NCBI GenBank assembly: GCA_025526915.1
Contig: JAHLKH010000080.1
Coordinates: 49,055-113,054 of the forward strand
Source of the DNA: Entophlyctis helioformis
Lineage: Eukaryota > Chytridiomycota > Chytridiomycetes > Chytridiales > Chytriomycetaceae
Direction of reading: 5' to 3'
Length of the DNA: 64,000 bases
Below are positions 1-64,000 of the stretch, piece after piece. The notes beneath the pieces were generated by a model. The model searched no databases. It had not been told where the DNA came from and saw only the letters and a program-made list of their open reading frames with translations. The first letter of the stretch is position 1, and each line of letters opens with the position of its first letter. The translations under genes were made by a program, and so were the position numbers.

Positions 1-18
1 GCCGTTGCTCCGCGATGC

Positions 19-1097
19 ATGTCGCAGCTGGCCAAACTGCAGGCAGAGCGAACCGTCAAAGCGGACAACCTCTGGGACCTCTGCTTGCCTGACATCCAAA
101 CCAGAATCATACATTACGCCGGCCCCCTCACGCAGTTTCTGTGCCGCAAACTCGGCCCCGTGTCTGGAATGTCCAAGACCGTCAAGCACAGTATCCTGGA
201 AGACGCGTTCAAGCAAGACTGGCAGGGAGATCTCGCGTCACTTCCGCCTGCGACAGTGGATGTCCAAACCGTGCTGAGCATTAAGAGTCCCGGAATGTAT
301 TACCAGGCATGCCAGTATACACCATCGCTGTCTACACGCGACAATCTGGTGCAGGTGCCTATGCATCGTATGTGGAGCGCTCTCGTCCCGGACGACATGC
401 GTCCTGAAAAGCTGGGCCTGATTGCCATCCGTGGCGGACACGCCCCATTCCTCGGCTGGACAGCAACCACGTGAAGCTCAAAGAGATCAGCGCCACGTAC
501 ATTGAGTACAAGCCGAACTTTGAGACGCTGGTCAACTTTGCCGCATCCCACGGTCGTGGCGTCGTCGTGCAGTTGCTGATCGGCCTGGGCGAGCCCATCA
601 CGCACTGGGCCATGAACATCGCTGCCATGCACGGCCATCTCGATCTCGTCAAGTGGCTCCACTTTAACCGCCAGGAAGGCTGCACATCAGCCGCCATCGA
701 CAACGCTGCCCGGAATGGGCATCTGCACGTGGTTGTTTGGCTCCACCATCACCGCTCCGAAGGCTGTACAGTCTCTGCAATGGACTATGCTGCCATGAAC
801 GGTCACCTGCATGTCGTGCGATGGCTAGATATCCATCGCCGTGAAGGATGCACCGCACAGGCTTTTGAGCTGGCTGCTGCCCGCGGCCATTCCCAGATGG
901 TAAAGTATTTGCTGCAGAACCGGCGGGAAGAGTACACCATCAAGGCGATCACAGGTGCCAAGACGTACGATATTGCCGCGATGCTCTTTGGCAGGATGCC
1001 TGCTGCTGCGCGTGTGGCGATGACAAGGCTGGCAACTGCCACAGGCAGCTCGGCTACCGTTGAACTGTTCATCCGCCTCAACCGCCGGTATTACTGA
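19..1097 (+). CDS. F-box-like/ankyrin-repeat protein, copy 1 (one frame break)
   Basis: Two overlapping open frames (19-474 and 471-1097) together match, end to end, the intact paralogue at 3112-4188. The N-terminus has an F-box-like stretch (LWDLCLPDIQTRII) followed by a short all-helical linker. The second frame carries ankyrin repeats of the type GHLHVVxWLHxxRxEGCT. The frame changes near 440-450; adding one base gives 359 residues, against 358 in the paralogue. F-box/ankyrin proteins usually act as substrate adaptors for SCF ubiquitin ligases, but no partner is evident here. It could be a pseudogene or a one-base assembly deletion; the intact codons on both sides favour the second. An exon upstream of the window cannot be excluded. 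Confidence 0.75.
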
Positions 1098-1221
1098 CTG
1101 CACGGTCTCTCTCGGTGCGTGTGGGTCGGACCGTCTCACACAACACTCGCCATCCAGTAAAGTATCAGTCGTAATACACGTTCATTCGAGTCTTGGATGC
1201 ATTGACAACCGGCGCATGCCA

Positions 1222-2799
1222 TCAAAAGTCATTGACAATCTCGAGCGTCATGCCGGCCTTGCGCAGACGCTCGACGAGCAGCATGCCCATTGTGGTGGCA
1301 GGCGTGGCCACACCGCCAGTCAGCGACTTGAAGTGCGCGCTCGTGGCAGATGTGCCGATCTGGTGGCGCTGGAGAGCGAGGCAGAGCGCCGACTCGGAGA
1401 GCATCTTGGACGTCTCGCCGTAGCCCGGGTCAGAGGTGCCCTTGACGACAGCCTTGACCTTGATGGTCTCGCCGGCAGCCTGCAGTCGAGTTGAGCGAGC
1501 AGCGCGTCAGTCTGCCGTTTCAGAGTGCACCAGAGCAGACGGCTTCGACTTACATTGGGGGTCGAGGTGCCCACAAGGTGGCAAGTGAAGCGGCCCTTTT
1601 TGATCTCTTCATCGGACGGGCCAGATCCCTGCGGCATGAGCTTGAGCATCGCCTTGAGACCAAGCGACGTCCAGGCCATTCCAAACATCGAGTACAAGCC
1701 GACGGTCATGCCCACAGCCGACAGGTATCCAGAGCACTGCGTGCTCTCGGTGTACTCGAAGCCGGGGCCGTACTTGTTGAACCAGTTGGAGCGCTGCACG
1801 TTGCGCACATTGGGAATCTCCATGATGGCCACCGTCTGCCACGCCTTGAAGTCCTCGTCGTACGTGTTGACGATCGACTTGGCGGGAATGACTTCCTTGG
1901 ACTCGGGCACAGCGTAGTTGGCGTTGGCCTTGAGCTCGGCAAACTCGGCAGGGGAGAGGTCCGTGGCCATGCCGCCGAGACTCGCAATCGTGCCGCCGGA
2001 CGCGCCGCCAACAACCTCTGCGGCGCTATACTTGGCCGACTGGGTCTGGAGGCCCTTGGACGCAAGCTCGTTGGCGATCAGGAACGTGCCCAGGTCCGAC
2101 GGGATCGAGTCGAAGCCACAGCTGTTGACAATGAGCACGTTGTTCTGGACGGCGAGGTCGTGGTACTTTTCGGCCATGCGGCGAATGAACTGCGGCTCGC
2201 CCGTCAGGTCGACGTAGTCGGTCTTGATGCGCACACAGGCGCTGACGAGCTTCTCGCCCCACTGGGCATAGGGGCCGACGGTGTGATGACGACCTTGGCC
2301 TGCGCGACCATCTTGTCGAGCGACTCCTGGTCGTTCGAGTCGGCGATGATGATGGCCGGCACGACATCCTGCAAGGGCGATCAAGCAAGTGATGCGATTG
2401 AGCGTGGATGTTGGGTCAGCCCGACTTTGCTTGCATTGTCCATGATGTTGACCACGGACTCACAGCGATACCGGTGCGGGACGCAACACGGGCAATGACC
2501 TCCTCCAGCTTGGCCTTGTTGCGGCCGCCAATGGCGAGCTTGACGTTGTTGGTCTGCATCGGCAAGCGTGCACAACGAGCGAGGCAAGGCGGTCAGCGGC
2601 ATGCATGCATGCATTCATCGCCAGCGTTGCGGCTTACAGCGTTGGTCTTGACGAGGTACTCGAGAACAAGCGCACCGGTGAAGCCGGTAGCGCCCCTAGA
2701 GGCAGCAAGCAGACGAGCAGAGTCAGTACCAGCGCATGATCGGGCAGGCTGCACACCAACGGCGACGCACCAGACGATGATATCAAACGGGCGGGACAT
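1222..2799 (-). CDS. SCCPDH: Saccharopine dehydrogenase-like oxidoreductase
   Basis: Five exons: 2771-2799, 2638-2695, 2464-2553, 1554-2368 and 1222-1479, all with GT-AG introns in matching phase. Residues 10-16 form the Rossmann dinucleotide motif GATGFTG; NVKLAIGGRNKAKLEEV and TDYVDLTGEPQF follow, both typical of the SCCPDH/trans-acting enoyl reductase family. The product is about 416 residues, close to the roughly 430 usual for SCCPDH. In exon 4 the frame slips near 2285, inside the conserved VVITTVGPYAQWGE region; one added base restores it. Family members lie on lipid droplets or mitochondria with poorly known substrates, so this is a homology call and not proof of saccharopine metabolism. 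Confidence 0.85.
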
Positions 2800-3111
2800 G
2801 GCGTGTTGCTAAAGCGGGAGGCGTCAAGTGCACTGCTTTTTGTACCAGAAGGGACGACAAAAATTATTAGCAGAATTTCCGGACCGCGGCCCACATGTTT
2901 ATCCTCGGGTTCACCGGCAACAAACAAACAATCACTCGGGATGGCCGGCCTGGGCGTTGCTGGCCACCGCGATGCAATCACAGCAGAGTGTCTGCATGTG
3001 GCAGGGTCGCACGCAGTGCCGCACCTCCCGCCGCTGCCGGCTCTTGTCCAACCAGACGACCCACCTGCGTGGACAGCGACCAGCATCGTGCTCCCACAGT
3101 ACGCTTCAGAG
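2800..3111. other. Intergenic region between divergent genes
   Basis: Separates the start of the SCCPDH-like gene (minus) from the start of ankyrin copy 2 (plus) and presumably holds both promoters. An open frame extends through it upstream of 3112, but its sequence does not match the paralogue at 19, so I chose the start at 3112. Confidence 0.4.
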
Positions 3112-4188
3112 ATGGCACGACTGCAGGCAGCTCGTGTCGTCAAGGCAGACAACCTATGGGACCTCTTCCTTCCAGAACTGCGCGACCGGATCTTTGGGTT
3201 TGTCGGCCCGCTCACGCAGTTCCTGTGCGGCCGGCTCGGCCACCCGTCGCTGCTGTCCATGGGAACCAAACGCGCCATCTACGCCGACGCCTTTGACCTC
3301 AACTGGCGCGGCGATCTGCGGTTGCTGCCAAACGCCAGCCTCGACACGGCAGACGTGCTGCGCATCTCCACCCGAGATATGTACGGCCGCGTGTGGACGC
3401 GGTTCCGCCACATGAGCGTGCGCGAGCGTTTGGTGCAGGCGCCGATGCGACACATGTGGCTGGAATGCGTGCCGCCCGACTGGCGACGCGTGGGACTGGC
3501 GGTTCTCGCACTGCGTGGCGGGCATCTGGAGTATCTCAAGCATCTGCTGCGATGCCGCGTCGTGAGTGTGCCGCAGCTCGACGAGTGCTGTGTGGAGTGG
3601 TGCAAGAAACCAGCGCGGCTGTCTGCGGTGGATTATGCAGCGTCGCACGGACGGCTTGAGATTGTGCAGTTCCTGGTGTCCACAGGCAAGGCGAGCATGA
3701 CGGCACGCACGATGGATATCGCGGCAGAGAGCGGCAGCCTGGATCTGGTGAAATGGCTGCATGCCAACAGTGGTGCGGGGTGCACGACCGACGCAATGAA
3801 TGGCGCGGCCATCTACGGCCACCTGCACATCGTCCAATGGCTGCACGCCAACCGCCACGAAGGATGCACAACACGCGCCATGGATATCGCTGCAATGCAA
3901 GGCCATCTACATGTTGTGCAGTTTCTGCATGCCAACCGGCCAGAAGGGTGCACGGTTGGCGCAGTCGATCTGGCAGCGCGCAACGGCCACACGCATGTTG
4001 TGGCGTGGCTGCTGCAAAACCGGCTTGAGGGATGCTCGCTGTACGGCGTTGCCGAGGCACGCACGGACAAGATTGCGCACGTCCTGGTGGCCGGCATGTC
4101 GCCCGGCCGCCGCCAAGAGATTCTCAACGAGGCTGTCTTTACCAACAACCGCGTCGCCCTGGATCGGCTGCTCAGACTGTCCCAGTGA
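3112..4188 (+). CDS. F-box-like/ankyrin-repeat protein, copy 2
   Basis: Single-exon frame of 358 residues. The start at 3112 (MARLQAARVVKADNLWDL) aligns with the start of copy 1 at position 19; the frame is open further upstream but that part is not conserved. Residues 18-45 form an F-box-like segment (LPELRDRIFGFVGPLTQFL). From about residue 170 there are at least six ankyrin-type repeats with the signature GHLHIVQWLHANRxEGCTTxAMDIAA. Presumably an SCF-type adaptor or scaffold; substrate unknown. It shares a family with the genes at 19 and 52652, so the window holds three members of what looks like an expanded family. Confidence 0.85.
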   Translation: MARLQAARVVKADNLWDLFLPELRDRIFGFVGPLTQFLCGRLGHPSLLSMGTKRAIYADAFDLNWRGDLRLLPNASLDTADVLRISTRDMYGRVWTRFRHMSVRERLVQAPMRHMWLECVPPDWRRVGLAVLALRGGHLEYLKHLLRCRVVSVPQLDECCVEWCKKPARLSAVDYAASHGRLEIVQFLVSTGKASMTARTMDIAAESGSLDLVKWLHANSGAGCTTDAMNGAAIYGHLHIVQWLHANRHEGCTTRAMDIAAMQGHLHVVQFLHANRPEGCTVGAVDLAARNGHTHVVAWLLQNRLEGCSLYGVAEARTDKIAHVLVAGMSPGRRQEILNEAVFTNNRVALDRLLRLSQ

Positions 4189-4418
4189 TCTCTCAGATCC
4201 CACTCTCGCATGCAATGAAGGATGTGCCGCCGTTGTAGGGAAGCTCGTGGCAGATGCACCGGCCTGGTGACGCTGGAGAGCGGAGCAGGCTGCAGGCACC
4301 GAGCGTTCCTTGTGCGTCTCCTTATAGGATCGCAGCCAGCCAGATACGCGCGGGATTATCTGATCCGCGTCGACATGTCGCCATCTGCAGCGAGCACTTG
4401 CCGCCGCAACACAAACAC

Positions 4419-6895
4419 ATGCAGCTGCTGCTCCGCACGGCCCGCACGGCCCGCCTGGCGCACCCGCACGCCCGTGTCGGCGCTGCCGCCCATGCGCCGT
4501 CGTCTGCGGCCGCGCACTCCCGCCTGCACCTCATTACCCTGCATGCTCCACAAGCCCAAGCGCCTCATACCGCAGCCGCACGCCGCAGCCTGTCGCTCTC
4601 GCCGAGCAGCCTCGTTCGTCACAGCAGCACGCTGCGTCTGTGCCTGCGTCCCAAGCAGCATGTGCAGCAGCATGTGCAACAGCACCGTCCCCAGCCGATG
4701 CTGCCTCTGCTCGCATCCAATCTGTCGAGCAGCCGCCTGCTGTCGTCGTCGTCCAAGTCTCTCCACAGCCATGGTGGCGGCCCGTCCATCATCGTCACCG
4801 AGCTCGAAGACAACGGCACCAACAACAAGGACAACGCCGGCGGCAAGACGCCAGACGCGGCCGACAAGGCCGTGGGCAAGGCCAGCCAGCCCGGCACGTC
4901 GTGGCGCTCCGACCTGCAGATCATCCGCGAGCTCATCAAGTACATCTGGCCCAAGGGCGACTGGGCCGTCAAGTCGCGCGTTGTCATTGCGCTGTCGCTG
5001 CTCATCAGCGGCAAGCTCCTCAACGTGTCCGTTCCGCTCTTCTTCAAGCAGATCATCGACACCCTCAATACCCACGTCCCGGCCGTGTCGCTCGTCACGT
5101 CCACCGGCGAGCCGTCGGTGCTTGCAGTCGCTGGTACCGTGCTCATTGGGTACGGCGCAGCGCGTCTTGGATCGGCTGTTTTCCAGGAACTGCGCAATGC
5201 CGTGTTTGGCAGCGTGGCGCAGCGTGCCATCCGGTCGGCTGCACGGGCCATCTTCTACCACCTGCAGCAGCTGGACCTCACGTTCCACCTCGGTCGGCAG
5301 ACGGGCGGGCTTGTGCGTGCCATTGATCGCGGCACCAAAGGCATCAACCAGATCCTGTCGTCGGTGGTGTTCCACATTGTGCCGACCGGCTTTGAGATTG
5401 CCGTCGTGTGCGGCATTCTGACGTACTCGTACGGACCCGTGTACGCAGGCGTGACCATCGCCACCATGGTGGCGTATTCGGCGTTCACGTTCATCACGAC
5501 CGCGTGGCGCATGCAGTTCCGCAAGCACATGAACCAGGCCGACAATGCCGCCGCGGCCACGGCGACCGACTCGCTGCTCAACTACGAGGCCGTCAAGCAT
5601 TTCGGCAACGAAAAGTTTGAGCTCGAGCGGTACGACAAGAGCCTTGCCAAGTACGAGGTGGCGGCGATCAAGACGTCCACGTCGCTGGCGTTCCTCAATG
5701 CGGGCCAGAACGCTATCTTCTCGGTCGCGCTCACTGCCATGATGTGGATGGCATCGCAGGGCGTGCTTGCCGGCGCGCTCACGGTCGGCGACCTCGTCAT
5801 GATCAACGGCCTCGTGTTCCAGCTCTCCGTGCCGCTCAACTTCCTCGGCATGGTGTACAGAGAAACGCGGCAGTCGCTCATGGACATGGACGTCATGTTC
5901 AGGCTGCACCGCATCCGCAGCAAGGTGACGGCCCCTGCGGATGCGCCGCCGCTGATGCTCACCTCTGGCCACGGCGGCGGCGAGATTGTGTTTGACAATG
6001 TGACGTTTGGCTACACGCCCGACCGCCCCATCCTGTCCAACATCTCCTTTACCATCCCGGCCGGCCGCCGCGTGGCGTTTGTCGGTCCCTCGGGCTGCGG
6101 CAAGTCGACCATCTTACGGCTGCTGTTCCGCTTCTACGACCCAGCGGCCGGCTCCATCCGCATCGACGGCCAGGATATCACCGGCGTGAATCTCGAGTCG
6201 CTGCGCGGCAGCATGGGCGTCGTGCCCCAGGACACGATCCTGTTCAACCAGACGGTCATGTACAACATCAAGTACGGCCGGCCGGATGCCAGTGATGACG
6301 AGGTCGTGGAGGCGGCGCGCAAGGCTGCTGTGCATGATGTCATTGTCGAGCGGTTCCCCAAGGGATACGAGACGCGTGTCGGCGAGCGCGGACTGATGAT
6401 CAGTGGCGGCGAGAAGCAGCGTGTGCAGTTGGCGCGCGTGTTCCTAAAGGTAAGCCGGCTTTACCTGGCAAGTACCGGTTTGCTTTACCGTGCGTATGCT
6501 GACAGATGGGATATGTGCATGTGCGTGTTTAGGATGCGCCGATCATGCTGTTTGATGAGGCAACGTCGGCGCTAGACAACACGACCGAGACGGCCATCAT
6601 GGCGACCATCAGACGGTACCTGACCACATCGCCGCAGCCGCACCACACTCTGGCATCCACAACTGCGGCACCGGCAGACGAGCCAGCCGACTACAGCCAC
6701 CTGCCGTCCAGACGCACAGCCATCTTTATTGCACACCGGCTGAGCACGATTGCAGACTGCGACGATATCTTTGTGCTGGACAATGGGGCGGTGGTCGAGC
6801 ATGGCACGCACGTGGCGTTGCTGCGCGCTGGCGGATTGTACTCGCGCATGTGGGCTGCACAGCACCATGGCGGCCCACACGCCGACTCGGCCTGA
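4419..6895 (+). CDS. ATM1: Mitochondrial ABC half-transporter of the Atm1 type
   Basis: Two exons, 4419-6449 and 6533-6895, 797 residues. The Arg/His/Ser-rich, acid-poor N-terminus looks like a mitochondrial presequence. A six-helix ABC membrane domain spans about residues 165-490, then one nucleotide-binding domain with Walker [11 protein letters not shown]-loop [10 protein letters not shown], signature SGGEKQR, Walker [13 protein letters not shown] and H-loop IAHRLS. The single intron falls between signature and Walker B. Atm1 exports a glutathione-bound sulfur species from the mitochondrial matrix for cytosolic Fe-S assembly. Half-transporters work as homodimers. Size and motif order are normal. 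The ATG at 4419 is the first that gives a clean presequence. Confidence 0.93.
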
Positions 6896-7010
6896 TCTCT
6901 CCCGTCTCCCGTCTCCCGCCTCACACTCTTGTTGCGTCATACAGCTCAGCCAGCGACGATCGAATACACACTTGTAGCACACTTGAAGTGTTTATTGTGT
7001 GGCGCGGATA

Positions 7011-10000
7011 TCAGAGGAGGAACAAGAACTGGAGATCTTCCTCTGACAGCTGTGTGGAAACGTTAGCCTTGCACAAACACGCACAAGCGACACACGCGTG
7101 CGAATGGAACGAGAGAGCCGTGGCGTACCTTGGCCAGCGCGTCCATGTCCTTGCCGACTGTCGACTCAAACAAGGCCTTTTTCTTCTCCTGCAGCTGCAG
7201 TATGCGACTCTCGATCGAGTTCTCAATGATCATTCTGTGTGTCCACCACACGTGAGAACCCACAGTCAGTCGAGACAGCATGGAGCAGAGAATGGGGGAT
7301 CGAGGCGAGTCGCTCACCTCGTGATCTTGATGGGTCGGTACTGGCCCAGCCGATGGATACGGTCAAAGGCCTGATCCTCGACGGCGGGATTCCACCACGG
7401 ATCCATGACTGTGCCACCAAACACAGTCAGACTTACGCGCAGACACACACACAGACACGCAGACACTCATCCCAGACTGACCAAAAACACGGCTCGCTTC
7501 CGTCAGGTTGAGTGCAACGCCGCCGGCCTTGAGCGAGACAAGGAACACCGTGATGGTCGGATCGCCCATAAACGACTTGATGACAGTGTCGCGTTGCTCT
7601 GGGCCCATGCGGCCATCGAGCTTGACAACGCTGAAGCCAGCGCGGGAGAGCCGCCACTGGATGAGGTCGAGGAACGCGACAAACTGCGAGAAGACGATGG
7701 ACTTGGCCGTCGAGTCGTCGCGTTGGAGGGATGTGAGTTCCTCGACAAGGGCTGTACAGGACGCACGTGTGAGTGAGTGTGGTGGTGTCTCGTGGTCGGC
7801 GAGCGCAATAGGATAGACACCAGAGAGCAAGCACCGACCTTCGATCTTGGTGCTGCTGCGCCAGTTGGCGAGATCCATGTAGTTTACAATGCTGCTGCGC
7901 ATCCCGCCGCCAGCGCCGCCACTACCGCCATCCTCGGGACGCGTCATCTCGGGTTGCGTCAGGTCAATCGACAGCCCGCGGAAACACACTGGACACTTTG
8001 GCGGCTGGTGCGACGGCGCCGACTGCACGTACTGGCGGGCATCCTCGCGACAGAACACGTGTTTGCATTTGCTGATAATGGCGTCTTCGGCTTCCTCCTG
8101 GCACAGCCCGCACACCAGACGCTCCTTGGCCGTCTTGTCGCCCATGGCGAGCTTGATCGTGACAAGGTCCGGGTGGTTGGCAGCCAGCCGCATCCGGCTC
8201 AGGAGCGAGAAGATGTTGGCGTAGTTGTTGAGCGTTGTTCCAGCCTGCACATACGTGTTGAACGTGCGCGTAGAGTCCGTGTACAGCGAGTCGTACAGCT
8301 CCTCCTCGGCCGCATTGAAGACGTCGCGGCGCACGACAACGACGCGCGGCGGAAGACCGAGCTCTTCGGTGCGCTCGTTCTTGGTGCGCCGGAGCATGAT
8401 GCGGTCGAGCAGCACGGTGAGTTTCTGGAACCCGACGACGCCCTCGCCGACCGCGCCGTACTTTTGGATCGGCTTGAGAATCTCCATGTTCCACCAGCAA
8501 AAGTGCTGGTGGCTCGTGTGCCCGCACTGGTCGCAGTGGCTGTGGTCGCTAAACTTCCAGTGGGCCAGCTTGCAGTCGCACGCGCGGCAAAAGTAGAAGC
8601 TGAACGGATCGGCGTTCATGAAGCGGATGAGCGAGTAGAGCTCGCCGACACGGTTCTGCAGGGGCGTGCCTGTCAGTGTCCATTGGCGTTTGCGGTTGAG
8701 CGTAAAGGCTGCACGCGCCGTCGAGCAGCTGCGGTCCTTGATCGCGTGGGCTTCGTCCAGAATGACGCGTCCCCACTCGATCGAGTGCAGCACGCTGCGC
8801 TCCTTGACCAGCTCGCCCTTTCGCTTGACGCCGTAGGTCTCCTTTCTGAACCCTTGCTCAAGGATCGAGTAGGACGACAGCACAATGTCGTACTCGAGCA
8901 GCTCATTGATGGTCTTGGGTCTGTTGGTGCCGTGGAACAGGAGGACCTTGAACAGGCCGGGCGTTGTGCGGTTCTTGATCTCGTCCATCCACTGCATGAT
9001 GGCGACAGTGGGGCAGATGATGAGGTTGGGCCGCACGTCGGGACGGCTGACCAGGAGCGAGATCATCTGGATGGTCTTGCCCATGCCCATCTCGTCGGCC
9101 AGGATGCCACCAGAAAAGCGGCCCTCCTCTTGCGTCTGCAGCCAGTGCAGACCCTCGAGCTGGAACGGCAGCAGCTTGACGTTGACATCTGCCGGCTGTA
9201 GCGACTGCAGCGGCGCAATGATCTCCATCTCGTTCTTGAGCTTGTCCCACGTGTGCACCAGCTCCGGATGAAAGTCTGGCTTGGGCTGGACAGCAGCAGT
9301 GTCAGACCTCATGTAGACAAGTCGCCCGAGCGTGCCAGACAAGCGCGAATACCTCTTTGGGCTGCTTCTTCCTGCTTCCGCGAGGAGCACGCGAGGCACG
9401 ACGGCGACTGCGAGCGACTTCTTCCTCCTCTTGCTCTTCTTCTTCCTCTTCTTCTTCGCCCTCCTCCTCCTCATCATCGTCATCGTCTTCACTGTTGAGA
9501 TTGCTGTTCCCTTGAGCGGCATCCTCGCCATCGTCGTCGCCATCCTCGACTGAGCTGACAGCAGCAGAAACCACTGCCGATGCAGGACGGCTGCCCGCAC
9601 GGCTGCCAGCACGCAGTGCGTCCGTCTCTGGCTGCCACTCGTCCTCGTCATCATCGTCGTCCTCGTCCTCGTCCTCGCCCACCGCGTCAAACTCGCTGCC
9701 ACTCGTGTCCCGGCCGCGCTTGGCAGGGGTGCTCTTGAGCGATGCACGACGAGCCGGCCGGCCGGTCGCCGATCTGCGTGCCGTTGAATGTGCGACCGGC
9801 GATGGCACCGTCGAAGGTGCACGGCTGGCGGGAGCCGTCGATGGCTGCGACCGCAGCGACGGGCCAGCCGAGCGGCGGGTGCGCTTGCGAGGCGGCGACG
9901 CAGGCGGCAGCAGTGTTTCAGCAAAGTCTTCGCTGTCGTCAGCCAGCGAGACGTCTGCTGCCGTGAGGATCCTCGACGCCGGCGACCGGATGGTGTCGCT

Positions 10001-10363
10001 GCCGTTGTCGCTGTCGGCGCCGTCAGGCTCAGCAGGCTCGGCAGGCGCTGTGGCTGCAGATGGCCGTCTGGATGTGGTTGTGGACGTGCGGGCAGAGCGG
10101 GTGCTGCGAGCGGGTGCTGCTCTGCGTGCCGTCGGTGTGCCAGGCTCGCCCTCAGCGTCAGCACCGCCACTGCCACGACTGGCAGGCGGCTCGGACAGCG
10201 GTGCGGTGCGGCCACTGCGGCGGCGGCTGGTGGCAGGTGAAGCAGGCCGTGAGACGGGCCGTGAGACAGCCTCCACGTCAATGTCGCCGTCGACGCTTGC
10301 AGCAGCGCTCGTTGACGCACTCGCTGACACACTCGCCAGCCGTGCCGATTGCCGCCGTGACAT
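7011..10363 (-). CDS. RAD16: RAD16-type SNF2/RING DNA-repair ATPase
   Basis: Six exons: 9353-10363, 7839-9285, 7482-7751, 7318-7408, 7129-7234 and 7011-7049; 987 residues. The first 330 residues are disordered, Ser/Ala-rich, then acidic (Asp/Glu runs). The SNF2 helicase follows: Walker [13 protein letters not shown] box in [11 protein letters not shown], motif [17 protein letters not shown] finger is inserted ([21 protein letters not shown], then CPVCF), as in yeast Rad16. The C-terminal lobe has [12 protein letters not shown] and [22 protein letters not shown]. Rad16 with Rad7 performs global-genome nucleotide excision repair on non-transcribed DNA. Exon 4 encodes helicase motif VI and lies in a different frame from exon 3, so splicing is essential there. 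Confidence 0.93.
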
Positions 10364-10460
10364 GTGCAAGCTCGTGGCAAGTCCGCCCGGTCGGACATAT
10401 AACGTTTCATTCGACGGCCGCTGGTGCACAACGCAACACGCAACGCATGCCGCGAGCGGC

Positions 10461-12943
10461 TCAGTCGTCGTCAGAGTCCACAAACTCGCTGCTCTTGGCG
10501 CCCTTTGCGCCAGCGCCCGTGGATGCTGCCGGCTTGGCCTTGCCCTTGGCCTTGGCTGCTCCTGCCGCAGATCCTGCTCCTGCCCCAGATCCCGCCGCGC
10601 TCCTTCCCTTGGCGTCGCCACTCTCCGAGCTCTTGGCCTTCTTGGCCGGTGCTGCCGCCGGCTCCTCCACCTCATCGTCACCCTCGCCGTCGCTGTCGTC
10701 GCGTCGCTTGGACTTGCGCTTCTTCTTGGACGCTGCCAGGTCAGAGAGTCGGCCGGTCGGTCGGTCGGTCAGATCGTGGCACACACGCATTGCCAGACGC
10801 GCTCATGTCACTCACAGCTGTCGTTGCCACCAGCGTCCTCGTCTCCAGAGCTCTGGTAGTCTTCGCTAAACTCTTCGCCCACATCCGACTCGCTTTCCGC
10901 CTCAAAGTCCTCGTCCTCTGATGGCCGAATGCAGTCGTGTCAGTGCACGCATCCCCTCTACATGCACACGCACATCATGGCAGCTCCACACTACGCACCA
11001 CTCGAGTCCTCGTCGCCGTCGCCGTCGCCATCGTCGCCACCGCCCGACGCGGCCCCACGAGCGCGCTTGGACCGGCCATTGCTGTCGCTCTCATCTCCGT
11101 CATCCTCGTCGTCATCGTTCATGCGGTATCCTGGCCCCTCGTCCGCAATCTCGTTGCGGATCGGCAGCTTCTTTTCAATGCAAAACGACTCGAGCGGTCC
11201 ATGCTCCTCGCTGTCCGCCAGCCGCACTCACCGAGTCAGCCTCTCGACCAAAGCGGACAGCCAAGTGTGCACAGTCAAAGCAAGCCGCTTACCGAGAAAT
11301 GCTCGAAAAGGTGTACTCGACGCCGCTGTTGAGACTGAACCGCACCTCAAACGTCTTGGTCGACGACGACGAGCCAGACGACACGCGCGCAAACGTCACG
11401 GCCGCAATCTCGCTAAACGCAAAGAAGATGGGCGGCTTCGGGATCGACAAGAACGACTTGTCGAGCGGGTACAGAATCGCCTCGTTGGCCTTTTGCGACG
11501 CCTTGAGCCCCGTCTGTCCGTGTGCAGAGCGGTACTGCAGCGACTCCTTGGTGACGTTGCGGCCCGTCAGGCCCTTGAACACGTCGCTCACCACCTCGTA
11601 AAGCGGGCCGTCGTAGCTCTTTTGCAGCCGGCCCGCGTACTTGGTCTCGAGCAGCTCGTTGGACAGGCTCAGGTCAATCTCAATCTCGTCCTCGCGGCCA
11701 AACTGGAACACCAGGTACGGGTAGCGCGTCTGGCCCTGGCGCACGGGCGGGTCGAGGCCAATGACAAACACGTAGTGTAAGTCGTCGGGCTTGGGCAGCA
11801 GGAACATGCGCTTGATGGACGTGTACAGGATCTTGTAGTCGTGGCTCTTGCCGCGCAGACGCAGAAACGTCTCGTGCATGTCCACCACAAAGCGGCCGCG
11901 CGGCGTGACGCACAGCAGCTCCGAGAAGCTGACAATCGCCTCGCCCTGGATCGTGCCCATGTCGGCCTTTTGCTTGATCGTCTCGCAGAACAGCGCTGCG
12001 GCGGTGAGCGCCTCGCCGTCGTCGCCATACACAACCTGCTGCGCCTCGTGCGGGATCTCGCCCTCCTCGCGGCCATCGGTAAGCTCAATCGTGTCGTCAT
12101 CGCCGTCCTCCTTCTTGTCCTTGAACTGCCGACGGCCCTCGTCGTCTTCGTCCACCTGCCCGGCCGTCACCATGCCAGGCACAAAGAACCGGATCTCGAC
12201 GAGCGTGTCTTCCTGTGCACGGCGGCCAGGTGCCGACGGCGCAGAGGTTGGCGCAAACTCGATCGACACCTCGTTCTTGCCGCCGACGGCCGTGTTGGCC
12301 ACCTGCGTCAGCGGCACTTCAAAGGCGAGCTTCTTGGCCACGTTGAACGAGAGCGTGCTCGACTGGAAGTCGACGGTGCCCCAGTTGTAGCCCTTGATGG
12401 ACACATCGACGGGGTCGAGGGCCTTGCCATAAAACTCTTTGCCAATCGACACCAGGTGGTCGTATGCCTGCCATGCCATGCCATGCCATCCAGAAGCGCT
12501 TGTTGTCAGCAGCACGTTCGGACAAGCAGCCAGGCCTTTTGAGCTGGTGAACAGGCCAGACAGCACAGAAGACAGCACAGAAGACAGCACATATACACAC
12601 ACGCACCTCTTTGGAGAAGCCGTCAAACATGTAGACGCTCGAGTTGTTGTGGCCGATGCGCAGCCGGTGCCCTCTGGCGACCCGCAGCCACTTGAGCTCC
12701 TTGATGTCTGCCGCGGGAATCGTCGTGATCTCGCCCGTGGCCTGGTTCTTCCAGCCCACGCCGGCAGCCGACAGCTTGAACAGGCCGACCGCCTGTGCGG
12801 CCAAGCGAGGACGAGCAGGCTGTGTTAGCAAGCGTGCGGATGGCTGCATGGCAAGGCAGCTAGGCAGCCAGCCAGCGGGCAGGTACCTGCGGGCCGTTTG
12901 TGGTTCCCAGAAAGATGCCGTCAAAGTCTTTCTTTCCGCTCAT
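10461..12943 (-). CDS. POB3: FACT complex subunit POB3/SSRP1
   Basis: Six exons: 12887-12943, 12607-12792, 11293-12467, 10999-11210, 10816-10917 and 10461-10732; 667 residues. The N-terminus MSGKKDFDGIFLGTTNGP and the following LKWLRVARGHRLRI and FDGF segments are diagnostic of the SSRP1/POB3 dimerisation domain. The middle holds the tandem PH-like region (TPRGRFVVDMHETFLRLRGK; FVIGLDPPVRQGQTRYPYLV). The tail is strongly acidic, then Lys/Ala-rich, with no HMG box, as in fungal Pob3. FACT handles H2A-H2B during transcription and replication together with Spt16, which is not in the window. The intron ahead of exon 3 ends in a GGCAT repeat (12468-12487). Confidence 0.92.
12468..12487 (-). repeat. 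GGCAT pentamer run at a 3' splice site
   Basis: Four tandem GGCAT-type units on the minus strand end in the CAG acceptor of POB3 exon 3. The same pentamer sits near the acceptors of RHO1, TEX9 and several Fanzor exons. Confidence 0.7.
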
Positions 12944-13140
12944 GGCCAGATGTTGAGTTGTAGGCAAAGCCCTCGCTTCATTCGAACTGCGCTGGCCCAT
13001 CTGCGCTGGCCCACACCGGCGGCGGCATCGCCAGGCAGGCAGGTGCACGCACTGGTGCACAAGGCGGCAGATCTGCTCCGTGTATGTCTGCCCCTCCATC
13101 CATCCGTCTGCCCATCTGCCCATCTGCCCATCTACCCCTG

Positions 13141-13356
13141 CTAGAAATCGTCAATGATCTCAAAGTACAGGCCTTGGAGGCTCGCCGACGCCGGAAAGGG
13201 CACGTTCAGTGCATCGGCCACCGGCTGCATGCGAGCCTGCGAGTCAGCCAGTCAGCCAGCCAGCCATTCAGCCAGTCAGTCAGTCATATGCCATATGCGC
13301 CGCATGGCTGTGAATGCATGCAGCCGCCCAGACTTACCAGCGACCGACCCGCACCG

Positions 13357-13389
<33 letters not shown>

Positions 13390-13631
13390 CCGGCAGACGC
13401 AGACGCAGACGCAGACGACGGTGGTGATGCTGGCGCCGGTCCGCTGGGTGTGCCGGCAGCAGCGCTCGAGGCTGCCGTAAACAGCGGCGACGACCGCGGG
13501 CAGTGTGCTGATGCAGCGCTTGCTGCAAACGCCGCAAACAGCCTGCTGCTGTTGCTGCCTGTGAACGCAGTGTGTGCTCTTGCTGCTTGTGCTCCTGCTG
13601 TTGCCGCTGCCCGTGCTGTTCGCGAGATCAT
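13141..13631 (-). CDS. Small Ala/Ser-rich protein, possibly mitochondrial
   Basis: Two exons, 13338-13631 and 13141-13236, joined by a GTAAGT...CAG intron in phase; 129 residues. The N-terminus (MISRTARAAATAGAQAARAHT) is basic, hydroxylated and free of acids, like a mitochondrial presequence. A low-complexity Ala/Ser stretch follows, encoded by a GCAGAC hexamer array. The C-terminus (MQPVADALNVPFPASASLQG, then LYFEIIDDF) is unique sequence and looks like a conserved functional tail. I do not recognise the family. The clean intron and conserved-looking tail support a real gene. Confidence 0.55.
13356..13419. repeat. GCAGAC hexanucleotide array inside a coding exon
   Basis: About nine copies of GCAGAC with two GCACCG interruptions, read on the minus strand as alternating Ala and Ser codons. 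A similar array lies at 59083-59133 in an unrelated gene. Confidence 0.85.
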
Positions 13632-13761
13632 GGTGTTGAATCGAGGGGCACGATGATGAATAATATTGGACGACAAAAACATCATGGACTGGCAGGTATA
13701 AAGAGCACCATGTAAGAGAGAGGAAGGAGACAGAGAGAAACACACGGTGGATGGAAGAGCA

Positions 13762-15328
13762 TCAGATAAAGACGACAAAGAAGAGCGACACGGCCAGGCA
13801 GATCGACAGCGTGGCGGTGGATGGACGGCTGGCTGTGCGTCCATCTGCGGCACTCGTGAGACCGGTCCTGGTTGGCAGAGCAACTGACGCAGTCGTTGTT
13901 GTGGCAGTCGGTGGTGTGTAACCTGGCGGGCTCGCAGTGGTTGTCGTTGTTGTTGGAGGCACAGTTGTGCGAGACGTGGTGGCTGAGGTGGTCGTTGTGG
14001 GGATCGCAGTGGTTGATGTGGCAGTCGATGTTGGAGGCACAGTCGAGCTTGATGCGGCTGTTGACGAAGTTGAGGCTGTGGTGCTTGACACATCAGTGGA
14101 CGATGTCGCAGCTGATGATGCCGATGTGGGAGGCACACTTGAGCTTGACGAGGTGGTTGAAGATGCCACATCGGATAAAGTCGATGTGACAGGCACTGCC
14201 GTGCTCGATGAGATGGTTGTGGTTGAAGCCAATGTGGTGGTTGAATCGGCGGTTGTGGATACTGGAGCATCCGTGGTGGTCGTGGAAGGCACAGTGGTGG
14301 TTGATTCAACCGTGGACGTCGTGACAGGACCTGTGTGTGCATCCACGCGTGTCAGCATCATCGCGTGCACATGAAGCCACCGACCACAGACACGCATGCG
14401 TACATTGCGTCGTAATGCCACAAGCATGTCCAGTGCGTCCGGCAGCAAGACACACGCTAGTACCCGTTCCATAACAGGTCGTCAGCGTAGAACCAAAGGA
14501 GAGTAGCGGTCCATTCAACCCCGTGTTGCTAGAGAAAGAACTACACGAGCGAGTGTCAGATGCAAGTCAGTGTGTCGTTGTCAGCAGACTGCAGATGATA
14601 CGATGATACGATGATACGAACAGATAGCTTAAGTTGGGCAAGCTGAATATTCCGGCTGGGATAGATCCAGTTAACTGGTTGTTTTGGATATTTCTACAAG
14701 AATCGCCATTAGCATCCAAACCCAAACACATCAATGGCGATACAGCACTTCGAGTACTAACAACTGGGTAAGGGCGTTCAAGTTTCCGAGACTCGATGGG
14801 ATCGTGCCAGTCAACTGGTTGCTGAACAAATACCTGCCAGTTTCACGAGGTTAGCATTGCTCTTTCAACTGCGACATGCATGTGCAACCAAGACTCACAG
14901 CTGGGTCAGGGACGGCAAGTTGCCCAAAGTCGATGGGATTGATCCTGTTAAACTGTTGGATCTCAGGTTGCTACATCACAAAGTATGCCATCAGCAATCA
15001 GCCTCGTGCCCTGATGCCACGAAGCACATTGCAAGATGAGCATGCTTACAGCCATTGTAATGCAGTCAGACCGGTCAGATCAGGAATGCTTCCAGTCAAA
15101 GAGGTTGACTGCAAGCTTCTATGGTGCGTGTGATGGATGTCAGATGTGCAGTAATGCAACCATCAACAAGCAGCCAGAGGCATGACCAGCTTACACTCGC
15201 GTAACCCGGTTGCCGGCGCATGTGACTGTACCAGAAACTGTCGCTGTACAACACGAACTAGTGACTGTGCCTGAGAAGAAGGAAGGAAAGGCAGTGCCGA
15301 TGATGGTGCAGTCGGCAGCGAGACTCAT
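13762..15328 (-). CDS. LRR surface protein with Thr/Ser stalk, copy 1
   Basis: Seven exons: 15195-15328, 15050-15118, 14899-14970, 14762-14833, 14622-14693, 14404-14528 and 13762-14330; 370 residues from the ATG at 15328. Exon 1 encodes an N-terminal cap (ADCTIIGTAFPSFF, then SSCCTATVSGTVTC). Exons 2-5 each encode exactly one leucine-rich repeat (LxxNxLTGSIPxxLGNLxxL), all with phase-2 introns. Exon 6 is a Cys-containing C-terminal cap. Exon 7 is a long Thr/Ser/Pro stalk ending in a short hydrophobic tail (SICLAVSLFFVVFI), suiting a GPI signal or a membrane anchor. No signal peptide is seen at this ATG, so an upstream exon within 15329-16030 is likely. Probably a cell-surface adhesion or recognition protein; ligand unknown. 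Confidence 0.75.
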
Positions 15329-16030
15329 CGGTGCGGTTCAGCGTTCGGTGGGGTTCCTTGGTTGGCTTGGTTTGGCTGGTTGGCTTGTTTGGATCCAGCC
15401 AGCAGCAGCATGGAGTCAGAAGAGCGAGTGAGGGCGAGAGAGCAAGACACGAGTGCAATGACGTCAGCGTGTTGGTTGGGCAGAACGCGATGAGAATGCA
15501 CGACAGAACACGCGGCGATGTGGCGAGACAGGCATCGTGTTCAGCAGTCGGCTGGTGTGCCCTGGCGTGCCTTGGCAGGTTGCAGAGATGCTCTGCAGCA
15601 GCTGCGAGGCATGCAGCACCAGATCTGTGTTGCGACTCGTGTCATGCCATGCCATGCCATGCCATGCAGTTGAGCAATGGCAACGGCAGCCGCACAGCAG
15701 AGCCACAACACACAAGGCATGGCATGGCACGTGTGGCATGTGCAGAGAGTGCAACAGCAACAGGCAGACACGAGCAGTCACGGGCAGCAAGCAGAGCATG
15801 CGCATCACAGCAGCAGCAGGCAGTCTGCAGCCAAGCCACGCAACAGCCGTCTCGCCAGCCACGCCAGCCAAACGCGACATTCACAACGCGACTCACATGC
15901 TGACTGGACTGCGATGCTTTGTGTCCTGCTGCAGTGCCAGTGCCTGTCTGCGAGAGTGGAAGCGGTGATGAGTGCCCACTGCTGCGATACTCGCCACGAC
16001 TTGTCTCTCACTCTTACACTTGATCGACGT
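15329..16030 (-). other. Conserved region upstream of LRR copy 1
   Basis: About 700 bp that is also found upstream of LRR copies 2 (18165-18850) and 3 (27430-28086). It contains a GGCAT pentamer run at 15642-15667 and several short open frames whose reading frames are not all preserved between copies. It probably holds the promoter, 5' UTR and a signal-peptide exon, but I cannot fix its borders. Confidence 0.5.
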
Positions 16031-16170
16031 CATTCGCCGCCTGCTGATGTCATTGTGTGATGTCACTTGGATCCTCCCGACCATGACACCACACCACAAT
16101 GCAGACATCTGCCAGTGTATTGCCAAAGAGAGAGCACGGCAACCAAGACACAGCGAGCAGGCGGGCAGGA

Positions 16171-16432
16171 TCACATGTGCCGCGAGCGACGGTTGTCGGC
16201 AAGGAACATCAGCCGCGACCGCGCACTCCATGCAGCCGCAACACTGCCGCCCAGTGCCACACACGCCACAACGAACGCGAGACCGACGCTCCTGCTGTAT
16301 GTGTTGATGTGCGATGTGGCCGTCTCGTAGCAGCCAGGTGTTGTGGCATTGGACACGGCAGCCACTGCACACGCATTGGTGTGCGACGAGACAAAGTACG
16401 GTGTCGAGATGCCAGTGTAAGCTGATCCGTCA
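16171..16432 (-). pseudogene. Tetraspanin 3' exon fragment
   Basis: Encodes the last part of the second extracellular loop, the fourth membrane helix and the C-terminus of the tetraspanin at 26297-27250 (SATTPGC-type loop, VGLAFVVACVALGGSVAAA helix, ending RRSRHM). The first two exons and the CCG motif are missing. It was carried along with LRR copy 1. It is unlikely to be functional alone. Confidence 0.8.
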
Positions 16433-16529
16433 CTCACGGTGCATCTGCTGAGGATGGTTGCGAGATCAGAGGATTGTTCATTATTGTGGTGCATGCATGC
16501 CATGGCACACTGCCGATGATCCAGGAGCA

Positions 16530-18890
16530 ATGGCACCATGTTTGAGAGAATAGAAGAGGAGGAAGGACAGAGAGACACACACGGTGGATGGATGGATGGA
16601 AGAGCATCAGATAAAGACGACAAAGAAGAGCGACACGGCCAGGCAGATCGACAGCGTGGCGGTGGATGGACGGCTGGCGGTGCGTCCATCTGCAGCACTC
16701 GTGAGACCGGTCCTGGTTGGCAGAGCAACTGACGCAGTCGTTGTTGTGGCAGTCGGTGGAATGTAACCGGGCGGACTCGCAGTGGTCGTTGTTGTTGGAG
16801 GCACAGTGGTGCGAGACGTGGTGGCTGAGGTGGTCGTTGTGGGGATCGCAGTGGTTGTCGTGGCAGTCGATGTTGGAGGCACAGTCGAGCTTGATGCGGC
16901 TGTTGACGAAGTTGAAGCTGTGGTGCTTGGCACATCAGTGGACGATGTCGCAGCTGATGATGCCAATGTGGGAGGCACACTTGAGCTTGACGAGATGGTT
17001 GAAGACGTCACATCGGATAAAGTCGATGTGACAGGCACTGCCGTGCTCGATGAGATGGTTGTGGTTGAAGCCAATGTGGTGGTTGAATCGGCGGTTGTGG
17101 ATACTGGAGCATCCGTGGTGGTCGTGGAAGGCACAGTGGTGGTTGATTCAACCGTGGACGTCGTGACAGGACCTGTGTGTGCATCCACGCGTGTCAGCAT
17201 CATCGCGTGCACATGAAGCCACCGACCACAGACACGCATGCGTACATTGCGTCGTTATGCCACAAGCATGTCCAGTGCGTCCAGCAGCAAGACACACGTT
17301 AGTGCCCGTTCCATAACAACTCGTCAGCGTAGAAACAAAGGAGAGAAGCGGTCCATTCAACCCCGTGATGCTTTGAAAGTTCCTACACGAGCGAGTGTCA
17401 GATGCATGTCAGTGCGTTGCCGTTAGCAGACTGCAGATGATGCGAGGTCACGAACAAGTCGGCTAAGTTAGGTAAGCTGAATATTTCAGCTGGGATAGAT
17501 CCAGTTAACTGGTTGTTTTGGAGGGATCTACAAGAATCGCCGTTAGTTTCCAAACCCAAGTGCATCAATGGTGATACAGCACTTCAAGTACTGACAAAAG
17601 AGTAAGAGCATTCAAGTTGCCGAGACTCGATGGAATCGTGCCAGTCAGCTGGTTCAAATGCAAATACCTGCCAGTATCACGAGATTAGCATTGCTGGTCC
17701 AAGTGCGGCGTACATGTGCAACCAAAACGCACAGCTTGGTCAGTGACGGCAAGTTGCCCAAAGTCGATGGGATAGATCCAGTAAACTGGTTGTTACTGAG
17801 ATACCTATACATCTCAACGTATACCACCAACGATCAGTCTCGTGTCCTGAAGCCACAAAGCACATTGCAAGATGAGCATGCTTACAGCCATTGTAATGCA
17901 GTCAGACCGCTCAGATCAGGAATGCTTCCAGTCAGAGACTTTGCTTGCAAGTTCCTATTGAGCGTTTGATGGATGTCAGATGTGCGGTCATGCAACCATC
18001 AACAAGCAGCCAGAGGCATGACCAGCTTACACTCGCGTAACCCGGTTGCCGGCGCATGTGACTGTACCAGAAACTGTCGCTGTACAACACGAGCCAGAGA
18101 CTGCGCCTGAGAAGAAGGAAGGAAAGGCAGTGCCGATGATGGTGCAGTCGGCAGCGAGACTCATCGGTGCGGTTCAGCGTTCGGTGGGGTTCCTTGGTTG
18201 GCTTGGTTTGGCTGGTTGGCTTGTCTGGATGCAGCCAGCAGCCGCATGGAGTCAGAAGAGCGAGTGAGGGCGACAGAGCAAGACACGAGTGCAATGACGT
18301 CAGCATGTTGGTTGAGCAGAACGCGATGAGAATACACGACAGAACACGCGGCGATGTGGCGAGACAGGCATCGTGTTCAGCAGTCGGCTGGTGTGCCCTG
18401 GCGTGCCTTGGCAGGTTGCAGAGATTCTCTGCAGCAGCTGCGAGGCATGCAGCACCAGATCTGTGTTGCGACTCGTGTCATGCCATGCCATGCCATGCCA
18501 TGCAGTTGAGCAATGGCAACGGCAGCCGCACAGCAGAGCCACAACACACAGGGCAAGGCATGGCATGTGCCGCATGTGCAGAGAGTGCAGAGATCGCAAC
18601 AGCAACAGACACGAGCAGACACAAGCAGCAGGCAGAGCATGCGCATCACAGCAGCAGCTGGCAGTCTGCAGCCAAACCACGCAACAGCCGCCACGCCAGC
18701 CTCGCCAGCCAAACGCGACATTCACAACGCGACTCACATGCTGACTGGGCTGCGGTGCTTGGTGGTCTGCTGCAGTGCCAGTGCCTGTCTGCGATGGTGG
18801 AAGCGGTGATGAGTGCCGACTGATGTGACACTCGTCAGGACTTGTCTCTCCTACTATCACTCGATCGACGTCACTCGATCGACGTTTCCG
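16530..18890 (-). repeat. LRR duplication block, copy 2
   Basis: Tandem to copy 1 and in the same orientation. It contains the LRR gene and the conserved upstream region, reaching almost to the ATG of the AIM19-like gene at 18904, but lacks the tetraspanin fragment. Confidence 0.8.
16607..18164 (-). CDS. LRR surface protein with Thr/Ser stalk, copy 2
   Basis: Seven exons as in copy 1: 18031-18164, 17886-17954, 17733-17804, 17596-17667, 17456-17527, 17246-17370 and 16607-17172; frame intact, 369 residues. One 72-base (first repeat 69-base) exon per leucine-rich repeat. The repeats have diverged from copy 1 at solvent-exposed positions (for example YLSNNQFTGSIPSTLGNLPS and YLHLNQLTGTIPSSLGNLNA), while the Thr-rich stalk and hydrophobic tail are nearly identical. 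Signal-peptide exon not found. Likely a surface-displayed binding protein whose repeats vary between paralogues. Confidence 0.75.
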
Positions 18891-18903
18891 TCGTCTCGTC
18901 AAA

Positions 18904-19575
18904 ATGGGCTGGATGCCGTGGACATGGACATGGTCGTCAAGATCACCGGCAGCAGCACAACCAACACAAGCCGCAGCACAAGCCGCAGCAGCAACAGCAG
19001 CAGCACCTGAACCACCAGCGCAGCCCAGCCCGCCGACGCAGCAAACCCTCGAGTCCGACCTGCTCGCCCGCATTGCCAGCCTCACGCCGTCGATCCCAAC
19101 GCTGTCGGCCACGGACCTCGTCTCGAAGCCGCTGTTGCCGCAGCTGCCGCCGCTGTCGTCGATGAGAGAGTCGCCCGGCACGTCGCCGTACACGGCGTGG
19201 GCAGCCGGCACGCTGTGTCTGACCACTGCTGCCGTGTCTGCGGCCGGCCGCCCCGGGTACCCATCGGCATTCCCTCTGGCCCTGTTCGGCCTCGTCTTTG
19301 GTGGTGCCGGGTACATGACGCTCTTTGATACGTCCAACGGGCCGTCGACTGCGGCAGGTGAGTCGGCCAGAGGCGTACATGCATTCATTCATGCATTCAT
19401 GTGTGCATGCATGCTTGGATGGGTTGCTGACTACCGATATGCGACAGCCTGGGGTGTGCTGTACATGATTCTCGGCGGCCCCAAGACGCTCAAGAACCGC
19501 AAGCTGTTGCCGCTGACCACACTGGCTGGCGTGACGGCGTCCACTGTTGTGCATCTGCAAGAAGTCTTTGAATGA
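18904..19575 (+). CDS. AIM19-like mitochondrial membrane protein
   Basis: Two exons, 18904-19357 and 19448-19575, 193 residues. The first 60 residues are Ala/Pro/Gln-rich. Then come hydrophobic segments (YTAWAAGTLCLTTAAVSAAG; FPLALFGLVFGGAGYM), FDTSNGPSTAAAWGVLYMI and LKNRKLLPLTTLAGVTA. The order D-x-x-N-G, AW...Y, K-N-R-K-L-LP resembles the fungal AIM19 family (altered inheritance of mitochondria 19), whose molecular function is unknown. The family call is from memory of the pattern and is moderate. The gene diverges from LRR copy 2, whose duplication block ends about 15 bp before this ATG. Confidence 0.6.
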   Translation: MGWMPWTWTWSSRSPAAAQPTQAAAQAAAATAAAPEPPAQPSPPTQQTLESDLLARIASLTPSIPTLSATDLVSKPLLPQLPPLSSMRESPGTSPYTAWAAGTLCLTTAAVSAAGRPGYPSAFPLALFGLVFGGAGYMTLFDTSNGPSTAAGESARGVHAFIHAFMCACMLGWVADYRYATAWGVLYMILGGPKTLKNRKLLPLTTLAGVTASTVVHLQEVFE

Positions 19576-19607
19576 ATGCGACAGATCTGAGGGGCTGGCG
19601 GGCTGGT

Positions 19608-19674
<67 letters not shown>

Positions 19675-20011
19675 CCAGTAACGGTGTACATGATGGTAAA
19701 ATGCTTGCCACAAAAGGCAACTTCAAAAAGTTTCAAAGGATGGGGGGAAGATAGTGTGGGAGAGATAGAGGGGGAGTGAGAGACAGGACAGAGGAAAACA
19801 AAAGATCAAGGGGAAGGTGGGCGAAACTGGAGGCGGACGGTGGCGTGGTGGATAGAGATACTGCTGCTACTGTTATCGTTTGGTGTTGTTTCAGGTATGA
19901 GTGGCCAGGCGGAGCGGTTGACAAGGGGGAGCGTAGACCGAAATGGATGACCGGCTGGCTGGCTGGCTGGCTGTGGACGTGGCGTGGCGTGGCGTGACGT
20001 GACGGTGGCAT
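19576..20011. other. Intergenic region with (CA)n microsatellite
   Basis: Lies between the convergent 3' ends of the AIM19-like gene and RHO1. It contains a CA-repeat of about 32 units at 19609-19672 and a short CTGG repeat at 19955-19975. No gene is visible. Confidence 0.8.
19609..19672. repeat. (CA)n microsatellite
   Basis: Uninterrupted CA dinucleotides for about 64 bp; likely polymorphic between strains. Confidence 0.97.
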
Positions 20012-22189
20012 TTACAGGAGCAGGCAGCGCGTCTTCTTGGTAGGCGTTCTGCGGATGAGGGCAGCGCGTGTTGCGTGCTCAAACACCTCGCGGACACCGT
20101 CGTTGAAGCGGGCCGAGCACTCGAGGAACCGGTACGCGCCAATCTTTTGTGCAACAGCCTGGCCCTGCTCGGGTGTGACGGGTGCCTGCTGCGTCTTGGC
20201 AAGCTCCTGGATCGTCTTGGGGTCGTTTCTCAGATCCTTCTTGCAGCCAACAAGGATGATGGGCAGAGCGGCGCAGAAGTGAATGACTTCGGAGATCCAC
20301 TGTGGCATGGCGTCCATGCAGAGCGTGTCAGCCGAGTGTCCCATCAGCCGAACCTGTCCCATCCAGGGTGAAGGGCGAATGCCATATCCGTCTATCCGCC
20401 TATCCGTCTATCTGTCCATGTGCCGAATCCAATCCCGAGGAGTGTGCACCAGACCGAGTCTCATGCACGCACGCACCTTTTCCTGGACGTTGTCGAGCGA
20501 GTCGGGCGAGTCGACGGCATAGCAGATGAGGATGACATGAGAGTCGGGATATGAGAGCGGACGAAGACGGTCGTAGTCCTCCTGTCCAGCGGTATCCCAG
20601 AGCGCCAACTCGACGCGCTTGCCGTCCACCTCGACATCCGCCACGTAGTTTTCAAAGACGGTGGGAACGTATGCCTGTCGATGCCATGCCATGTCATGCA
20701 AAGTGCGGATGCATGCAGATGGTTGTCACAGATGGTTGTCCATATGGCCGGTCAGATGGACAGATGGTCCAATGGTCAGATGGCAAGCGATCGGCAATGG
20801 TGACACCCATGTGCAGATCAAAAGCCGATGCAGTGTCAGTGCGTGTGGGCACAAAGCAGATGAGCAGCCAGATGACGAAGCCGTCGAGTCTCGGCCAGTC
20901 CAGCCAGTCCAGCCAGTCCAGCCGGTCCAGCCGCACAGCCGCACAGCCGCACAGCCGGATAGTGTCTCTCCCAAGATGCCGATGACGCTGGTGACGACGA
21001 TGCTGCGGATGGTGTCTCGAGCCGAGCGGTGCTGCCGAGGAGAAGGGAGAGAGGGATGGGAAAGAGGGAGAGGTGGGGGATGCGCAGGAGGGGACGATGG
21101 GTGTGGGAGAGGGCTCGAGGAAGCCCTGGGCAGGCTGCCGCTGTGCTGAGTTGTGCTGTGCTGTGCTGTGCCGTGCTTGCTGAGCCGTACCGTGCTGCGA
21201 GAGACAAAGAGGCGTTGCCCAAGCAGCATTGAGCCGAGCCAGGGGCGTGCCGTCTGCAGCAGTGGCAGGTGGCGTATGGCAGCTGGCAGCTGGCAGATGG
21301 CAGATGCAGCGGTGGGCAGCGGTCGGCGGCGTGCGTCTGTTGACGGACAGGTGCCGCAGTGGGCGACGAGCAGCAGCAGCAGCACAGCGGCGAGGACGTG
21401 GCGGGACGAGGCGGGACGGGACAGGGCGGTGATGGATTGCAGCCGTCTCGTGTTGCTTGTGGACAGAGGGCGGATGCTTGTGGATGCTTGTGGATGCGTG
21501 TGGGTGTCGGCCAGCGCAGCGAGACAGAGGGCGACGAGGCAGATGGCCAGACGTACGACCAGGCGCACGACCAAACGCACGGCCGGCCGATGCAGCTGTG
21601 CCGTGGAGACGGGCGGCGGGACGGGCCAGCCAGCGAGGCAGCCACTGTGCCGCAGATGCGCCGCTGTTGTGTCGTGTTGCTCTGCCATGGGGGCGGGCTG
21701 CGGCTGGCTTGGGATGGCTGGGATGGCGGGCGTGACGGGCAGAGGAGGGTGGGACTGGGGAAGAGAGGGGGCATGGGGGCATGGGGGAGGGCCACTGCTG
21801 CTGGTGGTGCTGCTCGTGGTGCTGCTCGTGGTGCTGTTGGTGCTGCTGGTGCTGGTCGAGCGAGGCGATACGGAGGCGAGCGAGCGAGCGTGTGCGGAAC
21901 AGGGCGAGGGCGGGGCTGCAGGCTGGCTGGCTGGCTGGCTGGAGTGGGCAGACTGGAGTGGGCTGGCTAGATAGCTGGGCGAGACTGGGCGAGACTGGGC
22001 AGGCTGGACTGCCAGCCAGATACGCAGACGGCGACACTGATACGCAGACAGAGTCACAGGCACACTGATACACAGACAGACGCACAGACGCACCTCGGGG
22101 AAGGTGCCCTTGGAGAAGACAATGAGCAGGCAGGTCTTGCCGCAGGCGCCGTCGCCCACAATAACGAGCTTTCTCCTGATCTCGGCCAT
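20012..22189 (-). CDS. RHO1: Rho-family GTPase RHO1
   Basis: Three exons, 22094-22189, 20477-20674 and 20012-20299; 193 residues. G1 loop [11 protein letters not shown], switch [19 protein letters not shown], switch [19 protein letters not shown], insert and effector region [18 protein letters not shown]4 GCKKDL, G5 ECSAR, and C-terminal CAAX box CLLL for geranylgeranylation. Fungal Rho1 controls 1,3-beta-glucan synthase, protein kinase C and actin polarity at the plasma membrane. The exon 1/2 junction is at a conserved place after KGTFPE, but the intron there is about 1.4 kb, far longer than any other confident intron in the window. Diverges from the PP2C gene across an 860 bp spacer. Confidence 0.95.
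20675..22093 (-). other. Unusually long RHO1 intron 1
   Basis: Bounded by GTGCGT and ...CGACAG. It is rich in short tandem repeats: a CCAGT/CCAGCC array at 20893-20955, CTGTG units near 21150, CAG-rich stretches, and a GGCTGGCT run at 21920-21945. Long open frames on both strands arise from the biased composition and show no domain, so I do not call genes. A GGCAT repeat lies just before the 3' splice site. Confidence 0.75.
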
Positions 22190-23050
22190 CTGTGTGTGGA
22201 AAGAGCCCGCAGCAGTGCAGCAGCAGCAGTGCAGCAGCAGCAGTGCAGGCCAGCAGCAGCAGGCAAGAGTCAGCAGGCTGCATAAAGGGCCGTGGGCAGC
22301 ACAGCTCCAGTTGCGCGCATGGCGGCTCGTACGTGGTTGTTCGTTTGTCTGTCGTGGGTGAGGGGGTGGCGATCTCACAATTTTGGCTGACACGCACATC
22401 ACGTGACAAGGCACGTGACTGGATGTGTCTGTGGTTGCGTGGTGGTGGTTGCGTGCAAGAGTGCGATCGTGTCTGTGTGTGCACAGATGCATGCACGGAT
22501 GCATGCACGGATGCACGGATGGATGGCCTGTGAGGCGGGATGCGCCCCGCCGCAACAAGCGCCGCGCCTGGTTTCAAATGGCCAGTGGCCAAACAGCGTG
22601 CGCGTGCACGGCTTTTCTTTGCCTGAAACCTGCAGGCCGTCTGTCACGACGACGACGACGACGACGACGACTGCCGCGACGACGACCACGAAGCCAGCAC
22701 CTGCACCCACGACGCCTCCTGTAAACTGTGAGTGGCCCGCATGTGCACGCTTGTGTGCAGGCAACATGCAGGCAACCTGCAGGCGACATGCAGGCGACTG
22801 ACCCTCGTGCTCGTGCTCTTATTCGTGCTCGTGCTCTCTTGCTCTGTGAGAGTAGAAGCGTTCGTCTGTCCATCGTCCACCGTCCACCGTCTGTCTGTCC
22901 AGCCATACAGCAGCAGCACCAGAAGCACCAGAAGCACCAGAAGCACCAGCAGCTACACGACCAGCTACACCCATACAGCAGTAACAGCAGCTGCAGTAAC
23001 AGCAACCACCACCACTACAAGCAGCAGCAACCACCCGCCCACTTGGACCA
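22190..23050. promoter_or_regulatory. Shared upstream region of RHO1 and PP2C
   Basis: 860 bp between divergent starts. Simple repeats include GCAGCA at 22215-22262, ACG at 22646-22672 and a nine-base AGCACCAGA array at 22915-22955. No conserved gene is visible; presumably a bidirectional promoter plus 5' UTRs. Confidence 0.5.
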
Positions 23051-25806
23051 ATGACTTCGTCGCCCATCGACCCGCTGCACATGGCCGCCATCCTGTCCGA
23101 CGGCCTGCTCAAGCCCAAGCCGGCACCGCCCCTGGCCGCCATCAGCATCGCCCCGTCGGCTGCTTCTGCAACCACTGCAACCACTGCAACCACCACTGCA
23201 ACCACCACTGCAACCACCACTGCAACCACCACAACCACAACCAGCCATGCCAGCCACGCCAGCCACGCCAGCCACGCCAGCCACGCCAGCCACGCCAGCC
23301 TTGCGAGCATCCCGCCTCTGAGCCACGCCTCGTCGGCCTCGTCCTTGTCGAGCACCAACAGCACTTCCACAAGCAGCACTTCTACCTCCGTGACCACCGC
23401 TGCCAGTATCGACCTCCGCAGCGACCCCCGCAGCGACCCCCGCAGCCCGTCGGCCCTGTCGCCCGCCGAGCGCCGCAACGGCTCGGGCCTGCACGACATG
23501 GGCATCCGTGCCCGCCACATGTCCATGGAGTTCCTCAACGTCGACCTGGACGTCATCATGGGCAACTCGCCTGTTTCAGACTCGCCCGCTGCCGGCCTTG
23601 AACTGCCCAAGCAGCCTGCCCAGCCTGCCCAGTCCGAGCACGCCGACCAGCTGGCCGCCCTGCGATCGCCCTCCAAGCCGTCTACCTCCAAGACCGCCAG
23701 CACCGCCTCGGACGCCTCGCCGCTGTCGCTGTCGCTGCCACGGGTCGACTCGAAGCGGCCGCTGGACGAGGGCATGGACGCCGCAGAGGCGCTCTACGAC
23801 TCGATCCGCAACCAGGTGCTCGCTGGCTCGGCCGCCTCTGCCTCTACGTCTGCCCCATCTACGTCTGCCCCTACGCCTGCCCCATCTACGTCTGCCCCTG
23901 CCACCCCTGCACCCGCCACCCCTGCACCCGCACACAACGCCATGCCCGACGCCAACGACGCCGACGACGCCGACGATGCGTCGCCCGAGTCGTCGCCGGC
24001 CGCCTCGCCCGTGCTGCCTGTGCACGGCCTGCCCGGCCCCATGGACGTGCTGTCGCCGGCCATCGCGTCGCCCGCCGCGCCGGCCTTTGACCCGCCCGCG
24101 CCGCTCCGCCACCACTCGCTCACCTGGTCCGTGGCGTCGCAGGAGGGCTACCGCATCACCGACGCCCAGACGCGTGCCCGCGCCAAGCTGCACACGTGCA
24201 TCGAAGACGTGCACTTCCCGCGCCTCGACCAGCAGCAGGCCCCGCCCGTCACAGACCCGCACACCCGCGACTTCCCCCGCCTGTCCCACTCGGCCATGGC
24301 AAAGAACGGCGCAAAGGTCTTTATCGTCGCCGACGGCCACGGCGGCCACGAGGCCCCGCACTTTTTCGTCGGCCGCGTCGCCTCCAACCTGCTGGCCCTC
24401 CTCGACGCCCGCTACTGGGACCTGAGCCTGCTCGAGCACCGCACTGCCCTCTCGGCAGAGGTCACGTCCATCTTTGGCATCCTCGACGCAGAGTACGCCG
24501 CCATCAAGGTCGCCCAGTACCGCGCCTGGGTCGACGCCGGCGCCGCGCAGAGCAAGCGTCCCTGCGACGATGGCTGCACCATGGTCGCCAACATCGTCTT
24601 TAGCGAGTGGATCGTCAACTGCAACGTGGGCGACTCGCGCACCGTCGTCGGCGCCAAGCTGCCCTGGTCCACCTACGCCGCAAACTCTGGCGCCCCGGGC
24701 GGCGGCTCGTCGTCGTCGCTGTCCTCGACCTCCTCTGCCCCCGCGTCCATGTTTACCAACAAGCCCGCCCGCGCGTCAGAGTGGATCCAGCTCTTCTCGT
24801 CCGAGGACCACAACATGATGCACCCCGAAAAGGTGGCCAGCATCCACGCCAACAACGGCAAGTTCCTGGACCCCCAGGGCACATGCTTCATGCAGGTCGA
24901 CATCCAGCCCTTCAACGTCCGCGGCATGAAGCCCTACACCGAGCTCAACGGTGCGCGCATCTTCCGCCCCATCTCGGACGCCATCCGCGCCGTGGGCTGC
25001 TCGCACCGCCGCACGCTCAACCTCACGGCAACCATGGGCGATCTGCTCTTCAAGATCAAGCCCGCCATTCTCTCCGCGGCCCCTGATATCCGCTTCATCA
25101 AGCTCGAGCCTGGCATGGACTATGTGCTCGTGGCTGCCACGGACGGCGTCTGGGACCACCTGTCCATCCAGTACCCTCCCGCTGCCCAAAACGACCGCAT
25201 CCTCTCGTACGTCACCCGTGCCGTCCAGCACGTCACCAACCCAGTTTCTGCCCCGTCGCAACAGGTCCAGCTGCTCCGCGGTCAGCACCACGCCGCTGCT
25301 GCATCTGCACCCGCTCTTGGCGCGTCGATCCATGATCGTGGCAAGACCCCTCGCCCGACTTTGACTCGGAGATGACCGATGCGGCGCCTCCTCGGTCTGT
25401 CATGGCAGCAAGCGGCTTGGCAGACGAGCTGCTCAACGCACAGCACCAGCAGCGCACAAAGCTGTACGATGTCCTCAGCCACTGCTCAGACGTCCTGGTG
25501 CACCGCGAGACCGAAGGCACCCATCTGCGCGACGAGGGCCTCTTCATCCCGGGCTTGTTCAGATACGACGACGCAACAGCCATGATCCTCTACTTTACGT
25601 ACGCACCGCCAGAGACGGTCGCGCCGTCTGCGCCCGTGATCAAGAACGCCGCACCCATCGCCACGTCCAACGCAGGACCCAACGGCCATGCCCATGCCCG
25701 CGCACCCTCTGCTCACTACCAGCACCCATCGCCTGCCGCTTCGCCCGGCCAGGCGTGGTTCCCCAACGGCGGAAGCTCGGCGTCTGGCGTGAACCAAGGA
25801 CGGTAG
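23051..25806 (+). CDS. PP2C-type Ser/Thr phosphatase with long disordered N-terminus
   Basis: Main frame 23051-25375, continued at 25372-25806 after a one-base frame break near 25350; with one base added, 918 residues. The first 350 residues are low complexity: Thr-rich and then (SHA)n repeats encoded by nine-base units. The catalytic domain starts near residue 360 with VADGHGGHE (metal-binding), GDSRTVV and VAATDGVWDHLS. The final beta strand, RYDDATAMILYF, lies only in the second frame, which shows the two parts belong together. A metal-dependent (Mg/Mn) phosphatase; target pathway unknown. A loop around residue 560 is enlarged by a Ser-rich insert. Confidence 0.85.
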
Positions 25807-26296
25807 TCGCGGCGAACCATGCCGGCCACTGCTCACCGTCTCATCACCTGCACCGCATACACCCTTTCTAGTTTCGGCCCTATCACCCCTCTTTTTTATT
25901 TTTGTGTGTTGTTTGTGTCGTACACGGCCAGTCTCGGGCTGCATGGTCTGTTGCCTGGCTGGGGACCCGACGTTTCTGTTTCTGTTGCTTTGCATCGCCT
26001 TCTTTATGAACCTTATTGATTGTGATGTTGTCTTACGTTTTCCAGAAACCTCGCGCCACGCGTCATGAGGTTTTCGTGGATCTGGATCTGGATTGGGATC
26101 TGGATGGTGTGGATGTTGAGCAGATGCCATCATCAACCATGGATGACGGCACGGCATGCCTGTTTGCATGTGACGTGGGGGTTGTGCACCTTGCCCAGCA
26201 GCTTCCAGCCCAGCACAAGAACGGCGCATCAGTCTAGACTAGACTAGAGTAGAGTGGTGAAGAGTAGAGTGGACACACAACACAGCACAACACAAT
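25807..26296. other. Intergenic region
   Basis: Between the 3' end of PP2C and the tetraspanin start. A T-rich stretch (25885-25915) could be a 3' UTR. A short CTAGA-type tandem repeat lies at 26233-26257, 40 bp before the tetraspanin ATG. Nothing else seen. Confidence 0.6.
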
Positions 26297-27250
26297 ATGC
26301 GCCGCAAGACCAACCAAGGCCAGCTCATGGCAACGTACGGCCGCCTGCTGCTCATTGTCATCAACACCGCCCTCCTCGTTGCCTCGTGTTTCGCCTTGTG
26401 GATCGGCGTGCGGCTCGTGCGGTCGCCTGTGCCGTCGTTGGCCAGCACGCCAAGCGACCCTGTGACGTCGACAGCGCCGGGCAGCTCAACGACGGCTGCG
26501 CGGATGCTCGCCCAAGTCAATCTCTTCGACATTGGAGTGTGTACGTCACGTCTCACCTCACCTCGCCTCGGTTCGGTTCGTTGGTTGGGGGCAGCACACT
26601 AACACGGCAGCTGACGTCACATACAAAGCCGTGTGCGCGGTATCCGCCGCGTACATTGCCATGGCGGTCGTGGGCGTCGCTGGCGGCGTTGCGGGCACGG
26701 CGCGTGTGCTGGCAGCGTACCTCGTGGCCGTGACGGCATGTCTGGCGCTCGTCGTGGCCGTCGGCGTGTACCTCCTTGTGAGCGTGTCGCGCACCCGTGA
26801 TGCGTGGATCGCTGTGTCGGACCGCGACTGGGCCGTCTTGGGCGATGCGGGCCGTGACTACATCCAGCAGCTGGTGCGTGCCTACATGAGTGTATGCGAT
26901 CGTGTATGCTTGCAGGTATGCACAGCCATCCTAACACTCGTTTGGCGGTATCATCGGTGCAGTACGACTGTTGTGGATACGCGGTGGGTGACGGATCAGC
27001 TTACACGGGCATCTCGACACCGTACTTTGTCTCGTCGCACACCAATGCGTGTGCAGTGGCTGCCGTGTCCAATGCCACCACACCTGGCTGCTACGAGACG
27101 GCCACATCGCATATCAACACATACAGCAGGAGCGTCGGTCTCGCGTTTGTTGTGGCGTGTGTGGCACTGGGCGGCAGTGTTGCTGCTGCATGGAGTGCGC
27201 GGTCGCGGCTGATGTTCCTTGCCGACAACCGTCGCTCGCGGCACATGTGA
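26297..27250 (+). CDS. Tetraspanin-like four-helix membrane protein
   Basis: Three exons: 26297-26540, 26611-26873 and 26963-27250; 264 residues. Helix 1 about residues 15-40, helix 2 (AVCAVSAAYIAMAVVGVAGG), helix 3 (LAAYLVAVTACLALVVAVGV), a large loop with the tetraspanin hallmark YDCCGY at the start of exon 3 and a further PGCYE cysteine, then helix 4 (VGLAFVVACVALGGSVAAAW). Tetraspanins organise membrane protein clusters, and fungal ones act in infection-structure formation. This is the only complete copy; 3'-end fragments occur at 16171-16432 and 33998-34135. It lies directly upstream of LRR copy 3, an arrangement copied at 13684-16440. Confidence 0.75.
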
Positions 27251-28086
27251 TCCTGCTCGCCTGGTCGCTGTGTCTTGGTTGCCGTGCTCTCTCTTTGGCA
27301 ATACACTGGCAGATTTCTGCATTGTGGTGCGGTGTCATGGTCGGGAGGATCCAAGTGACATCACACAATGACATCAGCAGGCGGCGAATGACGTCGATCG
27401 AGTGAGAGATCGACAAGTCCTGACGAGTGTCACATCAGTCGGCACTCATCACCGCTTCCACTATCACAGACAGGCACTGGCACTGCAGCAAGGCACAAAG
27501 CATCGCAGTCCAGTCAGAATGTGAGTCGCGTTGTGAATGTCGCGTTTGGCTGGCGTGGCTGTCGTGGCAGCTGCTGCGTGGCTTGGCTGCTGCTGCTGTG
27601 ATGCGCATGCTCTGCATGCTGCTCGTGTCTGCTCGTGTCTGTTACTGCTGTTGCAATCTCTGCACTCTCTGCAGATGCCATGCCATGCCTTGCCCTGTGT
27701 GTTGCGGCTCTGCTGTGCGGCTGCCGTTGCCATTGCTCAACTGCATGGCATGGCATGGCATGGCATTGCATGACACGAGTCGCAACACAGATCTGGTGCT
27801 GCATGCCTCGCAGCTGCTGCAGAGCATCTCTGCAACCCTGCCAAAGCACGCCAGAGCACACCAGCCGACTGCTGAACACGATGCCTGTCTCGCCACACCG
27901 CCGCGTGTTCTGTCGTGCATTCTCATCGTGTTCTGCTCAACCAACACGCTGACGTCATTGCACTCCTGCCTTGCTCTCTCACTCTCTCTCGCTCTTCTGA
28001 ATCCATGCGGCCGCTTGCTGCATCCAGACAAGCCAGCCAGCCAAACCAAGTCAACCAAGGACCCCTCAGAACGCTGAACCGCACCA
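27251..28086 (+). other. Spacer and conserved region upstream of LRR copy 3
   Basis: About 835 bp shared with the other LRR copies, including a GGCAT repeat near 27744-27772. It probably contains the LRR promoter and an unresolved signal-peptide exon. A 216-codon open frame (27427-28077) exists here but its frame is not kept in the other copies. Confidence 0.5.
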
Positions 28087-29640
28087 ATGAGTCTCGCTGC
28101 CGACTGCGCCATCCTTGGCACTGCCTTTCCCACCATCTCTCAGGCACAATCACCAGCTCGTGTTGTACAACGACAGTTTCTGGTATAGTCACATGCGCCA
28201 GCAACCGGGTTACGCGAGTGTAAGTTGATCATGCCACTGGCTGCTTGTTGATGGTTGCATGACAGCACATCTGACATCCATCACACGCTTTACAGATACT
28301 TGCAATCACAGACTTTGACTGGAAGTATTCCTGATCTGACCGGTCTGACTGCATTGATCATCCTGTAAGCATGCTCATCTTGCAATGTGGTTCGTGGCAT
28401 CTGGGCACGAGACTGATTGTTGATGGCATGCTTTGTGATGTAGCAACCTGAGATCCAACAGTTTAACAGGATCTATCCCATCGTGGCTTGGCAGCATGTC
28501 ATCACTGACTTCCCTGTGCGTCTTGGTTGCACATGCATGCCGCACTTGGACCAGCAATGCTAATCTCATGAAACTGGCAGGTATCTGCAATACAACCAGT
28601 TGACTGGCACGATTCCATCGAGCCTTGGCAACTTGAACGCCCTTACCCAGTTGTCAGTACCTGAAGTGCTGCGTCGCTATTGATGCTCATGAGGTGGATG
28701 CTAATGGCGATTCTTGTAGAAATATCCAAAACAACCAGTTGACCGGATCTATCCCAGCCGGAATATTCAGCTTGCCGAACTTAAGCTATCTGTTCGTGAC
28801 CTCGCATCATCTGCATTCTGCTGACAACGACACACTGACATGCATCCGATCCTGGCTCGTGTAGTTCTTTCTCTAGCAACACGGGGTTGGATGGACCGCT
28901 GCTCTCCTTTGGTTCTACGCTGACGAGCTGTTATGGAACGGGCACTAACGTGTGTCTTGCTGCCGGACGCACTGGACATGCTTGTGGCATTACGACGCAA
29001 TGTACGCATGCGTGGCTGTTGTGAGTGGCTTCATGTGCACGCGATGACGCTGACACGCGTGAATGCACACACAGGTCCTGTCACGACGTCCACGGTTGCG
29101 ACAACTACCACTGTGCCTCCCACAACAACCTCGGATGCTCCAGTGTCGACAACCGCCGGGTCAACCACCACATTGGCTTCAATCACGACCATCCCATCGA
29201 GCACGGCTGTGCCTGCCACATCGACTTTATCCGATGTGACGTCTTCAACCATCTCGTCAAGCTCAAGTGTGCCTCCCACATTGGCATCATCAGCTGCGAC
29301 ATCGTCCACTGATGTGCCAAGCACCACAGCTTCAACTTCGTCAACAGCCGCATCAAGCTCGACTGTGCCTCCAACATCGACTGCCACGACAACCACTGCG
29401 ATCCCCACAACGACCACCTCAGCCACCACGTCTCGCACCACTGTGCCTCCAACAACAACGACCACTGCGAGTCCGCCCGGTTACATTCCACCGACTGCCA
29501 CAACAACGACTGCGTCAGTTGCTCTGCCAACTAGGACCGGTCTCACGAGTGCTGCAGATGGACGCACCGCCAGCCGTCCATCCCCCGCCACGCTGTCGAT
29601 CTGCCTGGCCGTGTCGCTCTTCTTTGTCGTCTTTATCTGA
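28087..29640 (+). CDS. LRR surface protein with Thr/Ser stalk, copy 3 (one frame break)
   Basis: Exons 28087-28219, 28296-28364, 28444-28515, 28581-28652, 28720-28791, 28877-29001 and 29075-29640, matching copies 1 and 2 in length, except that exon 1 is one base short (133 instead of 134). The missing base lies near 28125, between the AFPTIS and SSCCTTTVSG segments. The rest is in frame: four leucine-rich repeats (for example NLRSNSLTGSIPSWLGSM), Cys-containing cap, Thr/Ser stalk and hydrophobic tail. Either a decaying copy or an assembly deletion. Confidence 0.7.
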
Positions 29641-29768
29641 TGCTCTTCCATCCACCGTGTGTTTCTCTCTGTCTCCTTCCTCTCTCTAATAAGGTGCTCT
29701 TTATACCTGCCAGCTCATGATGTTTCCCATCCAAAAATACATCTCGTTTATGCCAACCCATGTATCAG

Positions 29769-31651
29769 TCATCCTTGTCTCGCCATTTGCTCCAAAAAGT
29801 TCATGTGCATGTCCGCGTCTTCGTCATACACATACTCTTCTTCCGCACCACCACCGCCATCACCACCACCACCAACGTTGCCGTTGGCGCGGTCAGGCGC
29901 TTCGTCAAGGCCAGCAAACAGCAGGCCGTAGCAGAAGGATTTGGGGTCGTTGAAATGAGCGTACGGCCGAGCCTTGTCAAGCAGCTCGCCGCAGAGGTAA
30001 CAGAAATGCGCGTTGCATGCTCCGCACTGGATATGGTTGCACCCGTCGGATTTCTGCACAAAGGCCTCGCATTGCTGGCGGCATCCCCGCATCATGCATT
30101 CCCTGTTAGTCGAGTCGGTGTGGCGCGGCACGCCAAGTGGTGCACACAGGGGGTAAGCACTCACAGGACACATTTGGCCGTTCTCCTTGATCCAGTCGCG
30201 CGACGCCTGCTCGTCAAGTACCTGCTTGACAATGCGTTCAAGCACCTTTTTGCCGTATCGTTGCTCCATTTCCGTGCGTTGCGCCGCACTCGTGGTCTCG
30301 GCAGTATACTGCTGCACCACGCGAATCAGGTTACTGATCTGGCAGTATTCGGCGTAGCCGTGCCAGCCTCGGCGGCAAAAGAAGCAGAACGCGTACGAGC
30401 AGGCCGTGCAGACGCACAGCTTGGGGTCCTTTTCAATGTTGCTGCGGATGACGGGCGACTGGCACATGGGGCGTGGGCAGTACGTGACGTCGGTGCGCGA
30501 CTCGAGGTCTTTTTTGATCACGAGGTCCTGGAACCGCACGACGAGGTCTTCAGGAAGCAGTCGTTGCAAGTCCTTCTCGGACATGCGGGACGCCGTTGCG
30601 GCTTCGGTTGCGGCGTGTTTCTTGCACGCCGAGTCCAGACATCCGACAAACGAGACGGACCCTGTTGCGTGCCTGATGGTCAGACTGCGTGTGCACATGG
30701 ACAGCGGTGCAGTGTACCAACCTTCCGAGATGAGCATGGTGAAATAGTCAACGAGACAGTCGCGGCAATAGACGTGGCCGCATCGCCTGAACTGGTAGCA
30801 GTCGTAGCCGCGCTTGGACTCGAAGCACACGCCGCAGTCGAACCGGTTCTCGTCAAACTCGCGCTGCTTGACGGCCGCATCCGTCTCCAGGATCGACTCG
30901 ACAAGCACATGTCTGTCGGGCAGATCGCGCGAGATGTTGAGCATGTTCGCAGCTGCCACGGGCTCGGAAGACGCCGACGTCGGCGTGGGTATGATGAGGC
31001 CAAGCATGTCGAGCATCTCGTTGGCGAGAAACTCGGCGAAGCGGAAGAGGACAACGTCCTTGTCCTGTTTCCACAGATCCACAAGGTGCGACTTGACGGC
31101 GATGATCTGCTGAGACGACAGCCAGGGACAGTCGAGCACAAAGACAAGGCACTGGCGTGATGGGTAGCCTTTCGGCACCTGGAAGCGGATGACGACCGAC
31201 GGCAGGTGGTGGATGACTTCGGTTGGAACAGCCGGTGACGCCGATGAGTCGACATGGGACAGCGCAAGCCGTGCCATGTCGTTGGTGGCGCTGGAGATGG
31301 GATCGCCCGAGGCAGACGGCCGGGCTGTGGTGCTGCTGGTGATGCTGCTGGTGGTGCTGCTGGTGGTGCCGTTCGAAGTGCCAGCAGGGACAGCACCACT
31401 GGCATCAGCAGCGCTGGACAGCTCGAGCGCCAGTGGCTCCCAGAGCGTGATGGGCACCTCCAGAAACCCCGTCACTTTGCCCTGCGGGGTCGTCTCGAGC
31501 ACAAACTTGTCGTCGTAGATGGCCTGTGCGAGTGCCGGTCAGCCATCCGCACAATCGAGCGCAGCACGGCCCCGCGGCAACGCACCTGCAGAGCGAGCAC
31601 CTCGCCCTCCTGGGCAGCAGCGTCGGCATCGTCCAACTCGTGGCCCGACAT
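29769..31651 (-). CDS. RWD/RBR-type E3 ubiquitin ligase, RNF14-like
   Basis: Exons 31586-31651, 30722-31523, 30661 down to about 30165-30172, and about 30102 down to 29769. The N-terminus is an RWD domain (EVLALQAIYDDKFVLE; YPSRQCLVFVLDCPWLSSQQ) with a Ser/Thr-rich insert. Then RING1 (CGVCFESKRGYDCYQF, CGHVYCRDC), an IBR zinc region (YCPRPMCQ, CSYAFCFFCRRGWHG) and RING2 (DGCNHIQCGACNAHFCYLCG). The RWD-RBR order is that of RNF14/Itt1, ligases that ubiquitinate via a RING2 cysteine thioester. The last intron cannot be placed cleanly: a GTGAGT donor after MCP does not keep phase with the only AG, so the first RING2 ligands are uncertain. Confidence 0.85.
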
Positions 31652-31718
31652 CGCCTGCACGTTTGGCCAAATTAGCGAAACCTCCTCCAACGATCGACAA
31701 ACCGTTATCTGTCGGCAT
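31652..31718. promoter_or_regulatory. Very short bidirectional promoter
   Basis: Only 67 bp separate the start codons of the RBR ligase (minus) and MscL (plus). Both are supported by conserved N-terminal sequence, so the genes must share control elements or overlap in their 5' UTRs. Confidence 0.6.
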
Positions 31719-32654
31719 ATGAACTCGCAAGGCATCAAGAAGGTTGGCTCCAACATCAAGGGCGGCGCCATGACCGGCGTCAAGGCCGTTGGCACTGTGT
31801 TTGACGACTTCAAGGCCTTCCTTGACCGGTGAGTCCGCCTGCCGCGCCGAGATACGCCACGCCACGCCAAGTCGCCAGGCCGTTGTGCACCAGCACAGCC
31901 GTCCTGTGTGGCGGATACAACTATGGCCGTGATGAGAGTGCCATCGCACGTTTGCTTGCGGCTGCGACTGCTCCTGCCACTGCACGTCGGCCGTATCCTG
32001 GCGCTGTCTAGCTGCCAGAGCTAGTCAGCAAGCCAGTGCGTCATCCCATCAAGCCAGCGGCGCATGGCTCAGTCGGCCGCACAAATTTGCTCACACGGCT
32101 GTGGCTGTGGCCTTGGACTAACATGCCTCGACACAACCACGCACGACGCCAGTGGAAACGTTGTCGACCTCGCCGTCGGTGTGGTGATTGGCGCCGCCTT
32201 CACGTCCATCGTGACGTCGTTGGTCACCGATCTCATCACGCCCATCATCGGCCTGGCCACGCCCAACCAACTCGAGAACAACTACGAGATCCTGCGCTGC
32301 CCGGGCAACATCACCAACTGCCGTGACCGCAAGTCTACGTGGAACACGCCGGCCGAGGCCAACAAGGCCGGCATCGTTACATGGAACTGGGGCCGTTTCC
32401 TGCAGACGCTCCTCAACTTTTTCGTCATTGCCGCCATCGTGTTCCTGATCGTCAAGGTCTACGCCGCCACGTTCCGTCGCGTCGCGCCGGTCGTCGAGAA
32501 GGACTGCCCCTTCTGTGCCAAGGCGATCCCCAAGGTGGCCCGTCGCTGCCCCATGTGCACGTCGCACCTGGACACGGATGATCTGACTGTGACCGAGGCC
32601 GAGGCCGAGGTGGCTGGCGACGCTCACGTCGAGATCACTCCCATCCGCAAGTGA
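31719..32654 (+). CDS. mscL: Large-conductance mechanosensitive channel (MscL) with zinc ribbon
   Basis: Two exons, 31719-31828 and 32153-32654; 203 residues. After a 30-residue amphipathic start, the join across the intron gives FLDRGNVVDLAVGVVIGAAF, the MscL pore-helix signature. A long loop and a second membrane helix (TLLNFFVIAAIVFLIVKVYA) follow. The C-terminus has CPFCAKAI and CPMC, a zinc ribbon found in some MscL proteins, then an acidic tail. MscL is a homopentamer that opens under membrane tension to release osmolytes. In fungi it is patchy, and an ancient bacterial origin is likely. For an organism with wall-less zoospores, osmotic relief is a reasonable role. Confidence 0.9.
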
Positions 32655-33038
32655 TCATTTCAATGATGGTTTGCTCCAAGTAGAATGGCAAGATGAAGGT
32701 GTATCAAAGCAAGTTACGAATGGATATCTGCAATGAAAGCTGCTGCCCGACTATCCGACACTGGCAGTATCTTCTGCTCGCTTTACTCAGTCTCAGCCAG
32801 CCGTTTTTGACAGTTCGTGTGGTTGTTGAGCTGGTTACGAGCAAGCCAGTCAGTTGGTGATAATGGTTGGCGACTTTGGGAACGTTGCATACGCTGCGCG
32901 GTACATCCATGATAGTGAGTTTGGCTGGGGACAAGCGGCGAGGTGTTGGTTGCAAGACAAGCGTTGCAAGAAAAGGGTTCGCAGGCGAAGGGCCGCGTGC
33001 CACCAACTCGTGGCGTTTGCCGCGGAACCGTTTCGCCG
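32655..33038. other. Intergenic region and left edge of the GNAT duplication
   Basis: Non-coding. From about 32917 onward it is shared with the inverted copy ending near 60887. Nothing else seen. Confidence 0.6.
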
Positions 33039-34011
33039 ATGAGCAGCGCATACGGCAAGATTGCGAGGCCGGCCGGCGTGTCTGCAGATGCGCTGCAGAG
33101 CCTGCTGCCGCTGGCGGGCACGCTGCGCGATGGCACGGCCGTCTCGCTGGTGGCGGCAGACCCGGCCAGCGCGGCCGTCGTGGGCCAGCTGCACGCTCTG
33201 CTGAACCGCATCATCGAGGACGGCGACACATACCCGCAGGTCTGTGGTGCAGCGTGTGTGTGCAGCCTGTGCAGCTTGTGTAGCCTGTGTGTGCAGCCTG
33301 TGGCAGGCCACAGTCGCTGACCGTCGGCCAGCGTGCGCACCGCCGCAGGAGGAGCCCATGACAGAAGCCGCCTTCCGCTCGTACTTTCTGTCGCACGATG
33401 CGTTTGTGGTGACCGACGACGCAGGCACCATCTACGGCGCCTTTTACGTCAAGCCCAACTTTCCCGGCCGCTGCTCCCATGTACGCTCTTGCCCGTGCAC
33501 GCTCTGCTTGCGCTTGGCTGCCGTTGCTGATCGCATGCACGACACACACGACACACACCTCACACACCGCACACACGGCACAGGTCTGCAACGGCGGGTT
33601 CATTGTCGAGCATGCGCAGCGCGGCAAGGGCGTCGGCACGGTCATGGCCAACGCGTTCAAGCAGATCGCGCCGCTGCTCGGATACAAGGCGTCCATGTTC
33701 AACCTCGTGTTCGCCAGCAACCAGGCGTCGGTCGCGCTGTGGCGCCGCACGGGGTTCGCCGAGATTGGCCGGCTGCCCGGCGCAGGCCGGCTGCGCGGGT
33801 CGGACACGCTGGTGGACGCCATCATGTTCCACTGCGCCTTTGAGACGCGCACGGTCAGTCGCTGAGCGTGCTCAAGGCGGCGGCACACGGCACACGGCAC
33901 ACGGCACACGGCAGGCTGCAGAGAGGCTGCGGTGGTCAGAGAAGTGCCAGAGGCGGGCTTGCTGGGCACAACACAATAAAGAGCTGCTCGTGTCACGGCG
34001 TGTCCAATGCC
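32917..34011 (+). repeat. GNAT segmental duplication, copy A
   Basis: About 1.1 kb nearly identical to 59813-60887 (inverted), covering the whole acetyltransferase gene with introns and flanks. Similarity stops at both ends inside unrelated sequence; the right end stops within a tetraspanin-derived fragment. Confidence 0.9.
33039..33865 (+). CDS. GNAT-family N-acetyltransferase, copy A
   Basis: Three exons, 33039-33239, 33349-33480 and 33584-33865; 204 residues. Motif A of the acetyl-CoA site is at VEHAQRGKGVGTVMANAF; the following FVF-type strand and NQASVALWRRTGF are the usual C-terminal GNAT elements. An extended N-terminal part (SLLPLAGTLRDGTAVSLVAA) precedes it. Closest in feel to the fungal GNATs that modify small molecules or protein N-termini; substrate unknown. 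The protein appears identical to copy B at 59952-60766, so the duplication is recent or the copies are being homogenised. Confidence 0.85.
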
Positions 34012-34140
34012 ACAACACCTGGCTGCTACGAGACGGCCACATCGCACATCAACACGTACAGCATGAGCGTCGGTCTCGCGTTCGTTGTGGCGTGTGTGGC
34101 ACTGGGCGGCAGTGTTGCTGCTGCGATATCTGCACTCTCT
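33998..34140 (+). pseudogene. Chimeric tetraspanin-tail remnant
   Basis: About 125 bp match tetraspanin exon 3 (loop PGCYETATSHINTYS and helix 4), then switch within a codon or two to sequence resembling the upstream region of the LRR genes. It is non-functional and lies across the right border of the GNAT duplication. Confidence 0.7.
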
Positions 34141-34304
34141 GCACGCCACGCAGCCTGCCACGCCTCGCCAGTGCACGCCTCGCCAGTGCACGCCAGCCGA
34201 CTGCAGACCACCACGCACCCAAAGCCCCCGCACACAAACGAAGCCGCGTCTCGCATGCCCAAGTTGCCCCAGCCAGACGCGACATCATCGCCTCGTCCAC
34301 ACCA

Positions 34305-35124
34305 ATGTCGACGCCACGCCCGCTGCCTTACGCTCTGTCCGCAGCCGCCACGCTTGCCGCCGCTCGCCCGCAGTCGGTGTCGCTCATGGAGCGGCCGCTG
34401 GACATGCTCATGGCCATCTTCTTTGCCATCCACATCTTCCCGTCGCTCGTCTTTGCGCCGCAGGTCGCCCTCCCGCCGCACCTGGCCGCTGCCTATGTGC
34501 CCGCCAAGGCCAGACTGGCGCTGGAGGGGGCCGTGGCTGGCACCGGCGACCCGTTCCTGAGCATGGCGCTGGGCAGTGCGGAGGGAGGCGCGGCCCGTGA
34601 GCCGTGGATGGCGGGCATCTTCACGGCCGAGGTGGTGCTGCAGCTGCCGTTCTTCGTGTACGCCATCACGGCGCTCTGCATGAGTGAGTCGTCACTCGCT
34701 GTGTGTGCCTGTGTGTGTGTGTGCCACAGCAGCCGACTGACCCGACCCATTCCCCGCAGACTGGAAGTCGTTCCGCATCCCGGCCATCATCTACGCAACG
34801 CACTCGCTCACCACACAGATCCCGATCATGGCCGAGCTGCTGTACGGCCGCTCGGCGCTCTTTGCTCCCGGCGGCCCGTTCGCCGGCCAGGACGAGCAGG
34901 CGATCCGCACGACCTGGGTCGCCATGTACGCGCCGTTTGCCGTCTTCCCGCTCATCCTCCTGGTGCAGCAGGTGTTCTTCAACGTCGTCGATCCCAGACG
35001 GACGGTGCTCACGGTGGGACAGAACGGCATCATCACGGCGTCGAAGCTGCAGCAGGGCATTCGGCCCAGCATGGTGGGCATGGCGACGTCGTCGGCTGCG
35101 GATCTGGATGCCAAGACCAAGTAG
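34305..35124 (+). CDS. TMEM97/EXPERA-domain membrane protein
   Basis: Two exons, 34305-34683 and 34760-35124; 247 residues. Four predicted helices carry the EXPERA pattern: RPLDMLMAIFFAIHIFPSLV, DPFLSMAL, FTAEVVLQLPFFVYAITALC, and NWKSFRIPAIIYATHSLTTQ with IPIMAELLYG. Human TMEM97 (sigma-2 receptor) acts in ER/lysosome sterol handling. The exon join restores NWKSFRIP, which supports the splice sites. An insert of about 25 residues between helices 3 and 4 is longer than usual. Confidence 0.85.
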
Positions 35125-35205
35125 ACGCGGCTGTGAGAGAGAGTGTGTGTGACTGGCTGGGCTGGGCTGGGCTTGTAGACACGGGCCAATGAAGAGATCG
35201 CTGTG

Positions 35206-35736
35206 TCATATCCGCTTCCAGAGTCGGCGTCTGTTTATTGGTGTGCCAGCCGTGGCAGCCGTGGCAGCCGTGGCTGTCGTTGGCGTGCTGCTCGCACCAG
35301 CATCAACAGCCGTGGCAGTGGCCGTGACTGCGACCGCGTCTCTGTTGCCACCGACGCTCGTGTGTGTGAGCTGCGCCGTCCCTGCCGTGTCTGCATGCCG
35401 CCGTGTGCGCTCGCCTGCCTGCCCGTCCCCAGCGGCAGCCACCGTCTGCTGCTGCAGCCCTCGTCCATGCCGCATGCCAGCCACAGGGACTTGGCCAGTA
35501 TCCGCCGCGGGAACGCTCGCTTCCGACACAAGGACGGGCGGCTTCTGCACGAGCATGGCGATGGTCGACCACAGGCTGGTTGCCATCATCACGAGCACAA
35601 TGGCACGGGCAAGCAGCGGCCGTCTGGGCATGTATCGGCACAGCAGATACGCAATGACAACCATCTGTTGCTGTTGATGCGGCTGTTGCGGCTGTTGCTG
35701 TTGCTTCTGTCTGGCTGGCGGTGGGTTGGCAGTCAA
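35206..35736 (-). CDS. Hypothetical single-pass membrane protein
   Basis: Open frame of 176 residues: Gln-rich start, one hydrophobic helix (ARAIVLVMMATSLWSTIAML), then Ala/Thr/Val-rich sequence ending in a basic RRRLWKRI. A frame on the other strand (35189-35677) is equally long, so which is real is uncertain. No family recognised. It lies between the convergent ends of TMEM97 and the 119-residue gene. Confidence 0.3.
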   Translation of the reverse strand: MTANPPPARQKQQQQPQQPHQQQQMVVIAYLLCRYMPRRPLLARAIVLVMMATSLWSTIAMLVQKPPVLVSEASVPAADTGQVPVAGMRHGRGLQQQTVAAAGDGQAGERTRRHADTAGTAQLTHTSVGGNRDAVAVTATATAVDAGASSTPTTATAATAATAGTPINRRRLWKRI

Positions 35737-35942
35737 CCTCGCTCACACACTCGCTCGCTCACCCTCTGCCATGTGCTTATGGTGCCAGCTGAGCCACGCA
35801 ACAATAATCATCAATCATTGTCGCTCAAAGCACGACCCGCACACCGCGCATCTCGTGAATACCATTCCTCAAACATGTTTAATGAGCATCCGCAGACAGA
35901 TGTGTGCGACCACCAAGCTGCTCAGAACGACGCACTTGATCG

Positions 35943-36302
35943 TCACAAGGACATCAATGAGAAAGTATACACATAGAGGTGCCGCAACGCAACAAACTGC
36001 CGGCACAAGTCATCCACTCCGTCCAGCTGCCCCTGCTCCGTCTTGTCCAGTATATCGACCAACAAGCCTCGCATCTCAGCATTGGTCGATGCCAGTTTGT
36101 GCACCAGGTACTCGCAACGCTGAGCGAGGTCGAGACACGGCTTGTGAGCGAGGCTGCCCATGAACACGTGGATGCGCTTATCAGCTGGGGTGCTAGCTAG
36201 ACGCGAGAGTGCAGCGGTGTACCCTGCGACTGTTTGGTGTAATGTTGCTGTAGAGGGAAACAGTGACTGCTTGATTGCGGTTCTCTTGGTAGTCTGTAAC
36301 AT
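35943..36302 (-). CDS. Small unknown protein, 119 residues
   Basis: Single open frame from ATG at 36302. The sequence is mostly helical, of balanced composition, and not repetitive (LAQRCEYLVHKLASTNAEMR; LLVDILDKTEQGQLDGVDDL), unlike chance frames in this GC-rich DNA. It may be a small coiled-coil subunit of a larger complex. Family not recognised. Confidence 0.5.
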   Translation of the reverse strand: MLQTTKRTAIKQSLFPSTATLHQTVAGYTAALSRLASTPADKRIHVFMGSLAHKPCLDLAQRCEYLVHKLASTNAEMRGLLVDILDKTEQGQLDGVDDLCRQFVALRHLYVYTFSLMSL

Positions 36303-36477
36303 GGCAAGTCAGCGCGTTGGGGCAGACATCAAGCGATTGCATGACATCCATACTGTTTGATCCTGGCTGGTTGTATTGCTGCTCTTCTTGCTCCGGTTGA
36401 ACGAATCGAGTGTCTGTGCGTCGAATGAATGGTAGCGTCAGCCAGGATAGAGGATCGTGGGGTTGTAGATGGGGGTC

Positions 36478-37349
36478 TCAAAGACCTACAGCCTTGTCTT
36501 GGTCGGAGAGTGATCTCGAACGGCCATTAAAGCGCCGTGTCTCGACCACGTCCACCTTGTCCTTGACCAGGGAACGCTGCTGCTGAGCCTCTTGCAGCAG
36601 CACGAGGAAATGGCCCACGTCGGTGTTGTGTGGATTGTCGACAGGATCTCTGTCGTGGCCCGCCTGCTCAGCCAGGCGAGCTTGCCTTTCCCTCGCCTTG
36701 AGCTTCTTCTTGTATCTCTTGATTGCGTTCTTGGATCTCGTAGGCGCAAGGGCAGAGGACCCAGCGTCATCACCACATGCAGATGCAGGCCTGGATTCGG
36801 TCTGGATATCGGAATGCTTCCGTTTGAGATCACGTCCAGTTGCAGCGTTGTTGGCGGCATCGACGACGGCCACGTTGCTGATGACGGGCTCTGGTTGCTT
36901 TGCTGACGCTGCGGTGACACGTTCCTGCAGTTGCGCACACAGCATGTCCAGCCGTGCACCATACAACGTGTCGCCTTGCTGATGGCGTGCCATTGCAACA
37001 CGAATGCCTGGATAGCTGGTGCTGTCGTGGCCGTCGTCATGGCCATCGTCATCGCCGTCGTCATGGCCATCGTCATCGCCATCGTCATCGGCGTCGGATG
37101 CCACGACACGGGCAAGACTGGAGCGCCGTGAGATGTACAGCAGTCCGCAGTGCGAGCAGTGGCTGGCATGTCCACGCAGGCGCTGGCGAATCCTAGCCCT
37201 GCGGTCGCTGTGGTCGGGCTGTTGCTGTTCATCCTCAGACACCGACGTTGGGTCGCTGGCTGCGTTGAATGTCAGGCAGTTGCTGCAGATCCAGATGCCG
37301 GCGTTGCAGTCGGAGCTATGGATAGAGAGTGCCGCAAGCTGGGCCGTCA

Positions 37350-37353
<4 letters not shown>
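36478..37353 (-). CDS. Zinc-ribbon protein with basic C-terminus
   Basis: Open frame of about 290 residues. Two CxxC pairs (CSNC and CSHC) about 45 residues apart make a zinc ribbon; an Asp/His repeat, encoded by a GTCATC-type repeat, follows. The C-terminal third is basic and helical (RSKNAIKRYKKKLKARERQA). The layout recalls RNase MRP/P zinc-ribbon subunits of the Snm1/Rpr2/C18orf21 kind, but this is only a guess. No ATG is in frame at the 5' end: the frame runs into a CTG repeat and the only nearby ATG (next to the repeat) is in another frame, so the start is spliced or damaged. Confidence 0.5.
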
Positions 37354-37381
<28 letters not shown>

Positions 37382-37383
37382 CA
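37352..37383. repeat. CAG/CTG trinucleotide repeat
   Basis: About ten CAG units (one CAA interruption) at the 5' end of the zinc-ribbon gene, on its antisense strand. Repeat-length change or slippage could explain the missing in-frame start. Confidence 0.9.
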
Positions 37384-37638
37384 TGTTGCACAGGACTTGC
37401 CAACTCAGGACGTATCTGAGCCGCCGCCGAGTGTCTGCAGCCGAGGCCAGCGGCAACGCCAGCGGCAGCACCTGCTCGCCGACCCGCTCACACGCATGGT
37501 GACAGTGTGCCACCGATGAGGCGGGCGGAGCAGCACGCGCTGCCGCCTCTGCATCGCTTTGCCGAAGCCCCATCGCTGACCAGTCTGTTGAGCACCACTC
37601 GCTGCCCGCTCGGCTCGTGGGCAAGGGCAAACGCGGCA

Positions 37639-37770
37639 GCCAATCAACGGCGGCCACGCGTCACAACGACTGCCACGTTGCGTGTGTGCTGTAAGCAGAC
37701 ACGCCGGCCAATCAGCGACGGCCACGATGTGCCGGCTCGACCGGCTCGTGAGCCGAGGTTCCATAAAAGC
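37639..37770 (+). promoter_or_regulatory. Two CCAAT-box repeats and a TATA-like box
   Basis: Near-identical 20-mers at 37639-37658 and 37707-37726 each contain CCAATCA followed by GGCCACG. A CATAAAAG element at 37761-37768 lies 130 bp upstream of the ATG at 37898. CCAAT is the binding site of the Hap/NF-Y complex in fungi. This is the clearest promoter-like arrangement in the window. Confidence 0.5.
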
Positions 37771-37897
37771 GGCGGCTGGCGCTCGCTGGCTGGGCCAACT
37801 CTTCTCGCCAAGTCCGCCCTGCCCAGCCCGTCCATTGCACCTACCGCCGCTCTCTCTCTCTCTCTCCAGCCACCTTCTTCCAGCCGCATTGCAGTCA

Positions 37898-39474
37898 ATG
37901 CCGTCGGCCACTTCTCTGGCGATCGACTGCAGCCACACTTTGATTCTTCCTCAACAACTTCCGCAACAGCCGGCCGCTCCACTCGCCATTGCAGCTCGTC
38001 GCAGCTCGATCACTGCCGTCCACAAGAAGAAGAGCGTCCATCGCAGCAGCAGCAGCAGTATCACCAGCATCGCAAGCCTGGCCAGCGTCGCAAGCTCATC
38101 GAGTTCAAGCCGCGGCCGCAGCAGCCACGTTCGCCGTGCCAGCATCGGAGGCGGCTCCAGCGGCCGGGACAGCTCGTGCGGCAGCAGTCTTTGCGACGGC
38201 TTCAACAGCCTGGAAGGCAACACCAGCACATACCACCACGACAGCCACACCACCAGCCAGGCGATGCAGCGACACGCCGTCTCGATTGGGTGTGCTGCGT
38301 CCACCACCAGCCCTGACGCATCTGTCTGCACTCGATCGGTTGTCCATCGAGGAGAAGCCGCGGATGTTTTCCTGGGCGATGGGCTGCGCAAGCTGGTGAT
38401 CAGAGTGCCAGACAGCCACTTGGTATGTGCTGCCCGACGGTCCGCGCTTGCCACGCCATTGTGACCGTGCACTTACAAGCAAGCGTCTGCCGTGCACCTG
38501 CTGCTCAACAGAGATGCGATGTGCATGTTGTTGTAGGCGACGACACTTGCACGGGCGGCGTCTCGCTCTCACTGCAGACGGCGCGGTCACGAACCGACAA
38601 CCGCAAGCACTGTCTTTCCAACCGCCGCTCGCCTGCATCGTCTGCGCGTGCACTCGACCAGCCCTCGAGCGAGATTGCCATGGACACGGTCGTCATGAAC
38701 GGTGGCGAACATGTCCGCATCACCATGTCGCTCTCATCGCCATCGGCCGCGTCAGCATCTGCGCCGGATGCGCAGGATACCACGACACATACCAAGAATA
38801 CCAAACCCACAAAGGCGACCGCTGTGCTCAAGATCCCGCGTCAGTACGCTCACGCGCTCAACCTCGACATCCGCATCAGCCACGGCATGCTCTCCATCGA
38901 CCAGCAAGACGATGCGTTCCACTTTGACCGTCTGGCGCTCACATCGAGCGTTGGCGGCATTGCCGTCAAGGCTGTCCGTGCCAACACGGCCACCTTGTTT
39001 GTGCCCATGGGCCCTGTGACGGCCGAGGTCGATGCCAATGCCGTTGACATTTCTGCGAGCATCGGGCCCATCACTGCGTTTGTCTCGCCGCTCGATGCCA
39101 CGGGTAGCGTCCCCGGGACGGTGCGGATCGACACGACGCTCGGGCTAGTCAGTGGCCTTGTTCGCGGATACTCTGATCTTTCCGTCACGACCACCACGGG
39201 CAGTGTGCAGCTTACCATCGATCCGGCACGCGCCGCGACGACGTCGGTTTTCACCAAGGTCAGCGACAGCGCGCTGCATGTTGCCCGCGGCTATGTCGGC
39301 ACGTACGCGGACACAAGCAAGGTTAGCTGCCTCACTGCCAGTGGTCCGCGCGTTGTGCGCCACGACCGCAAGAGCGGGCGTGTTGGTGGCTGCGAGATCG
39401 GCAAGGAGGGGACGGACAGCTCGATTGTGGTGCATGCGCTCAAGATGGGATCGACCACTCTGACGTTTGACTAG
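37898..39474 (+). CDS. Adhesin-like beta-repeat protein (DUF4097-like)
   Basis: Two exons, 37898-38422 and 38512-39474; 495 residues. The first third is Ser/Gly/Arg-rich. From about residue 250 come successive beta-strand repeats (DRLALTSSVGGIAVKAVRAN; VTAEVDANAVDISASIGPIT; LSVTTTTGSVQLTIDP), the pattern of putative-adhesin DUF4097 beta-solenoids. No clear signal peptide or membrane helix is seen. Location and function are unknown. The intron at 38423-38511 keeps frame and fits GT-AG. Confidence 0.6.
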
Positions 39475-39957
39475 GGCGGCCCAGTTTCTTTGCCTAGCTT
39501 TCTGTGTAGACCTACATCTGTTTGTTGTGTATATGTACATTACCTAATTAAGCGACTTCTGCAAGCATCCAACGTTGTCTGCATGCCAGAGTGTGGCTGC
39601 ACCACCCAATGCGTCCTTGGCGCTGCAGAGGCTGTCAAACGCGTCGGCTGCTTTGGCGAGCGGTTTCCCCAACCACAAACGTCGCTGTGAGCTCGCAGAT
39701 CCAGCGTGGTCGTCGTCTGCATGCCATCGCTCCCGAGACTGACCAGCGATGCTCGTGCCCGCCGTGCCCTGCAGGGACTGCCATGGAAGTGGATCTGTCG
39801 GTGCGTACACATGCAAAGGCGCACACGCGGCCGCTTGCCTGAGCGACACCAGGCTGTCCGCTGTCCGCTGGCTGGCTGGCTGGGATGGCTGGCTGGGATG
39901 GCCGTCTGGCCACAATGCAACAGACTGGTCTGGCGGTTGGGTCGACAGGAACCAGCA
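39475..39957. other. Intergenic region
   Basis: From the stop of the adhesin-like gene to the likely first exon of endosulfine. A short CTGG tandem repeat lies at 39869-39898. An open frame across part of it seems to be chance. Confidence 0.5.
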
Positions 39958-40935
39958 ATGGCGCCGTCCTTGGCCATGCCCCAGCAGCCCCAGCAAGCAC
40001 AGCAACCACAGCCAGCTATGCGCTGTTGCTACCGCTCTGTCCGCCCTTGCGCCATGGCCGCGCCCGCACTCACCCACACTCTGTCTCTGCATGTGCCGCC
40101 CTGCCACGTCTGCGTCTGCGTTTTGGTGATGCATATGGTGCGTGGGCGTGTGGGCGTGTGGGTGCCGCCTGCAGAAACTCTCAGAGGAAGACAAGGCGTT
40201 CTACCAAAAGTATGGCAGGCTGCCGCCCCCCAAGAAGGCGGTGCTCAACCAACGGCTAAAGGTGCGTCTGCTGTCTGCTGTCTGCCTGTGTGTGTGTCTG
40301 TCTGTCTGTCGTTCTGCCTCGCCGTGTCTGTCTGGCGCTGGACGGCCGGCTGCAGGGCGGCTTCGGCTCAGAGTCGCGTGTTTGGCGCAGCTCGACAAGC
40401 TTCTCGGCCCGGCTGGATACGGCCGACTGCCGTCATGCACCGGCCGACTGCCTGCCATCTGCAGTCTGCGCTGTGCGGCATTGGAGCACTGCTGCTGCAC
40501 TGTTGCTGCACTGGCGTGGCCGCCGTGCTGACCCTGAATATTGGCTTTCTTGCCTGCTTGGCACGTTGGGCTCATTACAACGCGACGACACACGACGACA
40601 CACCGACCACAACCACAACCACTGCCACTTGTGCAACTCGGTCTTGCTGCGGCACACTCCCCACGCCCACGCCAACCCCGTGGACAACCTGCCAGGGAGG
40701 CGATCGCAAGTACTTTGACTCGGGCGACTATGCGCTGTCCAAGGCAGGCAAGTCGTCGCCGTCCGAGGTCGGCTCCCAGCATCCGTCGCCGGAACGCATC
40801 CCGCACTCGATACCCCAGAATCTCAAGAAGAACGACGTGACCAACTCGCCCGTCAAAGAGTCCAGCCTGACGCACGAATCCTCCACAACAGACGCAAAGA
40901 CGGCGACGGCGGACGAGACTGTCGCTGCAAAGTAG
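39958..40935 (+). CDS. IGO1: Endosulfine/ARPP-19 family PP2A inhibitor
   Basis: Two exons are certain: 40175-40261 (KLSEEDKAFYQKYGRLPPPK) and 40696-40935, which opens with KYFDSGDYALSKAG. FDSGDY is the invariant endosulfine motif whose Ser is phosphorylated by Greatwall/Rim15; the phosphorylated protein inhibits PP2A-B55 at mitosis or in quiescence. The first exon is less sure; a Gln/Pro-rich start at 39958 fits, but its donor is unresolved. The second intron is 434 bp. C-terminal tail Ser/Thr/Lys-rich, as in the family. Confidence 0.8.
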   Translation: MAPSLAMPQQPQQAQQPQPAMRCCYRSVRPCAMAAPALTHTLSLHVPPCHVCVCVLVMHMVRGRVGVWVPPAETLRGRQGVLPKVWQAAAPQEGGAQPTAKGASAVCCLPVCVSVCLSFCLAVSVWRWTAGCRAASAQSRVFGAARQASRPGWIRPTAVMHRPTACHLQSALCGIGALLLHCCCTGVAAVLTLNIGFLACLARWAHYNATTHDDTPTTTTTTATCATRSCCGTLPTPTPTPWTTCQGGDRKYFDSGDYALSKAGKSSPSEVGSQHPSPERIPHSIPQNLKKNDVTNSPVKESSLTHESSTTDAKTATADETVAAK

Positions 40936-41258
40936 TTGGGGCCTGTGGATGAATGGTGCTGCTGGACTGCGTGCGATCGGCAACGGGGCTTTTGGTAGTT
41001 GGCTTGAAGGAGGGCGAGGGCAAGGACGAGGAGGAACAGGGGGATACGGAGCTGGCTTATGATGGTTGGCCGTTGGATTGCAGCGATGGATAGGACCATA
41101 ACCGAGGCCAAGACTGGACCGGGCTGGATTGCACTTGGGATCACGGATCTGTCACGGCCATCAGCAGCAGCAGCAGCAGCACCTTGGTCACCACTCCTCT
41201 CATGCCAGCCACCCTTTAGCCACTGCCAAATGCAACAATACTCCACATTTTGTTGACT
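40936..41258. other. Intergenic region
   Basis: Between the endosulfine stop and the retrotransposon remnant. A short CAG/AGC run lies at 41161-41180. No gene seen. Confidence 0.6.
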
Positions 41259-42330
41259 CTAGAGCGCATGTCTGCCATCCCAATGTGCTCCATGTAGCCG
41301 ATCAGGAAGACTGTTGGTTGGAGAGTGATGCTGGAAGTGCTGTGAGGTACTGGTCCAGCAATCAGATGCAGTCTCACGCAGCTCGGCCTCTGAGCGGTAC
41401 TCGTTGTGTTGGGGCCGTAGCCAGGTACGAGACCACAAAGGAGCGGCGGCCATTGCGAGCGACCTTGTGTCCAACAATCGCGTCAATCTCCCATTCAGCT
41501 GCTGCCGGGTCATCAGCAAAGGCGACTGCAGGCGCTGAGCAGGCAGTGGCCGGCCAGGGAAAGCAGCGGCCGGATCGCGGTACGGCTTCAGCAGACGGAC
41601 GTGGAACCACGGATGCAGACGATGCATGGTCGGATGCAGAGCCAGCTTGCAGTTGAGACCATCCAACGCGGCGTTGACCTCTGTGATCGGGAATGGACCC
41701 AGCCAGTTGGGCAGGAACGCTTGGGGCGATGCGTGTCGGTGGGCCACACAATGCCGGCGGCTTGCAGCATGACCATGTCGCCGACCGCGTAGGCAGGAGC
41801 ATCCCGCGGTGGCGATCGGCGTTGCGCTTCTGTCGTTCTTGGGCCTTGGCCAGGTTGGCTGTGGCATCCACGCGAGCCTTGTCAATGGCAGCGAGCAGGT
41901 CGCGGACAGCAGGCGGCGACGATGCTGCTGGCTCGTGTGGCAGCGTGCGAGGCTCGAGACCAAGGCGAGAAAGTACGGAGCATAGCCGGTCGATGCACTT
42001 GGAGCAGAGTTGAGGGCATGGACAGCCGCATCGAGCATGTGCTCCCAGTTGCTGCCGCGGTGGTTGGCGTACTTGGACAGCAGGTCCTTGAGCGTGCGGA
42101 TGGTGCGTTCGGACTGGCCGTCGGTCTCCTGGTGGCGGCCGTTGCCATGACTTGCTCAATGTCCAGCGCAGCACAGAGCGCCGTCCAGAAGGCAGACAGG
42201 AACCGAGCGTCGCGGTCCGACACGATGGACGACGCCCTGCATTGGTCGACGCCAACAATCCCAATCAGCTGCCATTGTTTGGGATTGTTTAAATCACGGT
42301 TGTTCAATATCCACATCGACCAACGCCATG
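41259..42330 (-). mobile_element. Ty3/Gypsy-type integrase remnant with chromodomain-like end
   Basis: Fragments in different frames read, in order: a catalytic-core strand with IVSDRDARFLSAFWTALCAA, the core end (HMLDAAVHALNSAPSASTGY), then WLGPFPITEV and LKPYRDP of the integrase C-terminal domain, and a chromodomain-like WEIDAIVGHKVARNGRRSF. At least three frame changes and no open pol frame: a dead 3' pol fragment. No long terminal repeat could be recognised on either side. Confidence 0.75.
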
Positions 42331-42702
42331 TCGCAGACGCTCTACAGGTCGGTGTGCTGCCTCGCTGGCTGTCGTGCTGGCTGTCGTGCGGGCTGGACGA
42401 CGGAGAAGACGATGGAGACGACGACGACGATGGAGACACAGGCGGCCATGATGATGCTGCCGCCGCTGCTGCACGGCTGCCGCTCGGCCGTCGAGCCGTC
42501 CAGCCCCGGCCGCCCTTGCCAGCCACCGTCACAGCGGCTTGGTCTGCTGGGATCATTGGCCGCTGCTGCTGCTGCTGCCGCCGACCGGTGCCGGTGCCGT
42601 CACACACGCAGACGCAGACGCACACGCAGGCGGGCAAGCGGGCTGGGGCTGGCAGCCCGTAGCAGACGACAGCCCACAGCGACAGCACCGCTGATTGTGC
42701 AG

Positions 42703-44374
42703 CACACCCACTAACCACCGTCTGTTTCGCTGTTTGGCCCGCCTCGCCCTCGCCTGGCCCTTGCTCTCACTGCGGCTCCCTTTGGCTCGCTCCAGCCCGC
42801 AACAAGGCGGCCAGCTGCGGCAACAGTCCCAGCAGCCCCAGCAGCCTCTGCGCATCCTCTTTGCGACAGAGTACCTGCCGCCGTTCATCTCGGGCATCGC
42901 CAACCGCTGCAAGAACCTGATCAACGGCTACCGAGCCGAGGGCCACCACGTCACCGTCTTCTCCGTCGCTGGCACCAGAATGCGATGTCGTCGTGCCGTC
43001 CGTGCCCAACCCCTTCTACGAGCACCAGCGGTACGTCTTGCCCCCAAACATCTGGATGACCATCGTGCCTGACCCATCTGACTGACTGTCGGCTGACTTT
43101 GCGCCAATCTGCCCTCTCTCGTGGACCTGCCGGCTCGACAGTGTGTTCATCCTGCCGCCCTGGCAGCTCATGATGCAGCTGCTCGACTTCTCCACGCCCG
43201 TCCCTACGACATTGTCCACATCGTCGCCCCGCTCTGCCTCTCCTTTGTCTTTGTCCTGCCCTTCCTCAGAATGCGCGGCGTCAAGATCTACGTCTCTTAC
43301 CACGTCTACCTCGAGTACTATAAGAACCACTACATCGGCAGCCATCCGCTCAGCGACTTTATCATGGAGCTGCTCTTCACCATGCTCTACTACATCCCGC
43401 TTGTCTGGCTCGCCGACTGTGTCGGCATCCCGTCCAAGACCGCTGACAACTACGTGTTCAAGTACTCGCAACGCATCCATTACCTCAAGTCCGGCCTCGA
43501 TACCAACGTCTTTGTTCCCAAGCGCATCGAAGAAGACGTCGCTGCCCGCACTCTCAGCGCTGCATCATCAACCGCATCTCTATCAGCAGGCACTGCCAGC
43601 GGCAGCACCAAGATGATCGCCACACCAAGCGCCGACTCGGATCTGCAGATCAGCGATTTGAGACGGTTTGCCGGCATGCGCTCCAACGACGGCCCTCTGC
43701 TCATCTATGTCGGCCGTCTTGCCGTGGAAAAGAACGTCGAGTTCCTCGTGCAGGCCATGGGACACCCGTCGCTTGCCAACGCCACATTAGTCGTTGTGGG
43801 CGATGGCCCGTCGCGTCCTGGTCTTGAGGACATGGCGAGATCGATTGTTGGCGCAGAGCACGTCTACTCGCCAACGCCCGTCGAGCCGTCCGGATCCCCC
43901 GTCTCTGACTCTGGCGACTCTGCATTCTCTGAAACCCAGGCATCTCCCACGGTTACCAAGACACCCGCCACTGCCGCCACGTCTGCGCGCAAACGCATCA
44001 TTTTTACAGGCATGATCCTCAACGAGCACCAGGTCGCCTCGTACTACGGCCAGTGCGATATCTTTGTGTCGGCCTCTGCATCCGAAACCTTTGGCTTCAC
44101 CGTCGCAGAAGCCATGGCGTGCGCCACGCCCGCTGTTGTCGTGCGCTCTGGCGCTTTCAAGACGGTCTACCGCATGATTGACGGCTGGCTGTTCCACGAG
44201 GGCGACATCAACGACTACGCCACCAAGATCTCGTCCGTGTTCAAGCAGGGCCGCACGGCACGGCGGTTTGCGCGCGATGTGGCTGTGCGCGGGTTCACTG
44301 TCCAGGCAGCCATCCGCGATCTGATTGGCACATACGAGTGGATCGTCAACGGGTGCGTCGAGGCCAAGCAGTGA
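42703..44374 (+). CDS. GT4 glycosyltransferase, SQD2-like
   Basis: Exons 42703-43030 and 43142-44374 (5' end unresolved: no in-frame ATG, a first exon upstream is likely). The N-terminal Rossmann half has RILFATEYLPPFISGIANRC, VVVPSVPNPFYEHQR and VFILPPWQL; the donor half has LLIYVGRLAVEKNVEFLVQA, GDGPSRPGLE and the EX7E-type site ETFGFTVAEAMAC. This order matches sulfoquinovosyldiacylglycerol synthase SQD2 and related GT4 enzymes. A Ser/Thr-rich loop is inserted before IIFTGMI. Frame slips near 42978 and 43190; adding one base at each restores it. Whether the acceptor is sulfolipid or another glycolipid cannot be told. Confidence 0.75.
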
Positions 44375-44799
44375 TGGATGGCCTCAGTCTTCTTCTCGCC
44401 GTTTCCCCTGTTTGCGTTCTTTTCTTCTGCATGCTGGATGCTGTCTGAGCAGCCTGCCGCCCCATTTCCCACCCCTTTTTGTCGTCCGTCCGAGTAGAGT
44501 GTCTGATCATGTCCGTGACCACATCCATGTCCTATTTTTCAATGAAAGCACAGTACCATTCACGTATCTTGCTCCTTACACTCTCTGAACAGCGTCTCTC
44601 TGTGACGCAGCCTGTGCGGCATCCTTGGCACACCGAGCAGACACACTGCATGCGTTCTTGTGGCCAATGGTAGACGCCCTGCCACGTCCACTGGCACTCG
44701 CTGGAGCGGAGATCCGCAGTCTGCAATCCACGATCTCGGCCGAAATTGCCGATTGCGGCCGAAACTTCCCTTGCCAACTCACATCTCGGCTGCATCCAC
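44375..44799. other. Intergenic region upstream of the ABCG gene
   Basis: Contains two close repeats of CGGCCGAAA (44737-44764) within 60 bp of the ABCG start, possibly a regulatory pair. Nothing else seen. Confidence 0.45.
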
Positions 44800-47241
44800 A
44801 TGTCGGACGCCAACGACCAGGAGCCGCTCGGGCGACTCGACAATGGCATCGACATGAAGGCGCTCATGACGTCCAACGCCGACCTTGCCGTCACTGACCA
44901 GCTGTTCATCTCGTTCGAGGACATTGAGTACTCCATCCCCGTCAAGGACGCTACAAGCGGCCCGTTTGCCAAGCTCAAGTCGGCCGTGTCGGGCGGCTCG
45001 GCTGCTGCGGCCGCGCCAACCCAGAAGACGATTCTGAATGGCGTGTCGGGGGCGTTCCGGCCTGGCCGTCTTACTGCTGTCATGGGCGCTTCGGGTGAGT
45101 GCGGATTGCCTTGTTGTGCTGGCCGGCGCGAGTCCGTCAACGGTGATGGCCAGGCTTGAATGGGTGGAAATCGTGTGCGGATTTCCGAAAGCCGATGCGA
45201 GGCGAGGCGAGCCGCGCCAATCTGGACGCATCGCACTGACACTCCGCCATCCTTGGACGCATGCATGTGCGCAATGCACAGGCGCTGGCAAGACGTCGCT
45301 CTTGCAGGTGCTGGCTGGCGAGAGCAAGGCTGGGTCGCTGGCCGGCTCCATTCGCGTCAACGGCGAGCCCATCACTGGCGCCGGCATCAAGAAACTGTCG
45401 GGCTTTGTCTTCCAGGACGATGTCATCCTGCCCACCATGACCGTCGAAGAGGCCATTACCATGTCTGCCCTCCTGCGTCTGCCCGAGTCGGTCTCGCTCA
45501 CCTCCAAGCAGGACCGTGTCAACAAACTCATCCATCTGCTCAACCTCGAAAAGGCGCGCAACACCATGATCGGCAGCGCCATGATCAAGGGAATCTCGGG
45601 CGGAGAGCGCAAACGCACGGCCATGGCCATGGAGATGATCACGAACCCCGGCGTCCTTTTCTTGGACGAGCCGACAAGTGGACTCGATACCTTTACAGCG
45701 TACAGTGTTGTGCGTGCGCTCAAGATTCTCGCCAGCACCGGCCGCTCGGTCATCACCACCATCCACCAGCCGTCCTCTGAGATCTTGTGAGTTGCATGGC
45801 CGTCTCTTTGCCTATTGCATGCATGGATCCAAGAGTGTATGAAGGCGGTCGACTGGCGGGACGGACAGACTGACTGACCGCCACCGTGCACTTGCCGCGG
45901 CCCAGCCACATGTTTGACGATCTCCTGCTTCTTGCCGATGGCCGCGTCATTTACCAAGGGCCAGCCGAAGACGCCGTCGAGTACTTTGGCAAGCTTGGCT
46001 ATCAGTGCGGCAAGGACAACAATCCCGCCGACTACATCTTCATGTCCATCCTCAACAACGAAGAAGGCGCGCTGGAAGACACGACCAATGCCAACGCCAA
46101 AACCGAGTCCAACAGCGAGCGCATCAAGCGGCTGCTTGACCACTGGTCCAACTCGGACGAAAACAAGGGCATCCTCTCGCTCATCTCGGACCAGACTGCA
46201 GCGTTTGAAAAGGCAGGCTCCAAAGCACGCCTCGCCCAGATCTCTGTCAAAGTGCCTTCGCCCTTTTCGACGCAGCTCTCCTTCCTCTTCAAGCGTACCG
46301 GCCGCAATGCTCTGCGCAACCCGCTCATCATGAAGGCCAAGGTCGCCCAGACCATCATCCTCTCCATGATCATTGGTCTCGTGTACCTGCGCACCGACCT
46401 CCGCACGGGCTACGCCGCCCACCAGAACCGCCAAGGCTTCCTGTTCTTTCTCGTCATCAACAACGTCATGTCGTCAACCATGGGCGTCCTCTCCATCTTT
46501 GCAGGCGAGAAGCAGGTGTTTATGCGCGAGTACGGCGCCGGCTACTACAACCTCATGCCGTTCTTCCTGTCCAAGATCGGCGTCGAGATGCCGACGTTTA
46601 TTGTGCTCCCGTGGCTCCAGACGCTCCTGCTGTACTGGATGGTCGGCCTCCAGAGCGTCGGTTCCAAGTTCATGATTGTTGGATTCACTGTCATGTTGTC
46701 GAGTCTGTGCGGCTTCTCGCTCGGCATCTTTTTCGCCTGTGTGATGCGCACGCTTGAGATTGCGCTGGGTGCCGCGCCACTGGTTCTCATGCCTCTGACG
46801 GTATGGGCCACGCTTGCATCTGCTTGGCTTGTTCCGTGTGCACTGGCTCTCCACTCACACCCTCATCTGCTTGCGTGGGACGCGCAGCTTCTCAGTGGTC
46901 TGTTTGTCAACTCGGGATCGCTGCCCGCGTACTTTGCATGGATCCAGTACATCTCGCCCATGAAGTACGGATTCCAGTCGCTCGTCATCAACGAGTACGG
47001 CGGCCTGCAAGTCGGGTGCACCGCGACAGGCGCACCTGTTGATGGCAGTGTCTGCGTCGAGCAGCTCGGTCTAAACAACGGTCTCTCCATTGCAGCCTGT
47101 TGCGGCATCCTTGTCGCCATGGTGTTTGCGCTGCTCGCTCTCGGATACGCGAGCATGCTGTCGCTTGTTGCCAGCGACACTCGCTCGGTGACGTCCAAGG
47201 ACAAGCTGCGCACGGTGGCTGTGGTCAGTGGCAACCAGTAA
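44800..47241 (+). CDS. ABCG-family half-transporter
   Basis: Four exons: 44800-45094, 45282-45786, 45906-46800 and 46888-47241; 682 residues. The nucleotide-binding domain comes first, as in ABCG half-transporters: Walker A GASGAGKTSLL (split by intron 1), VFQDDVILPTMTV, signature ISGGERKR, Walker B VLFLDEPTSGLD and TTIHQPSSEIFHMFD (split by intron 2). The C-terminal membrane domain has six helices and a loop with Cys pairs (QVGCTATGAPVDGSVCVEQL). Works as a dimer to export sterols, lipids or xenobiotics from the plasma membrane. Normal length, frame intact throughout. Confidence 0.92.
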
Positions 47242-47296
47242 GTTTGTGTAAGAGTCCAACGTCGTTTGTTACCCAGTAAATCCACCTGTTTTCTCT

Positions 47297-49182
47297 TCAG
47301 GATGGCTTGTTTATTGCCCGCTGAGTTGATAGCAAGAGCGCGTGGATGGACTGGAGTGTGTGTTCCATGGACTGTTGTCTACGCTCCATGGCGTCCAGCC
47401 GCGATTCGAGCCGCGTTCCCAGCTGCTCAACCAGGTTTCTAAAGTCGTTGTCGGCAGTCTCGCCCACTTCGCGTGCAGGTGCCGACACAACCGGCTCGTC
47501 CAGAATCTGGATTCCCGAACGGCCAAGTCCGTTTCCGCTTGCGAGCGAGGGCAGCCTCAGCGATTCAAGTCTGCCAACCAAATCCGCCGTGTCTCGTTCG
47601 CCACGGCTTCCAACAGTCGCCAGGCTTCCCATCAGGGCCGTCAACGGTGCCGTCTCGACGCTCGCACCTTGACCCCGGCTTTGATCCACACGGATGCCAA
47701 TGTCCATGGTCGCCAGACTCAGACTCACGTCTCGAACAAGCGATGCGGACCCAATCATACTACGCTTGGTTCGCCGGCCGTCGAGGATCGCGATGCGGCT
47801 TGGTGTCAGGAAACATGCACCAAAGGCCACGGAATCCGAGTCCGACTCTAGCGTCTGCATGCCAGGTGTGAGTCTAAACGCTGGGTCGGCATTTCAGCGG
47901 CATGTCACACATACGTATGAGGATGACGTCCATGATTGGCGAGAATTGTGCATGACCAAGATGTGTGGGGTCAAGTTACTCGCCATGATCAGCCTGTCGG
48001 CTCTGTCCTGCATGCAGATCAATAGCGTCAGTGGCTGATCATCAGCTGCCAATGCAAAACACATACATTCGAGACGAGCACATCAGCAACAACATGGCCA
48101 ATAGGAGTTGCCGACACAACAGTGACGCTATCGAGCGCTTCGTCGATCGCGAGTTCAAGCAGGCACGACTCGGACAAGCTGTCCGGCGACGGTGACGGTG
48201 TCCGCATAGAGATGGACAGCGATGACGTGTTGATGATCGCGTTTGTGCCATTCGAGCTGGATGTCATGGAGGTCTGTGTCGGCTCAACCACACACACGAC
48301 CGTGTTGCCGCCCAGATAGAGCAGCGATCGTATCGGCCGTGACAGCGCATCGCTCATGTCGAGCATCTTGGTCAGCGAGATGGACGACGCATCGCCTTGA
48401 ACAACAGCGATATGTGCAGTGGATGTCTTGGTGTCCAGTCTGCCGCAAAGATGATCAGCATGGTCGCAGACCCAGTGAAGGATGTCCGTGAATACTCACA
48501 TGACCAGCCGTCCTGCGTCCATCCAGCACAGCGAGCACGATCCGGCACCCTTGATGGGCAGCTCGCCCAGCTCTCGGACACGAGCGGATGACGAAATGTC
48601 GGTCACAACCAGACATTCGCGATCCGTCTGTGCCATGAACCGGCCGTCTGCTGACCATGTCACACGCCATGCTCGAGCCGCTTGGCCGACGAGTGGACGA
48701 CACTGTACTCATCGTCCGCCTGTCCTGCACCAGTCTGATCACCCTCTCTGCCCACCGACTGGCGCTCGTGCAGGATCTTGACATGGTGCTGCGTGACGAC
48801 AAGAATGCGATCCTCGTTGCTGCCGAGAAAGTCGAATGCCCAGACTGGTCTGCCGTGCGCCGTTTCAGTATGTTGTGGTTGTGTGGGAAGCAGCAGCAGC
48901 GGCAGCACAACACTGCCCACCCGATGTTGGATGCGATGGCATGCTCGGCCTGCGTGCGCCAGTGGGTGGCATGGATGCTGCTGCCGTCGGTCCACAGCAG
49001 CAGTCCTGACGCTCCTGGTGCCTGCCGCAGCTGTGCGAGCGGACGGTCAGTGAGCATCCTGGCCAGCAGCGAACCGTCCAACGGGCCGTGGCGCACACCG
49101 GCGGACACTGCTGCAGGCTCACCAAGCTGGACCTCGACGCTCGCAGCCGAGCTTCGCCCGCCAACGGAATCCTCGCGACCAT
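47297..49182 (-). CDS. WD40 beta-propeller protein with C-terminal coiled coil
   Basis: Exons: 49182 down to 48921 (one frame slip), 48849-48500 (one slip near 48665), 48439-48067 and 47854-47297. Propeller blades include SGLLLWTDGSSIHATHW, IGPVWAFDFLGSNEDRIL, TWSADGRFMAQTD and LYLGGNTVVCVVEP. After a disordered Ser-rich stretch the C-terminus is a coiled coil (LVEQLGTRLESRLDAMERRQ). Alternatively a 35-base intron replaces the second slip. Family not identified; EDC4-like or other scaffold proteins share this layout. The start codon overlaps that of the divergent ataxin-3 gene within one CCATGG. Confidence 0.65.
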
Positions 49183-50486
49183 GGATCTCGCACGGATCGC
49201 GTTTTTCGAGAAGGCAAGCTTGCTCTCGTCGCTGTCGACAAGGGTGTGGTGGTGGCGGCTGACCCGACACACCGCTGGATCGGCGCTCGGCAACAGCAAG
49301 AGGGCCAGCTGTGTGCGCAGCATGCCCTGAATGCCCTTCTGCAGGGCCCGTACTTTACCGCCGTCGACCTGTCGCAGCTCGCCATGGAGCTCGACCAGCA
49401 AGAGGCGTCGGTGAGCATCCCGCTGCTGGCCGGCCGGCCGGTCTGCGCAGCGAGCCCACGACTGGCCTTGGACTGACCTGCATGCATCGCTGCGTGTGGT
49501 GGTGTGCGGCCTGGCAGGCTATGGCAGAGGGCGGCATGGACTCGGCCGAGTACCAACGGTTCATGCAGGCCGGCTCGTCCAACTTTGACGACTCGGGCTT
49601 CTTCTCGGTCCAGGTCATCAGCCGCGCACTGGCTGTCTGGAACCTGGACATTCGGCCGATCCGCTCTCGCGACTCGGCTGCTGCCCTGGCCGACCCTAGG
49701 TAAGCTTTGCAGGAACGCGAGCCAGGCACTCGCCAGCCGACCGAGGCTTTCGCGGCTGGATGGATCACTGACACGGAGTGCAGCTCGCAGGACGCCTTCA
49801 TTTGTAACCTGGACCAGCACTGGTTCACGCTCCGCCGGTTTGGCGGATCGCCCAACAGATGGTACAACCTCAACTCGACGCTCAATGAGCCTCAGTATGT
49901 CAGCGACACGTACCTGGGCATGCTCATCACGCAGCTCGAGGCGGAGGGCTACTCGATCTTCGTGGTTGTTGGCAACATTCCGCCGTCTGAGGCGGATCTT
50001 TTTGCTGTCGAGGTGCCCCGGCCGCCGCCCGAAGCACTACCCACCACGGCACGATCAGCCACCAAACAGAGTGATACCGAAAAGGACAAGGCGAAAACGA
50101 CGCCGTTCTCGGGCAAGGGAAACGTGTTGGGCGGGCCGGTCGTTGAGGACGCGAATGGAGCCGCGGTTGGCACACCGAGCGAGTTGACAGACGACGAGAT
50201 GCTTGCACGGGCCCTTGCCATGAGCATGGGGTCATCCACTCCGTCTGATGCGGCCGGCATGCCTCCTCGGCAACCCAGCAGCGACGAGCTTCAACGTGCG
50301 ATGGCCGCATCGCTGGCAGAGTACGATCAGAACGACAAGACCCTCCGACGCACGCTTGAGATGAGCATGGCCGACAGCGGGGTTCCCAGGCCGCAGGTGC
50401 AACAAAATGCTCGCGTTGAGCAGCCTGCCATGTCAGATGCCGAGCTGATGAGACGGAAACGTCTTGAGCGCTTTGGGGCGAAATGA
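49181..50486 (+). CDS. ATXN3: Ataxin-3-type Josephin deubiquitinase
   Basis: Four exons: 49181-49213, 49297-49410, 49518-49699 and 49784-50486; 343 residues. Josephin domain with catalytic Cys in QEGQLCAQHALNALLQ, His in NLDQHWFTLRRF and Asn in WYNLNS; DDSGFFSVQVISRAL is also typical. Three ubiquitin-interacting motifs follow (DDEMLARALAMSM; DELQRAMAASLAEY; TLRRTLEMSMADS). No polyglutamine tract. Cleaves ubiquitin chains, often K63-linked, and works with p97/Cdc48. The first intron begins with GC (AAG then GCAAGC), a GC-AG intron; the joined product EKQEGQLCAQH confirms it. Confidence 0.92.
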
Positions 50487-50575
50487 ACTGCGTGATGATC
50501 GAGACTCGTGCATTGGTGTGGGCTTAAGGAAACAACGGAACAGGGCGGATGTGGACCGACTGCGGCTTTCAGGAA

Positions 50576-52182
50576 ATGAGCAGCCTTGACCGCGTTTCCT
50601 TTATGTTGACCCAGATGGTTGTTGACGCGAATGCAGACGACGGTGCCAACGCGGCTGTGCCGACAGAGGGTGGGCCACGTGCAGACAGGCAGCGCCAGCT
50701 TGGGATGCAGCTGTGCTGACACTTTGCAGATGCCGTTGGGTCAATGGTCAGTCACGAGCTGCTGGAACGAGAGAAGGAGTTTCGGTGAGTCTGGCAGTCT
50801 CTGAGTGTGAAGATGCAGCAACGTTGACCGAGTGGCACTGCCAGCAAGAAGAACCAGGCACTCAAGAACCAGACCAAGCAAGTGCTCAAGCAAGCCGAGG
50901 ATGTCGTTGTGAGTAGCTACCACGCCGCGCCACGCCACTGTGCCTCTGCTGCCACGAGAGAGCCGAACAACTGATGTTGTGTGCGTCAAGCGCGAGGGCA
51001 AGAACGCGCTGGAACGGCCGCTAACAGCACCACCGACCGACGGACAAACGGCAGACGATGCAGGCAGCGACAGAAAGACCCGCCGCCCCAACTCATCCGC
51101 ATCTGTGCAGCGCAGCCGCACAGCGACCGACAGAGACCGACCCTCGAGCCGCACGGCGTGCCTTCTGCAGCACCGACCGTGTCGTCAAGTCATCCGCCAT
51201 CGCGGGTTGGGTCGGCACGGGAAGGAGGACGCGTCGGGTTCCTCCTTGACGGCCGCAGACGCAACCTGCTTGACACAGACGACGAAGCACACGGCGGCGG
51301 CCAGCCGACTGACGACCATAGCGATGCGCTCATGGGTCTGCCCAGACACACCAAAGAGGAGGATCTGGGATCTGAAGCCACGACACGCTTCTTGAAAGCC
51401 AAGCTGCATGTGCTGCAACAGGAGCTCGACAAGATTGTCGCGGATCGCAATGAAAAGGTGTGGTCTGGCGGGGTTGACGGTTGTCTGCCGGTGCGTGCTG
51501 ACACGAGCCTGCGCTGGACAGGATACGCAAATCGCGATGCTGAACGATAAGCTGCGGGCAGCGGATGATGAGGTGGCCAAAGCCAACCGCGCACTGGCCG
51601 CATCGCAGGTAAGGCATGACGACACTCGTGGACTGGGCACATGTTTTCATGGTGCTCACATGGCATGACAGGCCACCGTGGAAAAGATGAAAAAGATGGT
51701 CGAGGAAGTCAAGTACAAGAGCGACGGGCTGGAGATCGAGGTTGCACGGCGCAAAAAGGAGATGGATGATCTGGTCCGCCAAACGAAACAGGCCGAGAAC
51801 GATGCCAGTGCGCGCGACCTGCGGCTCAACCGCGCGCTGGAGGAGGTCGAAAAGTACAAGACGGCGATCGCCAAGAAGGACGGCGATGCACGCGTACGTC
51901 TCGTCCTGCATGCCACTGTCGAGTATACCCGCTGGCTTGACTGTACTCACGCGACACATGATGGATGTCCAGGATAAACTGGATGTCGCCAAACGAGCCG
52001 CCGACACGCTCTTTGCGGAAAACAAGAAACTGCAGCGCCAAAAGAGCGAGCTCCTCGCAGCGTTCAAGAAACAGGCACAGCTGGTGTCTGTGCTCAAGCG
52101 ACAGAAAATGCACGTCGAGGCTGTCAAGTTGCTGCAGTTTACCGAGGACGAGTTTGTGCGCGCGCTCAACTGGGATCTGTGA
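50576..52182 (+). CDS. TEX9: TEX9-like coiled-coil protein, cilium-associated
   Basis: Seven exons: 50576-50669, 50730-50784, 50845-50908, 50991-51457, 51522-51608, 51672-51893 and 51973-52182; about 399 residues. Hallmarks of TEX9 are HELLEREKEFRKKNQALKNQ, FLKAKLHVLQQELDKIVADR and the C-terminal VLKRQKMHVEAVKLLQFTED with EEFxxALxW-type ending. Nearly all helical coiled coil. Exon 4 is one base short: the frame changes near 51150 in a disordered, Arg/Ser-rich region. TEX9 is found in ciliated lineages and at centriolar/basal-body structures in animals, so a zoospore-flagellum role is likely. Confidence 0.85.
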
Positions 52183-52381
52183 ACAATCGCTAGTGGAATG
52201 GATTCATGATAGAAATGGGCTCGATGTGAGTGAGCTGGGCAGGATCTGCGAGAGCGAGCTGGATGGCGGAACGGCTGAGATATCCAGAAGTAAAAGTAAA
52301 GTTCATTATGATCAAGCGCAATGTGTGACTTTGCACAGCCTTTCGCACAGGAAAGATTGCAGTGAGATTGGGCAATAGCCA

Positions 52382-52590
52382 TCAACAATTAGATAGAATA
52401 GAAGAGGAGGAACAGGGAGACACACGGTGGATGAATGGATGGATGGATGGATGGATGGATGGATGGAAGAGCATCAGATAAAGACGACAAAGAAGAGCGA
52501 CACGGCCAGGCAGATCGACAGCGTGGCGGTGGATGGACGGCTGGCGGTGCGTCCATCTGCAGCACTCGTGAGACCGGTCCTGGTTGGCGA
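52382..52590 (-). pseudogene. Detached 3' end of an LRR gene
   Basis: About 200 bp match the last exon end and 3' flank of the LRR genes, encoding RTGLTSAADGRTASRPSTA and the hydrophobic tail SICLAVSLFFVVFI. Nothing of the LRR part is present. A GGAT repeat (52427-52467) lies in the matching 3' flank. Confidence 0.85.
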
Positions 52591-52651
52591 GGCCACTGTC
52601 ATCATCCGTGCTGTCTGTGCAGTTGCACATGATAAGACAATGGTCAACGCT

Positions 52652-53892
52652 TCATTTGTGAACGAAGCCGCCATGCCTCGACAGTGCCACTGCACGCGCA
52701 GCAAGAGCACGGTCGATGACTTCTTGCCTGGTATCAGGATCGCGGATACTGCTTGCGAGCAAGTACATCATCTGCATCTGGTCAGACCGCGCGACCGCCA
52801 TGATGGCATCCTCGCTGCATCCTTCTGAGCGATTGTCGATCAGCCACCGCACCACTTCGCGATGGCCTCTGTGAGCAGCAAAGTCGACGGCCTTGAATGT
52901 GCAGCCTTCCGAGCGATGAGCATGCAGCCACTGGACGACGTGTAGGTGGCCATTCATGGACGCCATGTTCATGGCTTTGGTCGTGCATCCTTCGCGGCGG
53001 TGCTCGTGCAGCCACTGGACGATGTGCAGATGGCCATTGGCGGCAGCACCGTCCATGGCGCGCACTGTGCAGTCGTATCCGTGGTCGTTGAGCCAGGCCA
53101 GGACATCCAGATGCCCGTTGCGCGCAGCACCAATCATGGCCCACGCAGTGAATGCCGGCTGCCGGCCAGATGCAGCAGACGGACAATATCGACGTGTCCC
53201 CTGGAAGCAGCCAGATTGATGGCCATGGTGGTGTTGAATGTGCTGTATTGGGCGAGATCGACGCTGAGGTGGTCGGCGAGATACGCAAGCAGATCTGCAT
53301 GACCGAACATGATGGCTTGCCAGCCGAGGGCGATTGGATGCGACAGGTCGAGGAGGTCGATCCAGCAGCGGCGCATGGGGATATGCCGCAGCCGGTGCGA
53401 CCAGCTGTTGTTGTCGTTGTAGCCGTTGCTGACGGTGTACGAGTTGGTGGCTTGGTCGAGGCTGAAATCGGTCTGCGTGTCGGCTGCAAGAGGTAGCATG
53501 GCACACAGGCGAGCATATATAGATCTGGACTGCACGGCCATCATGTCGACAACGGTGACGGTGCGCTCCTTTGCACGACCGCCGTCGACGGCCATACGAT
53601 TTCCGGTGCTGCCGCAGCTGGTGTCTGGCATGCATACCTCGACGGCAGGCAAGAGCGCCAAGTCGCCTGGCCAGCTGTGGACGTTTGCGTCTGCCCAGAG
53701 CGCTTGTATCGTCTGCTGACAAAGCGCCTCCTTTGGACCGAGCCGGCCGGCAAGGAACGCATGCAGCGTCGATGCGAACCAGTGAATGTGCATGCGCAGC
53801 TCGGCAGGCAGTCTGTCCCACTGCGAGCGGGCGTGCGGCTGGGGGCAGGCGATTGCAGACGGCTCGTCGACGTCCATGGGCTGGTTCGCCAT
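52652..53892 (-). CDS. F-box-like/ankyrin-repeat protein, copy 3 (one frame break)
   Basis: Starts MANQPMDVDEPS at 53892; an F-box-like segment (WDRLPAELRMHIHWFASTLH) is near residue 26. Ankyrin repeats follow (GHVDIVRLLHLAG; GHLHIVQWLHEHRREGCTTK; GHREVVRWLIDNRSEGC). The frame changes near 53155, inside a repeat; one added base gives 413 residues in a single exon. Related to the genes at 19 and 3112 but with a longer spacer between F-box-like and ankyrin parts. Presumed SCF adaptor, partner unknown. Confidence 0.8.
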
Positions 53893-54138
53893 CGCACGAC
53901 GGGTTGGTCGCGCTGGAGGAAACCGATCGCAGGCGAACTTCGATGCGTGGCACGAGGCGAGCCGACAGCGCGCTCAGAGCGCAGTGCAGAGCGCAGTGCC
54001 GAGGGGTGTCCGAGTGGCAGCACAGCACCGCACACGCCGAGAACGGCGAGCAGGGCAGTGAGCGTCAAAGTAAGGTTTGTGCATGAATGCGCTAACAAAA
54101 ACGCATTTTTCGGTGCTTGCCCCACACGATCGCAACAC

Positions 54139-57100
54139 ATGCGCCTGCCGACTCTGCCGTCGCTGCCGTCGCTGCTGCCGAATCTGGCGCTCTGGATGCT
54201 GCTGCTGCTGCAACTGCTGCTGCTGGCTCTGGCGCCGCACGCACAGGCCGCCGGCATCGCCCCGCCGTTCGGCATCCCGCAGGTGGCCGGCCTGCAGCTG
54301 CCCAACTCGTACGTCTTCTACAACGGCCTCGACACCGACGGCTACGCCCTGTACCTGTACTGGAACGTCAGCGACGTTGGGCAGCCGAGCGAGGCCATCC
54401 ACGGGCTGTTTACGCTGCAGGGCCCGGTCGACAGCGCCGACCCGGCGGCCCTGGACAAGGCGTGGTTCGCGCTGGGGCTGGGCGACAGCATGCTCGACGC
54501 CGAGTTTGTGGTGTGCCATCTGCTCAAGGACCGCCGCAACATCGAGATCCACGAGCATGTCACCATGCACAAGTACGCTTCTCCCGTGAGTCTTGGTTGT
54601 TGTGGTTGTCGCTGTGGTTGTCGTTGTGGTCGGCTGTGCCGTGCGGCGGTGGGCTGTGCGGCGCCGTGCACTGCCCGTTCAAGCCAAGCACATTCGTTGC
54701 CATTTCATGCCAATCGTGCCGTCCAAGGCGGCATTGTTTAGTGCGGCACTGCTCGATGCGTTGCGGCTGGGCGTGCTGGGCGTGCTGGGCGGCGCACCGG
54801 CAACTCCGCAGATTGCCGCTTCGCTCAGGCCTCCCTTGGCAATGCACTGACACAATGCCCCACATTCTGGCAGGCTTTACGCCCAGACAGCGAGTACATC
54901 ACGACGGGCAATGTCGGTGGCTTCAGCAGCGGCCAGACAGTCTGCCAGTTCCGTCGCCCAACCCGTCCCACCGACGGCAAGCACAAGACCATCGAAGTCG
55001 CCCGCACCACACCGCTTCTGTGGGCATTCAATCCCAGATCTGGGCTCAGCTTCCGTGGCACATACTTTTTCTACCACGGCACCAACCATCGCGGCGCAGT
55101 GTCCATCAACTGGTTGTCCGGCGCCGTGACGGAAAGGGCCGTCATTCCATTCGCCGGCAAGCAGCTGCACGGCTTTGGCATGATGGCCATCTGGCTGGTG
55201 ATTCTGCCTGTCGGCGCGTTCTGGGCTCGCTTCGGCCGCTCGTTCCCTGGCTGGATCTACGTCAAGGTCATTCTCCAAGTGTCGGGCGTTGTGGGCATCT
55301 TTGCCTTTTTCCTCGTGATCCTGAACAACGTCGTGTATCTTGATCGTCCGCACTCGATCCTTGGCCTGATCATGCTTGCGTTTGTCATCATCCAACTCTT
55401 TCTCGGAGTCGGTGCGGTGGTTGGCCTCTCGCAAGAGATCATGCAGCCCATTCAAAAGTACGTCCGCCTCTCGCACTACGTCATTGGGTTTGGCCTGCTT
55501 CTCGCCTCCATTGCCCAATCGCACTCGGCATCGACACGCTCTACCCTGGGTCGAGCCGCGCGGGAAGGAAGTCTGGGGCGTCTTTGTCGCTCTGGTGATT
55601 GGCTGGTTCGGTGCGTTTGCCTCGGCAGAGATGTACTGGCGTATGCGCGTCATTCGCTATGACGCCAAGAGCTCTGGAAACAGCAGCGCAAAGTACAAAC
55701 GTGCAGCCAATCAGACGCCTGGCGATATTCGTGCGGCATCTGCTGCGGCGACGGCTGCTGGATCGCGTGGCGTGCCGTTTGGCCGCAACGCCGCCAACGA
55801 GGCTGGTAAATCTGGATTTGAGCTCACGGCCATCAACGGCAAGATCACAGAGCAGTTTACTTGGGAAACCCTTGGCCAAGCCATCAATGAGGGGTGCGTG
55901 TGTGTCGCTTGCCTGTATCGCAGCTGGAGGTTTACTAACTTGGCGTGTATCCCAGTCGCATGCTTGTCGTTGGAAACGGCCGCTTGTCTACGACATCTCG
56001 CAGTGGATGTACTCGCACCCTGGCGGTCAACTCATCATGTTTGCTGTCAACGGCACAGACATCTCCAACGACTACTTCCACGAGGCTGGCTTTGACGCGG
56101 AAGAGTTCACCCCCAAGCTCCAGGCTCCTGCTCAACGCGCGGACCGGCTCGGTGCGGCCCTGCCCCGCCAGGTCACGAGCGGCACTGCCCCATCAATCAC
56201 ATCTGGCTCGTGGGTCGTGTCTGCCAGCGCAGGCAGCATGACTGGTGTGCTGCCTCTGGCGACCTGTCGGTCCTGACCGAGCTCGACTGGCAGCGCGTCG
56301 TCAAGGCCCGCCGCACCCATGTGCACACGCGTCTTGCCATCCAGCGTCTCGCCCAGCTGCTTGTTGGCGAGATTGTCACGGCACCTGACGCACTCGACCG
56401 CTACCAGAGCGTTGCGCTGTCCTCGTCGCACACTCTGCCAACCGAGCCCTCAAGCGACACGGTCATTTTTGATCGCTTCGAGTACCGCCGCTACGCCCTC
56501 ACGCAGAAGGAGCTGACCACGCCTCAAGCCACGTCAGCCCCCATCTTCCGTCTACGCTTTTGTCTGCTCTACCCGTACGATGTGCGCGATGGCACTCCAA
56601 GAGGATTCCTGCCTGGCGAGTGTGTTGAGATTCAGGCACGCATCAACGGCCAGCTCGTGTCGCGCTACTACACACCGCTGGGCGACGGCAACCTGACGGC
56701 GTTTGAGATCCATGTCAAGCTCGTCCCAACCGGCATCATGTCGCAGTTCCTGCTCAAGCAGCGCACAGGTGACCGCCAGGTCAAGATCCGCGGACCGTTT
56801 GGCAGCCCGCTCGCATGCGTTGAGCGTCCACTTTCTCTGCCGTCGTCCCAATGGCTGCCCGACCGTCTTGTTTTCATTGCGGGCGGTACAGGCATTGCGC
56901 CGTTCCTGCAGCTCTTGCAGTACGTGTTCTTGCCGACTGGCGAAAAGCTCAAGGCGACGATGGACTATCTCCCGAATTTCGAGGATGAGCTCAAGATGTC
57001 TGTGGGTGACTCTGTTCTTGTCAAGCACCACTACTACGACGGATGGGTGTATGGCTGCAACTTGACGACGCAGGCAGAGGGCGTCTTTCCTCTCTCGTGC

Positions 57101-57595
57101 ACCACGCCCCGATGCGGTCCGCGTCCACGCGTCGTGCTGCTCAACAGCATCCACTCTGCCAACGACATCATTGGCAAGGACCTCCTCAACGGCGCGCTGC
57201 TGGCGTATCCCATGCAGCTCACTGTGTTGCACTATATCGAGAACCGTGCAAACAACCGCCTTGGCTCTGGCATCGCCAGCTCTGGCGGGTTCCCGCGCTC
57301 TGCATCGGACGTGGACGAGCCGACTGCCGTTCCCGACGTGCCTGGGCTCGTGTTTGATGGGCGTATCACCGACCAGCGCATCGTCGCTGCGGTTGGTCCC
57401 TTTATGCCATTGGACGAACGCCATGCGATGGCCGAGAGTGGCCATCACGGGGATGGACGCGGGCACCTGGTGCAGCAGGCCGTTGTGTGCGGTCCGCCAG
57501 GATACATTCCATTTGTGGTCGACTCGCTCACGGAGATGGGCGTGCCCAACTCGGAGATGCGCATCCTGCCCAATGACCGGTGGATTGAGGCGTGA
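54139..57595 (+). CDS. DOMON-cytochrome b561-cytochrome b5-FAD/NAD reductase fusion with inserted SH3 domain
   Basis: Exons 54139-54585, 54874-55893 and 55956-57595, about 1,035 residues. In order: signal peptide (LWMLLLLQLLLLALAPHAQA); DOMON domain (SYVFYNGLDTDGYALYLYWN); b561 helices with heme His in LHGFGMMAIW, RPHSILG and LSHYVIGFG; cytochrome b5 with YSHPGG and THVHTRLA; FAD part with RYYTPLGDG; NAD part with IAGGTGIAPF and VVCGPPGY. Between the FAD and NAD parts lies an SH3 domain (ATMDYLPNFEDELKMSVGDS, DGWVYGCN, GVFPLSC). Four one-base breaks (near 55522, 55545, 55985, and 56100-56270), all cured by one added base. Predicted to move electrons from NAD(P)H through heme to an extracellular acceptor such as ferric iron. 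Confidence 0.8.
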
Positions 57596-57685
57596 TGTGT
57601 CTGCATTCCTGCCAATACAAGTATTTACACCGAGTCGATGCATGGGTAGCCAGCAGTGTGTATTAAAGTGCAACGCCGACACCAG

Positions 57686-59080
57686 TCATGCCCACTCCCA
57701 GTCGCCAGCGTGCCCTTCTCTGGACACGGGCAGTAACGATGATGCGAGCGAAGACGACTCGGCGGTAGCGGCAGCAGTAGTAGCAGCAGCCTGGATGCCA
57801 AACGCGTCGTCGGGATCTGCATCGCTCTCGTCCATGTCCGTGTCACGGCCAACATCCTCGTACACGCTCTTGAACTTTAGCCGCAGGGCATCATGTAAAT
57901 GCTGTTGCTCATTGACGATATCGTGTCGACTGGGCGGACGGTCCCTCGCTCGTGCTCTCTGTTGCTGTTGCTGTTGTTGTAGGGATAAACTCGTGCTCGA
58001 GCCGGAGCCAGACGACGCGAGCGTGAGGTCAGGCACCGCCAAAGTCGATGCTGATGTCGATGCAGATGTTGATGCCGATGCTGATACAGACAGTGACGAC
58101 GAGGCAGACTGAGCCAGCGGCCGCTTGCACGGAGACTCGGCCGGCCCCAGTGCACGCAGCTTGACGCCGCCACGCATCTCCGAGATGAGCGCGTCCATGG
58201 CGGGGAGTGGGATCTCGGGGCTGCCGACGCCTGCCGCTGCGCTTTTGCCGTGCCTGGCAGCCGCGCCACCCTGTCGCCCGCACACACAACACCAAACAGC
58301 AATCCATGCCGTCAAGAAGGCGGCAAGAAAAGCGATCGTGTGAGCGGCACACACACACACCACACACACACATACACATACAGCCAAGGCACTGGCATAA
58401 CGTACCACGACTGGCGTGCCGCGCGTTTGCAACCGTGCTGATAATATCGACTCGTGCAGCGACGCCATGAGCCCGTGCCGTGCACCTTGCTGTGCACCGT
58501 CCACGCCCATCCATGCCTGTCCCGACGGCAATGGCACGGCGGCGGTGGCGGAGGCGGAGGCGGCGGCGGCACCCACCACTACCCAGATACCCGACAGAGT
58601 CGCGCGCAGTCGCCTGCAACTGCTGCTCCAGCCTCATCAGCTTGGCCTCCAGCAGCCGGATGCGTGTCTGTGGATCCTCGTCGTCGCCGGCTTCTGTGGG
58701 TGCGTCCATGGCGGATGCAGGCCGAGGGCCAGACAGGTGCGTTGCGCTCGTGTCCATGTCGCTGGCGGGCTCCGAGTCCGAGGGGATGATCGGGAACAGC
58801 CGCGGCCCAGCCGAGTGTCTCGGTCTCGATGCCGACTGTGATGCTGCTGCCGATGCTGCCTGTCTGCGACGGACTGGAGATGCCGACAGACGGTTGTGTG
58901 CGATGTGCTTCTTTGACGGGCGATGGCGAGTTGCTGCCAATGAAGATGCTGCTGCTGTGGAAGTGTCCATGGTAGGTGGCTCGGCTGCGACTGCTGTTGC
59001 TGCTGTCGATGGCTGGTTGCGCTGCAGGAACCGAGACCACGACAGCGATCGTGAGAGCGACGATCCACTGGCGGAGAGCG

Positions 59081-59115
<35 letters not shown>

Positions 59116-59776
59116 TGCAGACGCAGATGCAGCCGAGGCGAGTAACGTCTTTGCGAGTGCCGACGACGAGGCGACCACACGGGCGGTCTTTGGCTTGATG
59201 ATGCGGCCGCTGTTGCTTATTGACGACGATGCCGATGAGCGGCGCGAGCCACGGCTGGAGCGTCTGCTGGACAGCAGGCCGTTGATGGTCTCGTAGAAGC
59301 TGCCAAACTGGAGGGGGCAGAGCAGCGGGCAGGGTCAGTTGCAGGGCCAGTTGCAGGGCCAGTTGCGAGTGCTGGTGGGCGGGACGGCGGCAGGCAGCGG
59401 GGCACACCTTTGAGGACAGCGTGTTGACGACCGACGACACCACATGTCCGGCCAAGGCGGACGCAGCCGCGTGATCGTGGTGGGCAGGCGGCGGCCCTGG
59501 CAGCGCTGGCGGCCCTGGCTGTGCGTCGCTGCGGGCGGCGGGCGGCTGCGGGTGTGTGAGCGAGTGGTGGTGCGGTTGTGGGCGGGCCGGCCGGTGCTGC
59601 GACTGCGGCTGAGCAGCGGCCTGAGCAGCAGCCTGCGAGCGCGGCGAGTGGACCCGGCGTGACGAGCTGGCGACCATCTGCGAGCTGCGTGGAAACCCGC
59701 GATCAAGGCGCGCGGTCGAGGCGGCATCGAGACCGACGCGGATGCAGACGCCTGCAGGCCGCCTGGTAGCAGCCAT
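57686..59776 (-). CDS. Unknown Ser/Ala-rich multi-exon protein with WH2-like motif
   Basis: Several open segments on one strand: a start at 59776 (MAATRRPAGVCIRVGLDAAS), LSSKFGSFYETINGLLSSRR after an intron near 59300-59410, a disordered region, a coiled coil (TRIRLLEAKLMRLEQQLQAT), then MDALISEMRGGVKLRALG and NEQQHLHDALRLKFKSVYED, ending GDWEWA at 57686. DALISEMRGGVKLR resembles WH2 actin-binding or MTFR-type motifs. The frame is confused around the GCAGAC array at 59083-59133, so a complete model cannot be given. Function unknown. Confidence 0.45.
59083..59133. repeat. GCAGAC hexanucleotide array
   Basis: About eight GCAGAC/GCAGAT units, encoding Ser/Ala on the minus strand; same unit as at 13356-13419. 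Confidence 0.85.
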
Positions 59777-59812
59777 TGCCCACGGTGCACCAGTGGATGC
59801 GGCACGACAGAG

Positions 59813-60887
59813 GGCATTGGACACGCCGTGACACGAGCAGCTCTTTATTGCCCTGTGCCCAGCAAGCCCGCCTCTGGCACTTCTCTGACCACTGCAGCCT
59901 CTCTGCAGCCTGCCGTGTGCCGTGTGCCGTGTGCCGCCGCCTTGAGCGCGCTCAGCGACTGACCGTGCGCGTCTCAAAGGCGCAGTGGAACATGATGGCG
60001 TCCACCAGCGTGTCCGACCCGCGCAGCCGGCCTGCGCCGGGCAGCCGGCCAATCTCGGCGAACCCCGTGCGGCGCCACAGCGCGACCGACGCCTGGTTGC
60101 TGGCGAACACGAGGTTGAACATGGACGCCTTGTATCCGAGCAGCGGCGCGATCTGCTTGAACGCGTTGGCCATGACCGTGCCGACGCCCTTGCCGCGCTG
60201 TGCATGCTCGACAATGAACCCGCCGTTGCAGACCTGTGCGGTGCGTGCCGTGTGTGAGGTGTGTGTGTCGTGCATGCGATCAGCAACGGCAGCCAAGCGC
60301 AAGCAGAGCGTGCACGGGCAAGAGCGTACATGCGAGCAGCGGCCGGGAAAGTTGGGCTTGACGTAAAAGGCGCCGTAGATGGTGCCTGCGTCGTCGGTCA
60401 CCACAAACGCATCGTGCGACAGAAAGTACGAGCGGAAGGCGGCTTCTGTCATGGGCTCCTCCTGCGGCGGTGCACATGTTGGCCGACGGTCAGCGACTGT
60501 GGCCTGCCACCAGCCACTGCCACACACAAGCTGCACAGGCTGCACACACAAGCTGCACCACAGACCTGCGGGTACGTGTCGCCGTCCTCGATGATGCGGT
60601 TCAGCAGAGCGTGCAGCTGGCCCACGACGGCCGCGCTGGCCGGGTCTGCCGCCACCAGCGAGACGGCCGTGCCATCGCGCAGCGTGCCCGCCAGCGGCAG
60701 CAGGCTCTGCAGCGCATCTGCAGACACGCCGGCCGGCCTCGCAATCTTGCCGTATGCGCTGCTCATCGGCGAAACGGTTCCGCGGCAAACGCCACGAGTT
60801 GGTGGCACGCGGCCCTTCGCCTGCAACCCTTTTCTTGCAACGCTTGTCTTTCAACCAACACCTCGCCGCTTGTCCCCAGCCAAACTC
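59813..60887 (-). repeat. GNAT segmental duplication, copy B
   Basis: Inverted copy of 32917-34011. The left edge ends within GTGTCCAATGCC, the start of the tetraspanin-like fragment in copy A, and continues here into unrelated sequence. Confidence 0.9.
59952..60766 (-). CDS. GNAT-family N-acetyltransferase, copy B
   Basis: Three exons, 60566-60766, 60330-60461 and 59952-60233, with the same lengths as copy A (201, 132 and 282). 204 residues, apparently identical to the protein at 33039-33865, including the acetyl-CoA loop QRGKGVGTV. Differences are confined to introns and flanks, for example the first intron lacks a GTGTGCAGCCT-type repeat seen in A. Both copies therefore seem functional. 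Confidence 0.85.
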
Positions 60888-60901
60888 CCACAAGACAGCC
60901 A

Positions 60902-61297
60902 ATGAGCCGCCCTCTCCACTCATCGCTGGCGGGCTCCGCAGAGCCTTCGCTGCTAGCGCCGTCGAGCAAGAGCACGAGCGACTTTCTGTCTCTGTCGCCG
61001 TCGTGGCTGTCGTCCGCTTCACCGTCACTTCACGCCTCGTCGACAGCCACATTTTTTGAAACCACAGACTCTGGTGCACAGCTGCCATTGCCGCCGCTGT
61101 TCGACACCTCGCCGTGGCTGTCGTCACTGTCGTCGGGCGATGAGTACGACACAGACAACATGTCCGACGACGGCATGAGAGGCAGCCACCTGCTCCATGC
61201 CCAGCCACTTGCAGGAAGCACCTCCCATTCCAGCCTGCTCCTGCAATCGCACACGCCCAAGTCGAAACACAGCTCGCCTCAGAGGGGTGGGCAATAG
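60902..61297 (+). CDS. Hypothetical Ser-rich protein
   Basis: Open frame of 131 residues starting MSRPLHSSLAGSAEPSLLAP, 15 bp beyond the end of the GNAT duplication. Ser/Leu-rich with an acidic patch (SSGDEYDTDNMSDDG). No domain recognised. It converges on the Fanzor 3' end. Could be a genuine short disordered protein or chance. Confidence 0.35.
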   Translation: MSRPLHSSLAGSAEPSLLAPSSKSTSDFLSLSPSWLSSASPSLHASSTATFFETTDSGAQLPLPPLFDTSPWLSSLSSGDEYDTDNMSDDGMRGSHLLHAQPLAGSTSHSSLLLQSHTPKSKHSSPQRGGQ

Positions 61298-61307
61298 GGC
61301 GAGGGAA

Positions 61308-61324
61308 TGCCGGCAGTGCCGGCA
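61308..61324. repeat. GC-rich palindrome, possible element end
   Basis: Two TGCCGGCA palindromes separated by one base, 200 bp downstream of the Fanzor stop. Could be part of a terminal inverted repeat or an RNA stem; the partner end would lie beyond the right edge of the window. Confidence 0.4.
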
Positions 61325-61369
61325 AAATGCCCGACATCCAAACAATTACCAAGAATCATTGAATTAAAT

Positions 61370-61527
61370 TGGACGCGAGAGGCGTCGGATGTAAGGCAAG
61401 CATAACACACGATGGAAGGTTCGAGTCAGCAACGAGCATGCGACGACAGGCGGGCGAGGCACATCCACATGCAGAGGGTCTTACCTTCGTAAAGTGACCC
61501 TATTGGTCGATCGGGAGGTGCCCCGAT
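61370..61527 (-). ncRNA. Candidate Fanzor guide (omega-type) RNA region
   Basis: Directly after the Fanzor stop codon come stem-loops: 61510-61527 (ATCGGG pairs with CCCGAT, starting one base from the stop), 61475-61501 (AGGGTC with GACCCT, containing an inner TTAC-CTTC-GTAA hairpin) and 61372-61386 (GACGC with GCGTC). In TnpB and Fanzor systems the guide RNA scaffold lies at the 3' end of the gene next to the element end. The stems are seen in sequence; the RNA role is inferred from position. Confidence 0.4.
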
Positions 61528-64000
61528 TCATATTGTGCTGGAAGTCACAGCACGTGGAGTGGCATGTGCCTTGCTGGCTCGTGACCCGCGGACAGACCGT
61601 GTCCGTGGTGGAGGCGGCAGGACGATGGGCGGATCGGGTGGTCTTGGAGGCCGCTGGTTGACAGGCAGCTCAGGTACTGGAAGCTGCTGGACGACAGGCT
61701 GACTGGCCTTTGTGTGCGTCAAGTAGAGCGGCCGCTCTCCATCGAGCAAATGCCCCAGTGCGACCATTCCGATGTTGGTGGCTCCAAGCACGTCTCGGTG
61801 GTAGACGGCCTTGCATGCTGTGCACTCGTAGCGTCGCAGGTTGGTGCGGTTCTTGTCTGGGATCCGTTGCTTGCACTGCGGGCACATCTGGCTGGTCAGG
61901 TTCTCGTTGCAGCGGTAGATCTGTGTGTGTGTGTGCATGATCGTGTGTCAGTTGGTGCACAGATGGATGGATGGCATGGCATCAGACGCACATAGGCATA
62001 TCCAGACGACCGCAGATGCCTGATGAGAAACTTCTCAAACACAGCGTGCCGGCCACCCTCGCCAGTAAAGTCGATGCCCAATGCCCACACAACTGGGATG
62101 TTGTCCTCTGCCGACTTTTTTGGATCGAAGGGCAGGCCTTGAGACGCAGGAGATGCGCGCTTGCCAGTGGTCGATCCTGCCAGCTTCATGATGCCTTCAA
62201 GAGCATGTCCGCGAAAAGACATGCTGTTGCTGCGCATGGAAAAACGCTCGGCCTTGACCTTCTGTGGAATGCCATGCCATGCCATGCCATCAGTGCAATC
62301 AGCAGGCGATCAAGCAGCATGGCGATCATGCCGATATGCATTCAGAAGCAGAGAAAACATACCTTTGCATTCAGGAATGTCGAGCAGTACGCCAAGCAGC
62401 GAAGATCCCAAAAGCTCTCTCGCCTGCTGAGACGCCTGGATCGGCATGCTTTGCCATCTTGAAGGCAATCGCCTCATGGATGTCGGCTGCCTTGGCATAT
62501 CGGCCATTGAACCTGGCACAAGAGACAGGCGCTGTGAGTTGATCTGGTCAAGAGTGCACAGAGTCATTGCATACATACCATCGCAGAAGTTCGCGCTCAG
62601 CTTGAAAAATGCCAGAGGAGAGCACATAGTTGGCCTCGAGCGTGTATGTGCCGGTATTGACGTTGAGCAGCATGCTGGACGCGCCAAACAGGTACCGCTG
62701 GCCCCAGTCTAGACTGACAACGCGAACAGTCTGGTAGCCCTTTCGGCGAGCAGCTTGTTGGCATCAGCAACATCAGGTAGTCGCTGGGATGCATTGAAGT
62801 TGCGCTTGGCCTGTCATGCCATGGCATGAGTGAGGGATGTGCAATGCATGTGCACCAATGCGCGAGGTTAGCATGCAAGTGACATACAAGGTTTGGCACT
62901 TTTGGCTTGGCAGCTGTGGATGGCATGTCAGTTGGTGTGGACAGCAAGTACGCGTCTGGATTGGCACAGCAACTCACATTCGCCGTTGAGGTAATCAGGC
63001 ACACAATCAGCCTCATTGGCAAGACTGGGAAGCTCGCATGAAGACGCCGTGTCGGGACCTGCGAAGCAAGGCGGCGGTTAGAATTGATGTGTGCACCAAA
63101 GCATCCAAGCACGGCACATACTGCAAGGCGACTCTGGACGGTCTGTGCGATAATCGCGAACCAACTGGCCGACGCTGTATCCGTTCGAGATGACACTACT
63201 CATCCGTGTCCGTTTGGTTGGTCTCGCTGGGGGTAGAGCATCAACCGCAGCCTGGATGAAGTCCTTGCGCTCCTTGCCACGCAGACGCTGCTTCTTGGCC
63301 GCTCGCGTCGCCTTGGCTTTGGCCACTTTCTTTGCCTTGGTGTTGGCTGCGTCCATTTCCGCTTCGGCTTCTGCCGGCGTTTGATACCGGCCTTTCTTGG
63401 GGCGGAGGCCGGGAAGCAGGACGTCCATGACGCAATTCTCGCGACTCGAGCTGAATGCCTTCTTGATCTCGCTGTCGGTTGACTTGAGTGTCAACTTTTT
63501 CGAGCCAGGCTCTTTGAGAAAGGTGGATTGTTAGTATCAAATCATAAAAAGATGGCACAAACAGGCAGTGCAACTTACTGATCGCAGCAAGTAGCTCCTT
63601 TCGCAGTGCTTGCAAAGCAGGATCCTGCCCCTTGCTGTCGCGCTCCTTCTTTGTCCCCATCACAGACCAAAAGAGTGTCCTCTCTGTGATGAGAACGAAA
63701 GGGTCGCAGCTTGCCGGCTGCGGGCAAAGCTTGATGCTCTGTCTCCCAGCGAGATTGCGCAGCGCATGGAACTTGCCGGGATGCGACAGCGACTCACTGA
63801 GCACAATCGCAGCGAGCTCGTCTAGCTCTGGAGGTAGCACGACAACGGCCTTGCCCTCTGTGGCTGAGGAAGAGCTGGATGCTGCGGCCTTCTTGCTGCG
63901 TGGCTTCTTTGGTGCGTCCTTGCCCTCCGTGGCTGGCGATGTGCTCGGCGCCGCACTCTCGGTGGTGGCAGCCTTCCCCGACACATGGCTCTCTTGGCGT
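61528..64000 (-). CDS. Fanzor RNA-guided nuclease (eukaryotic TnpB homologue), 5' part beyond window
   Basis: Eight exons in view: 63579 to beyond 64000, 63122-63511, 62978-63058, 62888-62913, 62579-62810, 62363-62512, 61992-62261 and 61528-61920; about 655 residues. Lys/Ala-rich N-terminus; RuvC-I aspartate in VRVVSLDWGQRYLFGAS; bridge-like helix with RFSMRSNSMSFRG; VVWALGIDFTGEG strand; glutamate in CNENLTSQMCPQC joined to a zinc finger (CPQC...CTAC); RuvC-III aspartate in YHRDVLGATNIG; Pro-rich tail. This Glu-before-zinc-finger order is the rearranged Fanzor active site. One-base slips near 62745 (a G run) and 62395. Many introns show long residence in a eukaryotic genome. All catalytic residues are present. 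Confidence 0.85.
62262..62291 (-). repeat. GGCAT pentamer run at a Fanzor 3' splice site
   Basis: Four GGCAT units end eight bases before the CACAG acceptor of Fanzor exon 7. Similar GGCATG-CAG contexts occur before exons 4 and 5. Confidence 0.7.

Follow-up and report, generated by a model that had tools for sequence, protein, structure and literature searches.

The Fanzor gene at the contig end

Read on the minus strand, positions 61528-64000 of the window (the whole stretch of 64,000 nucleotides analysed here) encode the C-terminal portion of a Fanzor, which is related to the Cas12 nucleases of CRISPR systems, in the chytrid Entophlyctis helioformis. The gene lies in eight exon pieces separated by GT-AG type introns. 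The part of exon 1 that falls in the window (63579-64000) encodes a Lys/Ala-rich linker followed by LPPELDELAAIVLSESL and is incomplete, its 5' end being lost where both the contig (C80) and the window stop. Exons 2 (63122-63511), 3 (62978-63058) and 4 (62888-62913) lead to exon 5 (62579-62810), which carries the RuvC-I motif SLDWGQRY at 62692-62715, and then to exon 6 (62363-62512), exon 7 (61992-62261) with the RuvC-II region VVWALGIDFTG, and exon 8 (61528-61920), in which the zinc finger NENLTSQMCPQC...CTAC and the RuvC-III motif HRDVLGATNIG precede the stop codon at 61528-61530. The junction of exons 6 and 7 is the same in a public gene model of a related copy (P0001). The hallmarks listed in the initial annotation, SLDWGQRY, the C4 finger and HRDVLGATNIG, are thus all found in the minus-strand reading. 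Its eight exons are also recovered as GT-AG pieces, but not its claim that each splice is in phase, as the reading frame changes inside exons 5 and 6.

The exon-8 frame matches PF07282, the TNB or OrfB zinc-ribbon domain, with E=1.5e-10, and all six family members compared match the domain too. The finger of the window Fanzor is CPQC...CTAC, of the C4 type, and its RuvC acids are D/E/D. A Fanzor/TnpB signature, D-X(125,275)-[TS][TS]-X-X-C4-X(5,50)-RD, is given in PMC3627910, and alignment A3 of the family fits it with D36, T228 and S229 (191 residues between), C232, C235, C252, C255, R261 and D262, invariant in six of six; the window copy has the same residues, spread across two frame breaks. 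Profile match, signature and host together bear out the proposed Fanzor identity. The chytrid host that had been guessed from the letters is also confirmed: a profile built from six family members found 10 proteins among 8000 scored candidates, every one from Entophlyctis helioformis (BC831DRAFT). The cilium gene IFT57 is found in the assembly, as expected for a flagellate fungus. The public models for these Fanzors (P0001-P0010) are named hypothetical protein, and several of the five shown are partial or out of frame near the end.

A protein search with one sibling as query, in which 7999 candidates were scored, brought up nothing related at E<=0.001. Against the PDB the window protein matched a sphingomyelinase (E 0.061), an identity that was rejected, and the TnpB-like protein L79 (0.93), and the profile of the Fanzor family matched, one unrelated chain aside, only LaTranC (E=0.47 and 0.72). 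In sibling copies the frame stays open further upstream, giving open reading frames of 826 codons (L017) and 804 codons (L022) and a long N-terminal region of acidic and lysine/alanine-rich repeats, so the full protein probably has, by estimate, about 1,300 residues.

The copy in the window is either broken or mis-assembled. It carries a single-base frame break near 62743 in exon 5 and another near 62405 in exon 6; in the alignment the former is absent from 18 of 20 siblings and the latter from 19 of 20. The final splice model was applied to three siblings (C268, C82 and C379), all of which read 653 residues without interruption from the partial exon 1 to the stop, and other siblings in the alignment carry indels of their own. 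The suggestion that the nuclease may be active, made because all three acidic residues are present, thus holds as regards the residues, but with two frame breaks the window copy may make no protein, whereas some of its siblings could. There is purifying selection on parts of the Fanzor domain: among seven copies from different families dN/dS is 0.50 or less in 20 of 21 pairs for exon 5 and, for exon 8, in 19 of 21. The picture for exon 7 is less uniform, as 5 of 21 pairs have values of 1 or more, and its low dS points to gene conversion in this exon.

A repeat family with shared ends

The Fanzor domain is highly repeated, with at least 150 matches to PF07282 in the assembly (150 scored of 205 candidates), all of them over the curated cut-off. 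The 3 kb at the end of the window has, besides itself, DNA copies at 21 loci that are 94-98% identical and at 18 that are 77-86% identical (40 scored of 298 candidates), and it is difficult to reconcile the near-identity of the former with the initial view of an old gene. All 20 siblings that were fetched end on the same final base, window position 61282, although L023 and L025 share one flank and are possibly one insertion assembled twice, as are L046 and L050. The last bases of the element, 61282-61295 on the minus strand, are the right terminal inverted repeat ATTGCCCACCCCTC. Next to it lies the presumed 9-bp target site TGAGGCGAG (61273-61281), whose left copy would be beyond the contig end and in which the first AG starts at the third flanking base.

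When the upstream stretches of three siblings (C98, C15 and C121) are joined, an element of 9.8-9.9 kb is obtained, with the left end GAGGGGGGGGGTAATTG; the complement of the right end is GAGGGGTGGGCAAT, so that the ends are short inverted repeats. Target duplications were read by eye at seven elements, a further one (C121 plus) being unreadable. Perfect 9-bp duplications flank three of the seven (C121 minus, AGATCCCAT; C144, AGCAATGAA; C177, CTCCCAGTC), seven of the nine bases agree in C15 and in the minus-strand C13 element, and the duplication is absent in C98 and in the plus-strand C13 element. The left flank of C98 ends in TGAGGCGAGC and the right flank of the window begins with TGAGGCGAG, which suggests that the window and C98 have been affected by chimeric assembly across near-identical copies.

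The ends can be followed through the genome. A 15-mer of the left end occurs exactly 46 times, with 8 further occurrences at one mismatch, and a 13-mer of the right end occurs 91 times, the reversed control giving 0 in both cases. At least 50 of the 91 right ends have a PF07282 match, among those listed, 365-623 bases upstream. The order left end, XPG-like gene (described below), PF07282 and right end is found at 8.6-12.0 kb for at least 11 of the 46 exact left ends, and at 16.6-17.0 kb for at least 2 further left ends. The C38 family is 92.6% identical to C98 over the first ~770 bases and has almost no DNA match in the rest of the 3 kb compared: the ends of the element are shared whilst its interior diverges. 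What the window contains is the last ~2.7 kb, on the right-hand side, of an element from a DNA transposon family of ~10 kb, truncated where the contig stops.

Not all right ends belong to such elements. Ten 13-mers were fetched from the 41 without a listed PF07282 match upstream, and 8 of them are solo right ends (L059-L062, L064 and L066-L068, on C1, C9, C18, C21 and C25), in which the match to the element is confined to the final 13-29 bases (29 in L067). The DNA before them is host-like; L060 and perhaps L064 read as coding sequence, and these two matches may be due to chance. The match to TTGCCCACCCCTC in L060 (C1:140350-140670) is followed, 79 bases further along the same strand, by the left end of a full element. 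The insertion L044 has its right terminus in tandem, with GCCCTGTTGCCCACCCCTC twice. A LINE-like or one-ended mode of transposition, considered for the solo right ends and for the shorter left parts in siblings, was set aside because left ends and 9-bp duplications were found, with the solo ends still unaccounted for. The minus strand of window 59955-61355 encodes a GNAT acetyltransferase domain (PF00583, E=6.6e-6), which is oriented like the element and lies ~1 kb downstream of its end.

The upstream gene and the search for a transposase

It had been claimed that no other transposon gene is visible in the window, and this is true of the window, but only because the contig ends, as in fuller copies a further gene lies ~5-6 kb upstream of the Fanzor. 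Its product begins with MGVIGL, MGIIGQ, MGVDGS or MGVVGA and continues with the motifs VD or ID, HVDG, C(D/E)(H/N)EADVCIA, and ND(S)DL or GD(S/T)DL. Among six members assembled by hand, with identities of 33-59% to the first one, M1, G2, G5, D59, D109, G110, E196, A197, D198, D226 and D228 are all invariant. We take this set of acids to be that of XPG/FEN1 nucleases. The likeness is in the MGxxG start and in the Asp/Glu positions of the N and I regions, whereas a significant match to Pfam or PDB sequences is lacking and the gene is part of a transposon. Three of the six proteins match Pfam XPG_I_2 below its cut-off, the best with E=0.02, two sequences submitted singly gave 0.19 each, also below cut-off, two earlier pairs and pieces of the gene gave no XPG match, and a PDB profile search with the protein found nothing. 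It is therefore as a probable XPG/FEN1-like 5'-nuclease, assigned from motifs, that the gene is treated here.

The pairing of this gene with the Fanzor is a recurrent feature. At least 97 XPG-like loci were obtained in the assembly by merging the 150 listed of 205 matches (214 candidates). For 42 of the 97 a listed PF07282 match follows on the same strand at a distance of 4.9-7.6 kb, which in 38 cases is between 5.6 and 6.1 kb, and 49 of the 51 neighbouring pairs within 15 kb are on the same strand. The XPG-like gene also accompanies the Fanzor in divergent families. When viral contigs were compared with the XPG profile there were 46 pattern matches, none of which was confirmed. A search of the assembly for transposases of the MULE (PF10551), Merlin/IS1595 (PF12762) and IS256 (PF00872) types gave 0 candidates for each, although introns, gaps or divergence could hide one. 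As no DDE transposase of these three types was found, the XPG-like protein may be regarded as the leading candidate for a partner in moving the element.

Hairpins after the stop codon

Directly after the stop codon, on the minus strand of 61485-61527, lie two conserved hairpins and a third that varies in length, a candidate for the 5' part of an omegaRNA. Common to the families, from the stop codon on, is TGAATCGGGGCACCTCCCGATCGACC....GGGTCACTT; after it come the variable-length segment and then AAGGT[A/G]AG, with L004 differing at the donor. Two copies have both sides of a pair in the first hairpin changed, from G-C to A-U. Among 49 copies 12 distinct versions of the third segment occur, of which 11 fold as hairpins, 3 of the 11 with z above -1.4; the commonest version, CTTTACGAAGG, present in 19 of the 49 copies and in the window, does not fold stably by itself. 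For the right-end segment as a whole the consensus fold lies 2.8 SD below column shuffles (z=-2.8), with a covariance term that is not above the shuffles. Distances in the core of the right end are 0.03-0.17 between families (L005, mis-cut and at about 1, left out, and L003 and L022 dropped by length) and are about equal to the dS of 0.07-0.30 at synonymous sites of exon 8, thus similarity alone proves no constraint. Rfam gave one match in window 60900-64000, at E=0.26 and below its gathering score. The guide RNA of the Spizellomyces element lies between the stop codon and the right inverted repeat, and by analogy the segment here may be considered an omegaRNA candidate.

There are two main kinds of right end. 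In one, GGGCC is followed by the flank (L002, L003, L007, C168 and L056), and in the other, which includes the window, ~48 more bases lead to ATTGCCCACCCCTC; in L063 and L065 a different sequence separates GGCC from the terminus of this second kind. The variants of the third hairpin, of an AATA/TAAC loop and of a middle insert are shuffled among families (L001-L008, L040-L058), which points to recombination or gene conversion between elements. A host promoter motif was considered as a source of the right end; at three or fewer mismatches it has 20 matches in the window against 12 for the reversed control, no clear enrichment.

A donor-like motif and a scarcity of AG

The hairpins are followed, at 61282-61484 on the minus strand, by a donor-like AAG|GTAAG and a stretch free of AG to the end of the element, a candidate for an intron that has no acceptor and/or for the 3' part of the omegaRNA. 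In 25 distinct related copies (C168 and L056, with the other kind of end, left out) no AG follows the donor over the 192-201 nt to the element end in 23, and there is one each in L057 and L058. Summed over the 25, AG occurs 2 times against 161.6 expected, a reduction of ~80-fold, and GA 161 times against the same expectation of 161.6. The AG-free run is the third longest of 7592 in the window on both strands, the two longer being of 214 and 208 nt. There are 82 distinct substitutions in the right end; 9.2 of them would be expected to give rise to AG (7.8 if the same sites are considered), whereas 2 would do so, and among the carriers linked changes leave a real AG only in L057.

The same organisation is apparent in loci of other families. 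In all eight, L001-L008, the coding strand past the gene is free of AG for 141-203 nt; on the opposite strand such runs measure 69-128 nt in seven of them and 245 in L006. The donor is present in seven of the eight. Within the AG-poor stretch there is a conserved CTGAC that resembles candidate branch sites in the introns of the Fanzor gene. Where the end is of the kind seen in the window, a pyrimidine tract closes the stretch. Beyond the element, 14 of 43 distinct right flanks (one of them an internal tandem copy in L044) start with AG, and the first AG falls within 0-6 nt in 37 of the 43, against ~35% expected from the window AG frequency of 0.059. The flanks are purine-rich at several positions, the first base being A or G in 35 of 43. 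As the copies are related, these right-end and flank counts overstate independence. The simplest reading of the sequence is that the right end may be an intron for which the target supplies the 3' splice site, with a purine-rich integration preference as the main alternative. That the whole element is one intron was rejected, as its left end lacks the usual donor.

Comparison with known systems

The well-described chytrid element is Spu-1 (SpuFz1) of Spizellomyces punctatus, reported in PMC10432273 as of ~2.1 kb with a single ORF and inverted ends, and present as 42 full or partial loci and 134 ghost loci. Its RNA, between stop codon and right inverted repeat, has a 75-nt scaffold and a 14-15-nt guide from the flank, and no transposase was found within the inverted repeats (PMC10432273). 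The two are alike in their chytrid host, inverted ends and Fanzor, and the conserved RNA from stop codon to right end in Spu-1 has a candidate counterpart here. By description they are set apart by the length of ~10 kb, the intron-rich Fanzor with its long N terminus, the XPG-like gene, the 9-bp duplications and the AG-poor, donor-bearing end of the Entophlyctis element. A further known group is that of the MuDR-like Fanzor1 elements of Mucoromycota (ROr-4, PBl-3 and MCi-4), which share inverted ends, 9-bp duplications and a Fanzor without a MuDR transposase, but for which, comparing by description, the available part of PMC3627910 mentions no XPG-like partner or splice-donor right end. The 9-bp duplication is shared with the MuDR/MULE superfamily at large, whereas the MULE DDE transposase was not found in the Entophlyctis assembly. 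With such duplications and the ~150 copies of a Fanzor element in a red alga that the same paper gives, neither duplication length nor copy number is new.

The right end has its nearest parallel in introners. A Chrysochromulina introner family brings a 5' splice site with it and recruits the 3' site, the acceptor coming from the duplicated target (PMC9860276). Introners are short, with family medians of 30-654 nt, and end up as introns in the genes of the host. The likeness would be that donor and intron body come from the element and the acceptor, as inferred for the Entophlyctis element, from the target. The Entophlyctis element differs in being a coding element of 10 kb with the donor in its 3' part, and in that the left end, GGGTAATTG, has no donor like those of the Fanzor introns. 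In the portions of the open literature on Fanzor, XPG/FEN1, introners and Entophlyctis that were available, neither an XPG-Fanzor element nor a Fanzor element with an acceptor supplied by its target was found to be described.

Possible mode of action and alternatives

The reading favoured here, with reasonable though not high confidence, is that of a two-nuclease DNA transposon of ~10 kb, with an XPG/FEN1-like gene and an intron-rich Fanzor, in which an omegaRNA region is combined with an introner-like end. It takes in the observed anatomy, copy number, ends, 9-bp duplications, gene pairing, selection, hairpins and AG-poor zone. The right end would be transcribed into a guide RNA whose hairpins bind the Fanzor and whose guide comes from flanking DNA, and the Fanzor would then cut sites without the element, such as the site left after excision, so that repair recopies the element. 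With a splice donor and a pyrimidine tract but no acceptor of its own, the right end may use the first AG of the target site, and read-through Fanzor transcripts would gain a spliced 3' exon from the host, making insertions better tolerated. A bolder version, which would be a long shot, is that the spliceosome finishes the guide RNA and that the XPG-like 5'-nuclease rather than a DDE transposase moves the element. The donor at 61485/61484 would then connect the hairpin scaffold directly with the first AG of the target site, and the guide would start with host sequence.

It is conceivable, though on balance we doubt it, that the element is a non-autonomous MuDR-like passenger which has lost its transposase, with the Fanzor as cargo moved in trans and the XPG-like gene as further cargo. 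Movement of this kind has been proposed for elements of Rhizopus, Phycomyces and Mucor, and the 9-bp duplications and short inverted ends do fit MuDR-like Fanzor1 elements, including those without a MuDR transposase (PMC3627910). The zero candidates for PF10551, PF12762 and PF00872 argue against it, with the reservation already made that one could be hidden, as does the presence of the XPG-like gene with the Fanzor across divergent families, which is more than random cargo predicts. That the window simply holds a dead or mis-assembled Fanzor of no special design seems improbable, for whilst its two frame breaks and its truncation by the contig end fit such a relic, at least three siblings can be read through these exons without interruption, exons 5 and 8 are under selection across families and the organisation of the element recurs.

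A tentative alternative, likewise thought to fall short of probable, concerns the right end only, where the scarcity of AG may reflect base composition, ancestry or the constraint of a guide RNA instead of an intron, and the AG in the flanks a target preference of the integrase. The copies are indeed related, two longer AG-free runs occur elsewhere in the window, and with A or G as the first base of 35 of 43 flanks an AG near the junction may follow from target preference. That GA is at expectation when AG is ~80-fold down tells against this alternative, and so do the 2 AG-creating substitutions in 82. The same holds for the AG-free 141-203 nt in all eight loci of other families, and for the recurrence of the donor (7 of 8), the branch-like CTGAC and the pyrimidine-rich end.

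Entophlyctis helioformis offers a family of more than 100 loci with dozens of insertions, in which the two-nuclease layout recurs and 9-bp duplications occur, and this makes guide origin, target choice and mobility directly testable. If it is true that the target supplies the splice acceptor, RNA-guided transposons would be linked to introner-like intron gain.
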